64,000 nucleotides of DNA from Streptomyces sp. Je 1-332 (GTDB lineage Bacteria; Actinomycetota; Actinomycetes; Streptomycetales; Streptomycetaceae). Positions 1 to 64,000 of this stretch are shown piece by piece; within the stretch, counting starts at the first letter, position 1, and every line of letters starts with the position of its first letter. A model generated the notes under the pieces. It saw nothing but the letters and a program-made list of their open reading frames with translations, was not told where the DNA came from and ran no database searches. Made by a program: the position numbers and the translations under genes. Where the stretch lies: positions 7,192,001 through 7,256,000 of the forward strand of contig NZ_CP160402.1 in the NCBI RefSeq assembly GCF_040730185.1, read 5' to 3'.

Positions 1-212
1 TCCTCGGCCTGCCAGGTCCTGACGACGTCGGAGCCGGCGACGGCGGCGGCCAGGATCTGCGTGCGTTGTGTCCACAGCCCCCAGTCGGGTGTCGAGTCGA
101 GCAGGTTGCGCGCCGACACCCAGCGACCCGCCTTGAGGTCCTGGAGCACGGCGCGCAACTGTTCGTCGTGGCCCGCCGGGTGGTACACGGGGCGGCCTGA
201 CGGAGTGGGCAT
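1..212 (-). CDS. Hypothetical protein, N-terminal part only (runs off left edge)
   Basis: An open frame on the minus strand begins with ATG at 210-212 and continues without a stop to the window edge, giving about 70 residues. It starts MPTPSGRPVYHPAGHDEQLR and continues with a helical stretch containing DLKAGRW and TPDWGLWTQR. A purine-rich GAGGA lies 3-4 bases before the ATG and supports this start. The helix pattern is reminiscent of TPR-like Streptomyces hypothetical proteins, but I cannot name a family. It is divergent from the kinase operon at 455, so the two share the intergenic region 213-454. Confidence 0.6.
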   Translation of the reverse strand, partial: MPTPSGRPVYHPAGHDEQLRAVLQDLKAGRWVSARNLLDSTPDWGLWTQRTQILAAAVAGSDVVRTWQAE

Positions 213-454
213 GAATCCTCTGTGGGGGAAGAGGGTGTGGCGGGCAGGGGCGTGAACTGGCATATGGCGTAGTGATGTTGTTCGGCGGTCAGTGTAGATC
301 TGTAACTTCCGCTCAAAGGACGGTTCTTGGATCTTTTGAGATCGCTTTGCGTTCAACACGGCGCGCCGGTTGGCGATTTGGGAGGAAGTCAGGTGCCGGT
401 CGTCCCGCCGAGGGGCTCTTGACGCCTTCCCGGACGCTGTAGCAGGCTTCCGCG
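213..454. promoter_or_regulatory. Divergent intergenic region, candidate promoter/operator
   Basis: This region between the left-edge gene (minus) and the kinase operon (plus) has no convincing gene. It is visibly A/T-richer than its surroundings around 285-360. A short inverted repeat GATCT-tttg-AGATC lies at 330-343, about 110 bases before the kinase start, and could be an operator. No regulator gene is adjacent. The operator role is inference only. Confidence 0.35.
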
Positions 455-1923
<1,469 letters not shown>

Positions 1924-1927
<4 letters not shown>

Positions 1928-3366
1928 GCGTCACCACCAAGGGCCCGCTGCCGGCCGAGCCCTACGACGTGACCGTCGTCGGCGCCGGGGTGGTCGGCTC
2001 GGCCATCGCCCGGGAGCTGGCCGGACACCACCGGCTCCGCGTCGCCCTGGTGGAAGCCTCCGGCGACGTGGGAAACGGCACGTCGAAGGCCAACACCGCG
2101 ATCCTGCACACCGGTTTCGACGCCGTGCCGGGCTCCCTGGAAGCCCGCCTCGTACGCGAGGGCAGTCGTCTCCTCGCCGCGTACGCCGCCGAGTCGGGCA
2201 TCCCCGTCGAACCGGTCGGCGCGCTTCTCGTCGCCTGGAACGAGGAACAACTGAGCGCGTTGCCGGGCCTTTTGGAGAAGGCGGAACGCAACGGCTACGA
2301 CGACGCCCGCATCATCGGAGCCGACGAGGTGCGCGCCCGCGAGCCACACCTGGGGGAGGGAGCCCTGGGCGCGCTCGACGTCCCCGGCGAGTCCATCATC
2401 TGCCCCTGGACGACGACACTCGCGTACGCCACCCAAGCCGTGCGCGGGGGAGTGGACCTGCACCTCAACAGCGAGGTGCAAAAGGTGAGTTCGGCACCCG
2501 GAGCTGACGCCCAGTGTCACGAACTGAGCACCCCCCGCGGGGTCGTACGCACCCGCTACCTCATCAACGCCGCGGGTCTGCACGCCGACGCGCTCGACCG
2601 GCGGCTGCTCGGCCGCGGCGAGTTCACGGTGACCCCGCGCCGCGGCCAGCTCATCGTCTTCGACAAGCTCGCCCGTGACCTGGTCAGCCACATTCTCCTG
2701 CCCGTACCGACGGCGCTCGGCAAAGGCGTCCTCGTGGCGCCGACCGTGTACGGGAACGTCCTTCTCGGCCCCACCGCGGAGGAGTTGGACGACAAGGGCG
2801 CGACGCATACGACCCATGACGGCCTTGCCGACCTGCGCGCCAAGGGCCGGCGCATCCTGCCCGCGTTGCTGGACGAGGAGGTCACCGCGGTCTATGCCGG
2901 GCTGCGTGCGGCCACCGAGTACGACGACTACCAGATCCACAGTGCACCGGAAGAGCGGTACATCACCGTCGGCGGCATCCGGTCCACGGGCCTCACCGCG
3001 TCGATGGCGATCGCGGAGTACGTCGTCGGCCTGCTCGCCGACGCCGCGGGCCCCGACCTCGACCTGACGGTGGGCGGAAACCTGGATCCGGTGAGCATGC
3101 CGAACCTCGGCGAGGCGTTCCCCCGCCCCTACCAGCGCGCCGACCTCATCGCGACCGACCCCGCGTACGGCAGCATCGTCTGTCACTGCGAGCGCGTGAC
3201 CCGAGGAGAGATCAGGGACGCCCTCATCAGCACGGTCCCACCCGGATCGCTGGACGGCCTGCGGCGCCGGACGCGGGCGCGCGGTGGGCGCTGCCAGGGG
3301 TTCTACTGCGGAGCGGCGGTACGCGAACTCTTCGACGGCTGGGGCGAGTCGGGGGCGGCGCGATGA
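1924..3366 (+). CDS. FAD-dependent glycerol-3-phosphate dehydrogenase-like oxidoreductase with BFD [2Fe-2S] domain
   Basis: A 480-residue DAO-family flavoprotein. The Rossmann motif GAGVVGSAIARE begins at residue 20, followed by the FAD-binding segment GNGTSKANTAILHTGFDA typical of GlpA-like dehydrogenases. The C-terminal end carries a BFD-like iron-sulfur site: a CHC pair (IVCHCERVT) and a second Cys pair in GRCQGFYCG, giving four ligands. The family oxidises 2-hydroxy acids or sn-glycerol 3-phosphate and passes electrons through the cluster to partner subunits. It starts at ATG 1924, overlapping the kinase stop, and overlaps the next gene by four bases. Together with the 3363 gene it looks like a split GlpA/GlpB-type anaerobic dehydrogenase. 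Physiological substrate not proven. Confidence 0.85.
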
Positions 3367-4574
3367 GGCGGCAGCGGAGTGTGGACGTCCTCGTGGTCGG
3401 CGCGGGCCCCGCGGGACTCGCCGCGGCCGCGAGCCTCGCCGGTTCGGGCGCGGCCACGGTGGAGGTCCTGGAGCGGGAGGCGCGGGCGGGCGGGGTGCCA
3501 CGCCACTGTCACCACGGCGGATTCGGGCGGTGGGGAGCGGCGACGGGACCGCGGTACGCGGAGGACCTCGTCGAGGCCGCGCTCGGTGCCGGAGCAGCCG
3601 TGCGGGCCGGGGTGAGCGCCACCGGCTGGTCGGGTCCCCTCTCCGTGGACACGACGGGGCCGCACGGCCTGGAGCGGATCACCGCGCGTGCCGTGGTCCT
3701 GGCCACGGGCGCGCGCGAACGGCCCCGGACGGCGCGGCTCGTGCCGGGGTCGCGCCCGGCGGGGGTGTTCACCACGGGGGAGTTGCAGCAGGCGGTCCAC
3801 GTCTACCGGCAGGAGATCGGCACCAGGGCGGTCGTCGTGGGGGCGGAGCCGGTGAGCTACGCGGCGCGGTCCGCGCTGCGCCGCGCGGGCGTCGATGTCG
3901 CCGCGCTCGTCACGGAGGAGGCGCGGGCCCAGGTGAGCCGGGGCCGGGCCGCCGCGGCTCGGGTGCCGCTCCTCACCGGGGTCTCGGTGGCCGAACTCCT
4001 GGGGCGCGAACGGCTGTCGGGGGTGCGGCTGCGGCGGCGCGACGGCCGGGAGCGCGTGCTGTCCTGCGACACGGTGGTGTTCACCGGGGACTTCGTTCCT
4101 GACCACGAGCTGGCGCGGCGCGGAGGCGTGCTCCTCGATGCCGGGACGAGGGGCCCGGCGGTGGACATGTCGTTCCGCACGGCGTCCCCGGGCGTCTTCG
4201 CGGTGGGCAGCGGGGTGCACGCGGTGGAGCCGGCGCGGGTGGCTGCGGGGGAGGGGGTGCGGGTCGCTCGCGCGGTGCGAGGGCATCTTGGCGGTGTGGG
4301 GTGGCCGTGTGGTGCGGTGCCGGTGGTGGCGGATGCCCCCCTGCGGTGGGTGGCTCCGAACCGGCTCGTGCCGGGCGCTTCGGGAGGTCGGTTCATCCTG
4401 CGGACGGCAGAGGCTCTGGTCTGCCCTGTTCTGGTGGTGAGGCAGGACGGGCGGTTCCTGTACCGGCAGCGGGTACTGGGGGCGGTCCTTGCCAACCGGG
4501 GGTTGTACCTCTCGGGGGGTTGGGTCGGGAAGGTGGACGCGGGTGGGGGGCCGGTGCGGGTGGCGGTCGGCTAG
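3363..4574 (+). CDS. NAD(P)/FAD-dependent oxidoreductase, second subunit of the GlpA-like complex
   Basis: A 403-residue two-dinucleotide-binding flavoprotein. The FAD motif GAGPAG is at residues 13-18. The conserved ATGARERPR follows the first domain, and a second nucleotide-binding segment begins at VVVGAEPVSYAARSALRRAG. A late FAD-contacting segment reads GVFAVGSGVHAVEPARVA. The arrangement resembles HcnB/opine-oxidase and sarcosine-oxidase-alpha type subunits. About 90 C-terminal residues contain VLVVRQDGRFLYRQRVLG, whose role I cannot assign. It overlaps the preceding gene by four bases and ends the operon just before a repeat with a terminator-like hairpin. Codon use and GC match the neighbours. 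Confidence 0.75.
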   Translation: MRRQRSVDVLVVGAGPAGLAAAASLAGSGAATVEVLEREARAGGVPRHCHHGGFGRWGAATGPRYAEDLVEAALGAGAAVRAGVSATGWSGPLSVDTTGPHGLERITARAVVLATGARERPRTARLVPGSRPAGVFTTGELQQAVHVYRQEIGTRAVVVGAEPVSYAARSALRRAGVDVAALVTEEARAQVSRGRAAAARVPLLTGVSVAELLGRERLSGVRLRRRDGRERVLSCDTVVFTGDFVPDHELARRGGVLLDAGTRGPAVDMSFRTASPGVFAVGSGVHAVEPARVAAGEGVRVARAVRGHLGGVGWPCGAVPVVADAPLRWVAPNRLVPGASGGRFILRTAEALVCPVLVVRQDGRFLYRQRVLGAVLANRGLYLSGGWVGKVDAGGGPVRVAVG

Positions 4575-4581
4575 GGCTTTC

Positions 4582-4700
4582 TCGGTCCCCAACCCCGCCC
4601 CTTCCCGAAAACTCGCTGCGCGAGGGCCTTGGTCGCCGTCGATCACCGGCTTCGCCGTGTTCGTCCTCAAACGCCGGACGGGCTGGTAATCCAGCCCGCT
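4582..4700. repeat. Streptomyces intergenic repeat element
   Basis: This noncoding stretch between two plus-strand operons contains the segments CCCCGCCCCTTCCCG and TCCTCAAACGCCGGACGGGC. I recognise these from memory as a repeat scattered between genes in many Streptomyces genomes (opposite strand reads GGCGTTTGAGGACGA). It ends in a perfect hairpin (4679-4698). There is one copy in this window, so its repetitive nature rests on family knowledge, not on a count made here. Confidence 0.6.
4679..4698. terminator. Hairpin at end of kinase/oxidoreductase operon
   Basis: Perfect 8-bp stem CGGGCTGG / CCAGCCCG with loop TAAT, about 105 bases after the stop of the 3363 gene and about 84 before the thiolase. 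There is no U-run, as is common for Streptomyces terminators. It forms the right edge of the repeat element. Confidence 0.5.
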
Positions 4701-4781
4701 ACCCGTAGACTCCGAAACTAGCAGTGCTAATTTACTTCGAGCCGTCACGTAGTGATCCCGCAAACGATCCGGAGCCGTATC

Positions 4782-5969
4782 GTGCGCCCAGTCCACTTCG
4801 CCGCAGCCCGCCGCACCCCCATCGGGAAACTCCGCGGCGCCCTCTCCTCCGCACGCCCGGACGACCTCGCCGCGACCGTCGTACGCGGCCTCCTCGCGGG
4901 CACACCCGAGCTGGACCCCGCCCGGATCGACGACATCTACTGGGGCGCCGCCAACCAGGCGGGCGAGGACAACCGCAACGTGGCCCGCATGGCCGCCCTC
5001 CTCGCCGGTCTCCCGGAATCCGTGCCCGGCGCCACCGTGAACCGTCTCTGTGCCTCCGGGATGGAAGCCGTCACCGCCGCCGCCCGCACCATCGCATCCG
5101 GCGAGGCCGACGTCGTCCTCGCGGGCGGCTCCGAGTCGATGAGCCGCGCCCCCTTCGTGCTGCCCCGCCCCGACGAAGCGCTGCCGCACAAGATGGAGAC
5201 CGCCGACACCCGGCTCGGGTGGCGCCTGGTCAACCCCGCCATGAAGGACCTGCACGGCGTCCTCGCCATGGGCGAGACCGCCGAGGAAGTCGCCGAGCGC
5301 CACGACATCTCCCGCGAACGCCAGGACACCTTCGCCCTCCGCAGCCACCAGAAGGCCACGGAGGCCCGCAAGAACGGCCACTTCGACGCCGAGATCCTTC
5401 CCGTCGCGCTGCCCGACGGCACCCTCGTCGAGCTCGACGAATGCATTCGTGAGGACACCTCGTACGAGAAGCTCAGCGGCCTGCGTCCCGTCTTCCGCAA
5501 GGGCGGCACCGTCACCGCGGGCAACGCGTCGCCGATGAACGACGGCGCGGCCGGACTCCTCCTGGTCAGCGAGGAAGCCCTCAACGACCTCGGGCTCGAA
5601 TCCCTCGGGCGGTACGTCGCGGGCGCCTCCGCCGGTGTGCATCCGGACGTGATGGGCATCGGGCCCGTCCCCGCCACCCAGAAGGCACTCGCCCGCGTCG
5701 GCTGGTCCATCGGCGACGTCCAGGAGGCCGAGTTCAACGAGGCGTTCGCGGCCCAGGCACTCGCCTGCGTCGACGCCCTGGGCATCGACCCGGAGCTGGT
5801 GAACCCCACCGGCGGCGCCATCGCCATCGGCCACCCCCTCGGCTGCTCCGGCGCGCGCATCCTGACCACGCTGCTGCACCGCATGCGCCGCACCGGCGCG
5901 GCCCGCGGCCTCGCCACGATGTGCGTGGGCGTCGGCCAGGGCAGCGCCCTGCTCGTCGAGCGCGGCTGA
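4782..5969 (+). CDS. Thiolase family acetyl-CoA C-acyltransferase
   Basis: A 395-residue thiolase catalysing CoA-dependent cleavage (or condensation) of 3-oxoacyl-CoA. The nucleophilic cysteine is Cys90 in VNRLCASGM. The catalytic His351 lies in IAIGHPLGCSGAR, and the acid/base Cys381 in MCVGVGQGSA. The NEAFAAQ motif is also intact. The N-terminus RPVHFAAARRTPIGKLRGAL is like PaaJ/PcaF-type beta-ketoadipyl-CoA thiolases, but substrate class cannot be fixed by eye. GTG 4782 is chosen because GGAG stands 7 bases upstream; an upstream GTG at 4752 would add ten atypical residues. The next gene, an acyl-CoA ligase, follows after 71 bases, suggesting a fatty or dicarboxylic acid degradation pair. 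Confidence 0.88.
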   Translation: MRPVHFAAARRTPIGKLRGALSSARPDDLAATVVRGLLAGTPELDPARIDDIYWGAANQAGEDNRNVARMAALLAGLPESVPGATVNRLCASGMEAVTAAARTIASGEADVVLAGGSESMSRAPFVLPRPDEALPHKMETADTRLGWRLVNPAMKDLHGVLAMGETAEEVAERHDISRERQDTFALRSHQKATEARKNGHFDAEILPVALPDGTLVELDECIREDTSYEKLSGLRPVFRKGGTVTAGNASPMNDGAAGLLLVSEEALNDLGLESLGRYVAGASAGVHPDVMGIGPVPATQKALARVGWSIGDVQEAEFNEAFAAQALACVDALGIDPELVNPTGGAIAIGHPLGCSGARILTTLLHRMRRTGAARGLATMCVGVGQGSALLVERG

Positions 5970-6040
5970 ACCCCCTCCCGCAACGCTGCACGGAACAACG
6001 CTCAAGGCTGCACGGAACGCAAGGAAACGGAGCACCACCC

Positions 6041-7558
6041 ATGGCCACGCTGTCCCTCGCCGCGATCCTCGCCGAGCCCGCCCGTCGCCGGCCGGGCCGC
6101 ACCGCCCTGGTCGAGGGTGAACTGCGGCTCACCTTCGGTGAGTTGTGGGATCAGGCCCGTGCGCAGGCCGCCGCACTCGTAGGGCTAGGAGTCCGGCCGG
6201 GGGACCGCGTGGCCCTGATGGCGCCCAACACCGCCGAGTTCCCGCGCGCCTACTACGCGATCCTCGCCGCGGGTGGCGTCGTCGTCCCCGTACACCTCCT
6301 GCTCTCCGCGGAGGAGGTCGAGCACGTGCTGCGCGACAGCGGCGCCACCCTGCTGCTGTGCCACCCCGCGCAGGCCGGGACGGGCAAGGCCGCTGCCGCC
6401 GCCACCGGCGTACGGATGCTGACCCTCGGCGGGGACGGTGAGCTGGAAACCCTCGCGGGCGCGGCCGAGCCACTCCCGAGCTATGTCTCGCGCGAGGCCG
6501 ACGACCCCGCCGTCGTCTTCTACACCAGCGGCACCACCGGCGTCCCCAAGGGCGCCGTGCTCAGCCACCTCAACCTCGTCATGAACGCGACCGTCTGCGC
6601 CTTCGACGCCCACGACGTGCGCCAGGACGACATCGCGCTCGGCGCGCTCCCCCTCTTCCACGCGTTCGGCCAGACCGTCTCGATGAACGCGACCTGGCGC
6701 GCGGGCGCCACGCTCGTCCTGCTGCCGCGCTTCGACGCCGCCCGGGCCGTCGAACTGATGGCGGCGGAGGGCGTCAACACCTTCCACGGGGTGCCGACGA
6801 TGTACGTGAACCTCGTGGCCGCCGCTGCCACGGCGGCCCAGCTTCCCGAGCTGCGGCTCGCGGTCTCCGGCGGCGCCTCGCTGCCCGTCGCCGTACTGGA
6901 ACGCTTCGAGCAGGCCTTCGGCGTACCGGTCTACGAGGGGTACGGGCTCTCCGAGACCTCGCCGACCGCCTCCGTGAACCAGCCCGTCTTCGGCACCAAG
7001 GCGGGCAGCATCGGCCACCCGCTGTGGGGCGTCGACGTGGAGATCGCCCGCGCCGACGTCGAGGGACGGATCGAACTGCTGCCGACGGGGGAGCTCGGTG
7101 AGGTCGTGGTCCGTGGCCACAACGTCTTCTCCGGCTACCTGGGGCGCCCGGAGGCGACCGCCGAGGCCGTCGTCGACGGCTGGTTCCGCACCGGTGACCT
7201 CGGGACCAAGGACGCCGACGGCTTCCTGGCCATCGTCGACCGCAAGAAGGACGTCATCATCCGCGGCGGCTTCAACGTCTACCCGCGGGAGGTCGAGGAA
7301 GTGCTCATGCGCCACCCGGACGTCGCACAGGTCGCCGTGATCGGTCTGCCCGACGACGTGCACGGCGAGGAGATCTGCGCCGTCGTCGTCGCGGCGCCCG
7401 GCTCCGCGCCCGACGCCGGACAGATCACCGAGTGGTCCAAGGAGCACCTGGGCCGCCACAAGTACCCGCGCCGCGTCGAGTTCACCGGCGAGCTGCCCCT
7501 CGGCCCCAGCATGAAGGTCCTCAAGCGGGAGCTGCGCGTCACCTACAGCGGGGCGTAG
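6041..7558 (+). CDS. Long-chain/dicarboxylate acyl-CoA ligase (AMP-forming)
   Basis: A 505-residue ANL-superfamily adenylate-forming enzyme activating a carboxylic acid to its CoA thioester. The P-loop-like motif YTSGTTGVPKG is near residue 165. YEGYGLSETSP is the A5 region, and GWFRTGDLG the A7 aspartate region. The C-terminal hinge and catalytic lysine region is DRKKDVIIRGGFNVYP, ending with an intact lysine segment PSMKVLKREL. ATG 6041 is preceded by CGGAGC about 9 bases upstream. Following the thiolase on the same strand, it is likely the activation step of the same beta-oxidation-type pathway. Acyl chain preference is unknown. Confidence 0.87.
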   Translation: MATLSLAAILAEPARRRPGRTALVEGELRLTFGELWDQARAQAAALVGLGVRPGDRVALMAPNTAEFPRAYYAILAAGGVVVPVHLLLSAEEVEHVLRDSGATLLLCHPAQAGTGKAAAAATGVRMLTLGGDGELETLAGAAEPLPSYVSREADDPAVVFYTSGTTGVPKGAVLSHLNLVMNATVCAFDAHDVRQDDIALGALPLFHAFGQTVSMNATWRAGATLVLLPRFDAARAVELMAAEGVNTFHGVPTMYVNLVAAAATAAQLPELRLAVSGGASLPVAVLERFEQAFGVPVYEGYGLSETSPTASVNQPVFGTKAGSIGHPLWGVDVEIARADVEGRIELLPTGELGEVVVRGHNVFSGYLGRPEATAEAVVDGWFRTGDLGTKDADGFLAIVDRKKDVIIRGGFNVYPREVEEVLMRHPDVAQVAVIGLPDDVHGEEICAVVVAAPGSAPDAGQITEWSKEHLGRHKYPRRVEFTGELPLGPSMKVLKRELRVTYSGA

Positions 7559-7571
7559 GTTCCGCCCCGGC

Positions 7572-8333
7572 ATGGATATATCTCTCTGGGAATTCGCCGC
7601 GCTCGCCGCGGCAGCGGTGCTCGTCGGCTTCTCCAAGACCGCCGTCAGCGGAGCCAACACGGTCAGCCTGGCGGTCTTCGCCGCCGTCCTGCCCGCCCGG
7701 GAGTCGACGGGTGTCCTGCTGCCCATCCTCATCGCGGGCGACGTCCTGGCCGTCCTCACCTACCGCGGACACGCCCACTGGCCCACCCTGTGGCGGCTGT
7801 TCCCGGCCGTCGCCGGTGGCGTGGCCGTCGGCACGGTCTTCCTGATGTGGGCCGACGACGCCGCCGTCCGTACGTCGATCGGGGCGATCCTGCTGCTGAT
7901 GGCGGCGGTCACGCTGTGGCGCCGCAGGGCCCCGGCCGGCGAGGACGAGGCGGACGACGAGGCAGAACCCTCGCGCGGCTCCCGGCTCAAGGCCCCCTCC
8001 TACGGCGTGCTCGGCGGCTTCACCACCATGGTCGCCAACGCGGGCGGCCCGGTCATGTCGATGTATCTGCTCTCCGCGGGCTTCCGGAAACTCGGCTTCC
8101 TGGGGACGTCGGCGTGGTTCTTCCTCATCGTCAACACCTCCAAGGTGCCGTTCAGCGTGGGCCTCGGCCTGATCGACGCGCGCTCGCTGCTGCTTGACGC
8201 GGCGCTCGTGCTCTTCGTGATCCCGGGCGCCCTCATCGGCAGGGCGGCCGTGCACCGGATCAACCAGCGTCTCTTCGAGCAGCTGGTGATCGGGGCCACG
8301 GTGCTCGGCGGCCTCCAGCTGCTGCTGCGCTGA
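7572..8333 (+). CDS. TauE/SafE-family sulfite/organic anion exporter, membrane protein
   Basis: A 253-residue polytopic membrane protein, about eight hydrophobic segments (for example AALAAAAVLVGFSKTAV near the start, GVLLPILIAGDVLAVLTY, AIGAILLLMAAVTLW). It shows the two-fold repeat of the TauE/SafE family: VGFSKTAVSG in the first half and GFTTMVANAGGPVMSMYLL in the second. The family exports sulfite, sulfoacetate or similar small anions. A charged loop (EDEADDEAEPSRG) separates the halves. It begins 13 bases after the acyl-CoA ligase and is probably cotranscribed with it. The transported substrate is not evident. Confidence 0.85.
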   Translation: MDISLWEFAALAAAAVLVGFSKTAVSGANTVSLAVFAAVLPARESTGVLLPILIAGDVLAVLTYRGHAHWPTLWRLFPAVAGGVAVGTVFLMWADDAAVRTSIGAILLLMAAVTLWRRRAPAGEDEADDEAEPSRGSRLKAPSYGVLGGFTTMVANAGGPVMSMYLLSAGFRKLGFLGTSAWFFLIVNTSKVPFSVGLGLIDARSLLLDAALVLFVIPGALIGRAAVHRINQRLFEQLVIGATVLGGLQLLLR

Positions 8334-8376
8334 ACTGCTCGAACCCGGCCGCACGCCGCCGCGTAGCCTCAGGGTC

Positions 8377-9177
8377 ATGCATGTGCTCGTCCTCGGCGGA
8401 ACCACCGAAGCCCGCCGGCTCGCCGCCGCCCTCGCCGCCCGCCCCGGCGTCCGGGTGACCACGTCCCTCGCGGGGCGCGTCGCCCGCCCGGCCGCGCTCG
8501 AAGGGGACGTACGCATCGGGGGATTCGGTGGCGTGGATGGCCTCGCCGCCTGGCTGCGGGACCACGAGGTGGACGCCGTCGTGGACGCCACCCACCCCTT
8601 CGCCGCCACCATCAGCGAGCACGCGGCCCTGGCCGCGGCGGCCACCGGCGTGCCGTCCGTCATGCTGCGCAGGCCGGGCTGGCGGCCCGAGCCCGGCGAT
8701 CCCTGGCACGAAGCAGCCTCGCTCGCCGACGCGGCGGCGCTGCTGCCCGCGCTCGGCCGCCGCGTGTTCCTGACCACGGGCCGTCTCGGCCTCGCCACCT
8801 TCGCGGACGCGCACGCCGTCCCGGACCTGGCGGAACTCCACTTCCTCGTACGCTCCGTGGAGCCGCCGCAGCCGCCCCTGCCCCGCCACACCGAGGTGCT
8901 CATCGACCGCGGGCCCTACACCGTCGAGGGCGAGACGGCGCTGCTGCGCGAGCACCGCATCGACGTCCTGGTGACCAAGGACAGCGGGGCCGCCGCCACG
9001 GCGGCCAAACTCACCGCCGCCCGTGCGCTGTCGGTGCCCGTGGTGATCGTGCGGCGCCCGCGGCCACCGGAGGGGGCGACGGTGCTGCCGGACGAGGAGA
9101 GCGTCCTGTCCTACCTGGCGCGTCACCTCGGTCACGTTCCCTCAGCGGCCCGCCGACCGCCCGGCCGAACTCGGTGA
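8377..9177 (+). CDS. cobK: Precorrin-6A reductase CobK/CbiJ
   Basis: A 266-residue NADPH-dependent reductase of the corrin macrocycle in cobalamin biosynthesis. The N-terminal dinucleotide site is VLVLGGTTEARRLA. Family signatures are VVDATHPFAATISEHA, ITxTxGR-like FLTTGRLGL, and the C-terminal substrate segment VLVTKDSGAAATAAKL. Length is typical. ATG 8377 gives a clean MHVLVLGG start. CobF, another corrin-ring enzyme, lies on the opposite strand at 11458, separated by an efflux pump; the two converge on that block rather than forming an operon. No cobalamin riboswitch was recognised upstream. Confidence 0.9.
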   Translation: MHVLVLGGTTEARRLAAALAARPGVRVTTSLAGRVARPAALEGDVRIGGFGGVDGLAAWLRDHEVDAVVDATHPFAATISEHAALAAAATGVPSVMLRRPGWRPEPGDPWHEAASLADAAALLPALGRRVFLTTGRLGLATFADAHAVPDLAELHFLVRSVEPPQPPLPRHTEVLIDRGPYTVEGETALLREHRIDVLVTKDSGAAATAAKLTAARALSVPVVIVRRPRPPEGATVLPDEESVLSYLARHLGHVPSAARRPPGRTR

Positions 9178-9180
9178 GAC

Positions 9181-9253
9181 CGTAGGTGACTTGGGGTGGG
9201 GCCGTCGGCTGGACCTGCCCCTGTCGCCGCGTTGCGCTGAGCCAAGACCTACG
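9181..9253. terminator. Bidirectional terminator-like hairpin between convergent genes
   Basis: Arms CGTAGGT-(ga)-CTTGG at 9181-9194 and CCAAGACCTACG at 9242-9253 are complementary over 12 pairs with a two-base bulge. They lie between the CobK stop and the efflux-pump stop. The G/C-rich 47-base interior can fold further. Placement between convergent genes supports a shared terminator; there is no U-tract. Confidence 0.45.
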
Positions 9254-9277
9254 AACCAGCCCGGGCACCCGGCCTCG

Positions 9278-11368
9278 TCAGGCCTTGCCCGACGGCACCG
9301 GGACCGGCCGCCTCGCCTCGGGGGCCAGGCCGTGCTCCAGGTCCTCCACGAGCAGCCGCTTCGCGATCGCGTCGACCGCCTTGACGAGGTCCTGGTCGGC
9401 GGGGCGGCCGCTGTCCTTCTCCACCTGCTCGCCCAGCCACTTGGCCCACGCCCTGCCGATCACGTCGGCCTCGCGTTCACCGGCGGGGGTGTGCGAGAAG
9501 AGCATCCCGGTGCGCGTCAGGAAGCCCTCCTCGACCATGCGGTCGAAGACCGGCACCAGGACTTCGGCCGGCAGGTGACGCCGGGCGGCGATCAGGCTCA
9601 GATTCGAGTGCCCGACCATCCGGTCGAAGAGCGTGACCTGCATGACGGCCCACGCGCCCGCGACATCGAGCCGGGTGTCGGAGTCGCGGATGACGCGGCG
9701 GGCGGTGTCCATGCCGGTGGCGCGGATGATGTTGCCGACCGTCAGCTCGAGCACCTGGTCCGAGCTGCCGCTCGACGTGGGCGACGCGAACCCCTCGCCC
9801 ATGTCCGACGAACTCATCCGCGCGCTGTCCCGCAGCCGCACCTGCTTGAGGAAGAGAGCGACGAGGAACCCGAGCAGCGCCACGGGCACCGTCCAAAGGA
9901 ACACGGTGTGCAGCGTGTCGGCGTACGCCTTGATGATGGGCGCGGCCGCCTCCGCGGGAAGATCGTGCAGCCCCTGCGGACTCTGCGCCGCCTTGGCCAC
10001 CACGGCGGGGTCGGCGGCCCCGGCCCGCGCCGCCGCGGCGACCCCGTCCTCCAGGTTCGGCTTCAGCGTGTTGGCGTAGATGGTGCCGAACACGGCGGTG
10101 CCGAAGGAGCTGCCGAGCGTACGGAAGAAGGTGACGCCGGAGGTCGCCGTGCCCAGATCCGAGTAGACGACGGTGTTCTGCACGGCGATGGTCAGGACCT
10201 GCATGCAGAGCCCGATGCCGGTGCCGAGGACGAACATGTACAGCGATTCCAGCCAGGTGCTCGTCTCGCTGCCCATGAGCGAGAGCAGATAGAGCCCGAG
10301 AGCCATCACCAGGGCGCCGATGATGGGGAAGATCCGATAGATCCCGGTCTTGCTGACCACATTGCCGCTGAAGATCGACGCGATGAGCAGCCCGATCACC
10401 ATGGGCAGTGTCCGCACGCCCGAGATCGTGGCCGAGTCCCCGTCGACGTACTGCAGATAGGTGGGCAGGAACGTCATCGCGCCCAGCATCGCGAAGCCGA
10501 CGATGAAGCTGAGGACCGAGCAGACCGTGAAGACGGGGTTGGCGAAGAGCCGCATCGGCAGCATCGGTTCGGCGGCGCGCGTCTCGACCACACAGAACAG
10601 CGCGAGCGCGATCGCGCCGCCCACGAACAGCGCGATGATGGTGCCCGAACCCCACGCGTACTGGTTGCCGCCCCAACTCGTCGCCAGGATCAGGGCGCTG
10701 GCTCCGATCGCGACGAGCGCGATGCCGAGGTAGTCGATGACGGGACGCACCGCCGACTTCACGACGGGGATGTTCCGCGCCGCGGCGATCACCACGATGA
10801 TCGCGATGGGCACGTTGACGTAAAAGGCCCAGCGCCAGGTCAGATGGTCGGTGAAGAGCCCGCCGAGGAGCGGCCCGATGACGGTGGCGACCCCGAAGAC
10901 GGCACCGATCGCACCCTGGTACTTCCCGCGCTCGCGCAGCGGGATCACGTCGGCGATCAACGCCATCGAGGTCACCATGAGCCCGCCCGCGCCGATGCCC
11001 TGCAGCGCGCGCCAGGCGATGAGCAGCGTCATGTTCGTCGACAGGCCGCACAGGAACGAGCCGGTGATGAAGACGATCGCCGAGACCTGGAAGACGATCT
11101 TGCGCCCGAACAGGTCGCCGAACTTGCCGACCAGGACCGTGGCGACGGTCTCGGCGAGCAGATACGACGTCACGACCCACGACATGTGCTCGGCGCCGCC
11201 CAGATCCGCCACGATCGTGGGCAGCGCGGTGCCCACGATGGTCTGGTCGAGTGCGGCGAGCAGCATCCCCAGCATGATCGTCACGAAGACGATGTTGCGG
11301 CGGCGCTTGTCCAGGACGGGCGGCCCCTGGGCAGGGGCCTCGGCGGCGGGCTCGGCGGTGGTGGTCAC
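9278..11368 (-). CDS. DHA2-family (EmrB/QacA-type) MFS drug efflux transporter with C-terminal winged-helix-like domain
   Basis: A 696-residue proton-drug antiporter with about 14 membrane segments over residues 25-525. Motif A-like [10 protein letters not shown] follows the second segment. The DHA2 signatures [20 protein letters not shown] and [12 protein letters not shown] are present. After the last segment there are about 150 soluble residues with a MarR-like pattern: [20 protein letters not shown], then [10 protein letters not shown] and [13 protein letters not shown] 11368 is chosen because GAGGG lies 6 bases upstream; longer starts give a low-complexity leader. It lies between CobF (same strand, upstream) and convergent CobK. 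The soluble tail is unusual for a pump and may sense substrate or bind DNA; that is inference. Confidence 0.87.
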
Positions 11369-11457
11369 CCCGTCACCCTCACACCGCGCATGGGCGTGTG
11401 CATGCGGGGCCGGTCCGGTCCGGTGACGGCGGCCCCGCGGGCCACGCGCCCGTTCGC

Positions 11458-12237
11458 TCAGTCCAGGTTGCGGCGCAGCAGATACGTGTCCATGATCCAC
11501 CCCTTGCGCTCGCGCGCCTCGGCCCGGAGGGTCTCGATACGGGGACCGGCTTCGTCGAGCGGCCCGGAGACGAGGATCTCGTCGGCGGTCCCGATGTAGG
11601 CACCCCAGTAGATGTACATCTCACCGCCCTGCGCCCCTTGGTACTGCCGGAACGCCTGCTGGGCATCGAGCATGACCACGACATCATCGACACCCTCGGG
11701 AAAGCCGCCGTCGGCGAGGCGGCGCCCGGTGGTGATCTGCACGGGGCGCGCGACGCGGTTCAGACCGGTGCGGTGCCTGGCGGCGAGCGAGGAGACACTG
11801 CTGATGCCCGGCACGACGTCGTACGAGAAGGTCAGCTCGCCCCGGTCGAGGACCTCCTCCAGGATCCCGAGCGTGCTGTCGTACAGCGCGGGGTCGCCCC
11901 ACACCAGGAACGCGCCGCACTCGTCCGCTCCCAGCTCATCGGCGATCAGCCGCGCATAGATGTCCGCACGGCGGCTGCGCCAGTCCCCGACGGCGGGGGA
12001 GTAGTCCGCGCCGCCCGCCTTGCGGTCGCGTGCGGGGTCGCGGGCCTCGACCACACGGTAGGCGCCGTCGGCGCGGTGCACGTCGAGGAGATCACGCCGT
12101 AGCTGGACGAGGTCGTCCTTCTCCCCGCCCTTGTCGAGGATGAAGAACACGTCGGTGCTCTTCAGGGCCTTGACGGCCTGCAGGGTCAACTGGTCGGGGT
12201 CGCCCGCGCCGATGCCGATGACATGAATCTTTCGCAC
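11458..12237 (-). CDS. cobF: Precorrin-6A synthase (deacetylating) CobF
   Basis: A 259-residue SAM-dependent methyltransferase of the aerobic cobalamin route: it methylates C-1 of precorrin-5 with loss of the acetyl fragment. It has the tetrapyrrole-methylase N-terminus [17 protein letters not shown], which binds SAM, then [16 protein letters not shown] and the conserved [15 protein letters not shown] later motif is [18 protein letters not shown]. The start codon is GTG 12237. The length is typical for CobF, not CobI or CobM. It is upstream of, and on the same strand as, the efflux pump (89 bases apart). Only CobK and CobF of the pathway are in this window. Confidence 0.9.
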
Positions 12238-12553
12238 GCCGAGAGTCTGCCGTACGGACGGGTTACGGGGGCGGGCGGGTCGCGCCGCCGCGTGGGCGGT
12301 GCTGTTGTGCCCGGGGCGGCTGTGAGGTTCGGCCTTGCGGCGTCACGCGCGGCCGGTCGTGCCCCGCCGATCGGAGCGGTCGGTCATGTCGGCTCGACCA
12401 GGGCCCTTCACGCTCCGCCGGGCTCCGCCGGGCTCCGCCGGTCTGCGTCAGGTTCGTCAGACGCGCGCCGTCTCCGCGTCAGGTCCGTCAGGCGGGGTCA
12501 CCGGCTCGGCATCGGGCGCGTCAGGCGCGGCCACAGGCACCGCATCGGGCGCG
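12238..12553. repeat. Gene-free, repeat-rich spacer between CobF and DUF309 genes
   Basis: No supported gene. It holds three copies of a 10-base unit GGCTCCGCCG (about 12411-12441). A series of CGTCAG-containing near repeats follows, including GCATCGGGCGCGTCAG twice (12509-12524 and 12542-12557, the second entering the DUF309 3' end). One minus-strand frame reads as DAPDA-type repeats, but it lacks a start and is out of frame with the DUF309 gene. Confidence 0.6.
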
Positions 12554-13081
12554 TCAGACGCCGTCGGCGCCGCGCAGCCGTGGTGCGTGCTCCGCCGCGT
12601 CCACCGTCCGCCCGTCCCCCTCCTCCAGGGACTCCGCCACCTGCTGTGCCCACGACACAAGTCCGTCCACGTCGATCCCGTACGGCCGCTCGCCCCGCTT
12701 CGCCGCGCCGATCGCGCCCGCCCCCCTGAGCAGCAGCCGCGCCCCGCCCGTGAGGTTGCCGCGGGCGGAGTGGGTCAGCCCAACGGCCAGCTGCGCGAGC
12801 CCCTTCCACAGGTCACGCTCGTCCTCGGGCCCCGACTTCCAGGCATCCTCGAAGACCTCGTGCGCGTGGAAGGGGCGACCGGCGTCGAGCAGCGCCTGCG
12901 CCTGCGTGACGGTCTCCTCGGGGGTACGCGTGACCCCTTCGGGCTGCCGTTCCACGCCTTCGGTGCCGTACGGCAAAGGCCGCCCGAGACCGTCACGCGG
13001 CCGCGCGTTACGGGCCCGCCCTTCGGTGTCACGGTCACGGCCACGGTCATCACGGTCATCGGGTCGAGGTGCGGTGCTCAT
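12554..13081 (-). CDS. DUF309 domain-containing protein
   Basis: A 175-residue protein. The charged, low-complexity leader (residues 1-25, rich in R and D) precedes the DUF309 core: RNARPRDGLGRPLPYG near 25-40, then a helical bundle with LLDAGRPFHAHEVFEDAW and ERDLWKGLAQLAVGLTHSARGN. The FHAHEVFE histidines and glutamates are the family hallmark. Function of DUF309 is not established; a hydrolase or metal-binding role has been guessed from these residues. The ATG is at 13081, and the stop TGA falls at the edge of the CGTCAG repeats. It is divergent from the tRNA-Pro gene about 108 bases away. Confidence 0.8.
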   Translation of the reverse strand: MSTAPRPDDRDDRGRDRDTEGRARNARPRDGLGRPLPYGTEGVERQPEGVTRTPEETVTQAQALLDAGRPFHAHEVFEDAWKSGPEDERDLWKGLAQLAVGLTHSARGNLTGGARLLLRGAGAIGAAKRGERPYGIDVDGLVSWAQQVAESLEEGDGRTVDAAEHAPRLRGADGV

Positions 13082-13189
13082 ACGGCGATTGTCCCTCGCC
13101 AGGCGTCCGGCGGGGGGCGAGGACCACTACCGAACGTGGGGTAAAGTTCTGTCTGCGCGATCACGCAGAACACCGCGGGACACGCGCAC

Positions 13190-13263
<74 letters not shown>

Positions 13264-13277
13264 CGGAAACGTCGCAG

Positions 13278-13314
13278 GTAGGGGTCATCTTCGGATGGTC
13301 CCTACTTCGTTTTT
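13278..13314 (+). terminator. Intrinsic terminator after tRNA-Pro
   Basis: A 12-bp stem (two G-U pairs) from 13278 to 13305 encloses a TTCG tetraloop closed by C-G, then TTCGTTTTT. It starts 14 bases after the tRNA. This is a textbook UUCG-loop Rho-independent terminator. Confidence 0.88.
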
Positions 13315-13654
13315 GGGAGCAATTCCGGGAGCGGGTAGCGGCTCCCTGGGAGCGGGAGTCTGGGAGCGACGTCAACCGGCGGTCGACGGCTGGTCACCCG
13401 ATCCGGTCGCTCCCAGGGAGCATCTCCGCTGCCCGGCCTGGTGGAGGAGGCAAGGGGTCGCGTTGTTCGCCCCCTTGTCCGAATACTCGTCATGGGGTCG
13501 GGCCTCGAACTTGAGTCCGTTAGGGACCAATCACTGGGCTCCGATCGACCTGTTCCCGATGACCTCGCACGTGGAGTGTGTAGCTGTTTTGGAGCCAGCA
13601 AAAAAGGCCAGTTGACCTGGACTTTTTGGTTCGGGTGAGTCTCCTGGCGCGACC
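13315..13654. other. Gene-free degenerate stretch after tRNA-Pro with bidirectional hairpin
   Basis: No convincing gene. The motif GGGAGC recurs at close spacing around 13315-13425, including GCTCCCAGGGAGC near 13410. At 13600-13627 an A-run, stem (GGCCAG/CTGGAC, one mismatch, loop TTGAC) and T-run form a terminator that would work in both directions. Such terminators commonly flank integrase genes at tRNA sites, but no integrase is left here. Confidence 0.5.
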
Positions 13655-13964
13655 TCATTGAGCGCTGCCGCAGGAGGTCCGTCGTCCGTGACGCGTGACG
13701 CGGCAGCATCCACCCTGAAGCCGCAGATTGGCGGAAGACGAAGGCTGAAAGTGGACTTGCGGGGTGGTGGCACGATCACGCCGCCAGCTCACCGGTTTCT
13801 TCGAGTTCGAGATGTCTAGCAGGGACTCGCCCCAGGTGGCCCAGCGCACGAGTACCCACCAGCTGAGCAAGACGATGTTCTGTTGCCGCGCGAACTCTTC
13901 GGCGTGCTTGCACTGGAAGACGACCCTATGGCCGCCGGGCGTGGTGGCGATGACGTCGGCGCCT
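13655..13964 (-). pseudogene. Fragment resembling an Mrr-type restriction endonuclease
   Basis: The minus-strand frame just outside the left inverted repeat of the adjacent insertion sequence reads GADVIATTPGGHRVVFQCKH. This matches the D...QxK core of the PD-(D/E)XK (Mrr_cat) nucleases in actinomycetes. Residues after about the first thirty lose resemblance to the family, and the 5' part is missing because the insertion sequence lies there. It is therefore a truncated remnant, probably of a restriction or defence gene carried by an earlier island. Identification rests on about 20 residues. Confidence 0.4.
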
Positions 13965-14452
13965 GTGGGGCTCGAAAAGTCGTCGCTGCAGTTCAAGCGG
14001 CGTGTCGGTACTCGTTGATTGCTCCGCTGAGGATCCGGGTGCGCAAGAGCTTGCGGGGCTCGAAACCATCCAGGACTGCTGGCTGTTCCTGGGCCTCGGG
14101 CGGTCGTTGATCGCGGGATCGGTGCGGCCGATGTCTGTTGTAGTGGTCCTGGTACTCGGCTAGGACCTGCCGGGCGTGGGCCTCGTTCAGGAGCAGAACG
14201 TGGTCGAGCGCCTCGCGGCAGATCGTGCCGATCACTCGCTCGCAGTGAGCGTTCATGCGCGGTGCCTGGGGTGCGCTGAGTAGCACGTCCATGCCTTCGG
14301 CTTCGAAGACGGCGTCGAAGGAGCCGGTGTACTTGCTGTCGCGGTCGCGGAGCACGAAGCGCAGCGACTCGACGCGGCTGCCCAGGTCATCGGCGAGATT
14401 GCGCGCCTGCTGGGTCGCCCATTGTGCGGGGGGGGTGCCTCTATGTCTTTCG

Positions 14453-15655
14453 TCAAGCGAGGCGTGGGGTTCTGGGTTCGTAGAAGGTGCCGTCGCGGAG
14501 CATTGCAAACAGCACGTTGATCCGTTGTCGGGCGAGGCGGAGGAGCGCTTGGGTGTGGGTTTTTCCTCTGGCCCGGCATTTGTCGTAATAGGTGCGGGAG
14601 GCAGGATCGTGCAGGGCAGCGAACGCGGACAGGAACATCGCGCGTTTGAGCTGCCGGTTGCCGCCCCGTGGGGCGTGTTCGCCGTGGATCGAGGTCCCGG
14701 AGGACTTGGTGGTGGGGGCGAGGCCGGCGTAGGAGGCGAGGTGGGCGGCGGTGGGGAAGCTGGTGCCGTCGCCGACGGTGACCAGCAGTGCGGCGGCGGT
14801 CCTGACGCCGACGCCGGGCAGCGACGTCAGGACCTTGGAAAGAGGGTGGTCCTCCAGCAGGGCTGCGATCTGGGATTCTGCCGCCCGTCGTTGCTCGTGA
14901 ACGGCGCCGAGCGAGCGGGCCAGCGAGGGGATCACGATGTCCAGGGTGCCGGTGCCCGGGACCACGACGGTCTGCTCGTCGAGTGCATCGAAGACGTCGT
15001 CGGTCAGCCGTTTTGCCATGCGCGGGGCTTTGGGCCGGACCACCTCAACCAGCCTGCGGCGTCCGGCTCTTCGCAGCGCGGCTGGGGATCCGTAGCGTTC
15101 CAGCAGCCAGGTGACCGCCGGGTGATCCAGACGCGGGCCCAGGACCCGTTCCAGGGACGGGTGGAACTGGGTGAGCAGGCCCCGGATCCGGTTGGATGTG
15201 CGGGTGGCCTCGGCCGCCAGGTCCTGGTCGAAGCCGACGAGGACGGTGAGCTCGGCGGTGATCTCGTCGGTCAGCTGAAGCGAGCGAAGGGTGTGCGGCA
15301 TGGTGCGGGCGGCGTCCGCGATGACGGCCGCGTCGCGGGCATCGGTCTTTGCCTCGCCCGGGTAGAGGTCAGCGATCCGTCGCATCGAAAGGCCCGGCAG
15401 GTAGGCGACCTGGCAGCCCGTGTCGCGGGCCACTGTCAGCGGCAGAGCGCCGATCGAGGCCGGCTGGTCCACGACGACCAGGACGGTGCCGAACTTCTCG
15501 CGGAGCTTGTCGAAGACCTGCCGCAGCTTCGGTTCGGTGTTGGGCAGTTGCTTGTCGAAGACTTTCTTGCCGGCCGGGGTGAGTCCGTGTCCGTGGTGAG
15601 CGCTCTTCCCCACGTCCAGGCCCAGGAAGACACCTATCTCGTCGTACTCGTTCAA
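14453..15655 (-). CDS. IS110-family transposase (DEDD recombinase)
   Basis: A 400-residue protein, full length for the family. The N-terminal RuvC-like DEDD domain starts GVFLGLDVGKSAHHGH, with VVVDQPASIGALPL and the EAKTDARDAAVIAD motif further on. The C-terminal transposase_20 domain has LTSLPGVGVRTAAALLVTVG, then LASYAGLAPTTKSSGTSIHG with the conserved serine region, and GGNRQLKRAMFLSAFAAL. TTG 15655 is chosen because GGGAGGA lies about 6 bases upstream. No frameshift is visible, so the element may be active. Confidence 0.87.
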   Translation of the reverse strand: MNEYDEIGVFLGLDVGKSAHHGHGLTPAGKKVFDKQLPNTEPKLRQVFDKLREKFGTVLVVVDQPASIGALPLTVARDTGCQVAYLPGLSMRRIADLYPGEAKTDARDAAVIADAARTMPHTLRSLQLTDEITAELTVLVGFDQDLAAEATRTSNRIRGLLTQFHPSLERVLGPRLDHPAVTWLLERYGSPAALRRAGRRRLVEVVRPKAPRMAKRLTDDVFDALDEQTVVVPGTGTLDIVIPSLARSLGAVHEQRRAAESQIAALLEDHPLSKVLTSLPGVGVRTAAALLVTVGDGTSFPTAAHLASYAGLAPTTKSSGTSIHGEHAPRGGNRQLKRAMFLSAFAALHDPASRTYYDKCRARGKTHTQALLRLARQRINVLFAMLRDGTFYEPRTPRLA

Positions 15656-15915
15656 ACCGTCCTCCCGAACGGACGTTGTGCGTGCTGGCCTGGGCGTTGG
15701 CGTCGTGCGCGCATCCACGTTATGCAGACCTGCCGCCTGCGAAGGACCGGGCATTGCGCTCGGCCGGGCGGTAGTCGGACCTCTCATCAGCGTCTCCAAC
15801 GGCGCCTCTCGGGCCCGGTGGCACCACCCCCCAGGTCATCGCTTCGACAGGGGGGACCAGCCATGCCGGGCCCGGAGGCCAGCGGCCCTCTTGCAGGACC
15901 GCGGAAAACATAACG
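15656..15915 (-). ncRNA. Candidate IS110 bridge RNA region
   Basis: The only sizeable noncoding part of the IS110 element is the approximately 260 bases upstream of its transposase. In IS110-group elements this end encodes a structured bridge RNA with target- and donor-binding loops. No gene is present in the stretch and G/C-rich complementary patches exist. I have not folded it; the call is by position and family knowledge. Confidence 0.4.
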
Positions 15916-16641
15916 GGGGGGTGGGCGGTGACGCCGGTGATGTGGAGTCTGCGGGTGCCGTGTTCGAGGAACGCCAGCGCGTACAGCCGGCTGCCGGTGA
16001 TCGTGTCGACGTGGAAGAAGTCCGCCGCGATGATCCCCTCGGCCTGCGCGGTGAGGAACTCGCGCCAGCTCGGGCCGGTGCGGCGAGGGGCGGGGGCGAT
16101 GCCGGCCTTGTGCAGGATCTCCCAGACCGTGGACGGCGCGATCGGGTGCCCCAGTTGGGCCAGTTCGCCCTGGATCCGCCGGTGGCCCCACCGCGAATTC
16201 TCCTGCGCCAGGCGCAACACCAGCTTCTTGAGCGGGGCCGCCGTGGGTGGACGCCCGGTGCGTCGGCGTCGGTCGGAGTAGTCCCACTCCTTGGCGATCA
16301 GCCTGCGGTGCCAGGCCAGTAGCGTCCCCGGTGTGACCGCGAAGACGCTGCTCCAGCAGCGGCGCGGTATCAGCGACGACAGCGCGGCCAGCCAGAACCG
16401 GTCCGCGGGCTCGTAGCGGACCGGACCGCTGAGTTGTCGTCGCAACACCGAGTTTTCGTGCTGCAGCACCAGTAGTTCGGCGTCCTTGGCCGTGTCCCGG
16501 CGCAGCAGGACCGCGGGGATGGGCAGCAGCGCCCGGGTGGCCCGGTACAGCATCGAGATGATCACACGCGCAGCACCCCAGCTATCGCGGAGGGCCTGGC
16601 ACGTAGGCTCCCACCTGCAGCGATGACTTTACGAGCCCCAC

Positions 16642-16911
16642 ACCAACGCGATCTGCGAGAGAGTCGTGGGTACCCTCCGCCGCGAGGTACTCGACCGGAT
16701 CCTGATCTGCAACGAGGCCCGCGCCGTGGCAGTAATGGCCCAGTACATCCGGCACTACAACCGGCACCGCCCCCACCAATCCCGGCAGCAACTGCCCCCG
16801 GACAGGCCCGAATCACCCGCCCCGGCCACCGTGACCGACCTCCAGACCCACGGGATCCGGCGACGGTCCGTCCTGGGGGGCTTGATCAACGAGTACCACC
16901 ACGCCGCCTGA
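16642..16911 (+). pseudogene. C-terminal fragment of a second integrase-core transposase
   Basis: A plus-strand frame begins abruptly at the right end of the split insertion sequence. It reads NAICERVVGTLRREVLDR, IRHYNRHRPHQSRQQLPP and ends LGGLINEYHHAA with TGA at 16909-16911. This is the catalytic-glutamate end of an rve transposase, similar to but distinct from its neighbour (GTLRREVLDR versus GTICREALDH). No N-terminal half exists here, so it is a remnant, probably beheaded when the neighbouring element inserted. Confidence 0.72.
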
Positions 16912-16988
16912 TGGAACGGCATCGCCGCAGCGTGCACCACTGAATCGCATTTTCGAGTGGCACACGTTGCCCTTCCGAACCGCCACCC

Positions 16989-18287
16989 TCACGGCGCGGG
17001 GTTACTGGGCACCTTCACGTTCATCTCGCCGCAGCCGACGCGCTTCGCCTCCGCCTTGACGTACGAGGGCAGAACGGCAAGGGCGAGTGACTTGTCGTCG
17101 TGCGACTCGCTTTCCTTCCCCGGCTCATACGCCACGAACGCGACCCGCCGGGACCGGCAGTCCGCCGCGTAGACGCTCAGGCCGCCCGCGTAGGCGCCCT
17201 GCCCGTCACCGCCGAGACGCGTGGCCCGATTTCCGAGCACCCGGGAGACAACGCCGGCCAGCTCCGGGTCCGCCACGGTCATCAGCCGGAGCCTGCTCGG
17301 GCCGAAGGGCTGCCGCACGTCGCACGCCCGGATTCCGTCCGCAGAAGACGCGCCTGGCTTCGTGCCCGGCGTGGTGCCTACGACCTCCGCCTCGGACCCC
17401 TGAGCCCACCTGGGCAGTCGGACGCCCTGGATCCCGCAGAGCCGGTCGACGTCGACGTCCGGCAGCTCGTTGCCCTCCGGGGCGCGTCGGAGCTTCGGCG
17501 GGTCGGAGTACGGGCTGTCGCAGCCGTATCGTTCCATGACCCCGTTGGCCAACCGCACGACCGCGCGGGACATCGCGTCGAGGCCCCGCCGCGCGTCGAC
17601 CTCGTTCTGGCCCTCTGGGTCAGCCGCTTCCGAAGCGAGGGTGACCACCCGCAACGGCGGCTTCTCGCCCGGCTCGTACGAGCGTTCCTCACAGCTCGCG
17701 GGGAGCGCCACCCAAGCCCGGGTGGAGGAAGCCATGCCGGTGATCCCCTCGCCGAGCGGCGTCATCCGGGAGGAGAGGTACTCCTCGGTCCAGCTCCATG
17801 CCTGTGCGCCCCGCAACTCGCCCAGCGTCCGCACCGACGCCGTGACCTCAGACTCCAACTCGTCGTCCCCGAACCCCTGCATGCTGCACTCCGTGTGCAT
17901 GTGGTCCTCTGTGGCCCGCCGCAGCGGCAGCTCACGGCTGCGGACGTCCGTGTCCGAGAACAGGGCGTGCTCGACATCGGGCGAGAGCGAACCCCAGCAC
18001 ACGTCCCGCGCCACGAAGGGCAGTTCATTGGAGCGCCACGCCATGACGCCTGACCCCAGCAGCGCCCCGACGAGCGCGCCGATGACAGCGATGCCACTCC
18101 GGCTACGGGACAGACGGCGCATCCGGCCCGGGCGCTCCGGCGGGGAAGGCCGGGGGGCGGGGGCCTGCCGTAGGGGCCCATCCACCTCGGGGGTCTCGGG
18201 CCCAGAGTTGGCCATCTTGGAGCTCTCCGGCCCGGTGCTCTCCATCCCTGGAGCCCCCGGCGCGGTGCTTTCCGGTTCGTCCGGCAT
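16989..18287 (-). CDS. Hypothetical membrane-anchored protein with extracytoplasmic domain
   Basis: A 432-residue protein. Residues 1-60 are hydrophilic and rich in Pro, Glu and Ser; a single membrane segment (SGIAVIGALVGALLGSGVMAW) follows near residue 70. About 340 residues are predicted outside the cell, containing several cysteines (DVCWGSL, HTECSMQGF, ASCEERSY, YGCDSP, RLCGIQG, ADCRSRR) likely to pair. No catalytic motif was recognised; similar single-pass proteins occur in Streptomyces without assigned function. ATG 18287 is chosen because GGAAGGA lies 5-6 bases upstream. It is the only intact non-mobile gene in the insertion-sequence zone. Confidence 0.72.
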   Translation of the reverse strand: MPDEPESTAPGAPGMESTGPESSKMANSGPETPEVDGPLRQAPAPRPSPPERPGRMRRLSRSRSGIAVIGALVGALLGSGVMAWRSNELPFVARDVCWGSLSPDVEHALFSDTDVRSRELPLRRATEDHMHTECSMQGFGDDELESEVTASVRTLGELRGAQAWSWTEEYLSSRMTPLGEGITGMASSTRAWVALPASCEERSYEPGEKPPLRVVTLASEAADPEGQNEVDARRGLDAMSRAVVRLANGVMERYGCDSPYSDPPKLRRAPEGNELPDVDVDRLCGIQGVRLPRWAQGSEAEVVGTTPGTKPGASSADGIRACDVRQPFGPSRLRLMTVADPELAGVVSRVLGNRATRLGGDGQGAYAGGLSVYAADCRSRRVAFVAYEPGKESESHDDKSLALAVLPSYVKAEAKRVGCGEMNVKVPSNPAP

Positions 18288-18555
18288 CTCGTCCTTCCTC
18301 TCGGGGGCTGTCCTGGCGATCCGCGCGGCCCCACGGCCGGGTAACCGAGTCGTTGGGTATCGGTGACGGACCGCCTCCCCACTCGTCACCGACGGTCCGA
18401 GGAGGTTATCTGTCGGGTACACGCGTTCGGGGAGCAGGGCAGCCTCGCGGAGATGGAGCGATGGCGATGCCTTCACGGGCCCGACGCTCGGGCCCGACGG
18501 AGTTCGCGCAGCCGACGTGGCGCGGACTTCGGATTGCTGCGGGCCGAGTCAAGGA

Positions 18556-18642
18556 CCCAAGCCGTTCATCTGGACCAAGACAGCCCAAGAGATCCTCGAC
18601 GCCCTCGCCCGCTTCTGCCGACGAATCTCCGGCGCAGGACAA
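18556..18642 (+). pseudogene. C-terminal scrap of an IS630-family transposase
   Basis: A plus-strand frame reads KPFIWTKTAQEILDALARFC then RRISGAG. This matches the extreme C-terminus of IS630-type transposases, where an F(I/V)WTKTA(D/E) segment is followed by an RRISGAG-like end. Nothing upstream resembles the catalytic domain. It abuts the far fragment of the AAA ATPase pseudogene, so it marks another deletion or insertion event at this junction. Confidence 0.5.
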
Positions 18643-18807
18643 CGGACAGGAAGTTCGCGCCTAGGCCGTGTCTGATGGATCTTTCCCGGCTCCTGATAGA
18701 TCGGTGAGTCGTGTGCTCCGGGGTTGCGGCAGGGTGCCGGCCGCGTCGTCTGAAGGGGCGGCCATGATGGTGCCGAGTAACAGCAACTCCGACGAAGGCG
18801 GCATGAC

Positions 18808-19113
18808 ATGGCCTATGGCTACATCGGTTCGATGAAGACCCAGCCCGGCAAGCGCGACGACGTGGTTGCGATCCTGCTGTCCGGAGCCGATAGCCTCCGC
18901 GACCTTGGCTGCAGAAGCTACGTGGTGGGCCTGGCCGCCGATGCCCCGGACACGATCGTGGTCACTGAGGTCTGGGAATCTAAGGATCACCACGACGCAT
19001 CCCTGCGGTTGCCCGAGGCCAAGGAAGCGATCGCTGCCGCCATGCCCATGCTCACCGGCGAGTTCACCAGTCGCGAACTGGTTGTCGCCGGCGGCCTCGG
19101 CGCTGGTGACTGA
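18808..19113 (+). CDS. Antibiotic biosynthesis monooxygenase (ABM)-fold protein, IS5 passenger
   Basis: A 101-residue dimeric ferredoxin-like-fold protein of the ABM/YgiN type. Strand 1 is AYGYIGSMKTQPGKRDDVVA, followed by a helix AILLSGADSL, then CRSYVVGLAADAPDTIVV and TEVWESKDHHDASL, where the VTEVWES-K-H pattern is the family hallmark. Family members are cofactor-free quinol oxygenases or stress proteins. ATG 18808 has GAAGG about 9 bases upstream. It sits between the left inverted repeat and the transposase of the IS5 element, pointing toward the transposase. An intact frame suggests it is maintained or recently acquired. Confidence 0.8.
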   Translation: MAYGYIGSMKTQPGKRDDVVAILLSGADSLRDLGCRSYVVGLAADAPDTIVVTEVWESKDHHDASLRLPEAKEAIAAAMPMLTGEFTSRELVVAGGLGAGD

Positions 19114-19117
19114 TGCC

Positions 19118-19974
19118 TCATGGTTTTAGCCAGAGGAAGATGGCTGCGACATGGAGTGCGGCCTGATAATTCGTGGCGAGTTTGTCGGTACGCATGGCAA
19201 TGCCGCGCCATTGCTTGAGCCGGTTGATGCAGCGTTCGACAGCGTTGCGGAGGCGGTAAGCATCACGATCGAGCGCGACCGGGCGGCCGCCGCGTGGGCC
19301 GCGGCGCTTCCGGTTGGCCTGCTGGTCAGCGGGTTCGAGGATGACCGCGCGGATTCCGCGCCTGCGCAAGTGGGCGCGGATCGCCCGAGATGAGTAGGCG
19401 CGGTCGGCGAGCACGGTGTCGGGACGGACACGAGGTCGACCGACTGGGCGCGGGACACGGATAGCGGCCATGACACGCTCGAACTGCGGTGCGTCACCCG
19501 CTTGTCCGGCGGTGACTACGAAAGCGATCGGGCGGCATCGGCCGTCGGCGGCCAGGTGGACTTTCGTGCTCAGTCCGCCGCGGGATCGGCCGAGAGCGTG
19601 GTCGTGCGGTTCACCGGCCGGAGCCCCCTTTTCGCGGCACCGGCGGCGTGCTGGTGGGCGCGGACGACCGTGGAATCGACGCCAACAAGCCAGTCCAGAT
19701 CGCCATCCGCGTCCGCGCGGGCCTGCAAAGCGACGAGGACGCGGTGCCAGGTGCCATCGCGGGCCCAACGGGTGAACCGGTCAAACACCGTCTGCCAGGG
19801 AGGGCACTCGTCCGGCAAGTCACGCCAGGCGAGGTTGTTGCGGTACTTGAACGCCACCGCGTCGATGACCCGCCGGTGATCCGTCCACCGCCCGCCCCGA
19901 CGAGGCGTCCGGTCCGGTAGTAGCGGCTCGATCAGTCTCCAATGGCCATCGCTCAGGCCCCCACGAACACTCAC
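19118..19974 (-). CDS. IS5-family transposase, two frames joined by -1 frameshifting
   Basis: Frame A starts GTG 19974 and runs to 19570: LSDGHWRLIEPLLPD, RWTDHRRVIDAVAFKYRNN, FTRWARDGTWHRVL and DSTVVRAHQHAAGAAK. Frame B (to 19118) continues KGAPAGEPHDHALGRSRGGL, STKVHLAADG, DTVLADRAYSSRAIRAHLR, the DDE glutamate region RNAVERCINRLKQWRGIA, and ends FLWLKP. The frames overlap at an AAAAGGGGG slippery run (19624-19632), the usual arrangement in the IS427 group. All domains are intact, giving about 285 residues after a -1 shift. The element could still be active. Confidence 0.85.
19624..19632 (-). other. Programmed -1 frameshift site of IS5 transposase
   Basis: Minus-strand AAAAGGGGG. Frame A reads GCG AAA AGG GGG; slipping back one base gives AAG GGG GCT, joining AHQHAAGAAK to KGAPAGEPHD. 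Both flanks match contiguous transposase sequence, so the shift occurs here. Confidence 0.7.
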
Positions 19975-20672
19975 ACCACACTAAAACGACCACCTGATCC
20001 ACCAGACACGGCCTAGCTCCCCGGCGATGGCGCGGGCGATGAGGGTCGTGCCGCAGCCGGGCGGGCCGTACGGGAGCAGTCCGCCGCGCAGGCTCTTGCC
20101 GTACAGCTTGCGCAGTTCCGGGTTGCGCATCGGGGCCAGGAAGGAGGTTTCGAGGCGTTCCTTGACTTCCTGTATGCCGCCGACGTCGGCGAGTCGCACG
20201 GTGCCGGGCGCGCCATCTCCCATGCTGCGGCATCGCCGGGGTCGAGGTCGCCGCTGCCGTCGGCGGCCAGCGGCGCCTCGGCCGGGGACGGCGTGCTCTC
20301 GAGGAACCGGGGCGGGACGAGGTCGCCGACTTCCTCCTCGGCGGCCGTCCAGTCGAAGCCGTTCTGGGGCTGGTGCTGGGGAGGGGGCGCCCGGCTCTGC
20401 GGGGCAGGTGCGCCCATGGCGCTGGTCATGAGGTTGCGTACCTGCGCATCGGCCGGCGCGTGCTGCAGGGCGACAGCGGCTTCGGTGATCGCCGCGTCAT
20501 TGTTGCCCTGCGTCCAGCAGCATGTCGGCGAGGTGTACGCGCAGCGGTACGTCGGCGGGGGCCGACGCGACGGCTGTGCGCAGGCTCTGGATCGGAGGGG
20601 ATTCCTCCGGCATGGTCGATTCTCTGTGTTGGTGGTGGCTGGGGTGGTCCGGCGTTTGTTGTTCGTCCTGGT

Positions 20673-22115
20673 TCACCGAGGTGACCTGGTCGGCCCTGGA
20701 GTGGCCTTGAGGTGTTCGGTGAGCTGCTGGAGGGTGGTCCAGGCTTCGGCGTCTGTGTTGTCGCCCAAGGGGTAATGGAGTGCGGGGTGGCTGGTGGTGC
20801 CGAGCTGGGTGGGGCGGAGGTTGAGCGGTGGGCGGCGGGCGTGGGAGAGGCCGATGTCGTTTACCTCGGAGGGGCCCAGGGTGAACGCGGTGGGGATGGG
20901 CGGGGCCTCGAATTGCGGGGGGATGGTCAGGTCTCGGCGGGCGCGGCGTACGGAGGTGAGCATGGTGGTCAGGCCGTGCTCGGTGATGAGGGTTTCCGCG
21001 AGGGCCTCGATGCTGTCCAGGGGCGGGGCTGTGTCTTCGCCGTAGCCGAGGGCGAGGGTGGTGTCTTGGGCGATGCCAGTTGCGGTGCGGGAGATGCGGA
21101 GGGTGGCGATGGCCGGGCGGTCGGGGTGGCCGATGGCGAGGATGTGGGTGGGTTCGGGGGCGCGCCCTCGGGCCAGTTCGGTCAACTGGCGGGTGGACCA
21201 GGGGAGATTGATGGGTTCAGCTGGGCCCCAGCCGGTGGGCGGTGTGCCGGCGAGGCGGTGCCAGGCAGTCTCGAGGGGGCGGCCGAGGATGAGGTCTTCA
21301 TCGGCATCGTGGTGGGTGCGCAGGGAGACGATGAGCTGGCGCTCGGTGCCGATTCCGGGCTGGGTGAAGGGCGCTGCGACGGTGGCTTGGCCGTCGGCGG
21401 TGAGGGCGGGGGCGAAGGTGCCGTCCTGCCAGCGCAGCACGGCGCCGGAGAGGCCGTCGTAGTAGCCGCAGTCGGGGTGTTGGATGACCCATCGGTTGGG
21501 GGCGCCGGTCAGGGCTGTGCGCAGGGGCAGGCTGAGGCGGGCGTGGTGTGGGGTGACGATGTGCAGGGCGCGGCCGGATGCGGTGGTCGCGCGCAGGATG
21601 TCGGACAGCCAGGCAGTCAGGGGGATGACGGGGCGATCGGCGATGACGACGGCGGTGGAGTCGGTGAGTACGTCGACTGCCGGCAGGGCTCCGTCGGGCG
21701 CGGGGTGTGCGGTGACGGCTTTGTCCGCGTCGTCGGGGGTGGGGATGACCTGGGTGGTGGCCGCGGAGGGAGGCCATGTGGTGCCGCCGAGGAGGGTGGT
21801 GAGGCGGCCGCAGAGAGAACCCGCGAGAGGTTCGGCTTCGGGGACGGCGGTGGAGGCACGGGCCTCGGTCCACCAGAACGGGGCCCCCGGGTCGGGGGCT
21901 TCGCTGCCCAGCAGGCGCTGGGCTTCACTCGGGAGGTGGACCAGAAGCGGGGCTTCGACGGAAACGAGTGGGCGGCCTGCGGGATTACGGAGCTGGATGA
22001 CCGCGCCTTCGTGCGCCGTTCCCACGTCGAGGTCGGGGCCGCCCGCGTACAGGCCTGCCAGGAGAGCCCAGGTATCGGGCATCTGAGGGGTGAGGGCGAT
22101 GACGTCCTTGGTCAC
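20673..22115 (-). CDS. DUF6177 family protein (type VII secretion locus)
   Basis: A 480-residue soluble protein starting TKDVIALTPQMPDTWALLAG, the recognisable DUF6177 N-terminus from Streptomyces type VII loci. Further segments are SVEAPLLVHLPSEAQRLLG, FWWTEARAS and VIADRPVIPLTAWLSDILRA. No catalytic motif was seen, and the function is unknown. GTG 22115 overlaps the EccC stop by four bases (GTGA), so it is translationally coupled to the secretion ATPase and probably serves the same machine. It is the last intact gene of the locus; the AAA ATPase pseudogene follows after about 60 bases. Confidence 0.8.
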   Translation of the reverse strand: MTKDVIALTPQMPDTWALLAGLYAGGPDLDVGTAHEGAVIQLRNPAGRPLVSVEAPLLVHLPSEAQRLLGSEAPDPGAPFWWTEARASTAVPEAEPLAGSLCGRLTTLLGGTTWPPSAATTQVIPTPDDADKAVTAHPAPDGALPAVDVLTDSTAVVIADRPVIPLTAWLSDILRATTASGRALHIVTPHHARLSLPLRTALTGAPNRWVIQHPDCGYYDGLSGAVLRWQDGTFAPALTADGQATVAAPFTQPGIGTERQLIVSLRTHHDADEDLILGRPLETAWHRLAGTPPTGWGPAEPINLPWSTRQLTELARGRAPEPTHILAIGHPDRPAIATLRISRTATGIAQDTTLALGYGEDTAPPLDSIEALAETLITEHGLTTMLTSVRRARRDLTIPPQFEAPPIPTAFTLGPSEVNDIGLSHARRPPLNLRPTQLGTTSHPALHYPLGDNTDAEAWTTLQQLTEHLKATPGPTRSPR

Positions 22116-25100
22116 GGGTGTCGTGTCTCTTCCGGTGCTTCGGCGTCTTCGCTGTGGTGGGCGAGGGCGGTCTGGATGAGCTGGTGGCGGCGGCCGCGGC
22201 GGACCAGGGTGCCGCGTCCTGGGGGTTGGGTGGAGGCGTAGAGGCCGGGGAAGAGTTGGCCCTCGGTGCGGTCGCCGGTCATGAGGAGGGCGGTGGTGCC
22301 GGTTTCGCGCAGGGTGGTGAGGAAGGGTTCGTACAGGGCGCGGGAGGATCCGGCGACGCGGCGGGTGACGATGAAGTGCAGGCCGATGTCCTGGGCGGAG
22401 GAGATGTAGGGCAGGAAGGGTGCCAGGGGTTGCTGGCCCGCGGTAGTGAGGATGTCGTAGTCGTCGACGAGGATCACGATCCGGGGCCCGGTGAACGAGG
22501 GTCCCTCGGTGATGGCGTCCGGGTCGGCGGTCTCCGGCATGCGCTTTTCCAGTTCGCCCGCGATACCGGTGGCCAGGGCGCCGGCGAGTTTGGCGTTGTG
22601 GGCGTAGCCGCCGCGGTAGGGCTCGGGGACGACGCCGCGCAGGCCGCGGCGCGGGTCGAAGACGCCGAAGACCAGGTCCTTGTCGCCGTAGCGGTCCATC
22701 AGTTGCTGGGTGATCAGTTTCAGCAGATTGGTCTTGCCGCATTCGTTGTCGCCGAGGATCAGCAGGTGCTGGTCCTGGCCGGTCAGGTCCAGGAAGGCCG
22801 GGGCGAGGGCGTCCTGGTCGACGCCGAGCGGGATGCGCGAGGGCTCGGCGGTGACCGAGGGCAGCTTCGCGGCGGGCAGGGCGGTGGGCAGGACCCTGAC
22901 GGGTGCGGCCAGTTCTCCATGCCAGGTGGCACGGACGGCTTGGGCGGCGTCCTGTAGGGCCGGGCCGAGGTCGCCGATGGTCGGCCGGCCGTCGATGCGG
23001 GGCAGGGCGGTGTGGGCGAAGAGTTTGGCGTCGGTGAGGATGCGGCCCGGGGTGTCCGCGGCCAGTGTCTCGGAGAGTTTGCGGTCGATGCTGGAGTCGG
23101 AGGGGTCGTTCAGGCGCAGTTCGACGCGGGTGCCGAACATCGACTGGGTGGCGATGCGTACGTCGTTCCAGCGCAGCATGCCCGCCACGATGTGGATGCC
23201 GTAGCCGCTACCGCGTTTGAGGAGGTCGGCGACGGTGTCGTCGAGCTCGGAGAACTCGTCGCGCAGGGCGCCGAATCCGTCGATGAGCAGCACGATGTCG
23301 GTCGAGCCCAGTTCGGTCAGCCGGCCCTGGGCGCGCAGGTGGCGTAGCTGGTCGACCGAGTCGATGCCGTGTTCGCGGAAGAGCTCCTCGCGCAGGGCGA
23401 GTTGGGTGCGGACCTCGGCGACGGTGCGGGCGGCCCGCTCGTGGTCGGCCCGGCCCGCGATGCCGCCCACGTGCGGCAGCCCGGACAGTGCGGTCAGGCC
23501 GCCGCCGACAAGGTCGAGGCCGTAGACGGCGACCTGGTGCGGGGTGTGGGTCAGGGCCAGGGACAGTGCGAGGGTACGTAGCAGGGTGGTCTTGCCGGAC
23601 TGCGGGCCGCCGATGACGGCGGCGTGTCCGCCGGCGACGGTCAGGTCCAGGGTCCAGGGTTTTTGCCACTGCTTGGCTGGATCGTCGAGGACGCCCAGGG
23701 GTATCTGCATGGCGCCGGTGGAGGTGGCGAGGTGCAGGCCGCGCTCAGAGGCCTGTACGGGTCCGGCGGCGGCGTCGAGCGAGATCGCGTCGGGCAGTGG
23801 CGGCAGCCAGATGCGGCGGACCGGAGGGGCGGCTGTGCACAGCTGGTCGACCATGGCCGTCAGGACGGTCGGGCCGGTCTCCCGCTCCCGCATCGCGGGT
23901 TCTTCGGGCGCGCCGGTGGTGGGGTCCTGGCCTGTGTTGAAGGTGGGGTAGGTCCAGGCGAGGGGTTCGGCGTCGGTCTGCTCGCGCAGGGCCGGGCCGC
24001 GGTAGGCACCGGAGACGTAGCCCGCCTTGAAGCGTTCGTAGGTGGAGGTGTCGACTTTGAGGTAGCCGAAGCCCGGCAGTGGCGGGAGGTGGAAGGCGTC
24101 CACGGCGTCCAGGACGGTGCGTGACTCGTCGGCGGAGAAGGTACGCAGAGCCAGGCGATAGGAGAGGTAGGTCTCCAGACCCTTGAGCTTGCCGCCCTCG
24201 ATGCGCTGGCTGGAGAGCAGCAGGTGCACGCCGATCGAGCGGCCGATGCGGCCGATGGACAGGAACAGGTCGATGAAGTCCGGCTTGGCGGTGAGGAGTT
24301 CACCGAATTCGTCGATGACGACGAACAGGTGGGGGAGCGCCTCCAGAGCGAGTTCGGGCTGCTTGGCGCGCAGGGCGGCGTAGTGGCCGATGTCGGCGAC
24401 GTTGCCGGCGTCCTTGAGGACCTGCTGGCGGCGTTTGACCTCGCCGGCCAGGCTGGAGTGGACGCGCTCGACGAGGCCTGCCTGGTTCTCCAGATTGGTG
24501 ATGACACCTGCGACATGCGGCAGTTCGGTGAAGGGGGCGAAGGTGGCGCCGCCCTTGTAGTCGACCAGGACGAGGGCGAGGTCTTCGGGGGAGTGGGTGG
24601 CGGCCAGGGCCAGGACGAGGGTGCGCAGGAGTTCGCTCTTGCCGGAGCCGGTTGCGCCGACGCACAGGCCGTGCGGGCCCATGCCCAGTTCGGAGGACTC
24701 CTTGAGGTCGAGGAGGACGGGTTCGTGGCGGTCGTTGAGGCCGATGGGCACGCGCAGGAAGTCGCGTTCGCCGCGTGGCGCCCACAGCCTGTCGAGGTCC
24801 AGGGCGGCCGGGTCATCGATACCCAGGAGGGCGGGGAAGTCCACCGGCCCGGAGACCGGCGTGCCCTCCGTGGCCGATTCCGCCGACAACCGCAGCGGGG
24901 CCAGCAAGCGTGCCAGCCCTTCCGCACCCGCCACGCTCAGTTCATCCGATGTTCCCTGCGCGGCTCGGAGATGGGGGACGCGCAGGTCCTCGACGGTGAC
25001 CTGGTCGGCGTCGACGGTGATCCGCACGCTCACCTCATCCGGCTCGTGCACCTGCTGCTCCAGCAGGTGCAGCACCGTCACACCCATGTCGGCCAGCCCG

Positions 25101-26137
25101 ACCGTCGCGTCGGGGCGCGGCAGCTCGACGGCGTTCTCTCTGTATGCATCGCTGATCACGACGAGCCGGTCGGTGAGCTTCAGCGCGTCCTTGCCGGAAA
25201 GACCGCGCCGTACCTCAGCCGCGTACGACGCTCGTCGCCGCAGGTCTGGGCCGATGAGCCGGGCCAGCTGAGGTAGATCCGGCGCGATCCGCCGGCCTGC
25301 AACAGGGGCACCGTTCCCCTCGCCGACCTCGTCACCCAGGACGTGAGGCAGCCACTTCGCCCACTCCCACTCGGGAAGCCGGTCGCCAGGCACCCCTAGG
25401 GCGATGGCCACATCGTCCGGCGCGTGGGTGACGGCAGCCTGGGCCAGCACCGCACGGGCCACATTCAGCACAGCCTCGCGCTCTCCGACAATGCTGACGT
25501 TCCCGACCCGGTCGAGCGGCACCGTCAGCGGACAGTCCGCCGTCACGGCGAAACGCGCCTGCAGAGCGCGGGCCTCATTCAGCATGAACGGATCAGGCGG
25601 GGTCAGCACACCGCCGGCCGTGTCCTGTCCGATCGCCAGGTCCTGCACGGGTACGTCTCCGGCACCCACTCGCACGCGCAGGAAGTCCGCATCCGCACGC
25701 CGCCGTTCCCACAACCGGGCCGGATCACGCACCAGGTCATACAACGCCAGCGGCGCCGGAGACAGCAGACGGGCTCTCGCCCGCCGCTCGCGCTCTATTG
25801 CCCCCAACTCCTCGCGCTGCTCCTCCAGATACTCCAGATACCGCTCTCGCTGTGTACGCCGGGTTCGCTGGGCCTTGCCCCGCTGCGACAGGAACAGAGC
25901 CACCGCGGCCAGCAATGCGAAGACAAGGACGATCGCGCCGATGGCGGCGAACTGGCTGTTACGGATCACGGTCATCATCACCACCGATCCCATGACACCG
26001 GCCATCGGCAGCAGCGCGGTCGCCGCACTGCCCATCTTGCCCTCGGGCAGATTCGGCGGCGGCTCGATGGTCCGCGGCTCGGCCGGGGCCAGAGGGCGGG
26101 TGGAGCGGGCCGGGCGGTGGACAAGATGCTGAGTCAT
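22112..26137 (-). CDS. eccC: Type VII secretion protein EccC (three FtsK/SpoIIIE ATPase domains)
   Basis: The motor of the ESX-like system, 1341 residues, a fused EccCa-EccCb form of usual length. Two membrane segments occur near residues 40-85 (ATALLPMAGVMGSVVMMTVI; GAIVLVFALLAAVALFL). ATPase 1 has GATGSGKS (Lys500) with Walker B FVVIDEFGEL. ATPase 2 has GGPQSGKTT (Lys849) and VLLIDGFGAL. ATPase 3 has GDNECGKTN (Lys1135) and IVILVDDYDIL. The WXG100 substrate binds the last domain in this family. ATG 26137 overlaps the upstream ATPase gene by four bases. All three P-loops are canonical, so the motor looks intact even though parts of the locus are missing. Confidence 0.95.
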   Translation of the reverse strand: MTQHLVHRPARSTRPLAPAEPRTIEPPPNLPEGKMGSAATALLPMAGVMGSVVMMTVIRNSQFAAIGAIVLVFALLAAVALFLSQRGKAQRTRRTQRERYLEYLEEQREELGAIERERRARARLLSPAPLALYDLVRDPARLWERRRADADFLRVRVGAGDVPVQDLAIGQDTAGGVLTPPDPFMLNEARALQARFAVTADCPLTVPLDRVGNVSIVGEREAVLNVARAVLAQAAVTHAPDDVAIALGVPGDRLPEWEWAKWLPHVLGDEVGEGNGAPVAGRRIAPDLPQLARLIGPDLRRRASYAAEVRRGLSGKDALKLTDRLVVISDAYRENAVELPRPDATVGLADMGVTVLHLLEQQVHEPDEVSVRITVDADQVTVEDLRVPHLRAAQGTSDELSVAGAEGLARLLAPLRLSAESATEGTPVSGPVDFPALLGIDDPAALDLDRLWAPRGERDFLRVPIGLNDRHEPVLLDLKESSELGMGPHGLCVGATGSGKSELLRTLVLALAATHSPEDLALVLVDYKGGATFAPFTELPHVAGVITNLENQAGLVERVHSSLAGEVKRRQQVLKDAGNVADIGHYAALRAKQPELALEALPHLFVVIDEFGELLTAKPDFIDLFLSIGRIGRSIGVHLLLSSQRIEGGKLKGLETYLSYRLALRTFSADESRTVLDAVDAFHLPPLPGFGYLKVDTSTYERFKAGYVSGAYRGPALREQTDAEPLAWTYPTFNTGQDPTTGAPEEPAMRERETGPTVLTAMVDQLCTAAPPVRRIWLPPLPDAISLDAAAGPVQASERGLHLATSTGAMQIPLGVLDDPAKQWQKPWTLDLTVAGGHAAVIGGPQSGKTTLLRTLALSLALTHTPHQVAVYGLDLVGGGLTALSGLPHVGGIAGRADHERAARTVAEVRTQLALREELFREHGIDSVDQLRHLRAQGRLTELGSTDIVLLIDGFGALRDEFSELDDTVADLLKRGSGYGIHIVAGMLRWNDVRIATQSMFGTRVELRLNDPSDSSIDRKLSETLAADTPGRILTDAKLFAHTALPRIDGRPTIGDLGPALQDAAQAVRATWHGELAAPVRVLPTALPAAKLPSVTAEPSRIPLGVDQDALAPAFLDLTGQDQHLLILGDNECGKTNLLKLITQQLMDRYGDKDLVFGVFDPRRGLRGVVPEPYRGGYAHNAKLAGALATGIAGELEKRMPETADPDAITEGPSFTGPRIVILVDDYDILTTAGQQPLAPFLPYISSAQDIGLHFIVTRRVAGSSRALYEPFLTTLRETGTTALLMTGDRTEGQLFPGLYASTQPPGRGTLVRRGRRHQLIQTALAHHSEDAEAPEETRHP

Positions 26138-27279
26138 CGCACTCTCACAGCTCTCTGTATCGCCTCGGCGGCCAACCGAACCGCGGCATCGCGGGAGCTC
26201 TGGCCGAGCATGGCGGTGTGTATGGGGCCGCCCTGGGCCAAGTGACGGTCATAGGGCAACGGCACCACACCCACCCCGGTCTCCCGCAGATGCGCGGTGG
26301 CCGCCTTCAGATCAAGCGTCGTATCGGGCGAGTTCGCCGTCAGCGCCACCACCGTGGTCGCCAGCGCTGAGTGCGGCAGACGGGCCAGCCAGTCCAGCAC
26401 GATGCGGGTGCCGTTCACGCCCTCCGCGGTCATCGGGGCGACCACCACGCGTGCGTGAGCGGTGTCCATCGCGGTCCGCGCCACCTCGCCCGGCAGCGAC
26501 TCGCAGTCCACCACCGTCACCGCGAAATACCGGCGCAGCGCCAGCGTCACCGTCCGGTAGGTGCGTACGTCCAGCGGGGGCCCGACCCGTCCCTGACCGG
26601 CGGGCAGCAACCACCCCCCGTCGGGCACCGGCACCAGATAGCCGGTGATATCGGTGAGCTGCATGGAGGGAGAGAGGATCTCTGCCAAGTCGCCGCATGC
26701 CCAGCGCACCGACTCCGCGCCCATCCGTACGGGCAGCGTGCCCAGAGCGGCATCGGCCTCCAAGGCGAGCACCGGATCATGCCGGTAGTGCTGGAACGTG
26801 CGTCCCAACAGCGCGGAGACGGTGGACTTGCCCACCCCGCCCCGGATGGAGGTGACAGCGACCACCCGGCCCGTGGTGACCGGCTGCTGGATCTCACGGA
26901 CCAGCCGCGTCTGCTCGGCGACCTCCTGCCCGGCAGAGGCCGTGAGTTTACGCAGAGTCCGCCCGGTCCGCCGAGCCGCCGAATCCCCGTGCTGCGGGGT
27001 GCCCAGAGCACGCGCGAGACGTGGATCGACAGTCGGCACGGCCTCCGGCGCCGGCGCAGCAATCCGTGGATCTTGGACACCGCGGGGAGCCGGCGCCGGA
27101 ACCTGCGCCGCACGGGTTGGCCGCTCCTGTCGCTGCGACGGTGCTGGTGCCGGTGACTGAGGCGCTGACCGGGGATCCCCGAGAGATTCCGAGGCGGCAA
27201 GACGCAGCGCGGCAGTGGACTCCGCGGAAGCCGTTCCCAGCTCCCGGAGCACATTTCGCTGCCAGTCCCCGTCAACCAT
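26134..27279 (-). CDS. MinD/ParA-like P-loop ATPase of the type VII locus
   Basis: A 381-residue protein. The first 120 residues are Pro/Ala-rich and disordered (PAPAPSQRQERPTR, QVPAPAPRGVQDPR). The ATPase starts VVAVTSIRGGVGKSTVSALL with the deviant Walker A lysine Lys151. Switch-like motifs follow: VLALEADAALGTLPVRM in place of DxD, and VTVVDCESLPGE. This layout (disordered Pro-rich leader plus MinD domain) is shared with EspI-like ATPases of ESX loci, which are thought to modulate secretion. It overlaps EccC by four bases and starts 11 bases after EccD. Confidence 0.85.
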   Translation of the reverse strand: MVDGDWQRNVLRELGTASAESTAALRLAASESLGDPRSAPQSPAPAPSQRQERPTRAAQVPAPAPRGVQDPRIAAPAPEAVPTVDPRLARALGTPQHGDSAARRTGRTLRKLTASAGQEVAEQTRLVREIQQPVTTGRVVAVTSIRGGVGKSTVSALLGRTFQHYRHDPVLALEADAALGTLPVRMGAESVRWACGDLAEILSPSMQLTDITGYLVPVPDGGWLLPAGQGRVGPPLDVRTYRTVTLALRRYFAVTVVDCESLPGEVARTAMDTAHARVVVAPMTAEGVNGTRIVLDWLARLPHSALATTVVALTANSPDTTLDLKAATAHLRETGVGVVPLPYDRHLAQGGPIHTAMLGQSSRDAAVRLAAEAIQRAVRVR

Positions 27280-27290
27280 GGCCGCCGTCC

Positions 27291-28673
27291 CTACGCGAAG
27301 GTGTCGAGCAGGCGCCCGTACACATCGAACACCCCGATCGTCAGGGGCAACAGAGCGATTACCCCCACCGACTCCACCAGATCCCCCGCCCGTCGCAGCC
27401 GTACCCGCACGTGCTCAGCGGGCTGCACCACCAGGACCACGAGGGGAACGACCGCGAACGCCACGAGCAAGGCCAGTGGCCCCGCCGCCCCGGACTGTTC
27501 CATCCACACCCATACCAGCCGTACGGCGACGACCGCCGAGGCCGTCAGCAACGCGACGACCTCGGCAGTCAGCGGAAAGGCACGCGCCCGCAACGCCAGC
27601 ACCACCGCGACGGCCCCCGCGAGCAGCACCGTCCACACAGATACGACGCGCAACACCAACACCCCGGCGAACGCTGCGGAAGCACCCGACACGACCGTGG
27701 CGATCGCCAGGCCACGATGGGTGGCCGCCAGAGCGGAAGACACCTGATAGCGGCTCACCGACACCCCACCGGAGCGCCGGTCGTCCAATCCCGGCAGCCC
27801 GGACGCCATCATCGCAAGGCGCGGCAACAACCCCAGCGCCACCACCGAAACGACCGTCAGCAACGCCGCGGCACGAGCTGTCTCGACTCCCGGGCTGCCA
27901 CCCGACTGCACGGCGAGCGCGGCCTCCCAGCACACGGCGCCCCCGGCCAGTGCCGCAGCGCCCACGAGCCCGCCGCGCCCCAGTGGCAAGAACCATCCCG
28001 ACAGCGCCAACGCCACGACCAGGGCACCGGCAACGCCCGCCATTCGCAAGGCGCCAGACCAGGCATACGCATCGCCGAGCGACCAGGCACCGAACACCCC
28101 CAGAACGCCGGTTACGACGATCAGTGTGGCGGCCAGGCTCGTCCGCCGGGCACGCCCGAACAAGGCTCCGCCGAGAGCCGCAAGGACAGCGGTGGCCAGC
28201 AGCACCGTGCCGACACCCGACGCGGAGAACTCGCCTCGCGCCAACACCCCGGCCACGACGGCCCATCCGACCGTGGCCGTACCGGACACCACCTGACGGG
28301 CCGCAGGCCGCCACCGCCACGCCCGCACATCCAAGTCGTCGGCGGCCTCATCGGTGACGTCATGCACCACCGGCGCAGACGGAGCATCCTCCACCCGAAC
28401 CAGCCGCAGCACCGCACCGTCCGGCACACCGGCCGACTCCAGCGTCCCGTCCTGCGCCAGTACCGAACCATCGGCCGTCACCAGATGCCGCAGCATCGGC
28501 TGCGTGTCCACACGGTCGTCCAACAGTCGCATGACGTCGGGCAGAAGCCGCCCGATCGGCTCCTGCGACGGCAGGACGAGGTCCACCCGCCGCCCCTCGC
28601 CAACGAGTGTGACCCGGCTGAGCGCTGTACGACTCGGACTGCTTGTCCGCCTCGTGGGTCCCGCAGGTATCAC
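27291..28673 (-). CDS. eccD: Type VII secretion integral membrane protein EccD
   Basis: The membrane channel component, 460 residues. The N-terminal ubiquitin-like (YukD) domain spans about residues 15-95: RVTLVGEGRRVDLVLPSQEP, IGRLLPDVMRLLDDR, DGSVLAQDGTLESAGV. About eleven membrane segments follow from residue 125 to the C-terminus (TATVGWAVVAGVLARG; VGTVLLATAVLAALGGALF; LVVALALSGWFLPLG; VWTVLLAGAVAVVLALRA). Start GTG 28673 is chosen because it places the YukD domain near the N-terminus, 14 bases after the preceding gene; no strong Shine-Dalgarno is visible. Its partners EccB and EccE are not in the window. Confidence 0.9.
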   Translation of the reverse strand: MIPAGPTRRTSSPSRTALSRVTLVGEGRRVDLVLPSQEPIGRLLPDVMRLLDDRVDTQPMLRHLVTADGSVLAQDGTLESAGVPDGAVLRLVRVEDAPSAPVVHDVTDEAADDLDVRAWRWRPAARQVVSGTATVGWAVVAGVLARGEFSASGVGTVLLATAVLAALGGALFGRARRTSLAATLIVVTGVLGVFGAWSLGDAYAWSGALRMAGVAGALVVALALSGWFLPLGRGGLVGAAALAGGAVCWEAALAVQSGGSPGVETARAAALLTVVSVVALGLLPRLAMMASGLPGLDDRRSGGVSVSRYQVSSALAATHRGLAIATVVSGASAAFAGVLVLRVVSVWTVLLAGAVAVVLALRARAFPLTAEVVALLTASAVVAVRLVWVWMEQSGAAGPLALLVAFAVVPLVVLVVQPAEHVRVRLRRAGDLVESVGVIALLPLTIGVFDVYGRLLDTFA

Positions 28674-28686
28674 GCGTTCGAACCAA

Positions 28687-28983
28687 TCATTGAGAGGAGG
28701 AGGAAGGTGGAGGAGAAGGAGTGGACACCGGTGCGGAAGGCGAAGAGGACGGGACTGGCGATCCGTACGGGCTCTTTCCGATAAGGCGGTGGGAGATGAA
28801 GGACCACCCCACACACCCGGCACACAACACCGCGGCGATCACAACCCCGGCGAACACCTTCCCCAACCGCTCATCCACAGAACGTCGCTGCCGCTGCGCC
28901 CCGAACAACACGGCATCTCGCAGCCGTCGGCGTCGAACAGACACCGACTCCAGCAATTGGCTGTCATAATCCTGGGCTGCCAC
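28687..28983 (-). CDS. Small single-pass membrane protein of the type VII locus
   Basis: 98 residues. A basic cytoplasmic leader (VRRRRLRDAVLFGAQRQRR) is followed by one membrane segment (VFAGVVIAAVLCAGCVGWSF) and a Ser/Pro-rich tail. GTG 28983 has AGGAG 7 bases upstream. Small proteins of this layout sit next to eccD in other Streptomyces type VII loci as far as I recall; function unknown. It lies immediately upstream of eccD and downstream of the toxin-immunity genes, so it belongs to the secretion operon. Confidence 0.75.
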   Translation of the reverse strand: MAAQDYDSQLLESVSVRRRRLRDAVLFGAQRQRRSVDERLGKVFAGVVIAAVLCAGCVGWSFISHRLIGKSPYGSPVPSSSPSAPVSTPSPPPSSSSQ

Positions 28984-29074
28984 CCCACCTACTCCTCGCT
29001 ACATCGCTCACAAGTTTCCGGCAGACCCAGGCCGTGGCCCGGGTCGAGGCATGATGAGCGGTCGTTCCTCAACA

Positions 29075-29518
29075 CTAATCAGTCGGAAGCAGGTCGGATT
29101 GGCCGGAACCCACAGGGGGCGATGTCAAGCGACTCACAGTTCCACCATCCGCGACCAGAACGTCGGGCATTTCTGCCTCAAGAAAGCGGAGATAGCCGAT
29201 GGTCCCGAAAGTGGTAGTCCGCGCAGCCAACCATGTCAGGAGAGAGTGAAGTTCGCCGAACTGGTCGGGGTGAATCTCTTGACGAACCGTCAATGCCCAC
29301 CCGCGCGGGCCGTGCTGGAGCTCGCCTACCAGGGCCCCGCCGATACGTGATGCCGGACCGGTTGAGGACAGTAGTGGATACTCCTGCACCTCCTGCAAGT
29401 CATCGACTGGAGCCGTCTCTTGGGGCTCGTCCAGGTGCCAACGAAGCAGGGCCAAGTCGGGATCGGAAATCGAGGCGGGGAGGTTAAGCGCAAGCTGCAG
29501 TTCGTAGAGGTCACTCAT
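29075..29518 (-). CDS. Hypothetical protein, candidate immunity or toxin-associated protein
   Basis: A 147-residue soluble acidic protein (start ATG 29518): LYELQLALNLPASISDPDLA, LRWHLDE, ARIGGALVGELQ, GWALTVRQEIHPDQFGELHS, then LAARTTTFGTIGYLRFLEAE. I recall similar proteins beside actinomycete polymorphic toxins, without a named domain. It starts 14 bases after the previous gene, in the position of a second immunity gene. The weak Shine-Dalgarno suggests coupling to upstream translation. Base composition is less extremely GC-rich than eccC, typical for exchanged immunity genes. Confidence 0.65.
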   Translation of the reverse strand: MSDLYELQLALNLPASISDPDLALLRWHLDEPQETAPVDDLQEVQEYPLLSSTGPASRIGGALVGELQHGPRGWALTVRQEIHPDQFGELHSLLTWLAARTTTFGTIGYLRFLEAEMPDVLVADGGTVSRLTSPPVGSGQSDLLPTD

Positions 29519-29532
29519 GCGAGATGTCCATG

Positions 29533-29994
29533 CTACTCGTCTTCTTCCATTTGCGTCGTCAAACGCAGTGTGAGCTCGGCGCTGGCCAGCATCCGGGTGA
29601 TCTCAATCGGCAGATTCCCGAATTCTTCCCTGACGACATCGGAAGGGTCAATTGTGCGCAACTGTCCGTCGCGGCCCTCTGCCTCGACGACGTAGCGATA
29701 GCCGCGTGGTGCCGTAGAGTCGTCTACCACATTCCATCGAGCACCATGTTTCTCGATGAGGAATTCCGATACGTATGACATCAGGTCGCTGAGCAGCGTC
29801 ACCCAGTCTGATGGCTCGAATTCCTGGTAAGGAAGACGGGATACGTAATTCTGTAGAGCTGGGACTAGCTGCAGCGGGTCGCCAACGTAGACGTCCGGGG
29901 CGACTCCCAGCATGTCTGCGATTCCGACAATATTATTGCGTGAATCCTCGATCCATCGTTCGAGGTCTGGTTCGGGAGCGGCTGCCCTCGCCAT
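29533..29994 (-). CDS. Putative immunity protein of the type VII toxin
   Basis: A 153-residue acidic soluble protein with no recognised domain: PEPDLERWIEDSRNNIVGIA, DMLGVAPDVYVGDPLQLVPA, YQEFEPSDWVTLLSDLMSYV, then GARWNVVDDS and a helical C-terminus ending QMEEDE. It begins 20 bases after the toxin stop, with GGAAGG 8 bases before ATG 29994; an in-frame GTG at 30003 overlaps that ribosome site and is less likely. Immediate placement downstream of the nuclease toxin, small size and acidity fit a cognate inhibitor. A/T content rises here relative to the secretion genes. Confidence 0.6.
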   Translation of the reverse strand: MARAAAPEPDLERWIEDSRNNIVGIADMLGVAPDVYVGDPLQLVPALQNYVSRLPYQEFEPSDWVTLLSDLMSYVSEFLIEKHGARWNVVDDSTAPRGYRYVVEAEGRDGQLRTIDPSDVVREEFGNLPIEITRMLASAELTLRLTTQMEEDE

Positions 29995-30014
29995 TCCTGG
30001 CACCTTCCGTGTGG

Positions 30015-32363
30015 TTAAGACTTCTTGGGGGGTGGACCGTATTCAACGAATACGATTCTTGCCTGTATGAGGTAATTTCTGAGTGCTTGTGAGGGGGGCG
30101 CGTGAGTGAACACCCAGCGAGGATCATATCCGGGATCTAGCCGCCGCAGCGTCAGATCCTTGTTGATCTGCTCCATCATCCCCTTGTTCAGTGGTACCTC
30201 GCCGTTGACGACCTGCTTCGTTCCGTCTGCGAGTGTGACTGTCCGGAATTCCAGGTAGTGCTTCACCTCAACAGCCAGCGTACGCCCGTCCGGCAGGTCC
30301 ACAGGAACATCGACCTTTCGCCCTCCTGGGCGCTCGACCGGGTAATACGGGTGGTCATGCCGCGTCACTCTGTAGTGCCTTTCCGGGCTGCCGTCGAGCA
30401 TCTCCCGGAGGTAGTCTTCGGCTGCGTCATTCCGATATTTACTCGGGCGCAGATTGCGCAACTCGCGCAGAGTCAGTTCTGTTCTGCCAGGCGGGAGCGC
30501 TGGTCGTGTGAAGTCGGGGACGTCGCTTCCAGTACCGCCTTGACGTGGTTCGGCCGATGCGTCCGGTTCATTGGCATCCGTTTGGGTGTCGTGTGACGTG
30601 GTCGTATCCGGATCATCTGATCCGCTGCCGTGAGCTGGCTCGTTCGAGCTGTCATTGGCTGCGCCTGCCCCGTTGGGCCCTTCGTTTCCACGAGCGCCAT
30701 GGCCAGCAACATGGGCCTCCCCAGTGGCTGTCCCGCCTGTGCCGCTGCCTTCGCGAGAGGGCGTCGAGTCGTGCGGCCGGCTCGGCACAGGTTCATGGTT
30801 GGTGGACGGGCCACGACCGAGGTCGTCTGCCGCGCCGCTGGGTAGCTGGTTCGTCCTGCCTCCAGCGTGGCCGGAGGAGCCGGTAACGGGCATATCGTTA
30901 CCAGTCCGGCCGACGGCCCCGACCGCCCCCTCTCCGGAGCGGGCACCGGCCATCGCCGGCTCACGAACCGGTGCGCGCACGGCGGGTGTTTCGGCCTGCC
31001 CTCCGGTGCGCTCGGGAGCCGCCCTCTGGACCTTGACCTGGTCGACGTGCTGGACGATCACCTTGTGGTTCTCGTCGAGGAGTGCGCCCTCGCGGGTGAG
31101 GTAGCGGGTCTCGCCCTTCTCCGTCACGTACTTGAGGGTGTTGTCCGGGAGGACCTCGACGCGGTCGGGGATCTTTACGATCGTGCCGTCGGGCTGGAGT
31201 TTGCCCTGCCCGGACAGGACGTCGTTGTATGCCCCGGTGTTGAGGTTCTTGAGGCTGCCGAAGAGGTCGCCTACCTTGACGGCGCCGAACTTGCCGGCCT
31301 TCCCGATGTAGGTGATGGGGTCGACCAGACGGCCGGCCTTGCCCGCGACCGAGATGGCCTTCGCGGCGGCACCGCTCTTGGCAGCTGCGCCCGCGCCCCC
31401 GGTGGCCACGGTGGTGATGACGTTGAAAGAGACCGCCCCGGCGGCACGTGCGGGGTTCTTGCCCCACTGGTCGTAGGCAACCAGGGCCTTGCCTGTCTCC
31501 GTGACCGCCGTACGCGAATCGCGCAGCCAGGAGGGCAGCTTGTCCTTGGGGGCCATCCAGTAGGCGGCCCCGGCGGGGCTGAGGGTGATGGCAAGGCCGG
31601 TCGCCAGCTTGGCCAGGCCCGTCCAGGCCTGACCTGCGGCCTCCCAGCCGTCCGTGCCGACCAGGGTGCCCAGGCCCTTGATCGTGCCGACGACGCCGTC
31701 AATGATGAAGCCGTCCCACACAAAGCTCTTGATGTTGTGGCGGACGGCCGCCCATCCGGTGTATTCCCGCTCGACCGGAGCGCCCCAGGGCGTCGACTCG
31801 GCGTGGTTGAGGTCCTCGGCCTTGTAGCCGTAGGTGCCGCAGTTGCTCTCGCCGTCGCTGGCCTTGAGCTGGATGCCGCCGACCAGGGCGGTGATCTTGT
31901 TGTGGCAGGCGCGTTCGGCCGCCCAGAACGCGTCCATGGTGGTGTTCACGTCGTGCCACAGGTCGTTGTTGTGCTGGACCTTGTCCTTGTCCTCGCGCCA
32001 GTCTTCGTCACCCGCGACGTCGTTGCAGTAGAAACTGCTGGCCTCGGTCTGCAGACTTTTGAGCTTGGCGGCCAGCGGACGCACCTCATCCGCGTAGGTG
32101 GTCAGCGCTTGCGACACCTTCTCCAGGTCGTCGGCGAACGCGTCCGTCTTGGTAGCCACCGGCGCGGTGGTGGCGAACAGATCCTCCGCCTCCGGGGCCT
32201 GGTAGAAGGCGGACAATCCCTGGAAGTTGGAGTGGACCAGCGCGCCATTGACGCGGAACAGGATCGCTTCCGCGGTCAGGGTCGTTGCATCCAGTTCCAG
32301 TTGTTCCAGGTTCCCGGTGAACTGGGGGATTCCTGCGGAGTCAATGAGCTTGGCATCGCTCAC
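30015..32363 (-). CDS. Type VII-secreted polymorphic toxin with C-terminal restriction-endonuclease-like nuclease domain
   Basis: A 782-residue modular protein. Residues 1-160 are helical and WXG/LXG-like (FADDLEKVSQALTTYADEVR; DAFWAAERACHNKITALVGG). Residues 175-400 are a Gly/Ala-rich hydrophobic region (VVGTIKGLGTLVG; FNVITTVATGGAGAAAKSGA) that could aid translocation. Residues 440-640 are low-complexity Gly/Ser/Thr/Glu linker. The C-terminal 140 residues carry a PD-(D/E)XK signature: Asp685 in KVDVPVDLPDG, then Glu699 and Lys701 in LAVEVKHY, so DNA or RNA cleavage is predicted. It starts by overlapping DUF6507 by four bases and is followed within 20 bases by two small acidic genes. Export by the adjacent EccC/EccD machine is inferred. 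Confidence 0.78.
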   Translation of the reverse strand: MSDAKLIDSAGIPQFTGNLEQLELDATTLTAEAILFRVNGALVHSNFQGLSAFYQAPEAEDLFATTAPVATKTDAFADDLEKVSQALTTYADEVRPLAAKLKSLQTEASSFYCNDVAGDEDWREDKDKVQHNNDLWHDVNTTMDAFWAAERACHNKITALVGGIQLKASDGESNCGTYGYKAEDLNHAESTPWGAPVEREYTGWAAVRHNIKSFVWDGFIIDGVVGTIKGLGTLVGTDGWEAAGQAWTGLAKLATGLAITLSPAGAAYWMAPKDKLPSWLRDSRTAVTETGKALVAYDQWGKNPARAAGAVSFNVITTVATGGAGAAAKSGAAAKAISVAGKAGRLVDPITYIGKAGKFGAVKVGDLFGSLKNLNTGAYNDVLSGQGKLQPDGTIVKIPDRVEVLPDNTLKYVTEKGETRYLTREGALLDENHKVIVQHVDQVKVQRAAPERTGGQAETPAVRAPVREPAMAGARSGEGAVGAVGRTGNDMPVTGSSGHAGGRTNQLPSGAADDLGRGPSTNHEPVPSRPHDSTPSREGSGTGGTATGEAHVAGHGARGNEGPNGAGAANDSSNEPAHGSGSDDPDTTTSHDTQTDANEPDASAEPRQGGTGSDVPDFTRPALPPGRTELTLRELRNLRPSKYRNDAAEDYLREMLDGSPERHYRVTRHDHPYYPVERPGGRKVDVPVDLPDGRTLAVEVKHYLEFRTVTLADGTKQVVNGEVPLNKGMMEQINKDLTLRRLDPGYDPRWVFTHAPPSQALRNYLIQARIVFVEYGPPPKKS

Positions 32364-32752
32364 TTGCCACCGCCTTGTCCGGTGCCCGCACCGGGCATGT
32401 CGATCTTGGGTTCCTTCAGGGCGGCGGCCTGGGCGTCAGCAGCCATGTCCAGGTCCCCCTTGATGTATGCGGTGGTTGCCTCGCCCGCGCCGTTCAATGA
32501 ACTCCCGGCGCGCTTGGCGATATAGGTCAGGTCCTTCTGCCACTGCGTGAAGAACACGCCCAGCGCGGCTGCCACCGGTCCCTGTGTGCCGTCTCCCTCG
32601 CGCCCGCCTTCGACAGCAGTCCCCGCCGACTTCGCCGCGCTCGGCAGCGTCTTTTGCATCTGCCCACCAACGCTGGCGAGCCCTTCGGCGGCCGTACCCG
32701 CCTTCTCCAGAACGCCGCTCACTCCGGCAGGATCAATGTCCCAAGCCGTCAC
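32360..32752 (-). CDS. DUF6507 family protein, WXG100-like T7SS partner
   Basis: 130 residues. TAWDIDPAGVSGVLEKAGTA is the DUF6507 N-terminus; the rest is a helical hairpin of WXG100 size with a turn near VFFTQWQKDL. A YxxxD motif (YIKGD) near residue 95 matches the general C-terminal export signal of type VII substrates. The C-terminus is Gly-rich and flexible. It overlaps the toxin start by four bases, the usual position of an LXG-toxin chaperone or co-secreted partner, so a role in delivering the toxin is likely but inferred. Confidence 0.75.
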   Translation of the reverse strand: MTAWDIDPAGVSGVLEKAGTAAEGLASVGGQMQKTLPSAAKSAGTAVEGGREGDGTQGPVAAALGVFFTQWQKDLTYIAKRAGSSLNGAGEATTAYIKGDLDMAADAQAAALKEPKIDMPGAGTGQGGGK

Positions 32753-32837
32753 AACAAGCCCCCTTCATCCCCGATCCCCGTCGCCCATACCGCTGGTCTC
32801 GGCCGGGCGCCCCACCGCCTCTCCAGGAGGCGGGCAG

Positions 32838-33149
32838 TCAGCCGATGTTGTCGACCGCCGCGCGCGCCCGCGCGAGCGTCGACTGTGCGGTGCCGTCGTT
32901 CTGCTCCAGTGTGGTGCGCACGAGGCGGATGATTTCCCGGACCTCGTTGGCCGCCTTGTTCCAGCGGACTTCCTTGCCGTGGTAGTCGTCGGAGACGCCG
33001 TCGGCCTGGTAGTCGGCCATCGCGGCCTTCACCGCGCGGTCACGGTCGCCGAGCACCAGCTCCAGCTGACCGATGATGATCTGCAGGCCGCCCTGCACGT
33101 CGGCCGAGGCGCCGGTGTCGTAGGAGCGGCGGTCCTGGGTTCCAGCCAT
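32838..33149 (-). CDS. WXG100/ESAT-6-like protein (annotated in the genus as pore-forming ESAT-6 family)
   Basis: 103 residues, a two-helix hairpin of ESAT-6 size. AGTQDRRSYDTGASADVQGG, then IIGQLELVLGDRDRAVKAAM and a turn at DDYHGKEVRW, where Y-H-G stands in place of W-x-G and doubles as a YxxxE motif. The second helix is NEVREIIRLVRTTLEQNDGT. ATG 33149 is chosen; upstream is a short A/G-rich stretch. Paired with the next gene upstream, it probably forms the secreted heterodimer that gates EccC. Confidence 0.82.
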   Translation of the reverse strand: MAGTQDRRSYDTGASADVQGGLQIIIGQLELVLGDRDRAVKAAMADYQADGVSDDYHGKEVRWNKAANEVREIIRLVRTTLEQNDGTAQSTLARARAAVDNIG

Positions 33150-33207
33150 GGCGAAGTTCCCCCTGTGTGCGAAGTGTTGGGTGTGCGTGCAGGTCGAGTC
33201 GGCAGGA

Positions 33208-33537
33208 TCAGGCCGAGAAGCGGGCGCCGTCGAAGTTGGCCGCGCCCATGTTCTGGTGGGCGTTGTCGGACTGCTCCTGGTCACCGGAGCCGAACGCGGT
33301 GTCCATGCCCGCCTGGCCGCCCAGAATTGAGGACAGCGCACCGTTCAGATCCGAAGTGATCTCGTCCGCCCGCAACTTGAACGAGTCGAAGGTCGCTTTG
33401 CCCGCCCCGTTGAACTTGCCCTCCAGCGGCTCCGCCGCCTGGACCAGCAGACTGATCAGCGTCCCGAGATCGTCGCTGGACCCCACCGTGCTCTTCCCCA
33501 GCACCGCGAGAGTCGTGTCTCCCATGTCGAACTTCAT
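33208..33537 (-). CDS. WXG100-like protein, first gene of the type VII operon
   Basis: 109 residues. An N-terminal beta-like start (KFDMGDTTLAVLGKSTVGSS) is followed by helices LGTLISLLVQAAEPLEGKF and TFDSFKLRADEITSDLNGAL; the turn reads FNG rather than WxG. The C-terminus is flexible (SDNAHQNMGAANF). ATG 33537 has a GGGGGTGG stretch about 6 bases upstream. It lies 58 bases ahead of its partner gene and starts the operon, consistent with high expression of WXG100 pairs. Confidence 0.78.
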   Translation of the reverse strand: MKFDMGDTTLAVLGKSTVGSSDDLGTLISLLVQAAEPLEGKFNGAGKATFDSFKLRADEITSDLNGALSSILGGQAGMDTAFGSGDQEQSDNAHQNMGAANFDGARFSA

Positions 33538-33614
33538 GAGTCCACCCCCGTAAGTCGCCAACTTATGGTGTGCGCCGCTCGTCGTCTGTGAGTCACGGGA
33601 GCCGCACGCATCAC

Positions 33615-33669
33615 TCACGCCCCGTAGCGTATCGAACATCCTCTCCCATCGCGCGTTGCAGACGCAACG
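33615..33669 (-). promoter_or_regulatory. Candidate promoter/operator upstream of the type VII operon
   Basis: On the minus strand the perfect inverted repeat CGTTGC-gtct-GCAACG (33654-33669) lies about 120 bases before the first WXG100 gene. A TACGCT hexamer, which fits an actinomycete -10 box, lies downstream near 33625-33630. No good -35 box was found at the right spacing. A repressor or activator site is inferred from the symmetry only. Confidence 0.35.
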
Positions 33670-34040
33670 TCGTTTGGACTGAAGTGGCGTGATCTGTCGC
33701 ATGGCGTCGGCAACGGCGTCCTGGTTTACGCAACCCAACTCCGTGCTCACCAGCAGCGTGTCAGTTCGGCCCCACAGGGATCGGGCCGCGCCGGTAGGCG
33801 CTGAGGGGAGTTACGTGGCCGGGACCTTGCGTCGCGGGAAGGGCGCGACGAGGCCTGATGCAAGACGTAACCGGCGGTCGATGCAGTCAGAAGCGCTGCC
33901 TGCGGAGCAGTGCCTGTACACCTGGTCGTCGAGTCCAGGCGTTCCCGATGCCCAGCTTGCACGGCCGAGGAGCGAGCAATTCGAGTTACTCGTTGGCTCG
34001 TTGGCCGACGAGTGCTGGTGCAGTGACGGGCCGGCGACGG
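33670..34040. other. Gene-free region between type VII operon and DPBB fragment
   Basis: No frame here shows family resemblance or a plausible ribosome site. The stretch is degenerate sequence leading into a truncated plus-strand DPBB domain. Confidence 0.5.
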
Positions 34041-34244
34041 CGCTTCTGCGGTGGCAGCGTCGCTGCCGCGTTCCCGGTCGGTACGCAGCTGAAGGTGACG
34101 AACCTGGACAACTCCAAGTCCACCACGGTGGAGGTCACTTCGACGTCGGGCAGCTGTGTTCTGCTCAACAACGCGGCGTTCGAGGAGGTGCGCGAGTCCG
34201 GGAAGTTCCTCATCCGCGAGGCGCGGATCGAGCGCGTCGGGTAG
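34041..34244 (+). pseudogene. Truncated DPBB/RlpA-like secreted protein
   Basis: The plus-strand frame reads FCGGSVAAAFPVGTQLKVTN, STTVEVTSTSGSCVLLNNAA and FEEVRESGKFLIREARIERV with a TAG stop at 34242-34244. This is the double-psi beta-barrel C-terminal half seen in small secreted RlpA/expansin-like actinomycete proteins (GT-L-VTNL and GSCVLLNNAAF motifs). No signal peptide or credible start exists upstream in the same frame. It is therefore likely a remnant, or a gene whose 5' end is damaged. Confidence 0.45.
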
Positions 34245-34260
34245 TCGTTAAGGTGGCTCA

Positions 34261-35055
34261 GTGGCCTGGCGGTTCCGGGCCGCTCCGGACGGCACGGCTG
34301 CTCCGGACGGTGGCTCCTGCGCGGGCCAAGTGGCTTACGGCGGGGGCCAAGTGGCTCACGGCGAGGGGGCGTTGGGCTTGGTGGAGTGCTTGGATCGGCC
34401 CGCGGCGCTGCCCCCGTCGTTGCCCCCTTCACTGCGCGCGCCGCTCGGTTTCATCGCCGTCCTCGCCGCGCTGGTGGTCGTCACGCTCGGGGTCCTGTAC
34501 GCCGGTCACGGTCGGTCCGGCTCCGTGGACAGGTGGTTCATCCAGCCCACGGACGACAGCGTGCGGCCGCCATGGCGCGGCCTCGCCCTGGCCACGGACT
34601 TCTTGGCGGAGCCCGCCGGAGCGGCGATGCTGCTCGTGCTTGCCGTGACGGGCTGTCTGCTGCTTCGGCGGCCCCGCGCAGCGGTGCTCGTCGTGGCCGG
34701 GGTCGTCGTGACCGTGGGGGCGACGACACTGGTCAAACCCCTGGTGGGGCGCACCATCCACGGCGACGGCAACCTGTCCTATCCGAGCGGGCACACCGCC
34801 TTCCTCACCGCACTCGCCCTCATGGTGGCGCTGCTCGCGGCAGGGCGGCTCGGCCTCGGCCGGGCGGCCGGCATGCTGCTCGTGCTCGGAGCGGCGCTGG
34901 TCACCGGCGCCGCCATGGGCTGGGCGCAGGTCTCCCTGGGCGCGCACTACCCGACCGACGTACTCGGCGGCTGGTGCACCGCGCTGGCCGTCGTACCGGC
35001 GATCGCGTGGCTGGTCGACCTGGCGGCCGACGCCCTTCGGCGGAAGCGCCGCTGA
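34261..35055 (+). CDS. PAP2-family membrane phosphatase
   Basis: 264 residues with about six membrane segments. The phosphatase signature is split as in the family: KPLVGRTIHG (motif 1), SYPSGHTAF (motif 2, catalytic His) and LGAHYPTDVLGG (motif 3, second His). Substrates are lipid pyrophosphates or phosphatidic acid; next to an exopolysaccharide operon, recycling of undecaprenyl pyrophosphate is an attractive role. GTG 34261 has AAGGTGG 4 bases upstream, but the first 40 residues are low-complexity and carry a tandem duplication (GGCCAAGTGGCT twice). GTG 34381 is a plausible alternative start. It converges on the aminotransferase gene with a 29-base gap. Confidence 0.85.
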   Translation: MAWRFRAAPDGTAAPDGGSCAGQVAYGGGQVAHGEGALGLVECLDRPAALPPSLPPSLRAPLGFIAVLAALVVVTLGVLYAGHGRSGSVDRWFIQPTDDSVRPPWRGLALATDFLAEPAGAAMLLVLAVTGCLLLRRPRAAVLVVAGVVVTVGATTLVKPLVGRTIHGDGNLSYPSGHTAFLTALALMVALLAAGRLGLGRAAGMLLVLGAALVTGAAMGWAQVSLGAHYPTDVLGGWCTALAVVPAIAWLVDLAADALRRKRR

Positions 35056-35084
35056 CGGCGCATCACGTCACCTCACACACCAGC

Positions 35085-36413
35085 TCACGCCAAGCGGCGG
35101 AACACCGGCTTCACCGGCCGCCCGCCCACCCAAGGGGAGGGATCACCGGCGTCAAGTGCCTTCCGGTACACCGCACATGCCTGGGCCACCACGTCCACGG
35201 TGTGGTCGATGTCGGCGTCGCTGAGCGCGCTGCTCACCACGAACGACGGGGCAAGGATGCCGCCCGCGAGCAGCCGGCGCAGGAACAGGGTGCGGTACTG
35301 CTGCGAGGGCTGCCCGTTCGCGTCGAGGGTGGCGAAGACCAGGTTGCTGGCCCGGCCCCGGACGACGACGTGGTCGCCGACGCCCATGCCGGCCGCTGCC
35401 TCGCGGACCCCGGCCGCCAACCGCTCGCCCACAGCGTGAAGTTGGGCGGTGATGCCCTCCTCGGCGTAAGTGGACTGCACGGCCATCGCGGCGGCCAGCG
35501 AGTGTGTTTCCGCGCCGTGCGTGGTGGACAGCAGGAACACCCGGTCGCCGGAGTGCCGCAGCCCGCCCCGCTCCATCAGCTCGCGCCGCCCGGCGAGCGC
35601 GGAGACGGCGAACCCGTTGCCCAGCGCCTTGCCGAACGTGGAGAGGTCGGGGGTCACGCCGTACAGGCCCTGGGCGCCCGACTCGGACCAGCGGAAGCCG
35701 GTGATCATCTCGTCGAAGACCAGTACGCAGCCGTGTCGGTCGGCCAGTTCGCGCAGGCCCGTGAGGTAGCCGTGCGGCGGCTCGGTGTGTGTGGTGGCCG
35801 GTTCGAGGATCAGGCAGGCGATCTCGCCCCGGTGCCGGGAGAGGAGCTCTTCCGTGGCGGCCAGGTCCCCGTACGGAAAGGACACCGTGAGATCGGTGGT
35901 CGCCGCGGGAATGCCGGCGGACATCGGCGTCGTACCGATGAACCAGTCGTCGACGGAGAAGAACGGATGGTCGCCGCAGATGGCCACGCGCGGGCGCCCC
36001 GTGGCGGCGCGGGCGAGGCGCACCGCGGCGGTGGTGGCGTCGGAGCCGTTCTTCGCGAACTTCACCATCTCGGCGGTCGGCACGGTGGCCAGGAAGTGTT
36101 CAGCGGCCTCGGCCTCCACGAGGGAAGGCCGGACGAAGTTGCTGCCACGGTCGAGTTCGCGCCGCACCGCTTCGATCACGCGCGGATGGGCGTGGCCGAG
36201 GCTGACCGACCGCAGACCGGAGCCGTACTCGATGTAGCGGTTGCCGTCGACGTCCCACACGTGGGCACCGTGGCCGTGGCTGATGACCGGGGCCAGGTTC
36301 TCGGGGTACTGGTCGTCGCCCTTGGCGTACGTGTGCGCGCCCCCGGGGATCGCGGCGTGCAGCCGCTCGTTCGCAAGACGCGACTTGGGCAGATGCGACT
36401 CTTCGGTGTCCAC
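35085..36413 (-). CDS. Class III aminotransferase (glutamate-1-semialdehyde aminomutase-like)
   Basis: A 442-residue PLP enzyme and the last gene of the exopolysaccharide operon. It starts IPGGAHTYAKGDDQYPENLA, with GSGLRSVSLGHAHPRVIEAV and KNGSDATTAAVRLARAATGR. The PLP-phosphate and pyridine-nitrogen region is LVFDEMITGFRW and the Schiff-base lysine lies in STFGKALGNG. Class III members next to sugar genes transaminate keto-sugars or attach amino groups to substrates. GTG 36413 has GGAGAG about 9 bases upstream and follows the epimerase after 7 bases. Confidence 0.83.
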   Translation of the reverse strand: MDTEESHLPKSRLANERLHAAIPGGAHTYAKGDDQYPENLAPVISHGHGAHVWDVDGNRYIEYGSGLRSVSLGHAHPRVIEAVRRELDRGSNFVRPSLVEAEAAEHFLATVPTAEMVKFAKNGSDATTAAVRLARAATGRPRVAICGDHPFFSVDDWFIGTTPMSAGIPAATTDLTVSFPYGDLAATEELLSRHRGEIACLILEPATTHTEPPHGYLTGLRELADRHGCVLVFDEMITGFRWSESGAQGLYGVTPDLSTFGKALGNGFAVSALAGRRELMERGGLRHSGDRVFLLSTTHGAETHSLAAAMAVQSTYAEEGITAQLHAVGERLAAGVREAAAGMGVGDHVVVRGRASNLVFATLDANGQPSQQYRTLFLRRLLAGGILAPSFVVSSALSDADIDHTVDVVAQACAVYRKALDAGDPSPWVGGRPVKPVFRRLA

Positions 36414-36420
36414 AGCGACT

Positions 36421-36972
36421 TCAGCTCTCCTTCTGCTTCAGGGCCGCGGCGAGGCTCGGCGCCTCCCGGTCCCGCTGGGACATCGACGTGACCGGCAGCG
36501 GCCACGGTATGGCGAGCTCCGGGTCGTCGAAGGCGATCGTCACGTCCTCGGCCGGGTCGTGCGGGCGGTCGATGCGGTACGAGGTGTCGGCGGTCTCGGT
36601 CAGCGCCTGGAAGCCGTGCGCGCATCCCGCCGGGATGTACAGGGTCGTCTGCGTCTCGCCGGACAGTTCGAAGAAGGCCCGGCCGAGGTAGGTCGGTGAG
36701 TCCGGCCGCAGGTCCACGACGACGTCGAAGACGCTCCCGTACGAGCAGCGCACCAGCTTGGCCTCGCCGGCACCGGAGCGCAGGTGCAGACCGCGCACCA
36801 CGCCCCGGACCGAGCGGGACAGGCTGTCCTGGACGAAGGCGCCCGGGTCGATGCCCACCGAGCGCACCACGTCGACGTCGAAGGTGCGGCAGAAGAAGCC
36901 TCGCTCGTCGGCGTACGGCGTCGGCTCGAAGAGGTACGCGCCCTCGATCGCCGGGACTTCGGTCACCTTCAC
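36421..36972 (-). CDS. dTDP-4-dehydrorhamnose 3,5-epimerase family protein (RmlC-like)
   Basis: A 183-residue cupin-fold sugar epimerase. YADERGFFCRTFDVD is the substrate loop; catalytic His lies in VRGLHLRSG and the conserved Tyr/Asp region in VFDVVVDLRPDSPTYLGRAF. The C-terminal part has LYIPAGCAHGFQAL. The family epimerises C3/C5 of 4-keto-6-deoxy sugar nucleotides. GTG 36972 has GGGAGG 5 bases upstream and overlaps the pyruvyl transferase stop by four bases. The true substrate may be a CDP-sugar, given the cytidylyltransferase in the same operon. Confidence 0.87.
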   Translation of the reverse strand: MKVTEVPAIEGAYLFEPTPYADERGFFCRTFDVDVVRSVGIDPGAFVQDSLSRSVRGVVRGLHLRSGAGEAKLVRCSYGSVFDVVVDLRPDSPTYLGRAFFELSGETQTTLYIPAGCAHGFQALTETADTSYRIDRPHDPAEDVTIAFDDPELAIPWPLPVTSMSQRDREAPSLAAALKQKES

Positions 36973-38195
36973 TTTGCCTCCCGCAGGGTGTGGTCGCTCG
37001 CCGGGAACAGGGCCGCGGACAAGGCGGTGAACTGGTCCTCCAGGCGTCGGGCCGCGAGCAGGTTCTGCTCGGTGAGGGCCCGTCGTACCTCGGCCGAACT
37101 CCGCTCCAGCGTCCGGAACTTGTCCAGCAGCTGGCCGGCGTCCGCCTCGCGGGCCGGGTGGCAGTACGCGCCGAGCCCCATCCGGGCCATGAGCGCGTCG
37201 CTCTTCGCCGAGTAGCTGATGGCGAGGGTCGGTGTGCCGACCTTCAGCGCGCAGATCAGGTTGTGGTACCGGGTCGCAACGACCGTGTCGGCGGCCGCCA
37301 TCTCCTTCATCAGATCGTCGAGCGAGGCGGTCTCGGCCGCGGTGACCAGGGGTGAGTCGACCGCGTCGAGGATCGCGTCGACCACCGGCCGGTCGAGTTC
37401 GTCGCCGGTGACAAGACGGACCGCCCTGCCGTCCTCGACCAGGGCGCGCACGAACGCGGTCGTCCCGTCGAGGTAGCGCCGATTGATGTGCACGGCCCTC
37501 GCACGTTCGTCGTTGTTGCCGTGGAAGTCCATGACGCCGACGCAGACCGGTCCCGGCGGCCCCGACGGCACGCTCGCCGACGGCGTCGGCAGGGCGAACA
37601 CGAGGTCCTCGTAGACCTCGTCGCGCGAAGTGTCCACGTCCATCGCCCGCATCGCATCGCGGGAATGGTCGTCGCGGTACGACCGGTAGGCGGCAAGCCG
37701 GGCCGACCAGCGCACCAGGGTCCGGGTCGGCCGGTTGCCGATCGGCCCCGCGCCGACGCTGACCAGCGCGACCCGGGTGCCCAACAGCCGTCCGGTCGCG
37801 CAGAGCAGGAACAACGAGTAGGGGAAGCCCCACGGCCGCAGCGGCAGCGTGGTCTCCAGGACGCCCGTGCCCGGCACGATCACCACGTCGTGCCGGCGCA
37901 CCCATGCCGCGGTGCGGACGGCGTCGACGAGTTTGCCCAGACCCTTGGCCGCGATCGCGCCCGCACGCGACGCGGTCCGGTACTCCCCGCGGTACCAGTT
38001 CAACCGCGTGGCGGGGATCCGGTATCGGGCCGTGACGTCCTCGGGCCCGCCGCACATCGCGTCCACGAGCGCGTCCGGGTGCTCGGCCCGCAGGTACCCG
38101 AGCACGGCTTCGAGCGACCCGTTGTTGCCGACGTTGCCCGCGCCGAGCAGACCGAACAGCCCGACACGCGGCGTCTTTCCGTCTTCGGAGGTCAT
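36969..38195 (-). CDS. Polysaccharide pyruvyl transferase family protein
   Basis: A 408-residue protein of the CsaB/PS_pyruv_trans family, which adds ketal pyruvate to sugars of exopolysaccharides. It begins VGLFGLLGAGNVGNNGSLEA and carries the GTGVLETTLPLRPWGFPYSL and FHGNNDERARAVHINRRYLD segments. The C-terminal family motif VVATRYHNLICALKVGTPTL with the conserved R-x-H is intact. Its donor would be phosphoenolpyruvate. It overlaps both neighbours by four bases. Pyruvylation would make the polymer acidic. Confidence 0.85.
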   Translation of the reverse strand: MTSEDGKTPRVGLFGLLGAGNVGNNGSLEAVLGYLRAEHPDALVDAMCGGPEDVTARYRIPATRLNWYRGEYRTASRAGAIAAKGLGKLVDAVRTAAWVRRHDVVIVPGTGVLETTLPLRPWGFPYSLFLLCATGRLLGTRVALVSVGAGPIGNRPTRTLVRWSARLAAYRSYRDDHSRDAMRAMDVDTSRDEVYEDLVFALPTPSASVPSGPPGPVCVGVMDFHGNNDERARAVHINRRYLDGTTAFVRALVEDGRAVRLVTGDELDRPVVDAILDAVDSPLVTAAETASLDDLMKEMAAADTVVATRYHNLICALKVGTPTLAISYSAKSDALMARMGLGAYCHPAREADAGQLLDKFRTLERSSAEVRRALTEQNLLAARRLEDQFTALSAALFPASDHTLREAK

Positions 38196-39139
38196 GTCCG
38201 CCGCCCTTCACGGCCGGCGACGAGGGCGTCGACGGAGACGGTGATCAGGGCCGGGTCGACCGGGGCACGGTCCTCGACCCGCTCGCCGGCGCCGGGCCGG
38301 GTCCGGCTGGTCATCCACGCGGCCAGGTGTCCGTAGCACGCGCGCCGGTCCGCGGCGGACAACGGCGCCCGCTGGATCGCCGCGACGAAGCCCCATACGT
38401 ACTCGGCGAGGAGCCGGGGCGTGGGGTGCAGGGGGCCCGCCCGGCGCGGGTCAAGGTTGACGCACCTCGACCGCTTGGACGGGTTCGCCCGCTCTGCGCG
38501 GGTGGGGTGGTCGCGGCGGAAGTACAGCAGCTCCGGCACCTGGTGGAAGGGTCCGTGCAGGGCGATCTCGGCGACGAACGTGCGGTCCGCATGGTGATAG
38601 CTGTCGTGCGGCTTCACCCGGCGCAGCACGTCGGCCCGTATCACGCCGTAGAAGTCGTCGCCGCCGGGCTCGAACAGCATGCTGCGGAAGCGCTCCGGTG
38701 CGCGCGGCGAGTCGGTGGCGAGCGTGTACGCGTAGGGGACCGTCACCTTGCCGTCGCCGTCGATGACCGCCTGGTCGGCGTGGGCGAGGATCACGTCAGG
38801 GCGTTCGTCGAGCGCCTCGACGCAGCGCCGCAGCAGGTCCCGGGCGTACAGGTCGTCGTGCGAGGCCCACTTGAACAGCTCGCCGCGGCACTGGGTGAAG
38901 ACGTAGTTGTGGTTCGGCGCGGCGCCGATGTTCCGCAGCAGCCGGATGTACCGGATGCGCGAGTCCCGCGCGGCGTACTCGCGGCAGATGTCCTGGGTCT
39001 TGTCGGTCGAGGCGTTGTCGGTGACGACCAGCTCGAAGTCCTCGTAGGTCTGGCCGAGCAGAGCGTCGAGCGATTCGGCGAGGTACTCCTCGCCGTTGTA
39101 GACGGGCAGGCCGATGCTCAACCGGGGATGGGCGGTCAT
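38192..39139 (-). CDS. Glycosyltransferase family 2
   Basis: A 315-residue GT-A enzyme. It starts PRLSIGLPVYNGEEYLAESL, then ELVVTDNASTDKTQDICREY. The DxD-like nucleotide-sugar region is FKWASHDDLYARDLL. A later segment has FRRDHPTRAER. No membrane segment is evident, so it acts at the cytoplasmic face on the lipid-linked repeat unit. It overlaps the flippase gene by four bases. Donor and acceptor are unknown. Confidence 0.86.
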   Translation of the reverse strand: MTAHPRLSIGLPVYNGEEYLAESLDALLGQTYEDFELVVTDNASTDKTQDICREYAARDSRIRYIRLLRNIGAAPNHNYVFTQCRGELFKWASHDDLYARDLLRRCVEALDERPDVILAHADQAVIDGDGKVTVPYAYTLATDSPRAPERFRSMLFEPGGDDFYGVIRADVLRRVKPHDSYHHADRTFVAEIALHGPFHQVPELLYFRRDHPTRAERANPSKRSRCVNLDPRRAGPLHPTPRLLAEYVWGFVAAIQRAPLSAADRRACYGHLAAWMTSRTRPGAGERVEDRAPVDPALITVSVDALVAGREGRRT

Positions 39140-40428
39140 TGCGTCCTCACTTCGGGGATGGGGTTCAGGCGGCGCTCGCGCAGAGCGGACCGCAGTTGCA
39201 GCCACCACACGGCAGAGCTGCAGGCGGCCGCGGCGGCGACGCCCCAGGCCGAGCCGACGGTGCCGGCCACGACCGCCCCGCCGAGCCCGCCGCTGACGTA
39301 GAAGGTCGAGGCGAACAGCTGGCAGCGCAGGCTGCGCCGGGCCGCGGCGAGCGCGCGAAGTCCGGCCGCCGCGCCGGTGCCGAGGCCGGCGCCCGCGACG
39401 CCGAGCGTGACCGGCACGATGATCTGTGCGGCGGAGCTCCAGACGTCACCGAGGACGAGCTCGCCCAGGCGGTCCGGCATCAGGAGCAGCACCGAGCCCC
39501 AGAGCAGCGCGCCGACGGCCTGTCCGCCGCCGAGGAGGAGGCAGAACCTGCCGAGCCGGTGCGGGGCCTGGCGCAGCATCCGTGCCGCCTCCGCGACGGT
39601 GACCAGCGTCAGCCCCATCAGCACGGCGAGGAACGGGCCGAGCAGCAGCTCGGCGCCCCGGATCACACCCACCGCGCCGACCCCGACGATCGCGCCGAGC
39701 CCGTAGGCGCGCAGCTGGCTGGCGCCGCTGACGCCGACGTTCTCGACCAGATACCGGTAGCTGAGATCGCGGTGCTCGTGCAGCCACGCGCGCCCGCCGG
39801 TGAGCCGGGGCCGTATGCCGGACTGGAAACAGCCGTACACCGCGGCCACCGCGGCGGACGCGCCCCAGGCGAGCACGAAGGCGGTCACGGTGCCCACGCG
39901 GGCCGCCACCACCATGGCGGGAACGAGCGCGACGCCCCACACGACGTCGTTCACGAACGCCTTACGGCCGTTGCCCGCGGCGAAGAACGAGTACCGCCAG
40001 GCGTCCTGCAACAGCAGCCCCGGCAGCATCAGACCGAGCCCGGCGAACGCGGGCCCCACCTGACCGCCGAGGGCGAGGCCGATCACCAGACACGCGGCAC
40101 CGATCACGGCACCGACGCCGAGCGCGGTGCCCGACGAACGGGCCACCGCCCCGCGCCAGGACGTGTCGGACACGCCGCTGAAGCGCACCACGAGCGGATC
40201 GGTGGCCAGGCCGCGGGAGACGCTGAGGACCACTCCGTAGGTCACCCAGGCCAGGCTGAACACGCCGAACGCGGTCAGGCCAAGGGAGCGGGCCACGTAG
40301 ATCCCCACCGCGAAGTTGGACAGGCTGGAGGCCGCCTGGTCGGCCAGGCCCCAGGACAGCCGGCCGAGGATGGCCCGCCTGGCGGTGGGCCGGGCCGTCT
40401 TCTCCTCCCCGGTGGTCATCGGCGTCAC
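39136..40428 (-). CDS. Wzx-type polysaccharide flippase (MVF/PST superfamily)
   Basis: 430 residues with about twelve membrane segments (AASSLSNFAVGIYVARSLGL at the start; LACLVIGLALGGQVG-like stretches; GVAGAGLGTGAAAGLRALAA near the end). The first segment pair matches oligosaccharide flippases. It would move the undecaprenyl-linked repeat unit to the outer face. Start is GTG 40428, coupled by four bases to the DUF4910 gene and followed with a four-base overlap by the GT2 gene. Confidence 0.83.
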   Translation of the reverse strand: MTPMTTGEEKTARPTARRAILGRLSWGLADQAASSLSNFAVGIYVARSLGLTAFGVFSLAWVTYGVVLSVSRGLATDPLVVRFSGVSDTSWRGAVARSSGTALGVGAVIGAACLVIGLALGGQVGPAFAGLGLMLPGLLLQDAWRYSFFAAGNGRKAFVNDVVWGVALVPAMVVAARVGTVTAFVLAWGASAAVAAVYGCFQSGIRPRLTGGRAWLHEHRDLSYRYLVENVGVSGASQLRAYGLGAIVGVGAVGVIRGAELLLGPFLAVLMGLTLVTVAEAARMLRQAPHRLGRFCLLLGGGQAVGALLWGSVLLLMPDRLGELVLGDVWSSAAQIIVPVTLGVAGAGLGTGAAAGLRALAAARRSLRCQLFASTFYVSGGLGGAVVAGTVGSAWGVAAAAACSSAVWWLQLRSALRERRLNPIPEVRTQ

Positions 40429-41699
40429 GCTTTGATCAGCCCGGCGGCGTGCAGGGCGTCGGCCGCGACGGCGACGGTGTCGAAGGACAGCCCCGACCGT
40501 TCGGCGACGTCGAGCAGACTGTGCTCGCCGTCCGAGAGGTTGAGCACCCAGAGCATGGCCATCTGCGCCTGCTTGGTGTCGCTGCGCCCGCCGAGCGCGT
40601 CGTACAACCCGCGACGGCCCAACTGCGGTTCGCCGTAAGGGCTGAGGTTCAGATAGCGCCGGTTGCGGTCGAGGACGGCGAACGCCTCGCGGCAGACGGC
40701 GAGGGTGTCCGCCATCGCCTCCGCCGACACGAAGTCCGGGTTGTCCGCCGAGGTGTGGTACTCGGGGTATCCGGCGTACGGGGTCCGGCTGAGCGAGCCC
40801 ACGCCGAGGTTGAACCCGGGGGAGCAGTACTGCCGCTCGTCGTAGCCGTACGGAGTGAACTCGTTGACGGAGTGCGGGCGTTCGGAGGCGGAAAGGACGT
40901 GCCGCAGTACCCGGTCGATCTCCGCGTCGCCGCGCCTGCTCTGTTTGTACGTCAGTTGGCCCGAGTCACCCGCGCAGGCGAGCACGAGGCCGTGCTTGAC
41001 CTGCTCCATCCGCTCCTTGTTGCGGGCCAGCCAGGTGATGGCCCCGACGGTGCCGGGCGCGTAGATGAACCGGTAGGTGTAGTACGGAGTCGTCGTGGCC
41101 AACTCCCTTGCCAGGTACGTCGCCACCGCGATGCCCGCCAGGTTGTCGTTGGCCAGCGAGGGATGGCAGAGGTGGCAGGAGACGATCACCTCGTCGGGCA
41201 CCTGACCGGGGACCACGTGCTCGGCGTAGGTGAGATGGCCGTCGGCGAGGGTCGAGTCGACGCGGACCTCGTAATCGCCGTCCGGCATCGCGTCCAGGGT
41301 CTCCTGGGCCAGGCAGAATCCCCACTCCGGCTTGTAGTAACTCGTGCGGTACGGCACCCAGCTCGGGTGGTCCGGAAGGGTGTGCAGGTGTTCACGCAGC
41401 TCGGACAGCGGCATGGTCGCCGACACCGGCACGCTGTAACCGAGCACGTGCAGGCTGGACTCGGCGAAGTCGACGATCCGCCGGCCCTCGGTGTCGGCGA
41501 TGTACGCGTCGCGGATGTTCCACTCCTGCGGCACCGTCCAGTCGAGCACCTGCGTCCCGGTCGGCACCTCGTGCACCTGCAACGGGACGTACTCGCCGAC
41601 GATGTCCAGGGTGGCGCGCACGCCGTCGCCGGTGATGCTCCGGCAGAGCGGGTACAACCGCTCCACCAGAGCGTGCATCTCCTCACCGGCCTGCGTCAT
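40425..41699 (-). CDS. DUF4910 domain-containing (aminopeptidase-like) protein
   Basis: 424 residues of the DUF2172/DUF4910 M28-like family. Family segments are WNIRDAYIADTEGRRIVDFA and LPDHPSWVPYRTSYYKPEWG. The metal-site region is EVIVSCHLCHPSLANDNLAG. The second metal-ligand region is FTPYGYDERQYCSPGFNLGV and GYPEYHTSADNPDFV. A C-terminal winged-helix-like tail (AERSGLSFDTVAVAADALHA) follows. The fold is a zinc peptidase, yet homologues recur in sugar-nucleotide clusters, so the real substrate may be an amide on a sugar. Coupled by four-base overlaps on both sides. Confidence 0.82.
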   Translation of the reverse strand: MTQAGEEMHALVERLYPLCRSITGDGVRATLDIVGEYVPLQVHEVPTGTQVLDWTVPQEWNIRDAYIADTEGRRIVDFAESSLHVLGYSVPVSATMPLSELREHLHTLPDHPSWVPYRTSYYKPEWGFCLAQETLDAMPDGDYEVRVDSTLADGHLTYAEHVVPGQVPDEVIVSCHLCHPSLANDNLAGIAVATYLARELATTTPYYTYRFIYAPGTVGAITWLARNKERMEQVKHGLVLACAGDSGQLTYKQSRRGDAEIDRVLRHVLSASERPHSVNEFTPYGYDERQYCSPGFNLGVGSLSRTPYAGYPEYHTSADNPDFVSAEAMADTLAVCREAFAVLDRNRRYLNLSPYGEPQLGRRGLYDALGGRSDTKQAQMAMLWVLNLSDGEHSLLDVAERSGLSFDTVAVAADALHAAGLIKA

Positions 41700-42721
41700 C
41701 GGCGCCGCCGCAGGGTGTCGTCGACCGCACCGGCCTCGGACGCCGCGCGCAACACGGCGAGGCGGGTGAAGCGCTGCTCGAAGTCCTCCCGGGTCAGGTC
41801 GAACTTACGGTAGGCATCGGCGAGTTCGAGCGCGCCCTGCTGCACCGTCCACTCGCAGTCGAAGCCGGGAATCGCGGCGCGGAAGCGGGAGAAGTCCACC
41901 CGGTAGGACCGCGGGTCGGCGCCGTTCTCGCCGGTGATCCGCACCTTCGCGCCGGACACCGCGTCGGCGACCTGCTCGGCGATCTCGGCGACCGTGACGT
42001 TGTTGACCTCGCTGCCGATGTTGAACGCCCGGTCGTGCACCGCCTCTTGAGGCGCGTCGAGCGCGGCTGTGAAGGCCCGCGCGATGTCGGCGGCGTGCAC
42101 CAGCGGGCGCCAGGGCGTGCCGTCGGAGAGCACGAGCACCTCGCCGGACAGGAGCGCGTGACCCACCAGGTTGTTCAGGACGATGTCGGCGCGCAGCCTG
42201 GGGGAGTAGCCGAAGGCGGTGGCGTTGCGCATGAACACCGGGCTGAAGTCGCCGTCCGCGAGCGCGTGCAGATCGTCCTCCACCCGGACCTTGGACTCCG
42301 CGTACGGCGTCACCGGGCGCAGCGGGGCGTCCTCGCCCACCAGGTCGCCGCCCCCCGCCGCGCCGTAGACGGAACAGGTCGACGCGTACAGGAAGCGCCG
42401 CACTCCGGCGTCGCGGGCCAGCCGGGCAAGGCGTACGGACGCGTGGTGGTTGATGTCGTAGGTGAGCTCCGGCGCGAGTGACCCCAGCGGGTCGTTGGAG
42501 AGCGCGGCCAGGTGGATCACGGCGTCCACGCCGGCGACGTGTTCGGCTGTGACGTCGCGCAGGTCCACCCGGTGCCCCTGCGGGTCCGCGGGCGGCGGGC
42601 CGAGCACGCAGTCGGCGAACAGACCGGCGTCAAGGCCGACGACTTCGTGTCCGGCGGCCGTGAGTACCGGGGCCATCACGGTGCCCAAGTAGCCCTGGTG
42701 TCCGGTGAGCAGTACGCGCAA
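41696..42721 (-). CDS. NAD-dependent epimerase/dehydratase (extended SDR)
   Basis: A 341-residue sugar-nucleotide enzyme. The Rossmann motif TGHQGYLG is at residues 7-14, with TCSVYGA and the catalytic YAESK. A later segment NATAFGYSPRLRADIVLNN is typical of GalE/GDP-sugar epimerases. It lacks the motifs I expect of CDP-glucose 4,6-dehydratase. TTG 42721 is the start; GGAGG lies 7-8 bases upstream. Between the PIG-L gene and DUF4910 gene in the CDP-sugar module, it probably acts on that nucleotide sugar as 4-epimerase or reductase. Confidence 0.83.
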   Translation of the reverse strand: MRVLLTGHQGYLGTVMAPVLTAAGHEVVGLDAGLFADCVLGPPPADPQGHRVDLRDVTAEHVAGVDAVIHLAALSNDPLGSLAPELTYDINHHASVRLARLARDAGVRRFLYASTCSVYGAAGGGDLVGEDAPLRPVTPYAESKVRVEDDLHALADGDFSPVFMRNATAFGYSPRLRADIVLNNLVGHALLSGEVLVLSDGTPWRPLVHAADIARAFTAALDAPQEAVHDRAFNIGSEVNNVTVAEIAEQVADAVSGAKVRITGENGADPRSYRVDFSRFRAAIPGFDCEWTVQQGALELADAYRKFDLTREDFEQRFTRLAVLRAASEAGAVDDTLRRRR

Positions 42722-42724
42722 GGT

Positions 42725-43387
42725 TCATTCCTCCAGATCGCAAGTGCCGAGATCGAGCGTGAGTTTGGTGACGGCGAACGCCTCGGCGTACCGCGCGTGG
42801 CATTCGATGCCGCGGATCCGCGCGAGCCCGAGGAAGGCCTCCCGGTCGTACCAGGGCCGGTGCCGCTGCGAGGGGTAGTGCTCCTGCAGCAGCCGCACCT
42901 TGTGTTCGGCGGTCTCCGTGGACAGCGGCTGATACGCGGCCATGCGGCCCAGGTCGCCGTCCCACTTGACGATCTCGTAGCCGAGCACGAGGTGGTCGCG
43001 GAAGGCGGTGGGCATCAGCAGCGCCAGGCCGCGGTGGTCCTGGTGCGCGTCGTCCGTGCGCGGGGCCAGGACCAGGTCCGGCTCGGTCTGCCCGCGCAGT
43101 TCCTCGACCGCGGCCTTGGCCTCGTCCCAGTGCACGGGCATCCGGCCGTCCGGCAGCTTGAGCACGGTGAGCCGCAGATCCGCCCCGGGACAGAAGGCGG
43201 CGAGCGCGGCCCGCTCCTCCTGCTCACGCTCACCGCCACCACCGGAGAGCACCAGCGCGTCGACACGGATCCCCGGCCGCGCGAGACACATCGTGAGGAG
43301 CGTGCCGCCCGCGCCGATCGCGATGTCGTCACAGTGCGCGCCCACCGCGACGATCCGCTCCAGGCGCCCGGACCCGAGCCGGATCAC
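42725..43387 (-). CDS. PIG-L family deacetylase
   Basis: 220 residues. The zinc-binding motif is GAHCDDIAIGAGGTL (variant of AHPDD), with the remaining His in DDAHQDHRGLALLM. The family removes N-acetyl or other acyl groups from sugars such as GlcNAc derivatives. In this operon it may deacylate the amino-sugar made by the neighbouring module. GTG 43387 overlaps the cytidylyltransferase stop by four bases; 3 bases separate it from the following SDR gene. Confidence 0.85.
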   Translation of the reverse strand: MIRLGSGRLERIVAVGAHCDDIAIGAGGTLLTMCLARPGIRVDALVLSGGGGEREQEERAALAAFCPGADLRLTVLKLPDGRMPVHWDEAKAAVEELRGQTEPDLVLAPRTDDAHQDHRGLALLMPTAFRDHLVLGYEIVKWDGDLGRMAAYQPLSTETAEHKVRLLQEHYPSQRHRPWYDREAFLGLARIRGIECHARYAEAFAVTKLTLDLGTCDLEE

Positions 43388-44178
43388 GCGCCCACCCCGG
43401 CGGGGTCCCGCTCCCACACGGCCCACGGGCGGTCGCCCCGTGCGTAGGCGGAGTCGAGCGCGGCCCGCTCCTTCACGGTGTCGGTCGGCTTCCAGAAACC
43501 GCGGTGCTGGTGCGCCACGAGGCGGCCCCGCTTGGCCAGTTGGGCACACCCGTCGGCGACCAGGTCACCGTTCTCCGGTATGTGGTCGAAGACTTCCCTA
43601 CGGAGCACGAAGTAGCCGCCGTTCTCCCACAGCGGCAGGTCGCTCACCGCGGTGATGCCCCCCACCAGGCCGTCCTCGCCCAGCTCCACGCAGTGGAACG
43701 AGGACTGCGGCGGCACGACCATCATCGACGCGCCGGCGTCACGCCGGGCGAACCGGTCGATCATCTGCGGCAGCGGGGCGTCGGTGAGTACGTCGGCGTA
43801 GTTGGCGAGGAACATCTCGTCGCCGTCCAGGTGGTGCCGCACCCGGCGAAGCCGCTCGCCGATCGGCGACTCGATGCCGGTCTGCGCGAACGTGATCGTC
43901 CAGTCCGATATGTCGGTGGAGAGGAGTTCGGTCCGCCCACCGCGCAGCACGAAGTCGTTGGACGTCGTCTCCTCGTAGTTGAGGAAGAAGTTCTTGATGT
44001 GGTGCGCCCCATATCCGAGACACAGGATGAACTCCGTGTGCCCGAAGTGCGCGTAGTAGCGCATGACATGCCAGATCAGCGGCCTGGGGCCGACCATCGC
44101 CATCGGCTTGGGCACGTCGTCGGCGGCGCCGCTGCGCATCCGCATCCCGTAACCGCCGCAGAACAGTACGACCTTCAT
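43384..44178 (-). CDS. Glucose-1-phosphate cytidylyltransferase-like nucleotidyltransferase
   Basis: 264 residues. KVVLFCGGYGMRMRSGAADD is the nucleotide-binding start, and PKPMAMVGPRPLIWHVMRYY the sugar-phosphate site. The pattern VPKPMAMVG-P-IWH is the RfbF type. It activates a hexose 1-phosphate with CTP to a CDP-sugar. FHCVELGEDGLVGGI and FWKPTDTVKERAALD near the end fit the family. It is coupled by four bases to the methyltransferase upstream and to PIG-L downstream. The 4,6-dehydratase that normally follows RfbF is not in the window. Confidence 0.88.
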   Translation of the reverse strand: MKVVLFCGGYGMRMRSGAADDVPKPMAMVGPRPLIWHVMRYYAHFGHTEFILCLGYGAHHIKNFFLNYEETTSNDFVLRGGRTELLSTDISDWTITFAQTGIESPIGERLRRVRHHLDGDEMFLANYADVLTDAPLPQMIDRFARRDAGASMMVVPPQSSFHCVELGEDGLVGGITAVSDLPLWENGGYFVLRREVFDHIPENGDLVADGCAQLAKRGRLVAHQHRGFWKPTDTVKERAALDSAYARGDRPWAVWERDPAGVGA

Positions 44179-45425
44179 GCTGTGGCCTTTCCAGATGGGG
44201 CCTCGACGATGCTGAGTTCAGGGATCGGGAAGACCAGACGGCCGCCCCAGTCGTGTACGTAGGACAGCTGCTCGACGAGCTCGGCCCGCAGGTTCCAGGG
44301 CAGGACGAGCACGTAGTCCGGCCGGTCGGCGGCTATCTGCTCGGGCGCCAGGACCGGGACGCGGGTGCCCGGCGTGAAGCGGCCGTGCTTGTAGGGATTG
44401 CGGTCGACCGTGTACGCGAGCAGGTCGGGCCGGATGCCGCAGTGGTTGAGCAGGGTGTTGCCCTTGCCCGGCGCGCCGTAGCCGACGACCGTCTCACCGC
44501 GCTCGGCCGCCGTGATGAGGAACTTGAGCAGATCGCGGCGCACCTTGGCCACCCGGGCGGAGAACTCGGTGTAACCCGACAGCTCCTGCAGCCCGGCGGC
44601 CTTCTCCCGCGCCAGCACGTCGGTCACCCGTTGCGTGGGCTCGCCGGCCACCTCGGCGGGCCGGGCCCAGAGCCGGATGGAGCCGCCGTGCGTGGGCAGC
44701 AACTCGACGTCCACGAGGGCGAGTCCACCGCTCGCGAGCGCCCGGATCGCGGACGCGACCGTGTAGTACTGGAAGTGCTCGTGGTAGATCGTGTCGTACT
44801 GGTTCTCCTCGATCAGGGTCAGCAGATGCTGCACCTCGATGGAGACCCAGCCGTCGTCGGCGACCAGCGAGCGCAGACCCTGGGTGAACCCGACGACGTC
44901 GGGGATGTGCGCGTACACGTTGTTGGCCACGACCAGGTCCGCCGGGCCGTGTTCGGCGCGGACGGCCGATGCGGTGTTCGGGCTGAGGAACTCCGTGAGC
45001 GTGGGCACGCCCGCGTCGCGCGCGGCGGCGCCGACGTTCACCGAAGGCTCGATCCCCAGGCAGCGGATCCCCCGGTCCACCACGTGCTTCAGCAGATATC
45101 CGTCGTTGCTCGCGACTTCGACCACGAAGGCGTCGCGGCCGATACCCGCCCGCTGTACGGCGTCGGCGACGAACGTACGCGCGTGCTCCACCCAGGAGGT
45201 CGAGAAGGAGGAGAAGTACGCGTACTCGCTGAACGTCTCCTCCGGAGTGATCAGCGGCGGTATCTGCGTGAGCCAGCACTCCGTGCAGACCCGCAGATGC
45301 AGCGGGTACGCAGGCTCAGGACCGTCCAGTTGGTCCGTGGCGAGAAAGCTCTCGCACGGCGGTGTCGCCCCCAGATCGACGACGCTCTCCAGCGCCGCCG
45401 AGCCGCAGAGTCGGCAACGTGTCAT
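44175..45425 (-). CDS. Class I SAM-dependent C-methyltransferase (zinc-finger/Methyltransf_14 type, NovU-like)
   Basis: 416 residues in three parts. The N-terminal putative zinc domain has CRLCGSAALESVVDLG and CTECWLTQIPPLI (two Cys pairs). The SAM domain begins VVEVASNDGYLLKHVVDRGI. The C-terminal Methyltransf_14 domain has VVGYGAPGKGNTLLNHCGI and TVDRNPYKHGRFTPGTRVPV. Relatives methylate carbon 3 or 5 of 4-keto sugar nucleotides. It overlaps the cytidylyltransferase by four bases, which points to a branched CDP-sugar. All parts are intact. Confidence 0.86.
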   Translation of the reverse strand: MTRCRLCGSAALESVVDLGATPPCESFLATDQLDGPEPAYPLHLRVCTECWLTQIPPLITPEETFSEYAYFSSFSTSWVEHARTFVADAVQRAGIGRDAFVVEVASNDGYLLKHVVDRGIRCLGIEPSVNVGAAARDAGVPTLTEFLSPNTASAVRAEHGPADLVVANNVYAHIPDVVGFTQGLRSLVADDGWVSIEVQHLLTLIEENQYDTIYHEHFQYYTVASAIRALASGGLALVDVELLPTHGGSIRLWARPAEVAGEPTQRVTDVLAREKAAGLQELSGYTEFSARVAKVRRDLLKFLITAAERGETVVGYGAPGKGNTLLNHCGIRPDLLAYTVDRNPYKHGRFTPGTRVPVLAPEQIAADRPDYVLVLPWNLRAELVEQLSYVHDWGGRLVFPIPELSIVEAPSGKATA

Positions 45426-46639
45426 TTGCTGCCCCCCATTGATTCCGTCCGGCCCGCGATCGCGGAGCGGTACCCCTCCATCAGGCGCTCAAGGCCGACG
45501 GCAGGGCTGAACCCCTGCTCGTACCGGCGCCTGGCGGCCCGGCCCATCTCCTGGTTGCGGGCCGCGTCGACCGTGACCCGGCGTACGCAGTTCGCGAGCG
45601 AGGTGGCCTCGCCCGGCCGGTGCAGCAGCCCGCTCACGCCGTCCTCGACCAGTTCGACGAAGGCGCCGTGCCCCGCGGCGACGGTCGGGACCCCCGCCGC
45701 CATCGCCTCCACGACGACCAGACCGAACGCCTCCAGCCACGTCGAGGGAGCCACCACGGCCACCGCCCGCGCGATGGCCTTCTGGCTCTCCGCCGTGTCG
45801 CACAGGCCGACGCAGCGCACGTCGTCCCGGCCCGCGGCCCAGGCCCTAACCTCCCGCTCCAGCGGCCCCGCGCCGGCGATGACGAGTGGCACACCCACAC
45901 CGCCGTCCGCGGCGATCTCGTCCCACGCGGCCATGAGAAGCCGCACGCCCTTGGCCTCCGCGAGCCGGCCGAGATAGAGCAGATGCTCGCCCGCGCCCTC
46001 GCGGCGGATCTCCGGCTCGGGCACGAAGTTGTGCTTCACCGCGAGGCGTTCGGCCGGCATGCCGGATTCCACCAGGACGTCGCGCTGCGCGGCGGAGATG
46101 CAGAAGAACCGCTCCACGCCGGACCACCACCGCCGCCGGTTGACCGAGAGGCTCAGCGCCAGCGGCACCGTCGCGAGCCGGGAGTCGCGGTAGCAGCCGT
46201 GCCGCACGGCGGGCAGCGGCGCCGCCGTCCCGACGCACTCGGTGCACGGCCTGCCGTCCCGCTGCAGTGTGCCGGGCGGGCAGACCTGGGTGTAGTTGTG
46301 CAGCGTGGCGACGGCGGGCACGCCCGCGTCGGCGCAGGCGGCGAGGACCGCGGGGGACAGGAGCGGGAAGACGTTGTGCACGTGGACGACGTCCGGCCGC
46401 TCGGCGCGGAGCCGGGCGGCGAGCTCCTTGCGGACCGCAGGGTTCCACGGCACGAGCAGCGGAACGGTCGCCTTGGACAGGAGGGAGCGGGCGGCGATGT
46501 CGTCGCTGCGCCGCTCGAACACCTCGACCCGGTGGCCGGCCGCGCGCAGCAGCGCCACCTCCTGGTCGACGACCTTGTTCTCACCGCTCGGCTGCGCCGA
46601 GGCGTAGCGGTTGTGCACCACGAGGACGTGCATGCTCAC
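45422..46639 (-). CDS. Glycosyltransferase family 4
   Basis: A 405-residue GT-B enzyme. It starts HVLVVHNRYASAQPSGENKV, with PDVVHVHNVFPLLSPAV and the nucleotide-sugar motif STWLEAFGLVVVEAMAAGVP. HLLYLGRLAEAKGVRLLMAA begins the C-terminal lobe. GTG 46639 is preferred over ATG 46633 because it overlaps the polymerase stop (GTGA) and has GGAGG 6 bases upstream. Four-Cys segment VCPPGTLQRDGRPCTECVG is common in EPS GT4 enzymes. Donor unknown. Confidence 0.86.
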   Translation of the reverse strand: MSMHVLVVHNRYASAQPSGENKVVDQEVALLRAAGHRVEVFERRSDDIAARSLLSKATVPLLVPWNPAVRKELAARLRAERPDVVHVHNVFPLLSPAVLAACADAGVPAVATLHNYTQVCPPGTLQRDGRPCTECVGTAAPLPAVRHGCYRDSRLATVPLALSLSVNRRRWWSGVERFFCISAAQRDVLVESGMPAERLAVKHNFVPEPEIRREGAGEHLLYLGRLAEAKGVRLLMAAWDEIAADGGVGVPLVIAGAGPLEREVRAWAAGRDDVRCVGLCDTAESQKAIARAVAVVAPSTWLEAFGLVVVEAMAAGVPTVAAGHGAFVELVEDGVSGLLHRPGEATSLANCVRRVTVDAARNQEMGRAARRRYEQGFSPAVGLERLMEGYRSAIAGRTESMGGSK

Positions 46640-47937
46640 AGTCGCCTCCGATCTTGGGCCCAGCGCGGGATACGCCGCCGTGGCACCGCGGGCTTCGCCA
46701 GGGGCGTGGCCGCGGCGGGTGTCGCGAGGAGCGAGGCGGCCAGGGCCAGATGCAGCAGATACGGCGAGGCGTCGCCGAGGCCCGCCTCGGTGTACGACGC
46801 GATCGCGCAGTAGCTGATCAGGAAGATCGCGCACGCCCGCGCAAGGGACGGCGGTCGCAGCAGCGCGACGCCGCCGAGGATGGTGATGAACGCCGTCACG
46901 AGGGTGACGCCGGCCCAGCCCTGCTCGTGGTAGACGGCCAGCCAGCTGTTGTCGATCGGCAGCCCGCCGAACGACTTGTCGCCGAGGCCCATGCCGAACA
47001 GCTTCTCCCCGGTCGTCCGGGGCGCGGCGAGGAGGGCGTCCCAGACCTTGGCCCGGCCGGTGAGGCTGGTGAGGTACTCCTGGCTCTGGCCGCGCAGGAA
47101 CCACGCCCGCAGCAGCGGGGCGAACCCCACCGCGGCCACCGTGGCGACGACCACCGCCCAGGTGAAGAACCGGCGGGCGGCGGCGCTCGTCAGGACGAGC
47201 GAGCCGATCGCCAGCGCGAGCCCGATGAGCATGCCGAGGGTGGCCGTCCGGGTATGGGTCAGCGCGAGCAGGACGAGCGAGGGCACGATGATGACCGCCG
47301 CGCTGCCCCTGTCGGTCCTGCGCCCCAGCAGAAGCAGCACGGTGAGCCCGATGATCACCGCGGCGTACTGGCCGATCTGCGGCGGGGTGAGCGGCCACAA
47401 CGCGCCGACGAGCCGCCCGCCGTAGACATCGGGCAGGGCCGCGCCCGGCGAGATGACCGCGCCGGCGGCGACCGACCCGAGCACCGCGAAGTACATGCGG
47501 ATGTGGTGCCGGACGAACGTGTCGCTACCGTCCCACCAGCGGCTGAGCAGCCACAGCGTGCCGATGAAGAGAGCGAGGCGGGTACAGCGGAACAGCGCGC
47601 CGAACCCGGACACCAGTTGCAGGCTGGAGATCACGCTCGGCACGAGCAGCAGGGTGAGCAGCAGCAGGAACGCGCTTGCGTGGATGCGCAGCCGCAGATT
47701 GAGCGCGAGCGCCAGCGTGAACGCGCCGACCAGCGCGCCCATCGTGACCAGCTGGATGAGGGAGCGGGGCAGCGGGATGATGATCTCGGCCCCGGCGGAG
47801 CCGAGCGTGTTGAGGATCAGCAGCCCCCAGACGGCCCCGACGAGTTTCGGTGTGCCGGGGCGCGGTTCGCCGCCCGTCCGCGTGCCCCCCGCGTCCGCTC
47901 CGTCCGGCAGCCCACCGCGCCGCAGGTCCTGACTCAT
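46636..47937 (-). CDS. Wzy-type polymerase / O-antigen ligase family protein
   Basis: 433 residues with about eleven membrane segments (for example FTLALALNLRLRIHASAFLL; VIIGLTVLLLLGRR; FFTWAVVVATVAAVGFAPLL). A periplasmic-type loop before the last segments contains RAKVWDALLAAPRTTGEKLF and GMGLGDKSFGGLPIDNSWLA, the recognised Wzy_C/O-antigen ligase pattern. It would polymerise repeat units outside the membrane. ATG 47937 is used; GTG 47946 is a possible earlier start overlapping the beta-helix gene. Confidence 0.82.
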   Translation of the reverse strand: MSQDLRRGGLPDGADAGGTRTGGEPRPGTPKLVGAVWGLLILNTLGSAGAEIIIPLPRSLIQLVTMGALVGAFTLALALNLRLRIHASAFLLLLTLLLVPSVISSLQLVSGFGALFRCTRLALFIGTLWLLSRWWDGSDTFVRHHIRMYFAVLGSVAAGAVISPGAALPDVYGGRLVGALWPLTPPQIGQYAAVIIGLTVLLLLGRRTDRGSAAVIIVPSLVLLALTHTRTATLGMLIGLALAIGSLVLTSAAARRFFTWAVVVATVAAVGFAPLLRAWFLRGQSQEYLTSLTGRAKVWDALLAAPRTTGEKLFGMGLGDKSFGGLPIDNSWLAVYHEQGWAGVTLVTAFITILGGVALLRPPSLARACAIFLISYCAIASYTEAGLGDASPYLLHLALAASLLATPAAATPLAKPAVPRRRIPRWAQDRRRL

Positions 47938-47938
47938 C

Positions 47939-49459
47939 TCACTCACCGGCCCGTGCACGGAGGGTGCTGCTCGCGTCCTGCTCGTACGGCGCGCCCTGCC
48001 ACTGCCCGAAGTCGAGCACCCGGCTCGGGTCGTGGGCGACGAACTTCCACGGACCGATGTAGACGTTGTCGCGCCAGCGGTTGCCCTGCTTGTGGGTGAT
48101 GGCGTCCGCCACCCGATCGCCCTTGTACGGCGACCACTTCGGGTAGGTGCCGTAGTTGGCGAGGACCGCCATGCGGTCGCACATGGCCGCGCACTTGAGG
48201 ACGGACTTGTCGAGCACGAACCGGTTGGTGTGGATGTCCACCCGCTGGGTCTTCCACCGGCAGTCGGCGTAGAGCGGCTTGGTGGCGATCTTCGGCTGCG
48301 CGCAGCGGTCGGTGTTCTTCTCCAGCAGCGTGCAGTCACCGGAGGAGGTGTTGGCGGGGCTGTTGCAGAACCGGTCGGCGTTCTCCCACAGGGTGATCCC
48401 GGACCAGTTGTTCTCCAGGAGGTTCCGGTAGACCTCGATCTTGTCCGTGCGGGCCCGGACCCGTGGTTCGCCGCCTGACTCGGACAGATAGAGGGTGGCG
48501 AAGGGGAAGGTGTCGCCGCCGGAGGCCCCCTTGCGGCCCTCGACCCAGTTGTTCCGCCGGATCGTGTTCTTCCGGATGACCGCGTTGTAGCTGGTCTCAT
48601 AGATCAGGGCGGCACCGTCGTTGGCATCCAGCACGTTGTCCTCGATGCGGAAGTCGTTGTTGTTGGTGTCCGCCCACAGCCCGGTCCCGCGGTTGTCGTG
48701 CACCCAGTTGCCCCGGATGTCGGCGCCATCGACCGCCCAGAACTTGACGCCCCCGGTGCAGCCGCAGCCCTCCCGCCGCCGCTCCCAGTCGCCGGTGTTG
48801 TTGCCCACGATCTCGTTGCCCTCAAGGACCAGATCGCGGAGCGGGCCCGTGCCCTTGTACGCGTTCATGCCGTACTGCCCGTTCTCGCGAAGGCAGTTGG
48901 CGCGGACCTGCTGGCGGGCGCCGGCCATCAGCCCGGCCCCTGAGTTGTGCTGGATCTTCGCGTGCTCGATCACCCAGCCGTCGGCCGAGTCGTGGTTGAC
49001 CACGCCCTGGTCGTGCGGCGCGACGAAACGCTGCACGGTCAGATGGCGGATGGTGACGTCACGGGCGTCGCCGCCGAACGCGTACTGGTTCTTCTTCCGG
49101 CCGTCGAGCACCGCGCCCGGCGCGCCGAGGTAGCGGTTGCCCTTCTTGGGGATGACTTGGGCGTGGCGGTCCGGTTCGAGCGTGTGCTTGCCGGGGCGGA
49201 GCCAGAAAGTGGTGTTCGCAGGGCTGCTCCTGGTCTTCGCTGCCAGGTCGTTGACCACCTTGGGATCGACCGTCACCGCGCCCGCCGGCGCCTTCGTCGG
49301 CCCGGCCGCGGGCTTGGCACACACCCGCGCCACGGCTCGCGCCCCGGACTTCGCCGGAGCGGGCGTCTGCTCCGCCCGCTCGCCCGGCGAGCTCTCACAG
49401 CCGGTCGCCACCAGCACGGCCAGCGCCGCCACCGGCAGAGCCCAGTTCCGCCACCTCAT
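47939..49459 (-). CDS. Secreted right-handed beta-helix lipoprotein
   Basis: 506 residues. A lipoprotein signal peptide ends at LAVLVATGC, with Cys21 the likely lipidated residue. From about residue 125 the chain is a right-handed parallel beta-helix: repeated short strands such as ARDVTIRHLTVQRF, GWVIEHAKIQHNSGAGL, LVLEGNEIVGNNTG, NDFRIEDNVLDANDGAALI and NAVIRKNTIRRNN. Such NosD/CASH-type proteins bind, cleave or epimerise polysaccharides. It overlaps the lyase-like gene by four bases, so a role in trimming or modifying the exported polymer is likely. Specific enzymatic residues are not identifiable by eye. Confidence 0.85.
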   Translation of the reverse strand: MRWRNWALPVAALAVLVATGCESSPGERAEQTPAPAKSGARAVARVCAKPAAGPTKAPAGAVTVDPKVVNDLAAKTRSSPANTTFWLRPGKHTLEPDRHAQVIPKKGNRYLGAPGAVLDGRKKNQYAFGGDARDVTIRHLTVQRFVAPHDQGVVNHDSADGWVIEHAKIQHNSGAGLMAGARQQVRANCLRENGQYGMNAYKGTGPLRDLVLEGNEIVGNNTGDWERRREGCGCTGGVKFWAVDGADIRGNWVHDNRGTGLWADTNNNDFRIEDNVLDANDGAALIYETSYNAVIRKNTIRRNNWVEGRKGASGGDTFPFATLYLSESGGEPRVRARTDKIEVYRNLLENNWSGITLWENADRFCNSPANTSSGDCTLLEKNTDRCAQPKIATKPLYADCRWKTQRVDIHTNRFVLDKSVLKCAAMCDRMAVLANYGTYPKWSPYKGDRVADAITHKQGNRWRDNVYIGPWKFVAHDPSRVLDFGQWQGAPYEQDASSTLRARAGE

Positions 49460-51441
49460 CCCGCCGCCCCCTGGCCCCGGAACCTGAGCACGGTCGTGAA
49501 CCCCTGCGTGCCGTCGGCGAAGCCGGTGCCGACCAGGGTGGTGGCGGGTTCCTTGCGCCCGAAGCCGGCGGAGTACCAGCCGAGCGGCGGGTCGCTCTCG
49601 CCGTGGTGCGCGCGCCAGGACAGCTGCTCGGGCAGGTCGAGCACCGCGAAACGGTCCTCGCCGTCCCGGGTCCAGGTGAGTACCGCCCAGTTCCCCACCA
49701 GGTCCGCGGCGATCGCCGGGCCGAGGTGGAACGCGAGGCGCACGGCCGCCCGGCCCCTGCCGCGCACCTCGTCGACCACCCGCAGCTCCTGGCTCGCGGC
49801 GGTCAGCTCCACCCGGCGGCGGTGCACGGAACGCTGGTATCCGTCGTGCTCGGCGCACCAGTGGGCCACACTCTCGGGGGATGTGCCCACGTCCAGGACG
49901 CGGCTGCGGGCGTGCCGGGTCCAGAGGAACGGGCCGCCGGAGACGGACTGGTCGGCGCCGTTCAGTTCCAGGGTGTTGTGGCCGAGGGTCGAGCGGAAGT
50001 ACTGCCGCCACTCGGGCTGTCCGTGGTAGCAGAACGTCCCCGGGTCGGCGAGCACGTCGACCCCGTCCTGCCGGACCTCCACGGACAGCGCGTCCGCGTG
50101 GGCGTGCGCGGCGATGGACAGGAAGCCGTGCGGGCCGCCGTCGCAGCGGCACCAGATCCCGTCAGGACCGCGCAGGATGGTCATGCCCGCGTCCGCGAAG
50201 TGCCCCGGTTTGGCGGAGGGGCGGGCCACGGCCGGTGCGGTCCCGCCCTTCGCGTAAGGGCGGATGAGCGCGGCGAGCAGGGGGGTGCGCACGTCGGTTC
50301 CGGTCACCTCCGGCCACCAGGCGAGGCGGCCGAACACCGCGTCCCCGGTGGCGAGCAGCGAGGCCCAGCGGTCGGTGCCCGCGCCGTCCACGATCAGGCC
50401 GTGTCCGTCGTCCGCGTCCCCCTGGCGCGGCGGCCGCAGCCGGTTGTCCACGACGGCCGCGAGCGCGTCGGTCATCCGCAGCAGCACCAGGCGCAGCGTC
50501 GCGGGGACCGGCACGTCGGCGGCGTCCGCCTCGGCCACCGCGGCAAGGCCGAGCTCCAGGACGAGCCCGTGGTACTCGCTCGCCAGCTCGCGGTTGAGCC
50601 CGGAGAGGAAGGTGTTGCCGCGCAGCTGCCGCTCGAGCGACCGCAGCGCGTCGTTCCGCCAACGCTCCGATGAGGGAAACCAGTTGAACGCGCAGGCCGC
50701 GGCGAACTGCCCGGCGGCCTCGGCGATGATGTGGTTGTTCGCAGAAGAGCCCCGGCTGGGGAAGCCGGCCAGCCAGCGCTGGTGGTGCCAGATCTGGTTC
50801 AGCGCCACCGGGTTGTCCTCGAAGAGACCGGCCGCGCCCGGCCAGCCGTCGAGCAGCCTGCGGACCCACACCCAGGAGAGCAGCCGGATGCCGAGCTCGA
50901 TGCCGCTGATCCAGTGCACGCCGCGCAGCGGCGGGTTGGCCGCCCACCACGACCGCAGGTGCTCGGCCACGCGCTCGGCGTACCGCTCGTCCCCGGTGAC
51001 CGCGTAGGCGGCGGCGAGCACGGTGAGGTACTGATGCCGGGACAGCTCCCAGATCTGCTTGATGTCCCCGACCGCGTCCTCCTGGCGGTACGGAAGGTCG
51101 AAGGCATAGCCCCACGGAGCATGGCGCCCGGTCTTCGGGTCGTACCACCAGTCCGGGTCGGCCAGGTCGTCGCGGGCCACCCCGAAGTACTCGGCGTGCC
51201 CGGCCATCAGCAGCTCCGCCGCGTCGACCAGACGCTTCGCGGCATCCGGCGGCACCGCGGCGAGCGCCGCGGCGGGCAGCACCGCGGTGAACCGCGCGCC
51301 GCTCACGCGCGGGCACTCGGGCCGCGCCGAGCGCCACCGGCGCCTGCGCACCGTGTCACCCACCCGGCCCGCGACCTCCCGCGGGCCCATGCGGGACAGC
51401 CGCCGCAGGTACCAGACCGGATTCCCCGAGTTCACGGTCAT
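49456..51441 (-). CDS. Heparinase II/III family (alginate-lyase-like) protein
   Basis: 661 residues. The N-terminal two-thirds is the alpha/alpha toroid with SRHQYLTVLAAAYAVTGDER, GVHWISGIELGIRLLSWVW and SSANNHIIAEAAGQFAAACA. The beta-sandwich heparinase II/III domain has GFLSIAAHAHADALSVEVRQ, ADPGTFCYHGQPEWRQYF and GHNTLELNGADQS. The H-A-H-A-D segment is the family hallmark. No signal peptide is obvious. Members degrade or condition acidic polysaccharides; several occur inside biosynthetic operons. Coupled to the dehydrogenase and beta-helix genes by four-base overlaps. Confidence 0.85.
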   Translation of the reverse strand: MTVNSGNPVWYLRRLSRMGPREVAGRVGDTVRRRRWRSARPECPRVSGARFTAVLPAAALAAVPPDAAKRLVDAAELLMAGHAEYFGVARDDLADPDWWYDPKTGRHAPWGYAFDLPYRQEDAVGDIKQIWELSRHQYLTVLAAAYAVTGDERYAERVAEHLRSWWAANPPLRGVHWISGIELGIRLLSWVWVRRLLDGWPGAAGLFEDNPVALNQIWHHQRWLAGFPSRGSSANNHIIAEAAGQFAAACAFNWFPSSERWRNDALRSLERQLRGNTFLSGLNRELASEYHGLVLELGLAAVAEADAADVPVPATLRLVLLRMTDALAAVVDNRLRPPRQGDADDGHGLIVDGAGTDRWASLLATGDAVFGRLAWWPEVTGTDVRTPLLAALIRPYAKGGTAPAVARPSAKPGHFADAGMTILRGPDGIWCRCDGGPHGFLSIAAHAHADALSVEVRQDGVDVLADPGTFCYHGQPEWRQYFRSTLGHNTLELNGADQSVSGGPFLWTRHARSRVLDVGTSPESVAHWCAEHDGYQRSVHRRRVELTAASQELRVVDEVRGRGRAAVRLAFHLGPAIAADLVGNWAVLTWTRDGEDRFAVLDLPEQLSWRAHHGESDPPLGWYSAGFGRKEPATTLVGTGFADGTQGFTTVLRFRGQGAAG

Positions 51442-53627
51442 CGCGCCCCCGTCAGCGCCACCGGAGCGCCGCACGCCAGGCCTGCCTGCACGGCGAGGGT
51501 GGCCGCCGTGGTGGCGACGAGGGACTCCAGTGGTACCGGCATCGGCCCGCCGGTCCGCACGGCCCTGACGAACGCGGCGAGTTCGGCGTTCTGCCCCTTG
51601 TCCCTGGCCTTGGGCAGCCGCGAACTGACCCACCGCTTGGGGCCGTGGACCGAAGCACGGACGAAGTCGTCGAGCCGCAGCACCTTGCCGTCACCGACGA
51701 GGTCCAGCGTCTCCTTGGGAAAGCCGGGCGCACCGTTGGTGACGTAACTGATGGTGGCGGTGGACCCGTCCGGGTAGCGCAGCACGACCTGGAGGTCCTC
51801 GTTGCCGGAGGTGGCCACCGCGTACACCGAGACCGGGTCGGCCCCGAGCAGCCAGCTCGCCGTGTCGATGAAGTGCCCGCCCTCGCCGACGAACCGCGAG
51901 CCCTCGGCGCCCTGTTGGAGGTACCAGCTGCCGTGCTGCAAGCGGCCCGCGTTGACCAGATAGCGCAGGTTCGCCGGACCGCTCCGGGCGCCGAACCGCT
52001 TCTTGGCCTCCTGGAGCAGCGGCGAGAACCGGCGGTTGAAGCCCACCTGCAACCGGTCGTTGCCGGACTCCTCCACGGCCGCGAGCACGCCCGTCAGCTC
52101 GTCGTCGGAGAGTGCCAGGGGCTTCTCCACGAACACCGACTTACCGGCGAGCAGCGCCCTCCGGGTCAGGTCGGCGTGCGAGCTGTGCCGGGTGACCACG
52201 AACACCGCGTCGATGGACTTGTCGCCGAGTACGGCGTCGAGATCGGTCGTGGCGTCGGCGAAGCCGAACTTCCGCTTGGCGTTGGCCGCGGACAGCGCGG
52301 TCGTGGTGACGACCGTGGACAACTCGACGCCCTCGCGCCCCGCCAGGTGCGGCAGCAGCATCGACGTCGCGTAGTTGCCCGCGCCGACGAACGCGAGGCG
52401 TACGGGTGACTTGGTGGCCCGTGGCGTGGCGGACACCTGGCCGCTCCCTCGCTTCACCTCGGGCACGGCCACTGCCGGGGCCTCCGATTCCGTTTCCCCC
52501 GTCTGCTCGGTGTAGCGGAACAGCACGGCCACGGCCTTCAACTCGCCGTCCTTCAGGCCCTGGTAGGTCTCCACGGCGTCATCGAAGGCGGCGATGTGGG
52601 AGATCAAGGGCTCCACGTCGACGCGGCCCCGGGCGGCGAGATCGAGGAAGCACGCGAGGTTGCGGCGCTCGGTCCAGCGCACATAGCCGATGGGGTAGTC
52701 CCGGCCCTCCAGCTCGTACGCGGGGTCGTAGCGCCCCGGGCCGTAACTGCGGGAGAACCGGACGTCGAGCTCCTTCTCGTAGTACGCGTTCCACGGCAGG
52801 TCGAGGCTGCACTTGCCGATGTCGACGACCCGGCCGCGGTCGCGGCTCAAGTGGGCGGCCAGCTCGACGGGCTGGTTGCTGCCGCCGCCGGCGGCCAGAT
52901 ACACCTGGTCGACGCCGTGGCCCTCGGTGAGCTCCGCGACGGCGGCCTCCACGGCGGCGGACGCGGGGTCGCCGCAGGCCGCGGCGCCCGAGCGCTCGGC
53001 GAGTTCGCAGCGCGCCGGGTCGGGATCGACTCCGACGACGCGGACCCCCGATGCGGTGAGGAGCTGCACCACCAACTGCCCGATGAGACCGAGGCCGATG
53101 ACGAGCGCCACGTCGCCGAGCTGCGGCTCGCCCCGGCGGACGCCCTGCATCGCGATCGACCCGACGGTGCCGAAGGCAGCGTGCCGCGGCGCGAGACCGG
53201 CGGGAACCGGCGCGTAGAGGTTCTTCGGCACCCAGTTCAACTCGGCGTGCAGCGCGTGCTCGTTGCCGGCGCAGGCCACCAGGTCCCCGGGCTTCACATC
53301 GTCGATCCCGGCGCCGACCTGCTCGACCACGCCGCACAGCGAATAGCCGAGCGGGGTGTAGGAGTCCAGCTTGCCCATCACCTTGCGGTAGGTGGCGGGC
53401 ACCCCGTTGGTGGCCACGCTCTGCATGACCTTGGCCACCTGGTCAGGACGGGAGCGGGCCTTGCCCACCATCGACATGCCGGCCTCGGACACCTTCATGA
53501 GCTCGGTACCGGTGGATATCAACGAGTAGGCGCTGCGGACCAGCACACCGTCCGGCTTGCACCCCGGAACCGGCACATCGAGCAGCGCCAGCTCACCACT
53601 CTTGTAGTTCTGTACGACCTGCTTCAC
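51438..53627 (-). CDS. Two-domain oxidoreductase: zinc-type alcohol dehydrogenase fused to Gfo/Idh/MocA dehydrogenase
   Basis: 729 residues. Residues 1-370 are a medium-chain dehydrogenase with SLISTGTELMKVSEAG, CGVVEQVGAGIDDVKPGD and the Rossmann VALVIGLGLIGQLVVQLL. After a linker rich in Glu/Pro, residues 405-725 form a Gfo/Idh/MocA domain: VRLAFVGAGNYATSMLLPHL and VFVEKPLALSDDELTGVLAA, whose EKP is the catalytic-lysine motif. This fusion recurs in EPS loci with heparinase-like and asparagine-synthase genes. It probably oxidises sugar C3 or C6. GTG 53627 has GAGGAG 6 bases upstream. Confidence 0.87.
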   Translation of the reverse strand: MKQVVQNYKSGELALLDVPVPGCKPDGVLVRSAYSLISTGTELMKVSEAGMSMVGKARSRPDQVAKVMQSVATNGVPATYRKVMGKLDSYTPLGYSLCGVVEQVGAGIDDVKPGDLVACAGNEHALHAELNWVPKNLYAPVPAGLAPRHAAFGTVGSIAMQGVRRGEPQLGDVALVIGLGLIGQLVVQLLTASGVRVVGVDPDPARCELAERSGAAACGDPASAAVEAAVAELTEGHGVDQVYLAAGGGSNQPVELAAHLSRDRGRVVDIGKCSLDLPWNAYYEKELDVRFSRSYGPGRYDPAYELEGRDYPIGYVRWTERRNLACFLDLAARGRVDVEPLISHIAAFDDAVETYQGLKDGELKAVAVLFRYTEQTGETESEAPAVAVPEVKRGSGQVSATPRATKSPVRLAFVGAGNYATSMLLPHLAGREGVELSTVVTTTALSAANAKRKFGFADATTDLDAVLGDKSIDAVFVVTRHSSHADLTRRALLAGKSVFVEKPLALSDDELTGVLAAVEESGNDRLQVGFNRRFSPLLQEAKKRFGARSGPANLRYLVNAGRLQHGSWYLQQGAEGSRFVGEGGHFIDTASWLLGADPVSVYAVATSGNEDLQVVLRYPDGSTATISYVTNGAPGFPKETLDLVGDGKVLRLDDFVRASVHGPKRWVSSRLPKARDKGQNAELAAFVRAVRTGGPMPVPLESLVATTAATLAVQAGLACGAPVALTGAR

Positions 53628-53673
53628 CCGAGCTCCTCTTGATTCACCGTCAACGCCGTCAATTCCAACGCCG

Positions 53674-55602
53674 TCAAGCCACTTGTCGCTGGCCGGAGCC
53701 AGCGGTCGCGCCGCGGTACCAGTACTCGAGGGTCAGCACATGCCACAGATGCTTGGAGAAGTCCCGCTGCCCCGCGGCGTCCTCGGCGACCATCCGCTCC
53801 AGCGCGTCACGGCGCAGGATCCCGGAACTGACGAGCACACCGTCGTTGACCACCTCGCGCACCAGCGGTGCCAGATCCCGGCTCATCCAGGCCCGCAGCG
53901 GGGCGCTGAACAAGCCCTTGGGCCGGTACGCGATCTCCCTCGGCAGGACCGAGAGGGCCGCCTCCTTGAGGACGGCCTTGCTCTGCCGTCCGACGATCTT
54001 GCGGTCACCGGGCACGGCGAACGCCGCCTTGACCACCTCGACGTCCACGTACGGCACCCGCACCTCGGTCGACGCGGCCATGCTCGAACGGTCCGTGTAG
54101 GCGAGGTTCAGACCCGGCAGGAACATCCGCGCGTCGCCCAGGCACATGCGGTTGACGAAGTCGTCGAGTGCGTTGTCCTGGTAGATGTCCGCGTGCTCGG
54201 TCAGCACGTCGTCGACCGTCCCCGCCAGGTCCGGATTGACCAGGGCGAGCAGCTCGTCCTTGTCGTACATGGTGTAGCTGCGCCGGAACGCGGCCTCCTC
54301 CGACAGATCGGCGAAGGAGAGGAACCGCTTGGCGAAGCGCACCGAGCGGAACCCCCGGCGGGACGTGGCGACCGGCAGCCGGTCCACGGCTCTGGACAGG
54401 CCCCGCCGCAAGGGCCGCGGGACACGCTGGTAGCGCACCGCGAACAGGTTGGCCAGGTGCTTGCGGTAACCGGCGAACAGCTCGTCGGCGCCCATCCCCG
54501 AGAGCATCACCTTGACCCCGGCCTCCCGCGCGGCCGAGCAGATCAGGAAGGTGTTGATCGCGGCGGGGTCGCCGATCGGCTCGTCCAGGTGGTGCGTCAT
54601 CCGCGGCAGCAGGTCGAGCACGTTCGGGGCGATCTCGATCTCGTGCAGGTCGACACCGAATCGCTCGGCCACCTGCCGGGCATAGCGCAGGTCGTCCGGC
54701 ATCGCCTCGAACTTGGCGTCCTCGGCGCGGAATCCGATCGTGTACGCGGAGATCCCGGGCCGGTCGCGGGCCGCGAGCGCGGTCAGATAGCTGGAGTCGA
54801 GACCGCCGGAGAGGAAGGTCGCCACGGGCACGTCGGAGAGCAGGTGCTGCCGGGTGGACTCCTCGACGACGGCGGCCAGGTCCGGCAGTTCGCCGCTGCG
54901 GGCCCGCTCCTGCCCCTCGGCGGCCACGTCGCGCAGGTTCCAGTACTGACCGCGCTCCACCCGTCCGTCGGGCCGGCACCTGAGCCAGCTCCCCGGCGGC
55001 AGCTTCTCCGCCTCGCGGAACGCGCACCGCGAATCCGGAACCCAGTAGTAGAGCAGCGAGGCCACCAGCGCCGCGTCGTCCACCCGCAACGATCCGCCGG
55101 TCACGGCGGCGAGCGCCTTGAGCTCGGAGGCGAAGACCAGGCCCTCACCGCGCCGCAGCAGGAACAGCGGCTTGATGCCGAGCTGGTCGCGGGCGAGGAC
55201 CAGTTCACCCGTCCTCTCGTCGAAGATCCCGAACGCGAACATGCCGCGCAGCCGGGGCAGGCAGTCGGTGCCCCAGCGCCGCCAGGCCTCAAGGAGCACC
55301 TCGGTGTCGGACGTACCGCGAAAGCGCACCCCGGAGGCCGCCAGCTCGGCACGCAGCTCGGGCGCGTTGTAGAGCTCGCCGTTGTACGTGAGGGACAGGG
55401 CGTCCTTGACCATCGGCTGGGCGCCGGTGTCGGACAGGTCGATGATGGACAGCCTGCGGTGCCCGAGCTGTACTTCGCCGTCACCGGCGGGATGGCCGTA
55501 CCGCCCCGCCCCGTCCGGTCCGCGGTGGGCGAGGACATCGGTGAGCCGGTCGGTCACGGCCTTCCCGTCCGGCCATCGGTAGGTGCCTGCGATGCCACAC
55601 AT
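53674..55602 (-). CDS. Asparagine synthase (glutamine-hydrolysing)-like amidotransferase
   Basis: 642 residues, full AsnB length. The N-terminal glutaminase domain starts MCGIAGTYRW with Cys2 as nucleophile, then LAHRGPDGAGRY and LTYNGELYNAPELR. The synthetase domain has the PP-loop VATFLSGGLDSSYLTAL, HHLDEPIGDPAAINTFL and LSGMGADELFAGYR. In polysaccharide operons such proteins amidate uronic acids, which fits the sugar dehydrogenase at 59820. The 3' end lies in a 12-base direct repeat CAACGCCGTCAA shared with the spacer (53651-53677). It is followed by a 46-base gap, the longest but one in the operon. Confidence 0.88.
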   Translation of the reverse strand: MCGIAGTYRWPDGKAVTDRLTDVLAHRGPDGAGRYGHPAGDGEVQLGHRRLSIIDLSDTGAQPMVKDALSLTYNGELYNAPELRAELAASGVRFRGTSDTEVLLEAWRRWGTDCLPRLRGMFAFGIFDERTGELVLARDQLGIKPLFLLRRGEGLVFASELKALAAVTGGSLRVDDAALVASLLYYWVPDSRCAFREAEKLPPGSWLRCRPDGRVERGQYWNLRDVAAEGQERARSGELPDLAAVVEESTRQHLLSDVPVATFLSGGLDSSYLTALAARDRPGISAYTIGFRAEDAKFEAMPDDLRYARQVAERFGVDLHEIEIAPNVLDLLPRMTHHLDEPIGDPAAINTFLICSAAREAGVKVMLSGMGADELFAGYRKHLANLFAVRYQRVPRPLRRGLSRAVDRLPVATSRRGFRSVRFAKRFLSFADLSEEAAFRRSYTMYDKDELLALVNPDLAGTVDDVLTEHADIYQDNALDDFVNRMCLGDARMFLPGLNLAYTDRSSMAASTEVRVPYVDVEVVKAAFAVPGDRKIVGRQSKAVLKEAALSVLPREIAYRPKGLFSAPLRAWMSRDLAPLVREVVNDGVLVSSGILRRDALERMVAEDAAGQRDFSKHLWHVLTLEYWYRGATAGSGQRQVA

Positions 55603-55605
55603 GTC

Positions 55606-57192
55606 TTACCGCGCCTCCTGGTCGCTGTCCGGGACCCGTACGGCCCTTGGGGGCCGCTCGGCCTGCTGCCGGCCGTCCCCCACTGCCTCGACGGCGTGGG
55701 AGGCACCCCCGCCGCCCCCGCCGCCCCCGCCGCCCCCGCCGTTCCGCCGGGCGAGGCGTGCGTCGTGGCCGCGCAGCGCGGTGTGCGGGCCGTCCCACAG
55801 GGTGCCGTCCGTCCGGTCCCGCGGATCGGGGTCGATCAACACCACACCGATCACCGGGATGAGCAGATCCGCGAGCTGCCGCGCCACGGTGTGCAGCCAG
55901 GCGGCGCTGCCGTGCCCGGCACGCACGACGAGGACGGTCTGCGAACCGAGGTCCTGCAGGCCGGTCCACGCCGTGCCGGGCACGACCGAGCCGACACCGA
56001 TCCTGCGCGTCTGACGCGGCACGGCCGCGGCACGGTCACCGCTGACCACGGCCGGGCCGCCCGGCTCCTGGCCCCGGCCGGCGCGCTCCAGGGCCGGCAG
56101 GCCGTCGATGACGACCACCGGCTCCTGGGCCGACAGTGCCTTCGCCAGGTCCAGGGCGAGCACGCTCGTGCTGTGCGCACAGCCCAGCTCCAGGAGCGAC
56201 ACCGATTCCCCTGAGTCACGCACGGTGCGGGCCAGGGTCGATATGAGCCGTTCGCGCTCCGTACGGGTCCGTCGTCGCTGCCAGAACCCGACCCGGCGAC
56301 GGGGCACGCGCCGCAGCTCCGCGATGACCGACGCCCCCAGGTTCGCCGCGATCTCCCGGCGCAGCACCGGACGGTCCGCCACCACCGAACCGACCGCCGC
56401 CACCGCGAGCCCGATGACGAGGCCGAGGACGAGTCCGATCGCTGAGTTGGTGGCAGCGGCCAGCGGCAGGGAGTGCCGCACCGCGCGCGGTGCGTCCACG
56501 ATCTGCGTGCCGGAGATGATCCGGGGCGTCCCCATCCGCGCCTCCTCGGCGCGCTGGTCGAAGTCGGCGATCCGGGAGGTGAGTTCGGCCCTGCGGGCGA
56601 AGAGCGACTCCATGCTCGCCGACGACTCCGGGTCGCTCGAAGGCGTCCTGCCCCCGATCGACTCGTTGACCTGGGCGAGTTCGGTCCGCATGCGGTCGCG
56701 CTGGTCGCGCAGGGCCTTGGCCTCGGCCTTCGCGGCGTCCTGCATCCGCTGCACATGGTCGGCGACGAACGCGTCCGCCAACGCCTTGGCCCGGGCCACC
56801 GCCTGCGCGTCGCTGTCGCCTGTCACATCGATCCGCAACAGGTTGTTGGTCACGCCGGTGCCCCGGTAGTCCCGCATGAAGTCCTCCGGTTTCACCGGTG
56901 AGTTGAGGGACTTCAGGGCCTTGTCGGCGATCCGCGTGGTCTGCAGCACCTCCACGTCGGTGCGGATGAGCGTTCCGGTGTCGTTCGGCTGATCCTCCTG
57001 ATGCGCGACGAGCACCTTGGCCACGGCGGTCGGCGGCGGTGGTCGCAGGACCGCCACCGCCGCGCCGATCAGCAGGCCGAGGAGCGCCAGGGAGCACCAG
57101 AGGCGGCGGCGCCTGCGCACCGCGACCACCAGCGCCTGAAGGTTGAGCAGCGGAGCGGCTGTCGACGGCTCCGGGGCCGTGTGCGTCGTCAC
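55606..57192 (-). CDS. Wzz-type chain-length protein with degenerate tyrosine-kinase-like C-terminal domain
   Basis: 528 residues. Membrane segment 1 is near 33-50 (WCSLALLGLLIGAAVAVL). The periplasmic-type coiled coil at 150-215 includes AEAKALRDQRDRMRTELAQV. Membrane segment 2 is near 240-268 (SAIGLVLGLVIGLAVAAVGS). The cytoplasmic tail resembles a BY-kinase (VVVIDGLPAL as Walker A'-like; TVLVVRAGHGSAAW; IPVIGVVLIDPDP), but the P-loop position reads LLELGCAHSTSVLALDLAK with no GKS/T. Near residue 485 is a 13-glycine run encoded by a 9-base tandem repeat. GTG 57192 overlaps the other Wzz gene. Confidence 0.82.
   Translation of the reverse strand: MTTHTAPEPSTAAPLLNLQALVVAVRRRRRLWCSLALLGLLIGAAVAVLRPPPPTAVAKVLVAHQEDQPNDTGTLIRTDVEVLQTTRIADKALKSLNSPVKPEDFMRDYRGTGVTNNLLRIDVTGDSDAQAVARAKALADAFVADHVQRMQDAAKAEAKALRDQRDRMRTELAQVNESIGGRTPSSDPESSASMESLFARRAELTSRIADFDQRAEEARMGTPRIISGTQIVDAPRAVRHSLPLAAATNSAIGLVLGLVIGLAVAAVGSVVADRPVLRREIAANLGASVIAELRRVPRRRVGFWQRRRTRTERERLISTLARTVRDSGESVSLLELGCAHSTSVLALDLAKALSAQEPVVVIDGLPALERAGRGQEPGGPAVVSGDRAAAVPRQTRRIGVGSVVPGTAWTGLQDLGSQTVLVVRAGHGSAAWLHTVARQLADLLIPVIGVVLIDPDPRDRTDGTLWDGPHTALRGHDARLARRNGGGGGGGGGGGGASHAVEAVGDGRQQAERPPRAVRVPDSDQEAR
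55706..55741. repeat. 9-bp tandem repeat coding for poly-glycine
   Basis: The unit CCCGCCGCC is repeated about 3.5-4 times (plus strand), coding GGG per unit on the minus strand inside the Wzz-like gene. Because the unit is a multiple of three, copy-number change alters glycine number without breaking the frame. Confidence 0.75.
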
Positions 57193-58559
57193 GCCGAACC
57201 TCCCGTCGCGTGTCCGCGACCCGCGAGCGCCGGAGCGGCGTTCTCCGGAGGGCGCTCGGCAGGCCGCGCGGCACGGGCCCGTACCGGCCCGGCGACGACG
57301 ACGCCGACGACCTCATGCCTGCCGTCCGCACACGCCCCGGCGAGACCGGCGAGCTCACCGGCGGTCCAACTGCCCGCGCTGAGCACGACCAGGGCGCCGG
57401 ACTCGGCGTCACGGTCCGGCACCAGCGGCCGGGACACCGAGACGTCCACCACCCGCAGCTGCGGATCGCTCTTGGCCTCGGCGGCGAGCTGCTCCGCCGC
57501 CCGGCGGGCGATCTCGTCGCCGTCCGGTACGACGACCAGCAGCCGTCGGGAGCCCGGCAGTTGGATCCGGAGGCGGGCGCACACCCGCCGGTAGCGGAGC
57601 TGTCTGCCGGCCTCGTCGCCGGACGCCGGCGGGGTCGGCAGCTCCCACCGGGTGTCGACGCCGAGGAAACGGCGGGTCCAGGCGCGCGGGCCGCCGCCTT
57701 TCGGCCCGTGCGCGGCCCGTTCAGCGGGCACCTCGACGGTGCCGATGAGCGTCGACCCCAGCGCCGCGGTGATCTCCGACTCGGTGCGGAGCCGGTTGTT
57801 CGAACGTGCCGCGGTGAGATGGGCGATGACGGAGACCAGGAGGAACAGCAGCGCCCCGCCGACCACGAGCTGTGTCCTCGTCGGCGGTGCCTCGCCGGTC
57901 GGCAGGGCCGCGGGCCCCATGACGACCATGCCGGCCTTGCCGGTCGCCGGGTCGGCCTCTTCCAGCTTCTTCATGGCCTCCTCCAGCGAGGTGCGCAGCT
58001 TCTCGAGCGAGGTGCGCGCCTGCACGCTCTCCACGGTCTGTCCCGGATCCGCCGCATCTGCCAGCTCGGAGATGCGGCGGTTGGTCTCGGCGACCTTCTT
58101 CCGCAGCGCCTCGGGCCCGGTGGCCGTCGCGGGGTCGGCGCTGCCGCCCGCGAGCCGCGTGGCGAAGGTGACGAATTCCTTGGCCACACGGTCGGACAGC
58201 TGCTGCGCGCGCTCCGGGGTGTCGGCCGTACCCGAAATCGTGACGATGTTCCCGTCGGCGGCCTTGGCGCTCACCCGGTCGATGAGCTCGTCGCCGTCGC
58301 CGCCCGTCCAGTCGAGCGCGTCGGCGGCCCGGTCGACCACCGACGAACTGGTCGCCACGTTCACCTGCGTCAGCAGCTCGCGTTCCTCCCACTGCCCCGG
58401 CAGCAGTACCGACGCCGATGCCGTGTAGCGCGGTGGGAACAGCACCACCGAGGCGCCGTAGCCGACCAGGGCGCCCACCAGGGCGACGACGGCGAGCAGC
58501 CGCCAGCGCCTGCGGAAGATCCGCCCGACCGTGGCCAGACGTATGGTGTCGTCGCTCAA
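57189..58559 (-). CDS. Wzz/CpsC-type chain-length determinant with degenerate C-terminal domain
   Basis: 456 residues. The N-terminal Wzz domain starts IRLATVGRIFRRRWRLLAVV, with membrane segment LAVVALVGALVGYGASVVL. The extracytoplasmic part contains YTASASVLLPGQWEEREL and the helical SLEKLRTSLEEAMKKLEEA. Membrane segment 2 is LVVGGALLFLLVSVIAHLTA. The tail (LLVVVPDGDEIARRAAEQLA; GALVVLSAGSWTAGELAGLA; HEVVGVVVAGPV) has BY-kinase-like strand order but no Walker A lysine and no tyrosine cluster. It overlaps the GT4 gene upstream and the second Wzz gene downstream by four bases each. Confidence 0.82.
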   Translation of the reverse strand: MSDDTIRLATVGRIFRRRWRLLAVVALVGALVGYGASVVLFPPRYTASASVLLPGQWEERELLTQVNVATSSSVVDRAADALDWTGGDGDELIDRVSAKAADGNIVTISGTADTPERAQQLSDRVAKEFVTFATRLAGGSADPATATGPEALRKKVAETNRRISELADAADPGQTVESVQARTSLEKLRTSLEEAMKKLEEADPATGKAGMVVMGPAALPTGEAPPTRTQLVVGGALLFLLVSVIAHLTAARSNNRLRTESEITAALGSTLIGTVEVPAERAAHGPKGGGPRAWTRRFLGVDTRWELPTPPASGDEAGRQLRYRRVCARLRIQLPGSRRLLVVVPDGDEIARRAAEQLAAEAKSDPQLRVVDVSVSRPLVPDRDAESGALVVLSAGSWTAGELAGLAGACADGRHEVVGVVVAGPVRARAARPAERPPENAAPALAGRGHATGGSA

Positions 58560-59819
58560 CGTCGCCTCCTCCCCATCCGGCTCGGGGCGCCACCGACGTG
58601 TCCGGGGGCGGGGCAGGCAGCGGCGTAGGCGGCGAGCAGCGAGCGCTGTGAGTTCTGCCAGGACAGTGCTCCGCCGACCCGCTCCTGGCCGATCTTGCCC
58701 ATCCGGGCCCGCTTCTCCGGATCGTCGAGCAACGCCGCGATGAGCCCGGCGAATTCGGCCTCGTCGTTGGCGGGCGCGTACACGGCGGCGTCACCGGCGG
58801 AGACGCGCGCCTCCTTGAGGTCGAACGAGACGATCGGCCGGCCCATCGCCATGTACTCCATGACCTTGTTCATGGTCGACACGTCGTTGAGCGGGTTGCG
58901 CGGGTCGGGGGAGAGGCACACGTCCGCGGTGGACAGATAGCGCACCAGGTCGGCGTCCGGAACGCGTCCGGTGAACTGCACCTGCTCGGAGAGACCGAGC
59001 CGCCCGGACAGCTCCACCATCGCGTCGAACGCGTCACCGGCGCCGACGAACACCGCATGCCAGTCGGTCCGCCCGAGGCCGTCGCGCAGCTTCGCCAGGG
59101 ACCGCAGGGCGTAGTCGACGCCGTCCTGCGGGCCCATGACGCCCAGATAGCACAGCAGATGCTGCTTGTCGCGCTTCAACTCCGGCTCGGGCGGCACCGG
59201 TTGGAAGCGTTCGACCGCGGGCGCGCTGCGCACCACGAAGACGTCCTCCGGCCGCTGACGGCCACGGCGCACCGCGACGTCCCGATAACTCTCATTCGTG
59301 GCGAGCACCACGTCCGCGGCGCGGTAGGTCATCCGCTCAAGGGCGCACACGGCGCGGTAGAGCAGGTCCTCGCCGCGGCCGAACCGGGAGAGATACAACT
59401 CGGGTACCAGGTCGTGCTGGTCGAAGACGAACCGCGCGCCGCGCCGCTTCATCCACAGCGCGGGCAGGAACAGCAGATCGGGCGGGTTGCAGGCGTGGAC
59501 CACGTCGACCGGTCCGACCTTCCGGGCAAGGCGGAGTGTGTGCCACAACGCCGAGCCGTACTCCCGCAGGTAGCCCGCGGGACCTCCGGTGGCCGCGCGC
59601 AGGGGGTAGCGGTGGATCCGCACCCCGTCGACCACCGCCTCCGGTTCCGTGTCGCGCTTCTCGCCCCGGGGACAGATGACGTGCACCGTCCAGCCGGCGT
59701 CGCGCAGTGTCGTGCACTCCTGCCACACCCGCCGGTCGAACGGCACCGACAGGTTCTCCACCAGGATCAGCGCGCGCCGTTCGGGCCGGCCGGCGCCGGT
59801 CGTGTCACCAGACGATGTG

Positions 59820-59830
<11 letters not shown>
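58556..59830 (-). CDS. Glycosyltransferase family 4
   Basis: A 424-residue GT-B enzyme. ALILVENLSVPFDRRVWQEC starts the acceptor lobe; the actinomycete pattern VPFDRRVW-E is characteristic. DVVHACNPPDLLFLPALW and LLCYLGVMGPQDGVDYALR follow. The donor-lobe motif is MNKVMEYMAMGRPIVSFDLK. TTG 59830 is the only in-frame start that does not lose the N-terminal beta-strand; it overlaps the dehydrogenase stop by 11 bases. No strong Shine-Dalgarno, so translation is probably coupled. Donor sugar unknown. Confidence 0.84.
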
Positions 59831-61139
<1,309 letters not shown>

Positions 61140-61157
61140 AACCCGTTCCTCCCCCCG

Positions 61158-61178
61158 GGCACACCCTTCCGGCGTGCC
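61158..61178 (-). promoter_or_regulatory. Intercistronic hairpin before the sugar dehydrogenase gene
   Basis: An 8-bp stem (one G-U pair) with a five-base loop, minus strand GGCACGCC...GGTGTGCC, between the initiating transferase gene and the AlgD-like gene. No U-run follows; instead a C/G-rich ribosome site (GGGGGAGGA) comes next. It could be an RNA-processing or partial-attenuation structure; role not shown. Confidence 0.35.
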
Positions 61179-61221
61179 TTCAGTGCGTCAGCCGGACAGC
61201 TGAGCCGTGAACCCCCGCACA

Positions 61222-62727
61222 TCAGTAGGCCCCCTGCCCCTGGAGCACCGCACGCAGCGTCTTCCACAAGATCACCGTGTCCAGGGCGAGCGACCAGTCC
61301 TCCACGTACCGCAGGTCGAGGCGGACCGCCTCGTCCCACGGCAGATCGCTGCGCCCGCTGATCTGCCACAGCCCGGTGAGCCCGGGTTTGACGAGCAGCC
61401 GCCGCCGGATGTCCGGGCCGTACGCGGCGGACTCCTCCGGCAGCGGAGGCCGCGGACCGACCAGCGACATCGAGCCGAGCAGCACGTTGAAGAGCTGCGG
61501 GAGCTCGTCGAGCGAGTAGCGGCGAAGCACCGCGCCGACCCGGGTCACCCGCGGATCGCGGCGGAGCTTGAAAAGCAGCCCCGCGCCTTCGTTGCGGTCG
61601 GCGAGCGCCGCACGTGCCCGGTCGGCCCCGACGACCATGGTGCGGAACTTGAAGATGGTGAACTCGCGGCCGTCCTTGCCGACCCTGCGCTGGCGGTACA
61701 ACGCCCCACCCCGGCTGTCCACGAGCACGAGCAGTCCGACGAGCACCATCAGCGGCGCGAAGAGCAGCAGCAGGAGCGCCGCGCCCGTCCGGTCGACGAC
61801 CCCTTTGATCGCTCGGCGCCCCCCGGTGAAGGTCGGCATGCTGACCCGAAGGAGCGGGATGCCGAGCACCGCGTCGACGTGCAGCCGCGGTCCCGCCACC
61901 TCCATCAGGACGGGGGCCACGACCATCTCGGCATCGCTGCCCTCGAGGTTCCAGGCGAGGCGCTGCAGCCGGTCCGGTGACCAGTGCGGGTCCGGTGTGA
62001 CGGCGACGACGCGGTAGCCGTCGCGACGGACGTGGCCCGCGACGTCCGTCAGTGGGCCGACCACGGGAACTCCGTCCAGTTGGTCGCCGTCCACGCGGTC
62101 GCCGTCGAGCCCCAGACCGTCCTGCGTGCACACCGCCTCCACCCGCCAGCCCAGGTGCGGGAACTTACGGGTGCGAGTGATCAGGTCGCGCACGGTGGCC
62201 GGGCTCCCGGCGGCGAGCACCGGACGCAGACACCGCCCTTCCTTGCGCTGTTTGTGCAGCCACAGACGGAGCAGATACCGCTCGGTCATGGTGACGAGCG
62301 CGATCGCCGGGATCGCGACGAAGATCCAGAGCTTGATGTTGCGCGAGGTCAGGGCGATGCCGCCGAGCGAAAGCACGACGACCGCCGTGAAAAGTGAGCG
62401 GCCGAGCCGGCGGAATTCCTCCGCTCCCTGGCCGAGAACCGCCGGAGCCCATGACCGGCTCACCGCCAGCGCTCCCAATACGAGGAGCTCGGTGCCGAAG
62501 GCGAGAATTCCCCACTTCTCGTGCCAGTTGGCGGCGTCGCGGGCCCCGAAGAAGCTGCCGATCGACGCCACCACGAAAAACGTGGCGACGGTATCGCTGA
62601 TGATCACGGTACGGCGGTACCGCTGCTCCCAGTCGCTCGCGGGCCTTCCGATTGCCCCGTTCGTCAGACGCCCGCGCGCCGACGGAAACGGGCTGACTAA
62701 TTCCCCCTGCTGCACAGGACCCCCCAC
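61222..62727 (-). CDS. Polyprenyl glycosylphosphotransferase (initiating sugar transferase, WbaP/CpsE type)
   Basis: 501 residues, first gene of the operon. Four N-terminal membrane segments (residues 45-160; IISDTVATFFVVASIGSFFG, ALVTMTERYLLRLWLH) precede a CoA-binding-like domain. A fifth hydrophobic segment (LLLLLFAPLMVLVGLLVLVD) precedes the catalytic bacterial transferase domain with IFKFRTMVVGADRARAAL, DELPQLFNVLLGSMSLVGPR and KPGLTGLWQISGRSD. It transfers a sugar 1-phosphate to undecaprenyl phosphate. Start could be GTG 62727 or GTG 62715, the latter with GGGGGGT 4-5 bases upstream. Confidence 0.9.
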   Translation of the reverse strand: MGGPVQQGELVSPFPSARGRLTNGAIGRPASDWEQRYRRTVIISDTVATFFVVASIGSFFGARDAANWHEKWGILAFGTELLVLGALAVSRSWAPAVLGQGAEEFRRLGRSLFTAVVVLSLGGIALTSRNIKLWIFVAIPAIALVTMTERYLLRLWLHKQRKEGRCLRPVLAAGSPATVRDLITRTRKFPHLGWRVEAVCTQDGLGLDGDRVDGDQLDGVPVVGPLTDVAGHVRRDGYRVVAVTPDPHWSPDRLQRLAWNLEGSDAEMVVAPVLMEVAGPRLHVDAVLGIPLLRVSMPTFTGGRRAIKGVVDRTGAALLLLLFAPLMVLVGLLVLVDSRGGALYRQRRVGKDGREFTIFKFRTMVVGADRARAALADRNEGAGLLFKLRRDPRVTRVGAVLRRYSLDELPQLFNVLLGSMSLVGPRPPLPEESAAYGPDIRRRLLVKPGLTGLWQISGRSDLPWDEAVRLDLRYVEDWSLALDTVILWKTLRAVLQGQGAY

Positions 62728-63070
62728 AGGTCGCCAGTGGCTCGGCGCCTCGGCCGAACACTGTTCCCGCAGGAGGCACCCCCGCCCCCCGCGCCGCGCT
62801 GTTCCTCCCCTCGGGAGGCCCCGCCCCCCGTACCTGACACCTCAGCTGTTCCCACATCCCGAGGCGCGCGGAAACCCGTCGAAACCTTTGGGTGCTCCCC
62901 AGCACCCAAGGACCCCTGTGGTCCGGCTTTCCGTAGCGTCGCGCCTGGAGATCATTAACGGTCGCTTCATGTCTGAACAGCTGAAGCACGGTCAATCTAG
63001 ACCATTGGCGCCGGTATGAAGAGAGGATGTGTGGAATTTGTGGTCAAGCTTTGAATTTGGCTTTGTCGAT
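62728..63070. promoter_or_regulatory. Leader/promoter region of the exopolysaccharide operon
   Basis: No supported gene on either strand in 343 bases, immediately upstream of the 21-gene minus-strand operon and after the terminator of the 63121 gene. The part near 62945-63060 is conspicuously A/T-rich for this genome. A TTGACC hexamer (minus strand, near 62990) is a possible -35 box, but the hexamer 17 bases on (ACATGA) is a poor -10. The remaining 200 bases would be an untranslated leader. Confidence 0.45.
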
Positions 63071-63106
63071 CACTCGCCCGAGGGGTCCCGGCCCCGCGGG
63101 CGAGTG
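63071..63106 (-). terminator. Hairpin terminator of the small ABM-like gene
   Basis: Perfect 10-bp arms CACTCGCCCG (63071-63080) and CGGGCGAGTG (63097-63106), with an inner GGGG/CCCC pairing. It starts 15 bases after the stop of the 63121-63405 gene and insulates the exopolysaccharide promoter from it. No U-run, as usual for Streptomyces. Confidence 0.75.
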
Positions 63107-63120
63107 GGTTCCTGGACCTT

Positions 63121-63405
63121 TCAGGCTCCGGGGATCCAGTAGTTGTGCGCGGAATACGACGCGGAATCGCCTCCGGGGCCGGTCAGGCCGACCGACTCCG
63201 CCACGGGCGCGACCTTCTCGGAGAAGGCTTGCGCGTGCCGCTCGGACTCCCAGAGGTCGTAGATGTCCAGACCGTCGCTGCCGGGGACGCAGACATGGGC
63301 GATGCAGCCGTCGAAGACCTCGGGCGTCTCCTGGAGCTTGGCGTTGAGGGTGTCGTACTGCTCGGTGGTGACACCCGGCAGGGAGACATGCATGAAGATC
63401 GCCAT
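63121..63405 (-). CDS. Small ABM-fold (dimeric alpha/beta barrel) protein
   Basis: 94 residues: AIFMHVSLPGVTTEQYDTLN, then KLQETPEVFDGCIAHVCVPG, DGLDIYDLWESERHAQAFSE and a terminal YSAHNYWIPGA. The strand-helix-strand-strand-helix order and Y-DLWES-H-F pattern are those of antibiotic biosynthesis monooxygenase-like proteins, the same superfamily as the IS5 passenger but not close to it. ATG 63405 is preceded by AGGAG about 8 bases upstream. It is monocistronic with a strong terminator. No role in polysaccharide synthesis is evident. Confidence 0.75.
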   Translation of the reverse strand: MAIFMHVSLPGVTTEQYDTLNAKLQETPEVFDGCIAHVCVPGSDGLDIYDLWESERHAQAFSEKVAPVAESVGLTGPGGDSASYSAHNYWIPGA

Positions 63406-63549
63406 GGCGGACGCTCCTAGTGACATGGGGGACGACCGGGCGAGGAGAGTCGCCGCACGGCGGCCGGCGCCCTATGGCCAGCACAGCACGTGCGTACACC
63501 GATGGCACCCACAAGTAATGCGTGCGGTCGTCCTCGCAGTGCGGACGCG

Positions 63550-64000
63550 TCATCCTGAGGGAGAGAACCGCTCGGCGATCACCGGCGGCAGGTCGGTGAT
63601 GCCCAGGAGTCCTGCCACCGCCCGCCCCGTCAGGTCGTGCCACGCGGCGGCGCGGCGCAGCATGGCGTGATCACCGCCCCGCATCAGCACGGTGGCCGCC
63701 TCGGCGCCCGCGGCGCCGGCCCGCGCCGTGAAGTCCTGGGAGGACCTCGGGTCGGTCGTACGGTCCTGGTCCCCGTGCAGCAGCACCACGCGTCGGCCGC
63801 GCAGATGCGCCACCGGCTCCCCGGCGGGACACCAGGGCGCTAGCCCGACCACCCCTCGCACCAGCGGACTTCCGGCGGCGCGCAGTGCGGCGCGGGCCCC
63901 CATCGAATGCCCCACCAGGACCGTCGGTGCGCCGCCGGTGAGCAACTCCAGCTCGTCCAGGGCCCGCTGGGCGTCCCGCGCCGCGTCCGCGCGCTCGCCG
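63550..64000 (-). CDS. Alpha/beta hydrolase, C-terminal part (runs off right edge)
   Basis: The minus-strand frame is open from the right edge to the stop at 63550. The nucleophile elbow is VLVGHSMGARAALRAAG with the serine in GHSMG. The acid residue is probably Asp in VVLLHGDQDRTTDP, and the catalytic His in MRGGDHAMLRRAA. The order is complete apart from the missing N-terminus. This is the dienelactone hydrolase/carboxylesterase type fold; substrate unknown. Confidence 0.85.
   Translation of the reverse strand, partial: GERADAARDAQRALDELELLTGGAPTVLVGHSMGARAALRAAGSPLVRGVVGLAPWCPAGEPVAHLRGRRVVLLHGDQDRTTDPRSSQDFTARAGAAGAEAATVLMRGGDHAMLRRAAAWHDLTGRAVAGLLGITDLPPVIAERFSPSG

Follow-up and report, generated by a model that had tools for sequence, protein, structure and literature searches.

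An IS5-family element of Streptomyces that encloses an ABM-domain gene looks like a transporter insertion sequence

Insertion sequences (ISs) are usually thought to carry only what their movement needs. IS derivatives with passenger genes are named transporter ISs (tIS) in the available parts of two sources (PMC3129680, PMC9330008), and the available part of a third describes ISDsp3, a single-copy tIS of the IS6 family with a gene for a hypothetical protein (PMC7986276). Elements of the IS427 group, as described in the accessible text of PMC3281130, are 832-865 bp long, have inverted repeats of 13-21 bp, mostly possess a frameshift motif, and generate 2-bp duplications (one element has 4 bp). 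On the side of the passenger, the accessible text of PMC6689052 deals with ABM proteins of polyketide clusters, among them ActVA-Orf6, which is a monooxygenase, and a protein whose role in fidelity is non-catalytic.

Here we analyze an element in the window, i.e., the whole 64,000-nucleotide stretch of Streptomyces sp. Je 1-332 DNA under study, in which the close reading and the frame listing covered positions 17600-21200. The features, in window coordinates, are as follows.

18662..18663, left copy of the TA target duplication
18664..18681, plus strand, left (outer) terminal inverted repeat, GGCCGTGTCTGATGGATC; counterparts in the decayed copy L140 and, at 14/18, in the remnant L082
18682..18807, plus strand, ABM upstream region carried along
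18808..19113, plus strand, passenger gene for a 101-aa ABM-domain protein, quinol-monooxygenase-like (PF03992, E 2.4e-13)
19110..19123, plus strand, junction of the passenger and the 3' end of the transposase, 14 nt, 11/14 to CTGATGGATCAGGG (inner part of the IS left end)
19118..19768, minus strand, transposase frame B, DDE domain (DDE_Tnp_1, E 1e-17); the same two-frame layout is found in the passenger-free sibling L085
19570..19974, minus strand, transposase frame A, DUF4096 N-terminal part (DUF4096, E 5.7e-25)
19625..19634, minus strand, presumed -1 frameshift site, CGAAAAGGGG; L085 counterpart GCAAAAAGGGG
19996..20013, minus strand, right terminal inverted repeat, GGCCGTGTCTGGTGGATC (reverse strand)
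20014..20015, right copy of the TA target duplication
20016..20223, minus strand, AAA ATPase gene, part before the insertion (PF00004, E 8.3e-5; homologs; empty-site join)

The segment 18664-20013 is a single insertion of 1350 bp, bounded by inverted ends and by TA on either side. The 18-bp ends are identical at 17 of 18 positions, with one mismatch, and a repeat search extends them to 21 nt at 95% once the flanking CTA is counted in. When up to three mismatches were allowed, the end pattern occurred in the window exclusively at the two ends of the element, both with 0 mismatches; as many matches were obtained in 4 of 100 shuffles. The element is preceded by ...CGCCTA and followed by TAGCTC..., which indicates that the target was CTAG and that TA was duplicated. 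Joined with one TA, the flanks restore an empty site that reads in a single frame, ...ARAIAGELGANFLSV (...LIARAIAGELGANFLSV; minus-strand join ...VRLADVGGIQEVKERLETSFLAPMRNPELRKLYGKSLRGGLLPYGPPGCGTTLIARAIAGELGANFLSV). The best matches to the interrupted AAA gene in other genomes (L130-L138, n = 9) are all uninterrupted at the insertion point, where they read GELGA[NSA]F[LM][ST][VI]. The joined flanks fit all nine of these relatives, thus indicating that the insertion is real and precise.

The rest of the AAA gene, downstream of the insertion, lies to the left of 18662. This host gene is dead for reasons besides the insertion; it is otherwise damaged in that T replaces the Walker lysine (GPPGCGTT), and the sequence abandons the AAA alignment after FLSV. 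At 18520-18661, past FLSV, the gene is no longer recognizable and the opposite strand reads KPFIWTKTAQEILDALARFCRRISG. The KPFIWTKTA motif in this debris left of 18662 is presumably the C-terminus of an IS630-type transposase; a Pfam search of the debris gave no match above the cut-off. Further to the left, a transposase-like ORF on the minus strand (15720-16565) weakly matches HTH_21, HTH_32 and HTH_Tnp_Tc3_2, a further sign of mobile-element debris nearby. On the other side, the minus-strand region 20673-26137, which adjoins the broken AAA gene, encodes a DUF6177 protein and an FtsK/SpoIIIE ATPase of 1341 aa, in which three stretches were matched; we take the ATPase to be EccC-like, and the region is possibly part of a type-VII-secretion-like cluster.

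The NCBIfam model NF033580, 'IS5 family transposase', recognizes the two halves of the transposase at 115 and 149 bits, with a cut-off of 110. An A-run/G-run motif and the same relation of the frames are common to the window element and L085, which suggests programmed -1 frameshifting; the transposase would be made in this way and is probably active. In the part encoded by frame B only, dS between the window element and L085 is 1.08 and dN is 0.14, which means that the transposase has been under constraint. The element resembles the IS427 group, as the accessible text of PMC3281130 presents it, in the overlap of its two transposase frames, in their frameshift motif, in the 2-bp duplication and in the length of the inverted repeats; the two frames with their motif and the TA duplication are found in both the window and L085. 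It differs from that group (832-865 bp) in its length of 1350 bp and in its passenger; L085, the bare sibling, measures 912 bp.

At E 0.001, 449 homologs of the passenger protein were found. Among solved structures, PDB 4dn9 is the closest in sequence (E 7.3e-21 with the single sequence, 4.9e-25 with a profile), and the profile also matches E. coli YgiN (PDB 1tuv, 1r6y; E 9e-5), with whose ABM domain the predicted protein agrees. Close homologs bear the database name 'putative quinol monooxygenase', which is an annotation and no evidence of function. As compared to 4dn9, YgiN and the polyketide-cluster proteins in the accessible text of PMC6689052, the Pfam domain is the same, but here there is neither a substrate nor a cluster context. 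The protein may oxidise or bind quinol- or polyketide-like aromatics and thereby occasionally give the host an advantage, in which case the gene could outlive its vehicle. A detoxifying or stress role, as considered in the sequence-only reading, is hypothetical. The ABM and transposase genes are convergent, tail to tail, with 4 bp between their stops (19113 and 19118), so that ABM transcription may run antisense into the transposase. From about 18720, the region upstream of the passenger is common to several ABM relatives that bear no trace of this IS. A consensus scan found neither a promoter nor a terminator, and no sigma-70-like site in the upstream region 18682-18807. A known regulatory RNA in the ABM leader was considered and rejected (no Rfam match, fold z -0.31). 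As the ABM gene carries an upstream region of its own, it may be expressed at the landing site.

The sequence-only reading had recognized an IS5-family element with an intact passenger, and the NF033580 and PF03992 matches inside a bounded insertion bear this out. Its borders, 18664-20013, prove right by the near-identical ends, the TA on both sides and the empty-site join, and the AAA frame, said to resume from GEL to GANFLSV across the insert, does so in agreement with the nine relatives. The frameshift-type IS5 transposase was found as described, as two minus-strand frames that both exceed the NF033580 cut-off, and so was the complete 101-residue gene of the ABM fold (PF03992), convergent with the transposase and four bases away from it.

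The origin of the passenger segment can be judged by comparison with L085 (genome G199), the nearest whole-IS sibling found among the matches listed for 392 genus genomes. This locus has no passenger: it is 912 bp long, has TA on both sides, and is 75% identical to element positions 443-1350. Its left end, GGGCGTGTCTGATGGATC, lies at the transposase stop, and its right end at position 207. The passenger-free L085 indicates that about 440 bp carrying the ABM gene were gained by the window element. L085 is a sibling and not the parent of the latter.

Like a tIS, as far as the partly available sources define it, the element encodes one transposase of IS type, and its short ends, likewise of IS type, enclose a gene that is not related to transposition. 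The inverted ends stand at both borders together with a target duplication, the ABM gene lies inside them and is absent from L085, and, as judged from the sequence, the unit recurs with the same ends at an unrelated site, in the decayed L140, where the left TA reads CA. Compared with ISDsp3 in the available part of PMC7986276, the family here is IS5, the passenger is an ABM gene, and a second bounded copy as well as remnants exist elsewhere. A composite transposon likewise mobilises a host gene by means of IS ends; unlike it, our element has one IS body, with no second IS copy flanking the gene. No IS5-family tIS with an ABM gene was found in the listed titles and abstract openings of the open-access literature, a weak negative, as ISfinder and most subscription papers lie outside this scope. 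The earlier remark that no description of this combination was known is fair for IS5 with ABM, but a passenger-bearing IS as such is a named kind, the tIS, already in the available parts of PMC3129680, PMC9330008 and PMC7986276. The element therefore looks like a tIS that is driven by an IS5-family transposase and carries an ABM gene, its kind being known and this combination apparently new. With a probability of about 0.87, we consider that an IS5-family (IS427-group-like) element captured the ABM gene with its upstream region and moved as a unit between its outer ends by means of the single DDE transposase it encodes, inserting at CTAG with duplication of TA.

The second bounded copy, L140 (genome G718), is 72% identical to element positions 1-500 and 85% identical to positions 1170-1350, and possesses both outer ends and the same ABM-transposase junction as the window. 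Its right flank is TA and its left flank CA, and it sits at the TAG stop codon of an unrelated 409-aa ORF. Its transposase is mostly lost, and its ABM frame is broken by insertions. The presence of both ends and the same junction at an unrelated site shows that the window unit is no one-off. A 12-nt stretch, CCGCACGGGTTC, occurs on both sides of the decayed unit (L140 positions 1301-1312 and 2083-2094), bordering directly on the TA-like flank at one end, whereas some 18 nt intervene at the other; it may be due to chance or to an older duplication.

Four further loci bear parts of the unit. In L033 (S. coelicoflavus), the ABM gene is intact (101 aa) and leads into the window-type junction; the alignment with the window extends over 72 nt from the ABM stop, of which the last 58 or so are the transposase end. 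In L034, which comes from a Streptomyces MAG and is identical in sequence to G451/L077, an open ABM gene of 100 aa is fused to 61 nt of transposase sequence. The transposase pieces of both loci resemble the window element much more closely than 44 other IS loci (94 vs. at most 54 for L033, 87 vs. at most 34 for L034; 0/2000 shuffles in each case), and inverted-repeat patterns were looked for in the two loci and not found. In L079 (genome G211), the ABM gene is open and the junction matches that of L140 (0/5000 shuffles); against the window, its junction score was reached by 84/2000 single-base shuffles and by 0/5000 dinucleotide-block shuffles, and no transposase was found by tblastn. L079 is the weakest remnant, and its case depends on the comparison with L140. 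L082 (genome G454) has a left end-like stretch at the right place, with 14/18 matches, and half an ABM gene, truncated with a stop; a score of 14 was reached by 3 of 5973 control segments, which may include the site itself. Beyond +14, the ABM 3' flank matches the L140 junction in the window, L033 and L079 (0/5000 shuffles each) and shows no such match in L034, L035-L039 and L080 (516-4887/5000).

Taken together, two of the six unit-bearing loci, the window and L140, are bounded at both ends, and a comparison of the flanks of all six gave no match between loci, either in DNA (E 1e-5) or in protein (E 1e-8). Among the five remnants, three (L033, L034, L079) have an open ABM gene with little or nothing left of the transposase, and two (L082, L140) have a broken one; among the copies found, both genes are complete in the window only. 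The sequence-only reading had looked to the same two-gene unit at several unrelated sites, with repeats and TA, for support. This has been obtained in part, since L140 is fully bounded but decayed, with TA/CA flanks, and L033, L034, L079 and L082 are partial. Passenger-free copies with ends at about 19115 had been thought to make the passenger accidental; L085 is such a copy, but rather than an accident it shows a gain, the enlarged unit then being found at other sites.

The ABM gene also occurs without this IS, at seven solo loci (L035, L036, L037, L038, L039, L074 and L080). The first six are 84-92% identical over the aligned ABM stretch, and L080 was found by DNA, at 88%; L035 is the same as L078, L039 the same as L081, and L037 the same as L139 (G742), identical over 3333 bases. 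No piece of this transposase was detected beside any of the seven (blastn E 1e-3, tblastn E 1e-2). The seven lie in different Streptomyces with mostly unrelated flanks, several of them having a conserved upstream stretch of about 90 nt. As exceptions, L035 and L080 have some flank in common, and one downstream gene is common to L033 and L037; it was set aside as evidence because its orientations are opposite. The close ABM cassette is patchily distributed, in at least 7 of 392 genus genomes including the own one (E below 1e-95), with half of it in G454. In the ABM tree, from which L140 and L074 were left out, the window stands beside L033 and L082, although support is weak (67 and 43), and the star-like shape of the tree does not decide whether the IS-linked genes are one clade.

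The scatter of the gene is thus not all explained by the unit. The ABM gene could have spread otherwise, as a frequently transferred chromosomal gene or as a cassette of its own which the IS joined secondarily, so that the tIS would account for few sites. The solo loci with their mostly unrelated flanks and the weak inner support of the star-like tree speak for such a spread, which we regard as a possible, though not the probable, course of events. It leaves the bounded copies unexplained, and no alternative vehicle is visible in the flanks, which were searched for traces of this IS. It is, however, compatible with the tIS explanation rather than exclusive of it.

The passenger might also be a passive hitch-hiker of no benefit to element or host. 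The broken ABM genes of L082 and L140 are in line with this, and so is the weaker depletion of nonsynonymous changes in pairs with L079 (P 0.005-0.04; omega 0.33-0.58). In contrast, the ABM gene is open in the window, L033 and L034, in the last two of which the transposase is a scrap, and the changes among these three are mostly silent: 7.5 of 23 are nonsynonymous between the window and L033 (P 6e-5), 6 of 17 between the window and L034 (P 6e-4) and 10 of 25 between L033 and L034 (P 2e-4), in each case below the neutral expectation. If the capture was single, this divergence postdates it, which argues that the passenger has been of use for at least some of the time; mere hitch-hiking appears doubtful to us.

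Searches for further copies were extended to other genomes and replicons. In its own genome, the whole unit occurs once (one full match and two partial ones at 66-67% among the best 40 of 143 candidates), and this single copy gives no sign of recent activity there. No second intact unit was found among the matches listed for 199 relatives or 392 genus genomes, nor, at a cut-off of E 1e-40, in two sets of 296 relatives (of G454 and of G211) or in 345 family genomes; these sets overlap, the two best candidates per genome were scored, and the counts are lower bounds. With at most one mismatch, the end pattern was present in 21/392 genomes, including the window's and G199, and a backwards control pattern also matched in several. 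The whole element had matches in 333 plasmid records, none covering 80% of it among the matches listed; the ABM protein matched 10 plasmid records, all at less than 60% identity; and 27 pattern matches in viral contigs included no relative. A one-off chimera, in which an IS5 picked up a neighbouring gene in a single aberrant transposition and had no later life as a unit, would agree with the one complete copy, single in its own genome, and with the lack of any match in 50,697 phage records and, for the left half, in 72,556 plasmid records, but is highly improbable, being largely refuted by L140 with its outer ends and junction and by the parts of the same unit in L033, L034, L079 and L082.

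Returning to the tIS reading, the stop region of the ABM gene provides a hint of how the capture might have occurred. It reads CTGATGCCTCATGG in the window, CTGATGCATCACGG in L033 and CTGACGGATCACGG in L036, as against CTGATGGATCAGGG at the left end of the bare IS. At least 11 of 14 positions agree with the IS left end in 5 of 44 ABM loci (window, L033, L036, L037, L039), always at the same place, and 7-8 of 14 in L034, L035, L038, L079 and L080; in the control, 11 or more were reached by 24 of 20430 segments, which can include the sites themselves. Either the motif is a worn inner IS end, which would place the ABM gene between two left ends in direct orientation, or it belongs to the gene's native 3' flank, which resembles the end and served as a crossover point; its presence in L036, L037 and L039, all without transposase, leaves room for both origins. 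The simplest route, we infer, is capture via a collapsed pair of IS copies around the ABM gene. The starting pair would consist of an IS end on the upstream side of a chromosomal ABM gene and a copy of the IS on its downstream side; this would be reduced to outer left end, ABM gene, transposase and right end, with loss of the working inner left end; and the frameshifted transposase would then bind the two outer ends and insert the 1350-bp unit at CTAG.

A more tentative proposal, on which we would not insist, is that a minimal IS5-type element, having captured the gene by recombination at the short stretch in which the IS left end resembles the stop region, seeded this oxygenase-like gene into several Streptomyces lineages, where the hosts kept the gene while the transposase rotted; in other words, a passenger was perhaps domesticated from a tIS. 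Here the donor gene family can be compared with a sibling that lacks the passenger, with two bounded copies, of which one is intact and the other decayed, and with partial scars; this series makes the steps from a plain IS to a gene-carrying element, and from the latter to a gene left in the host, testable within one genus.
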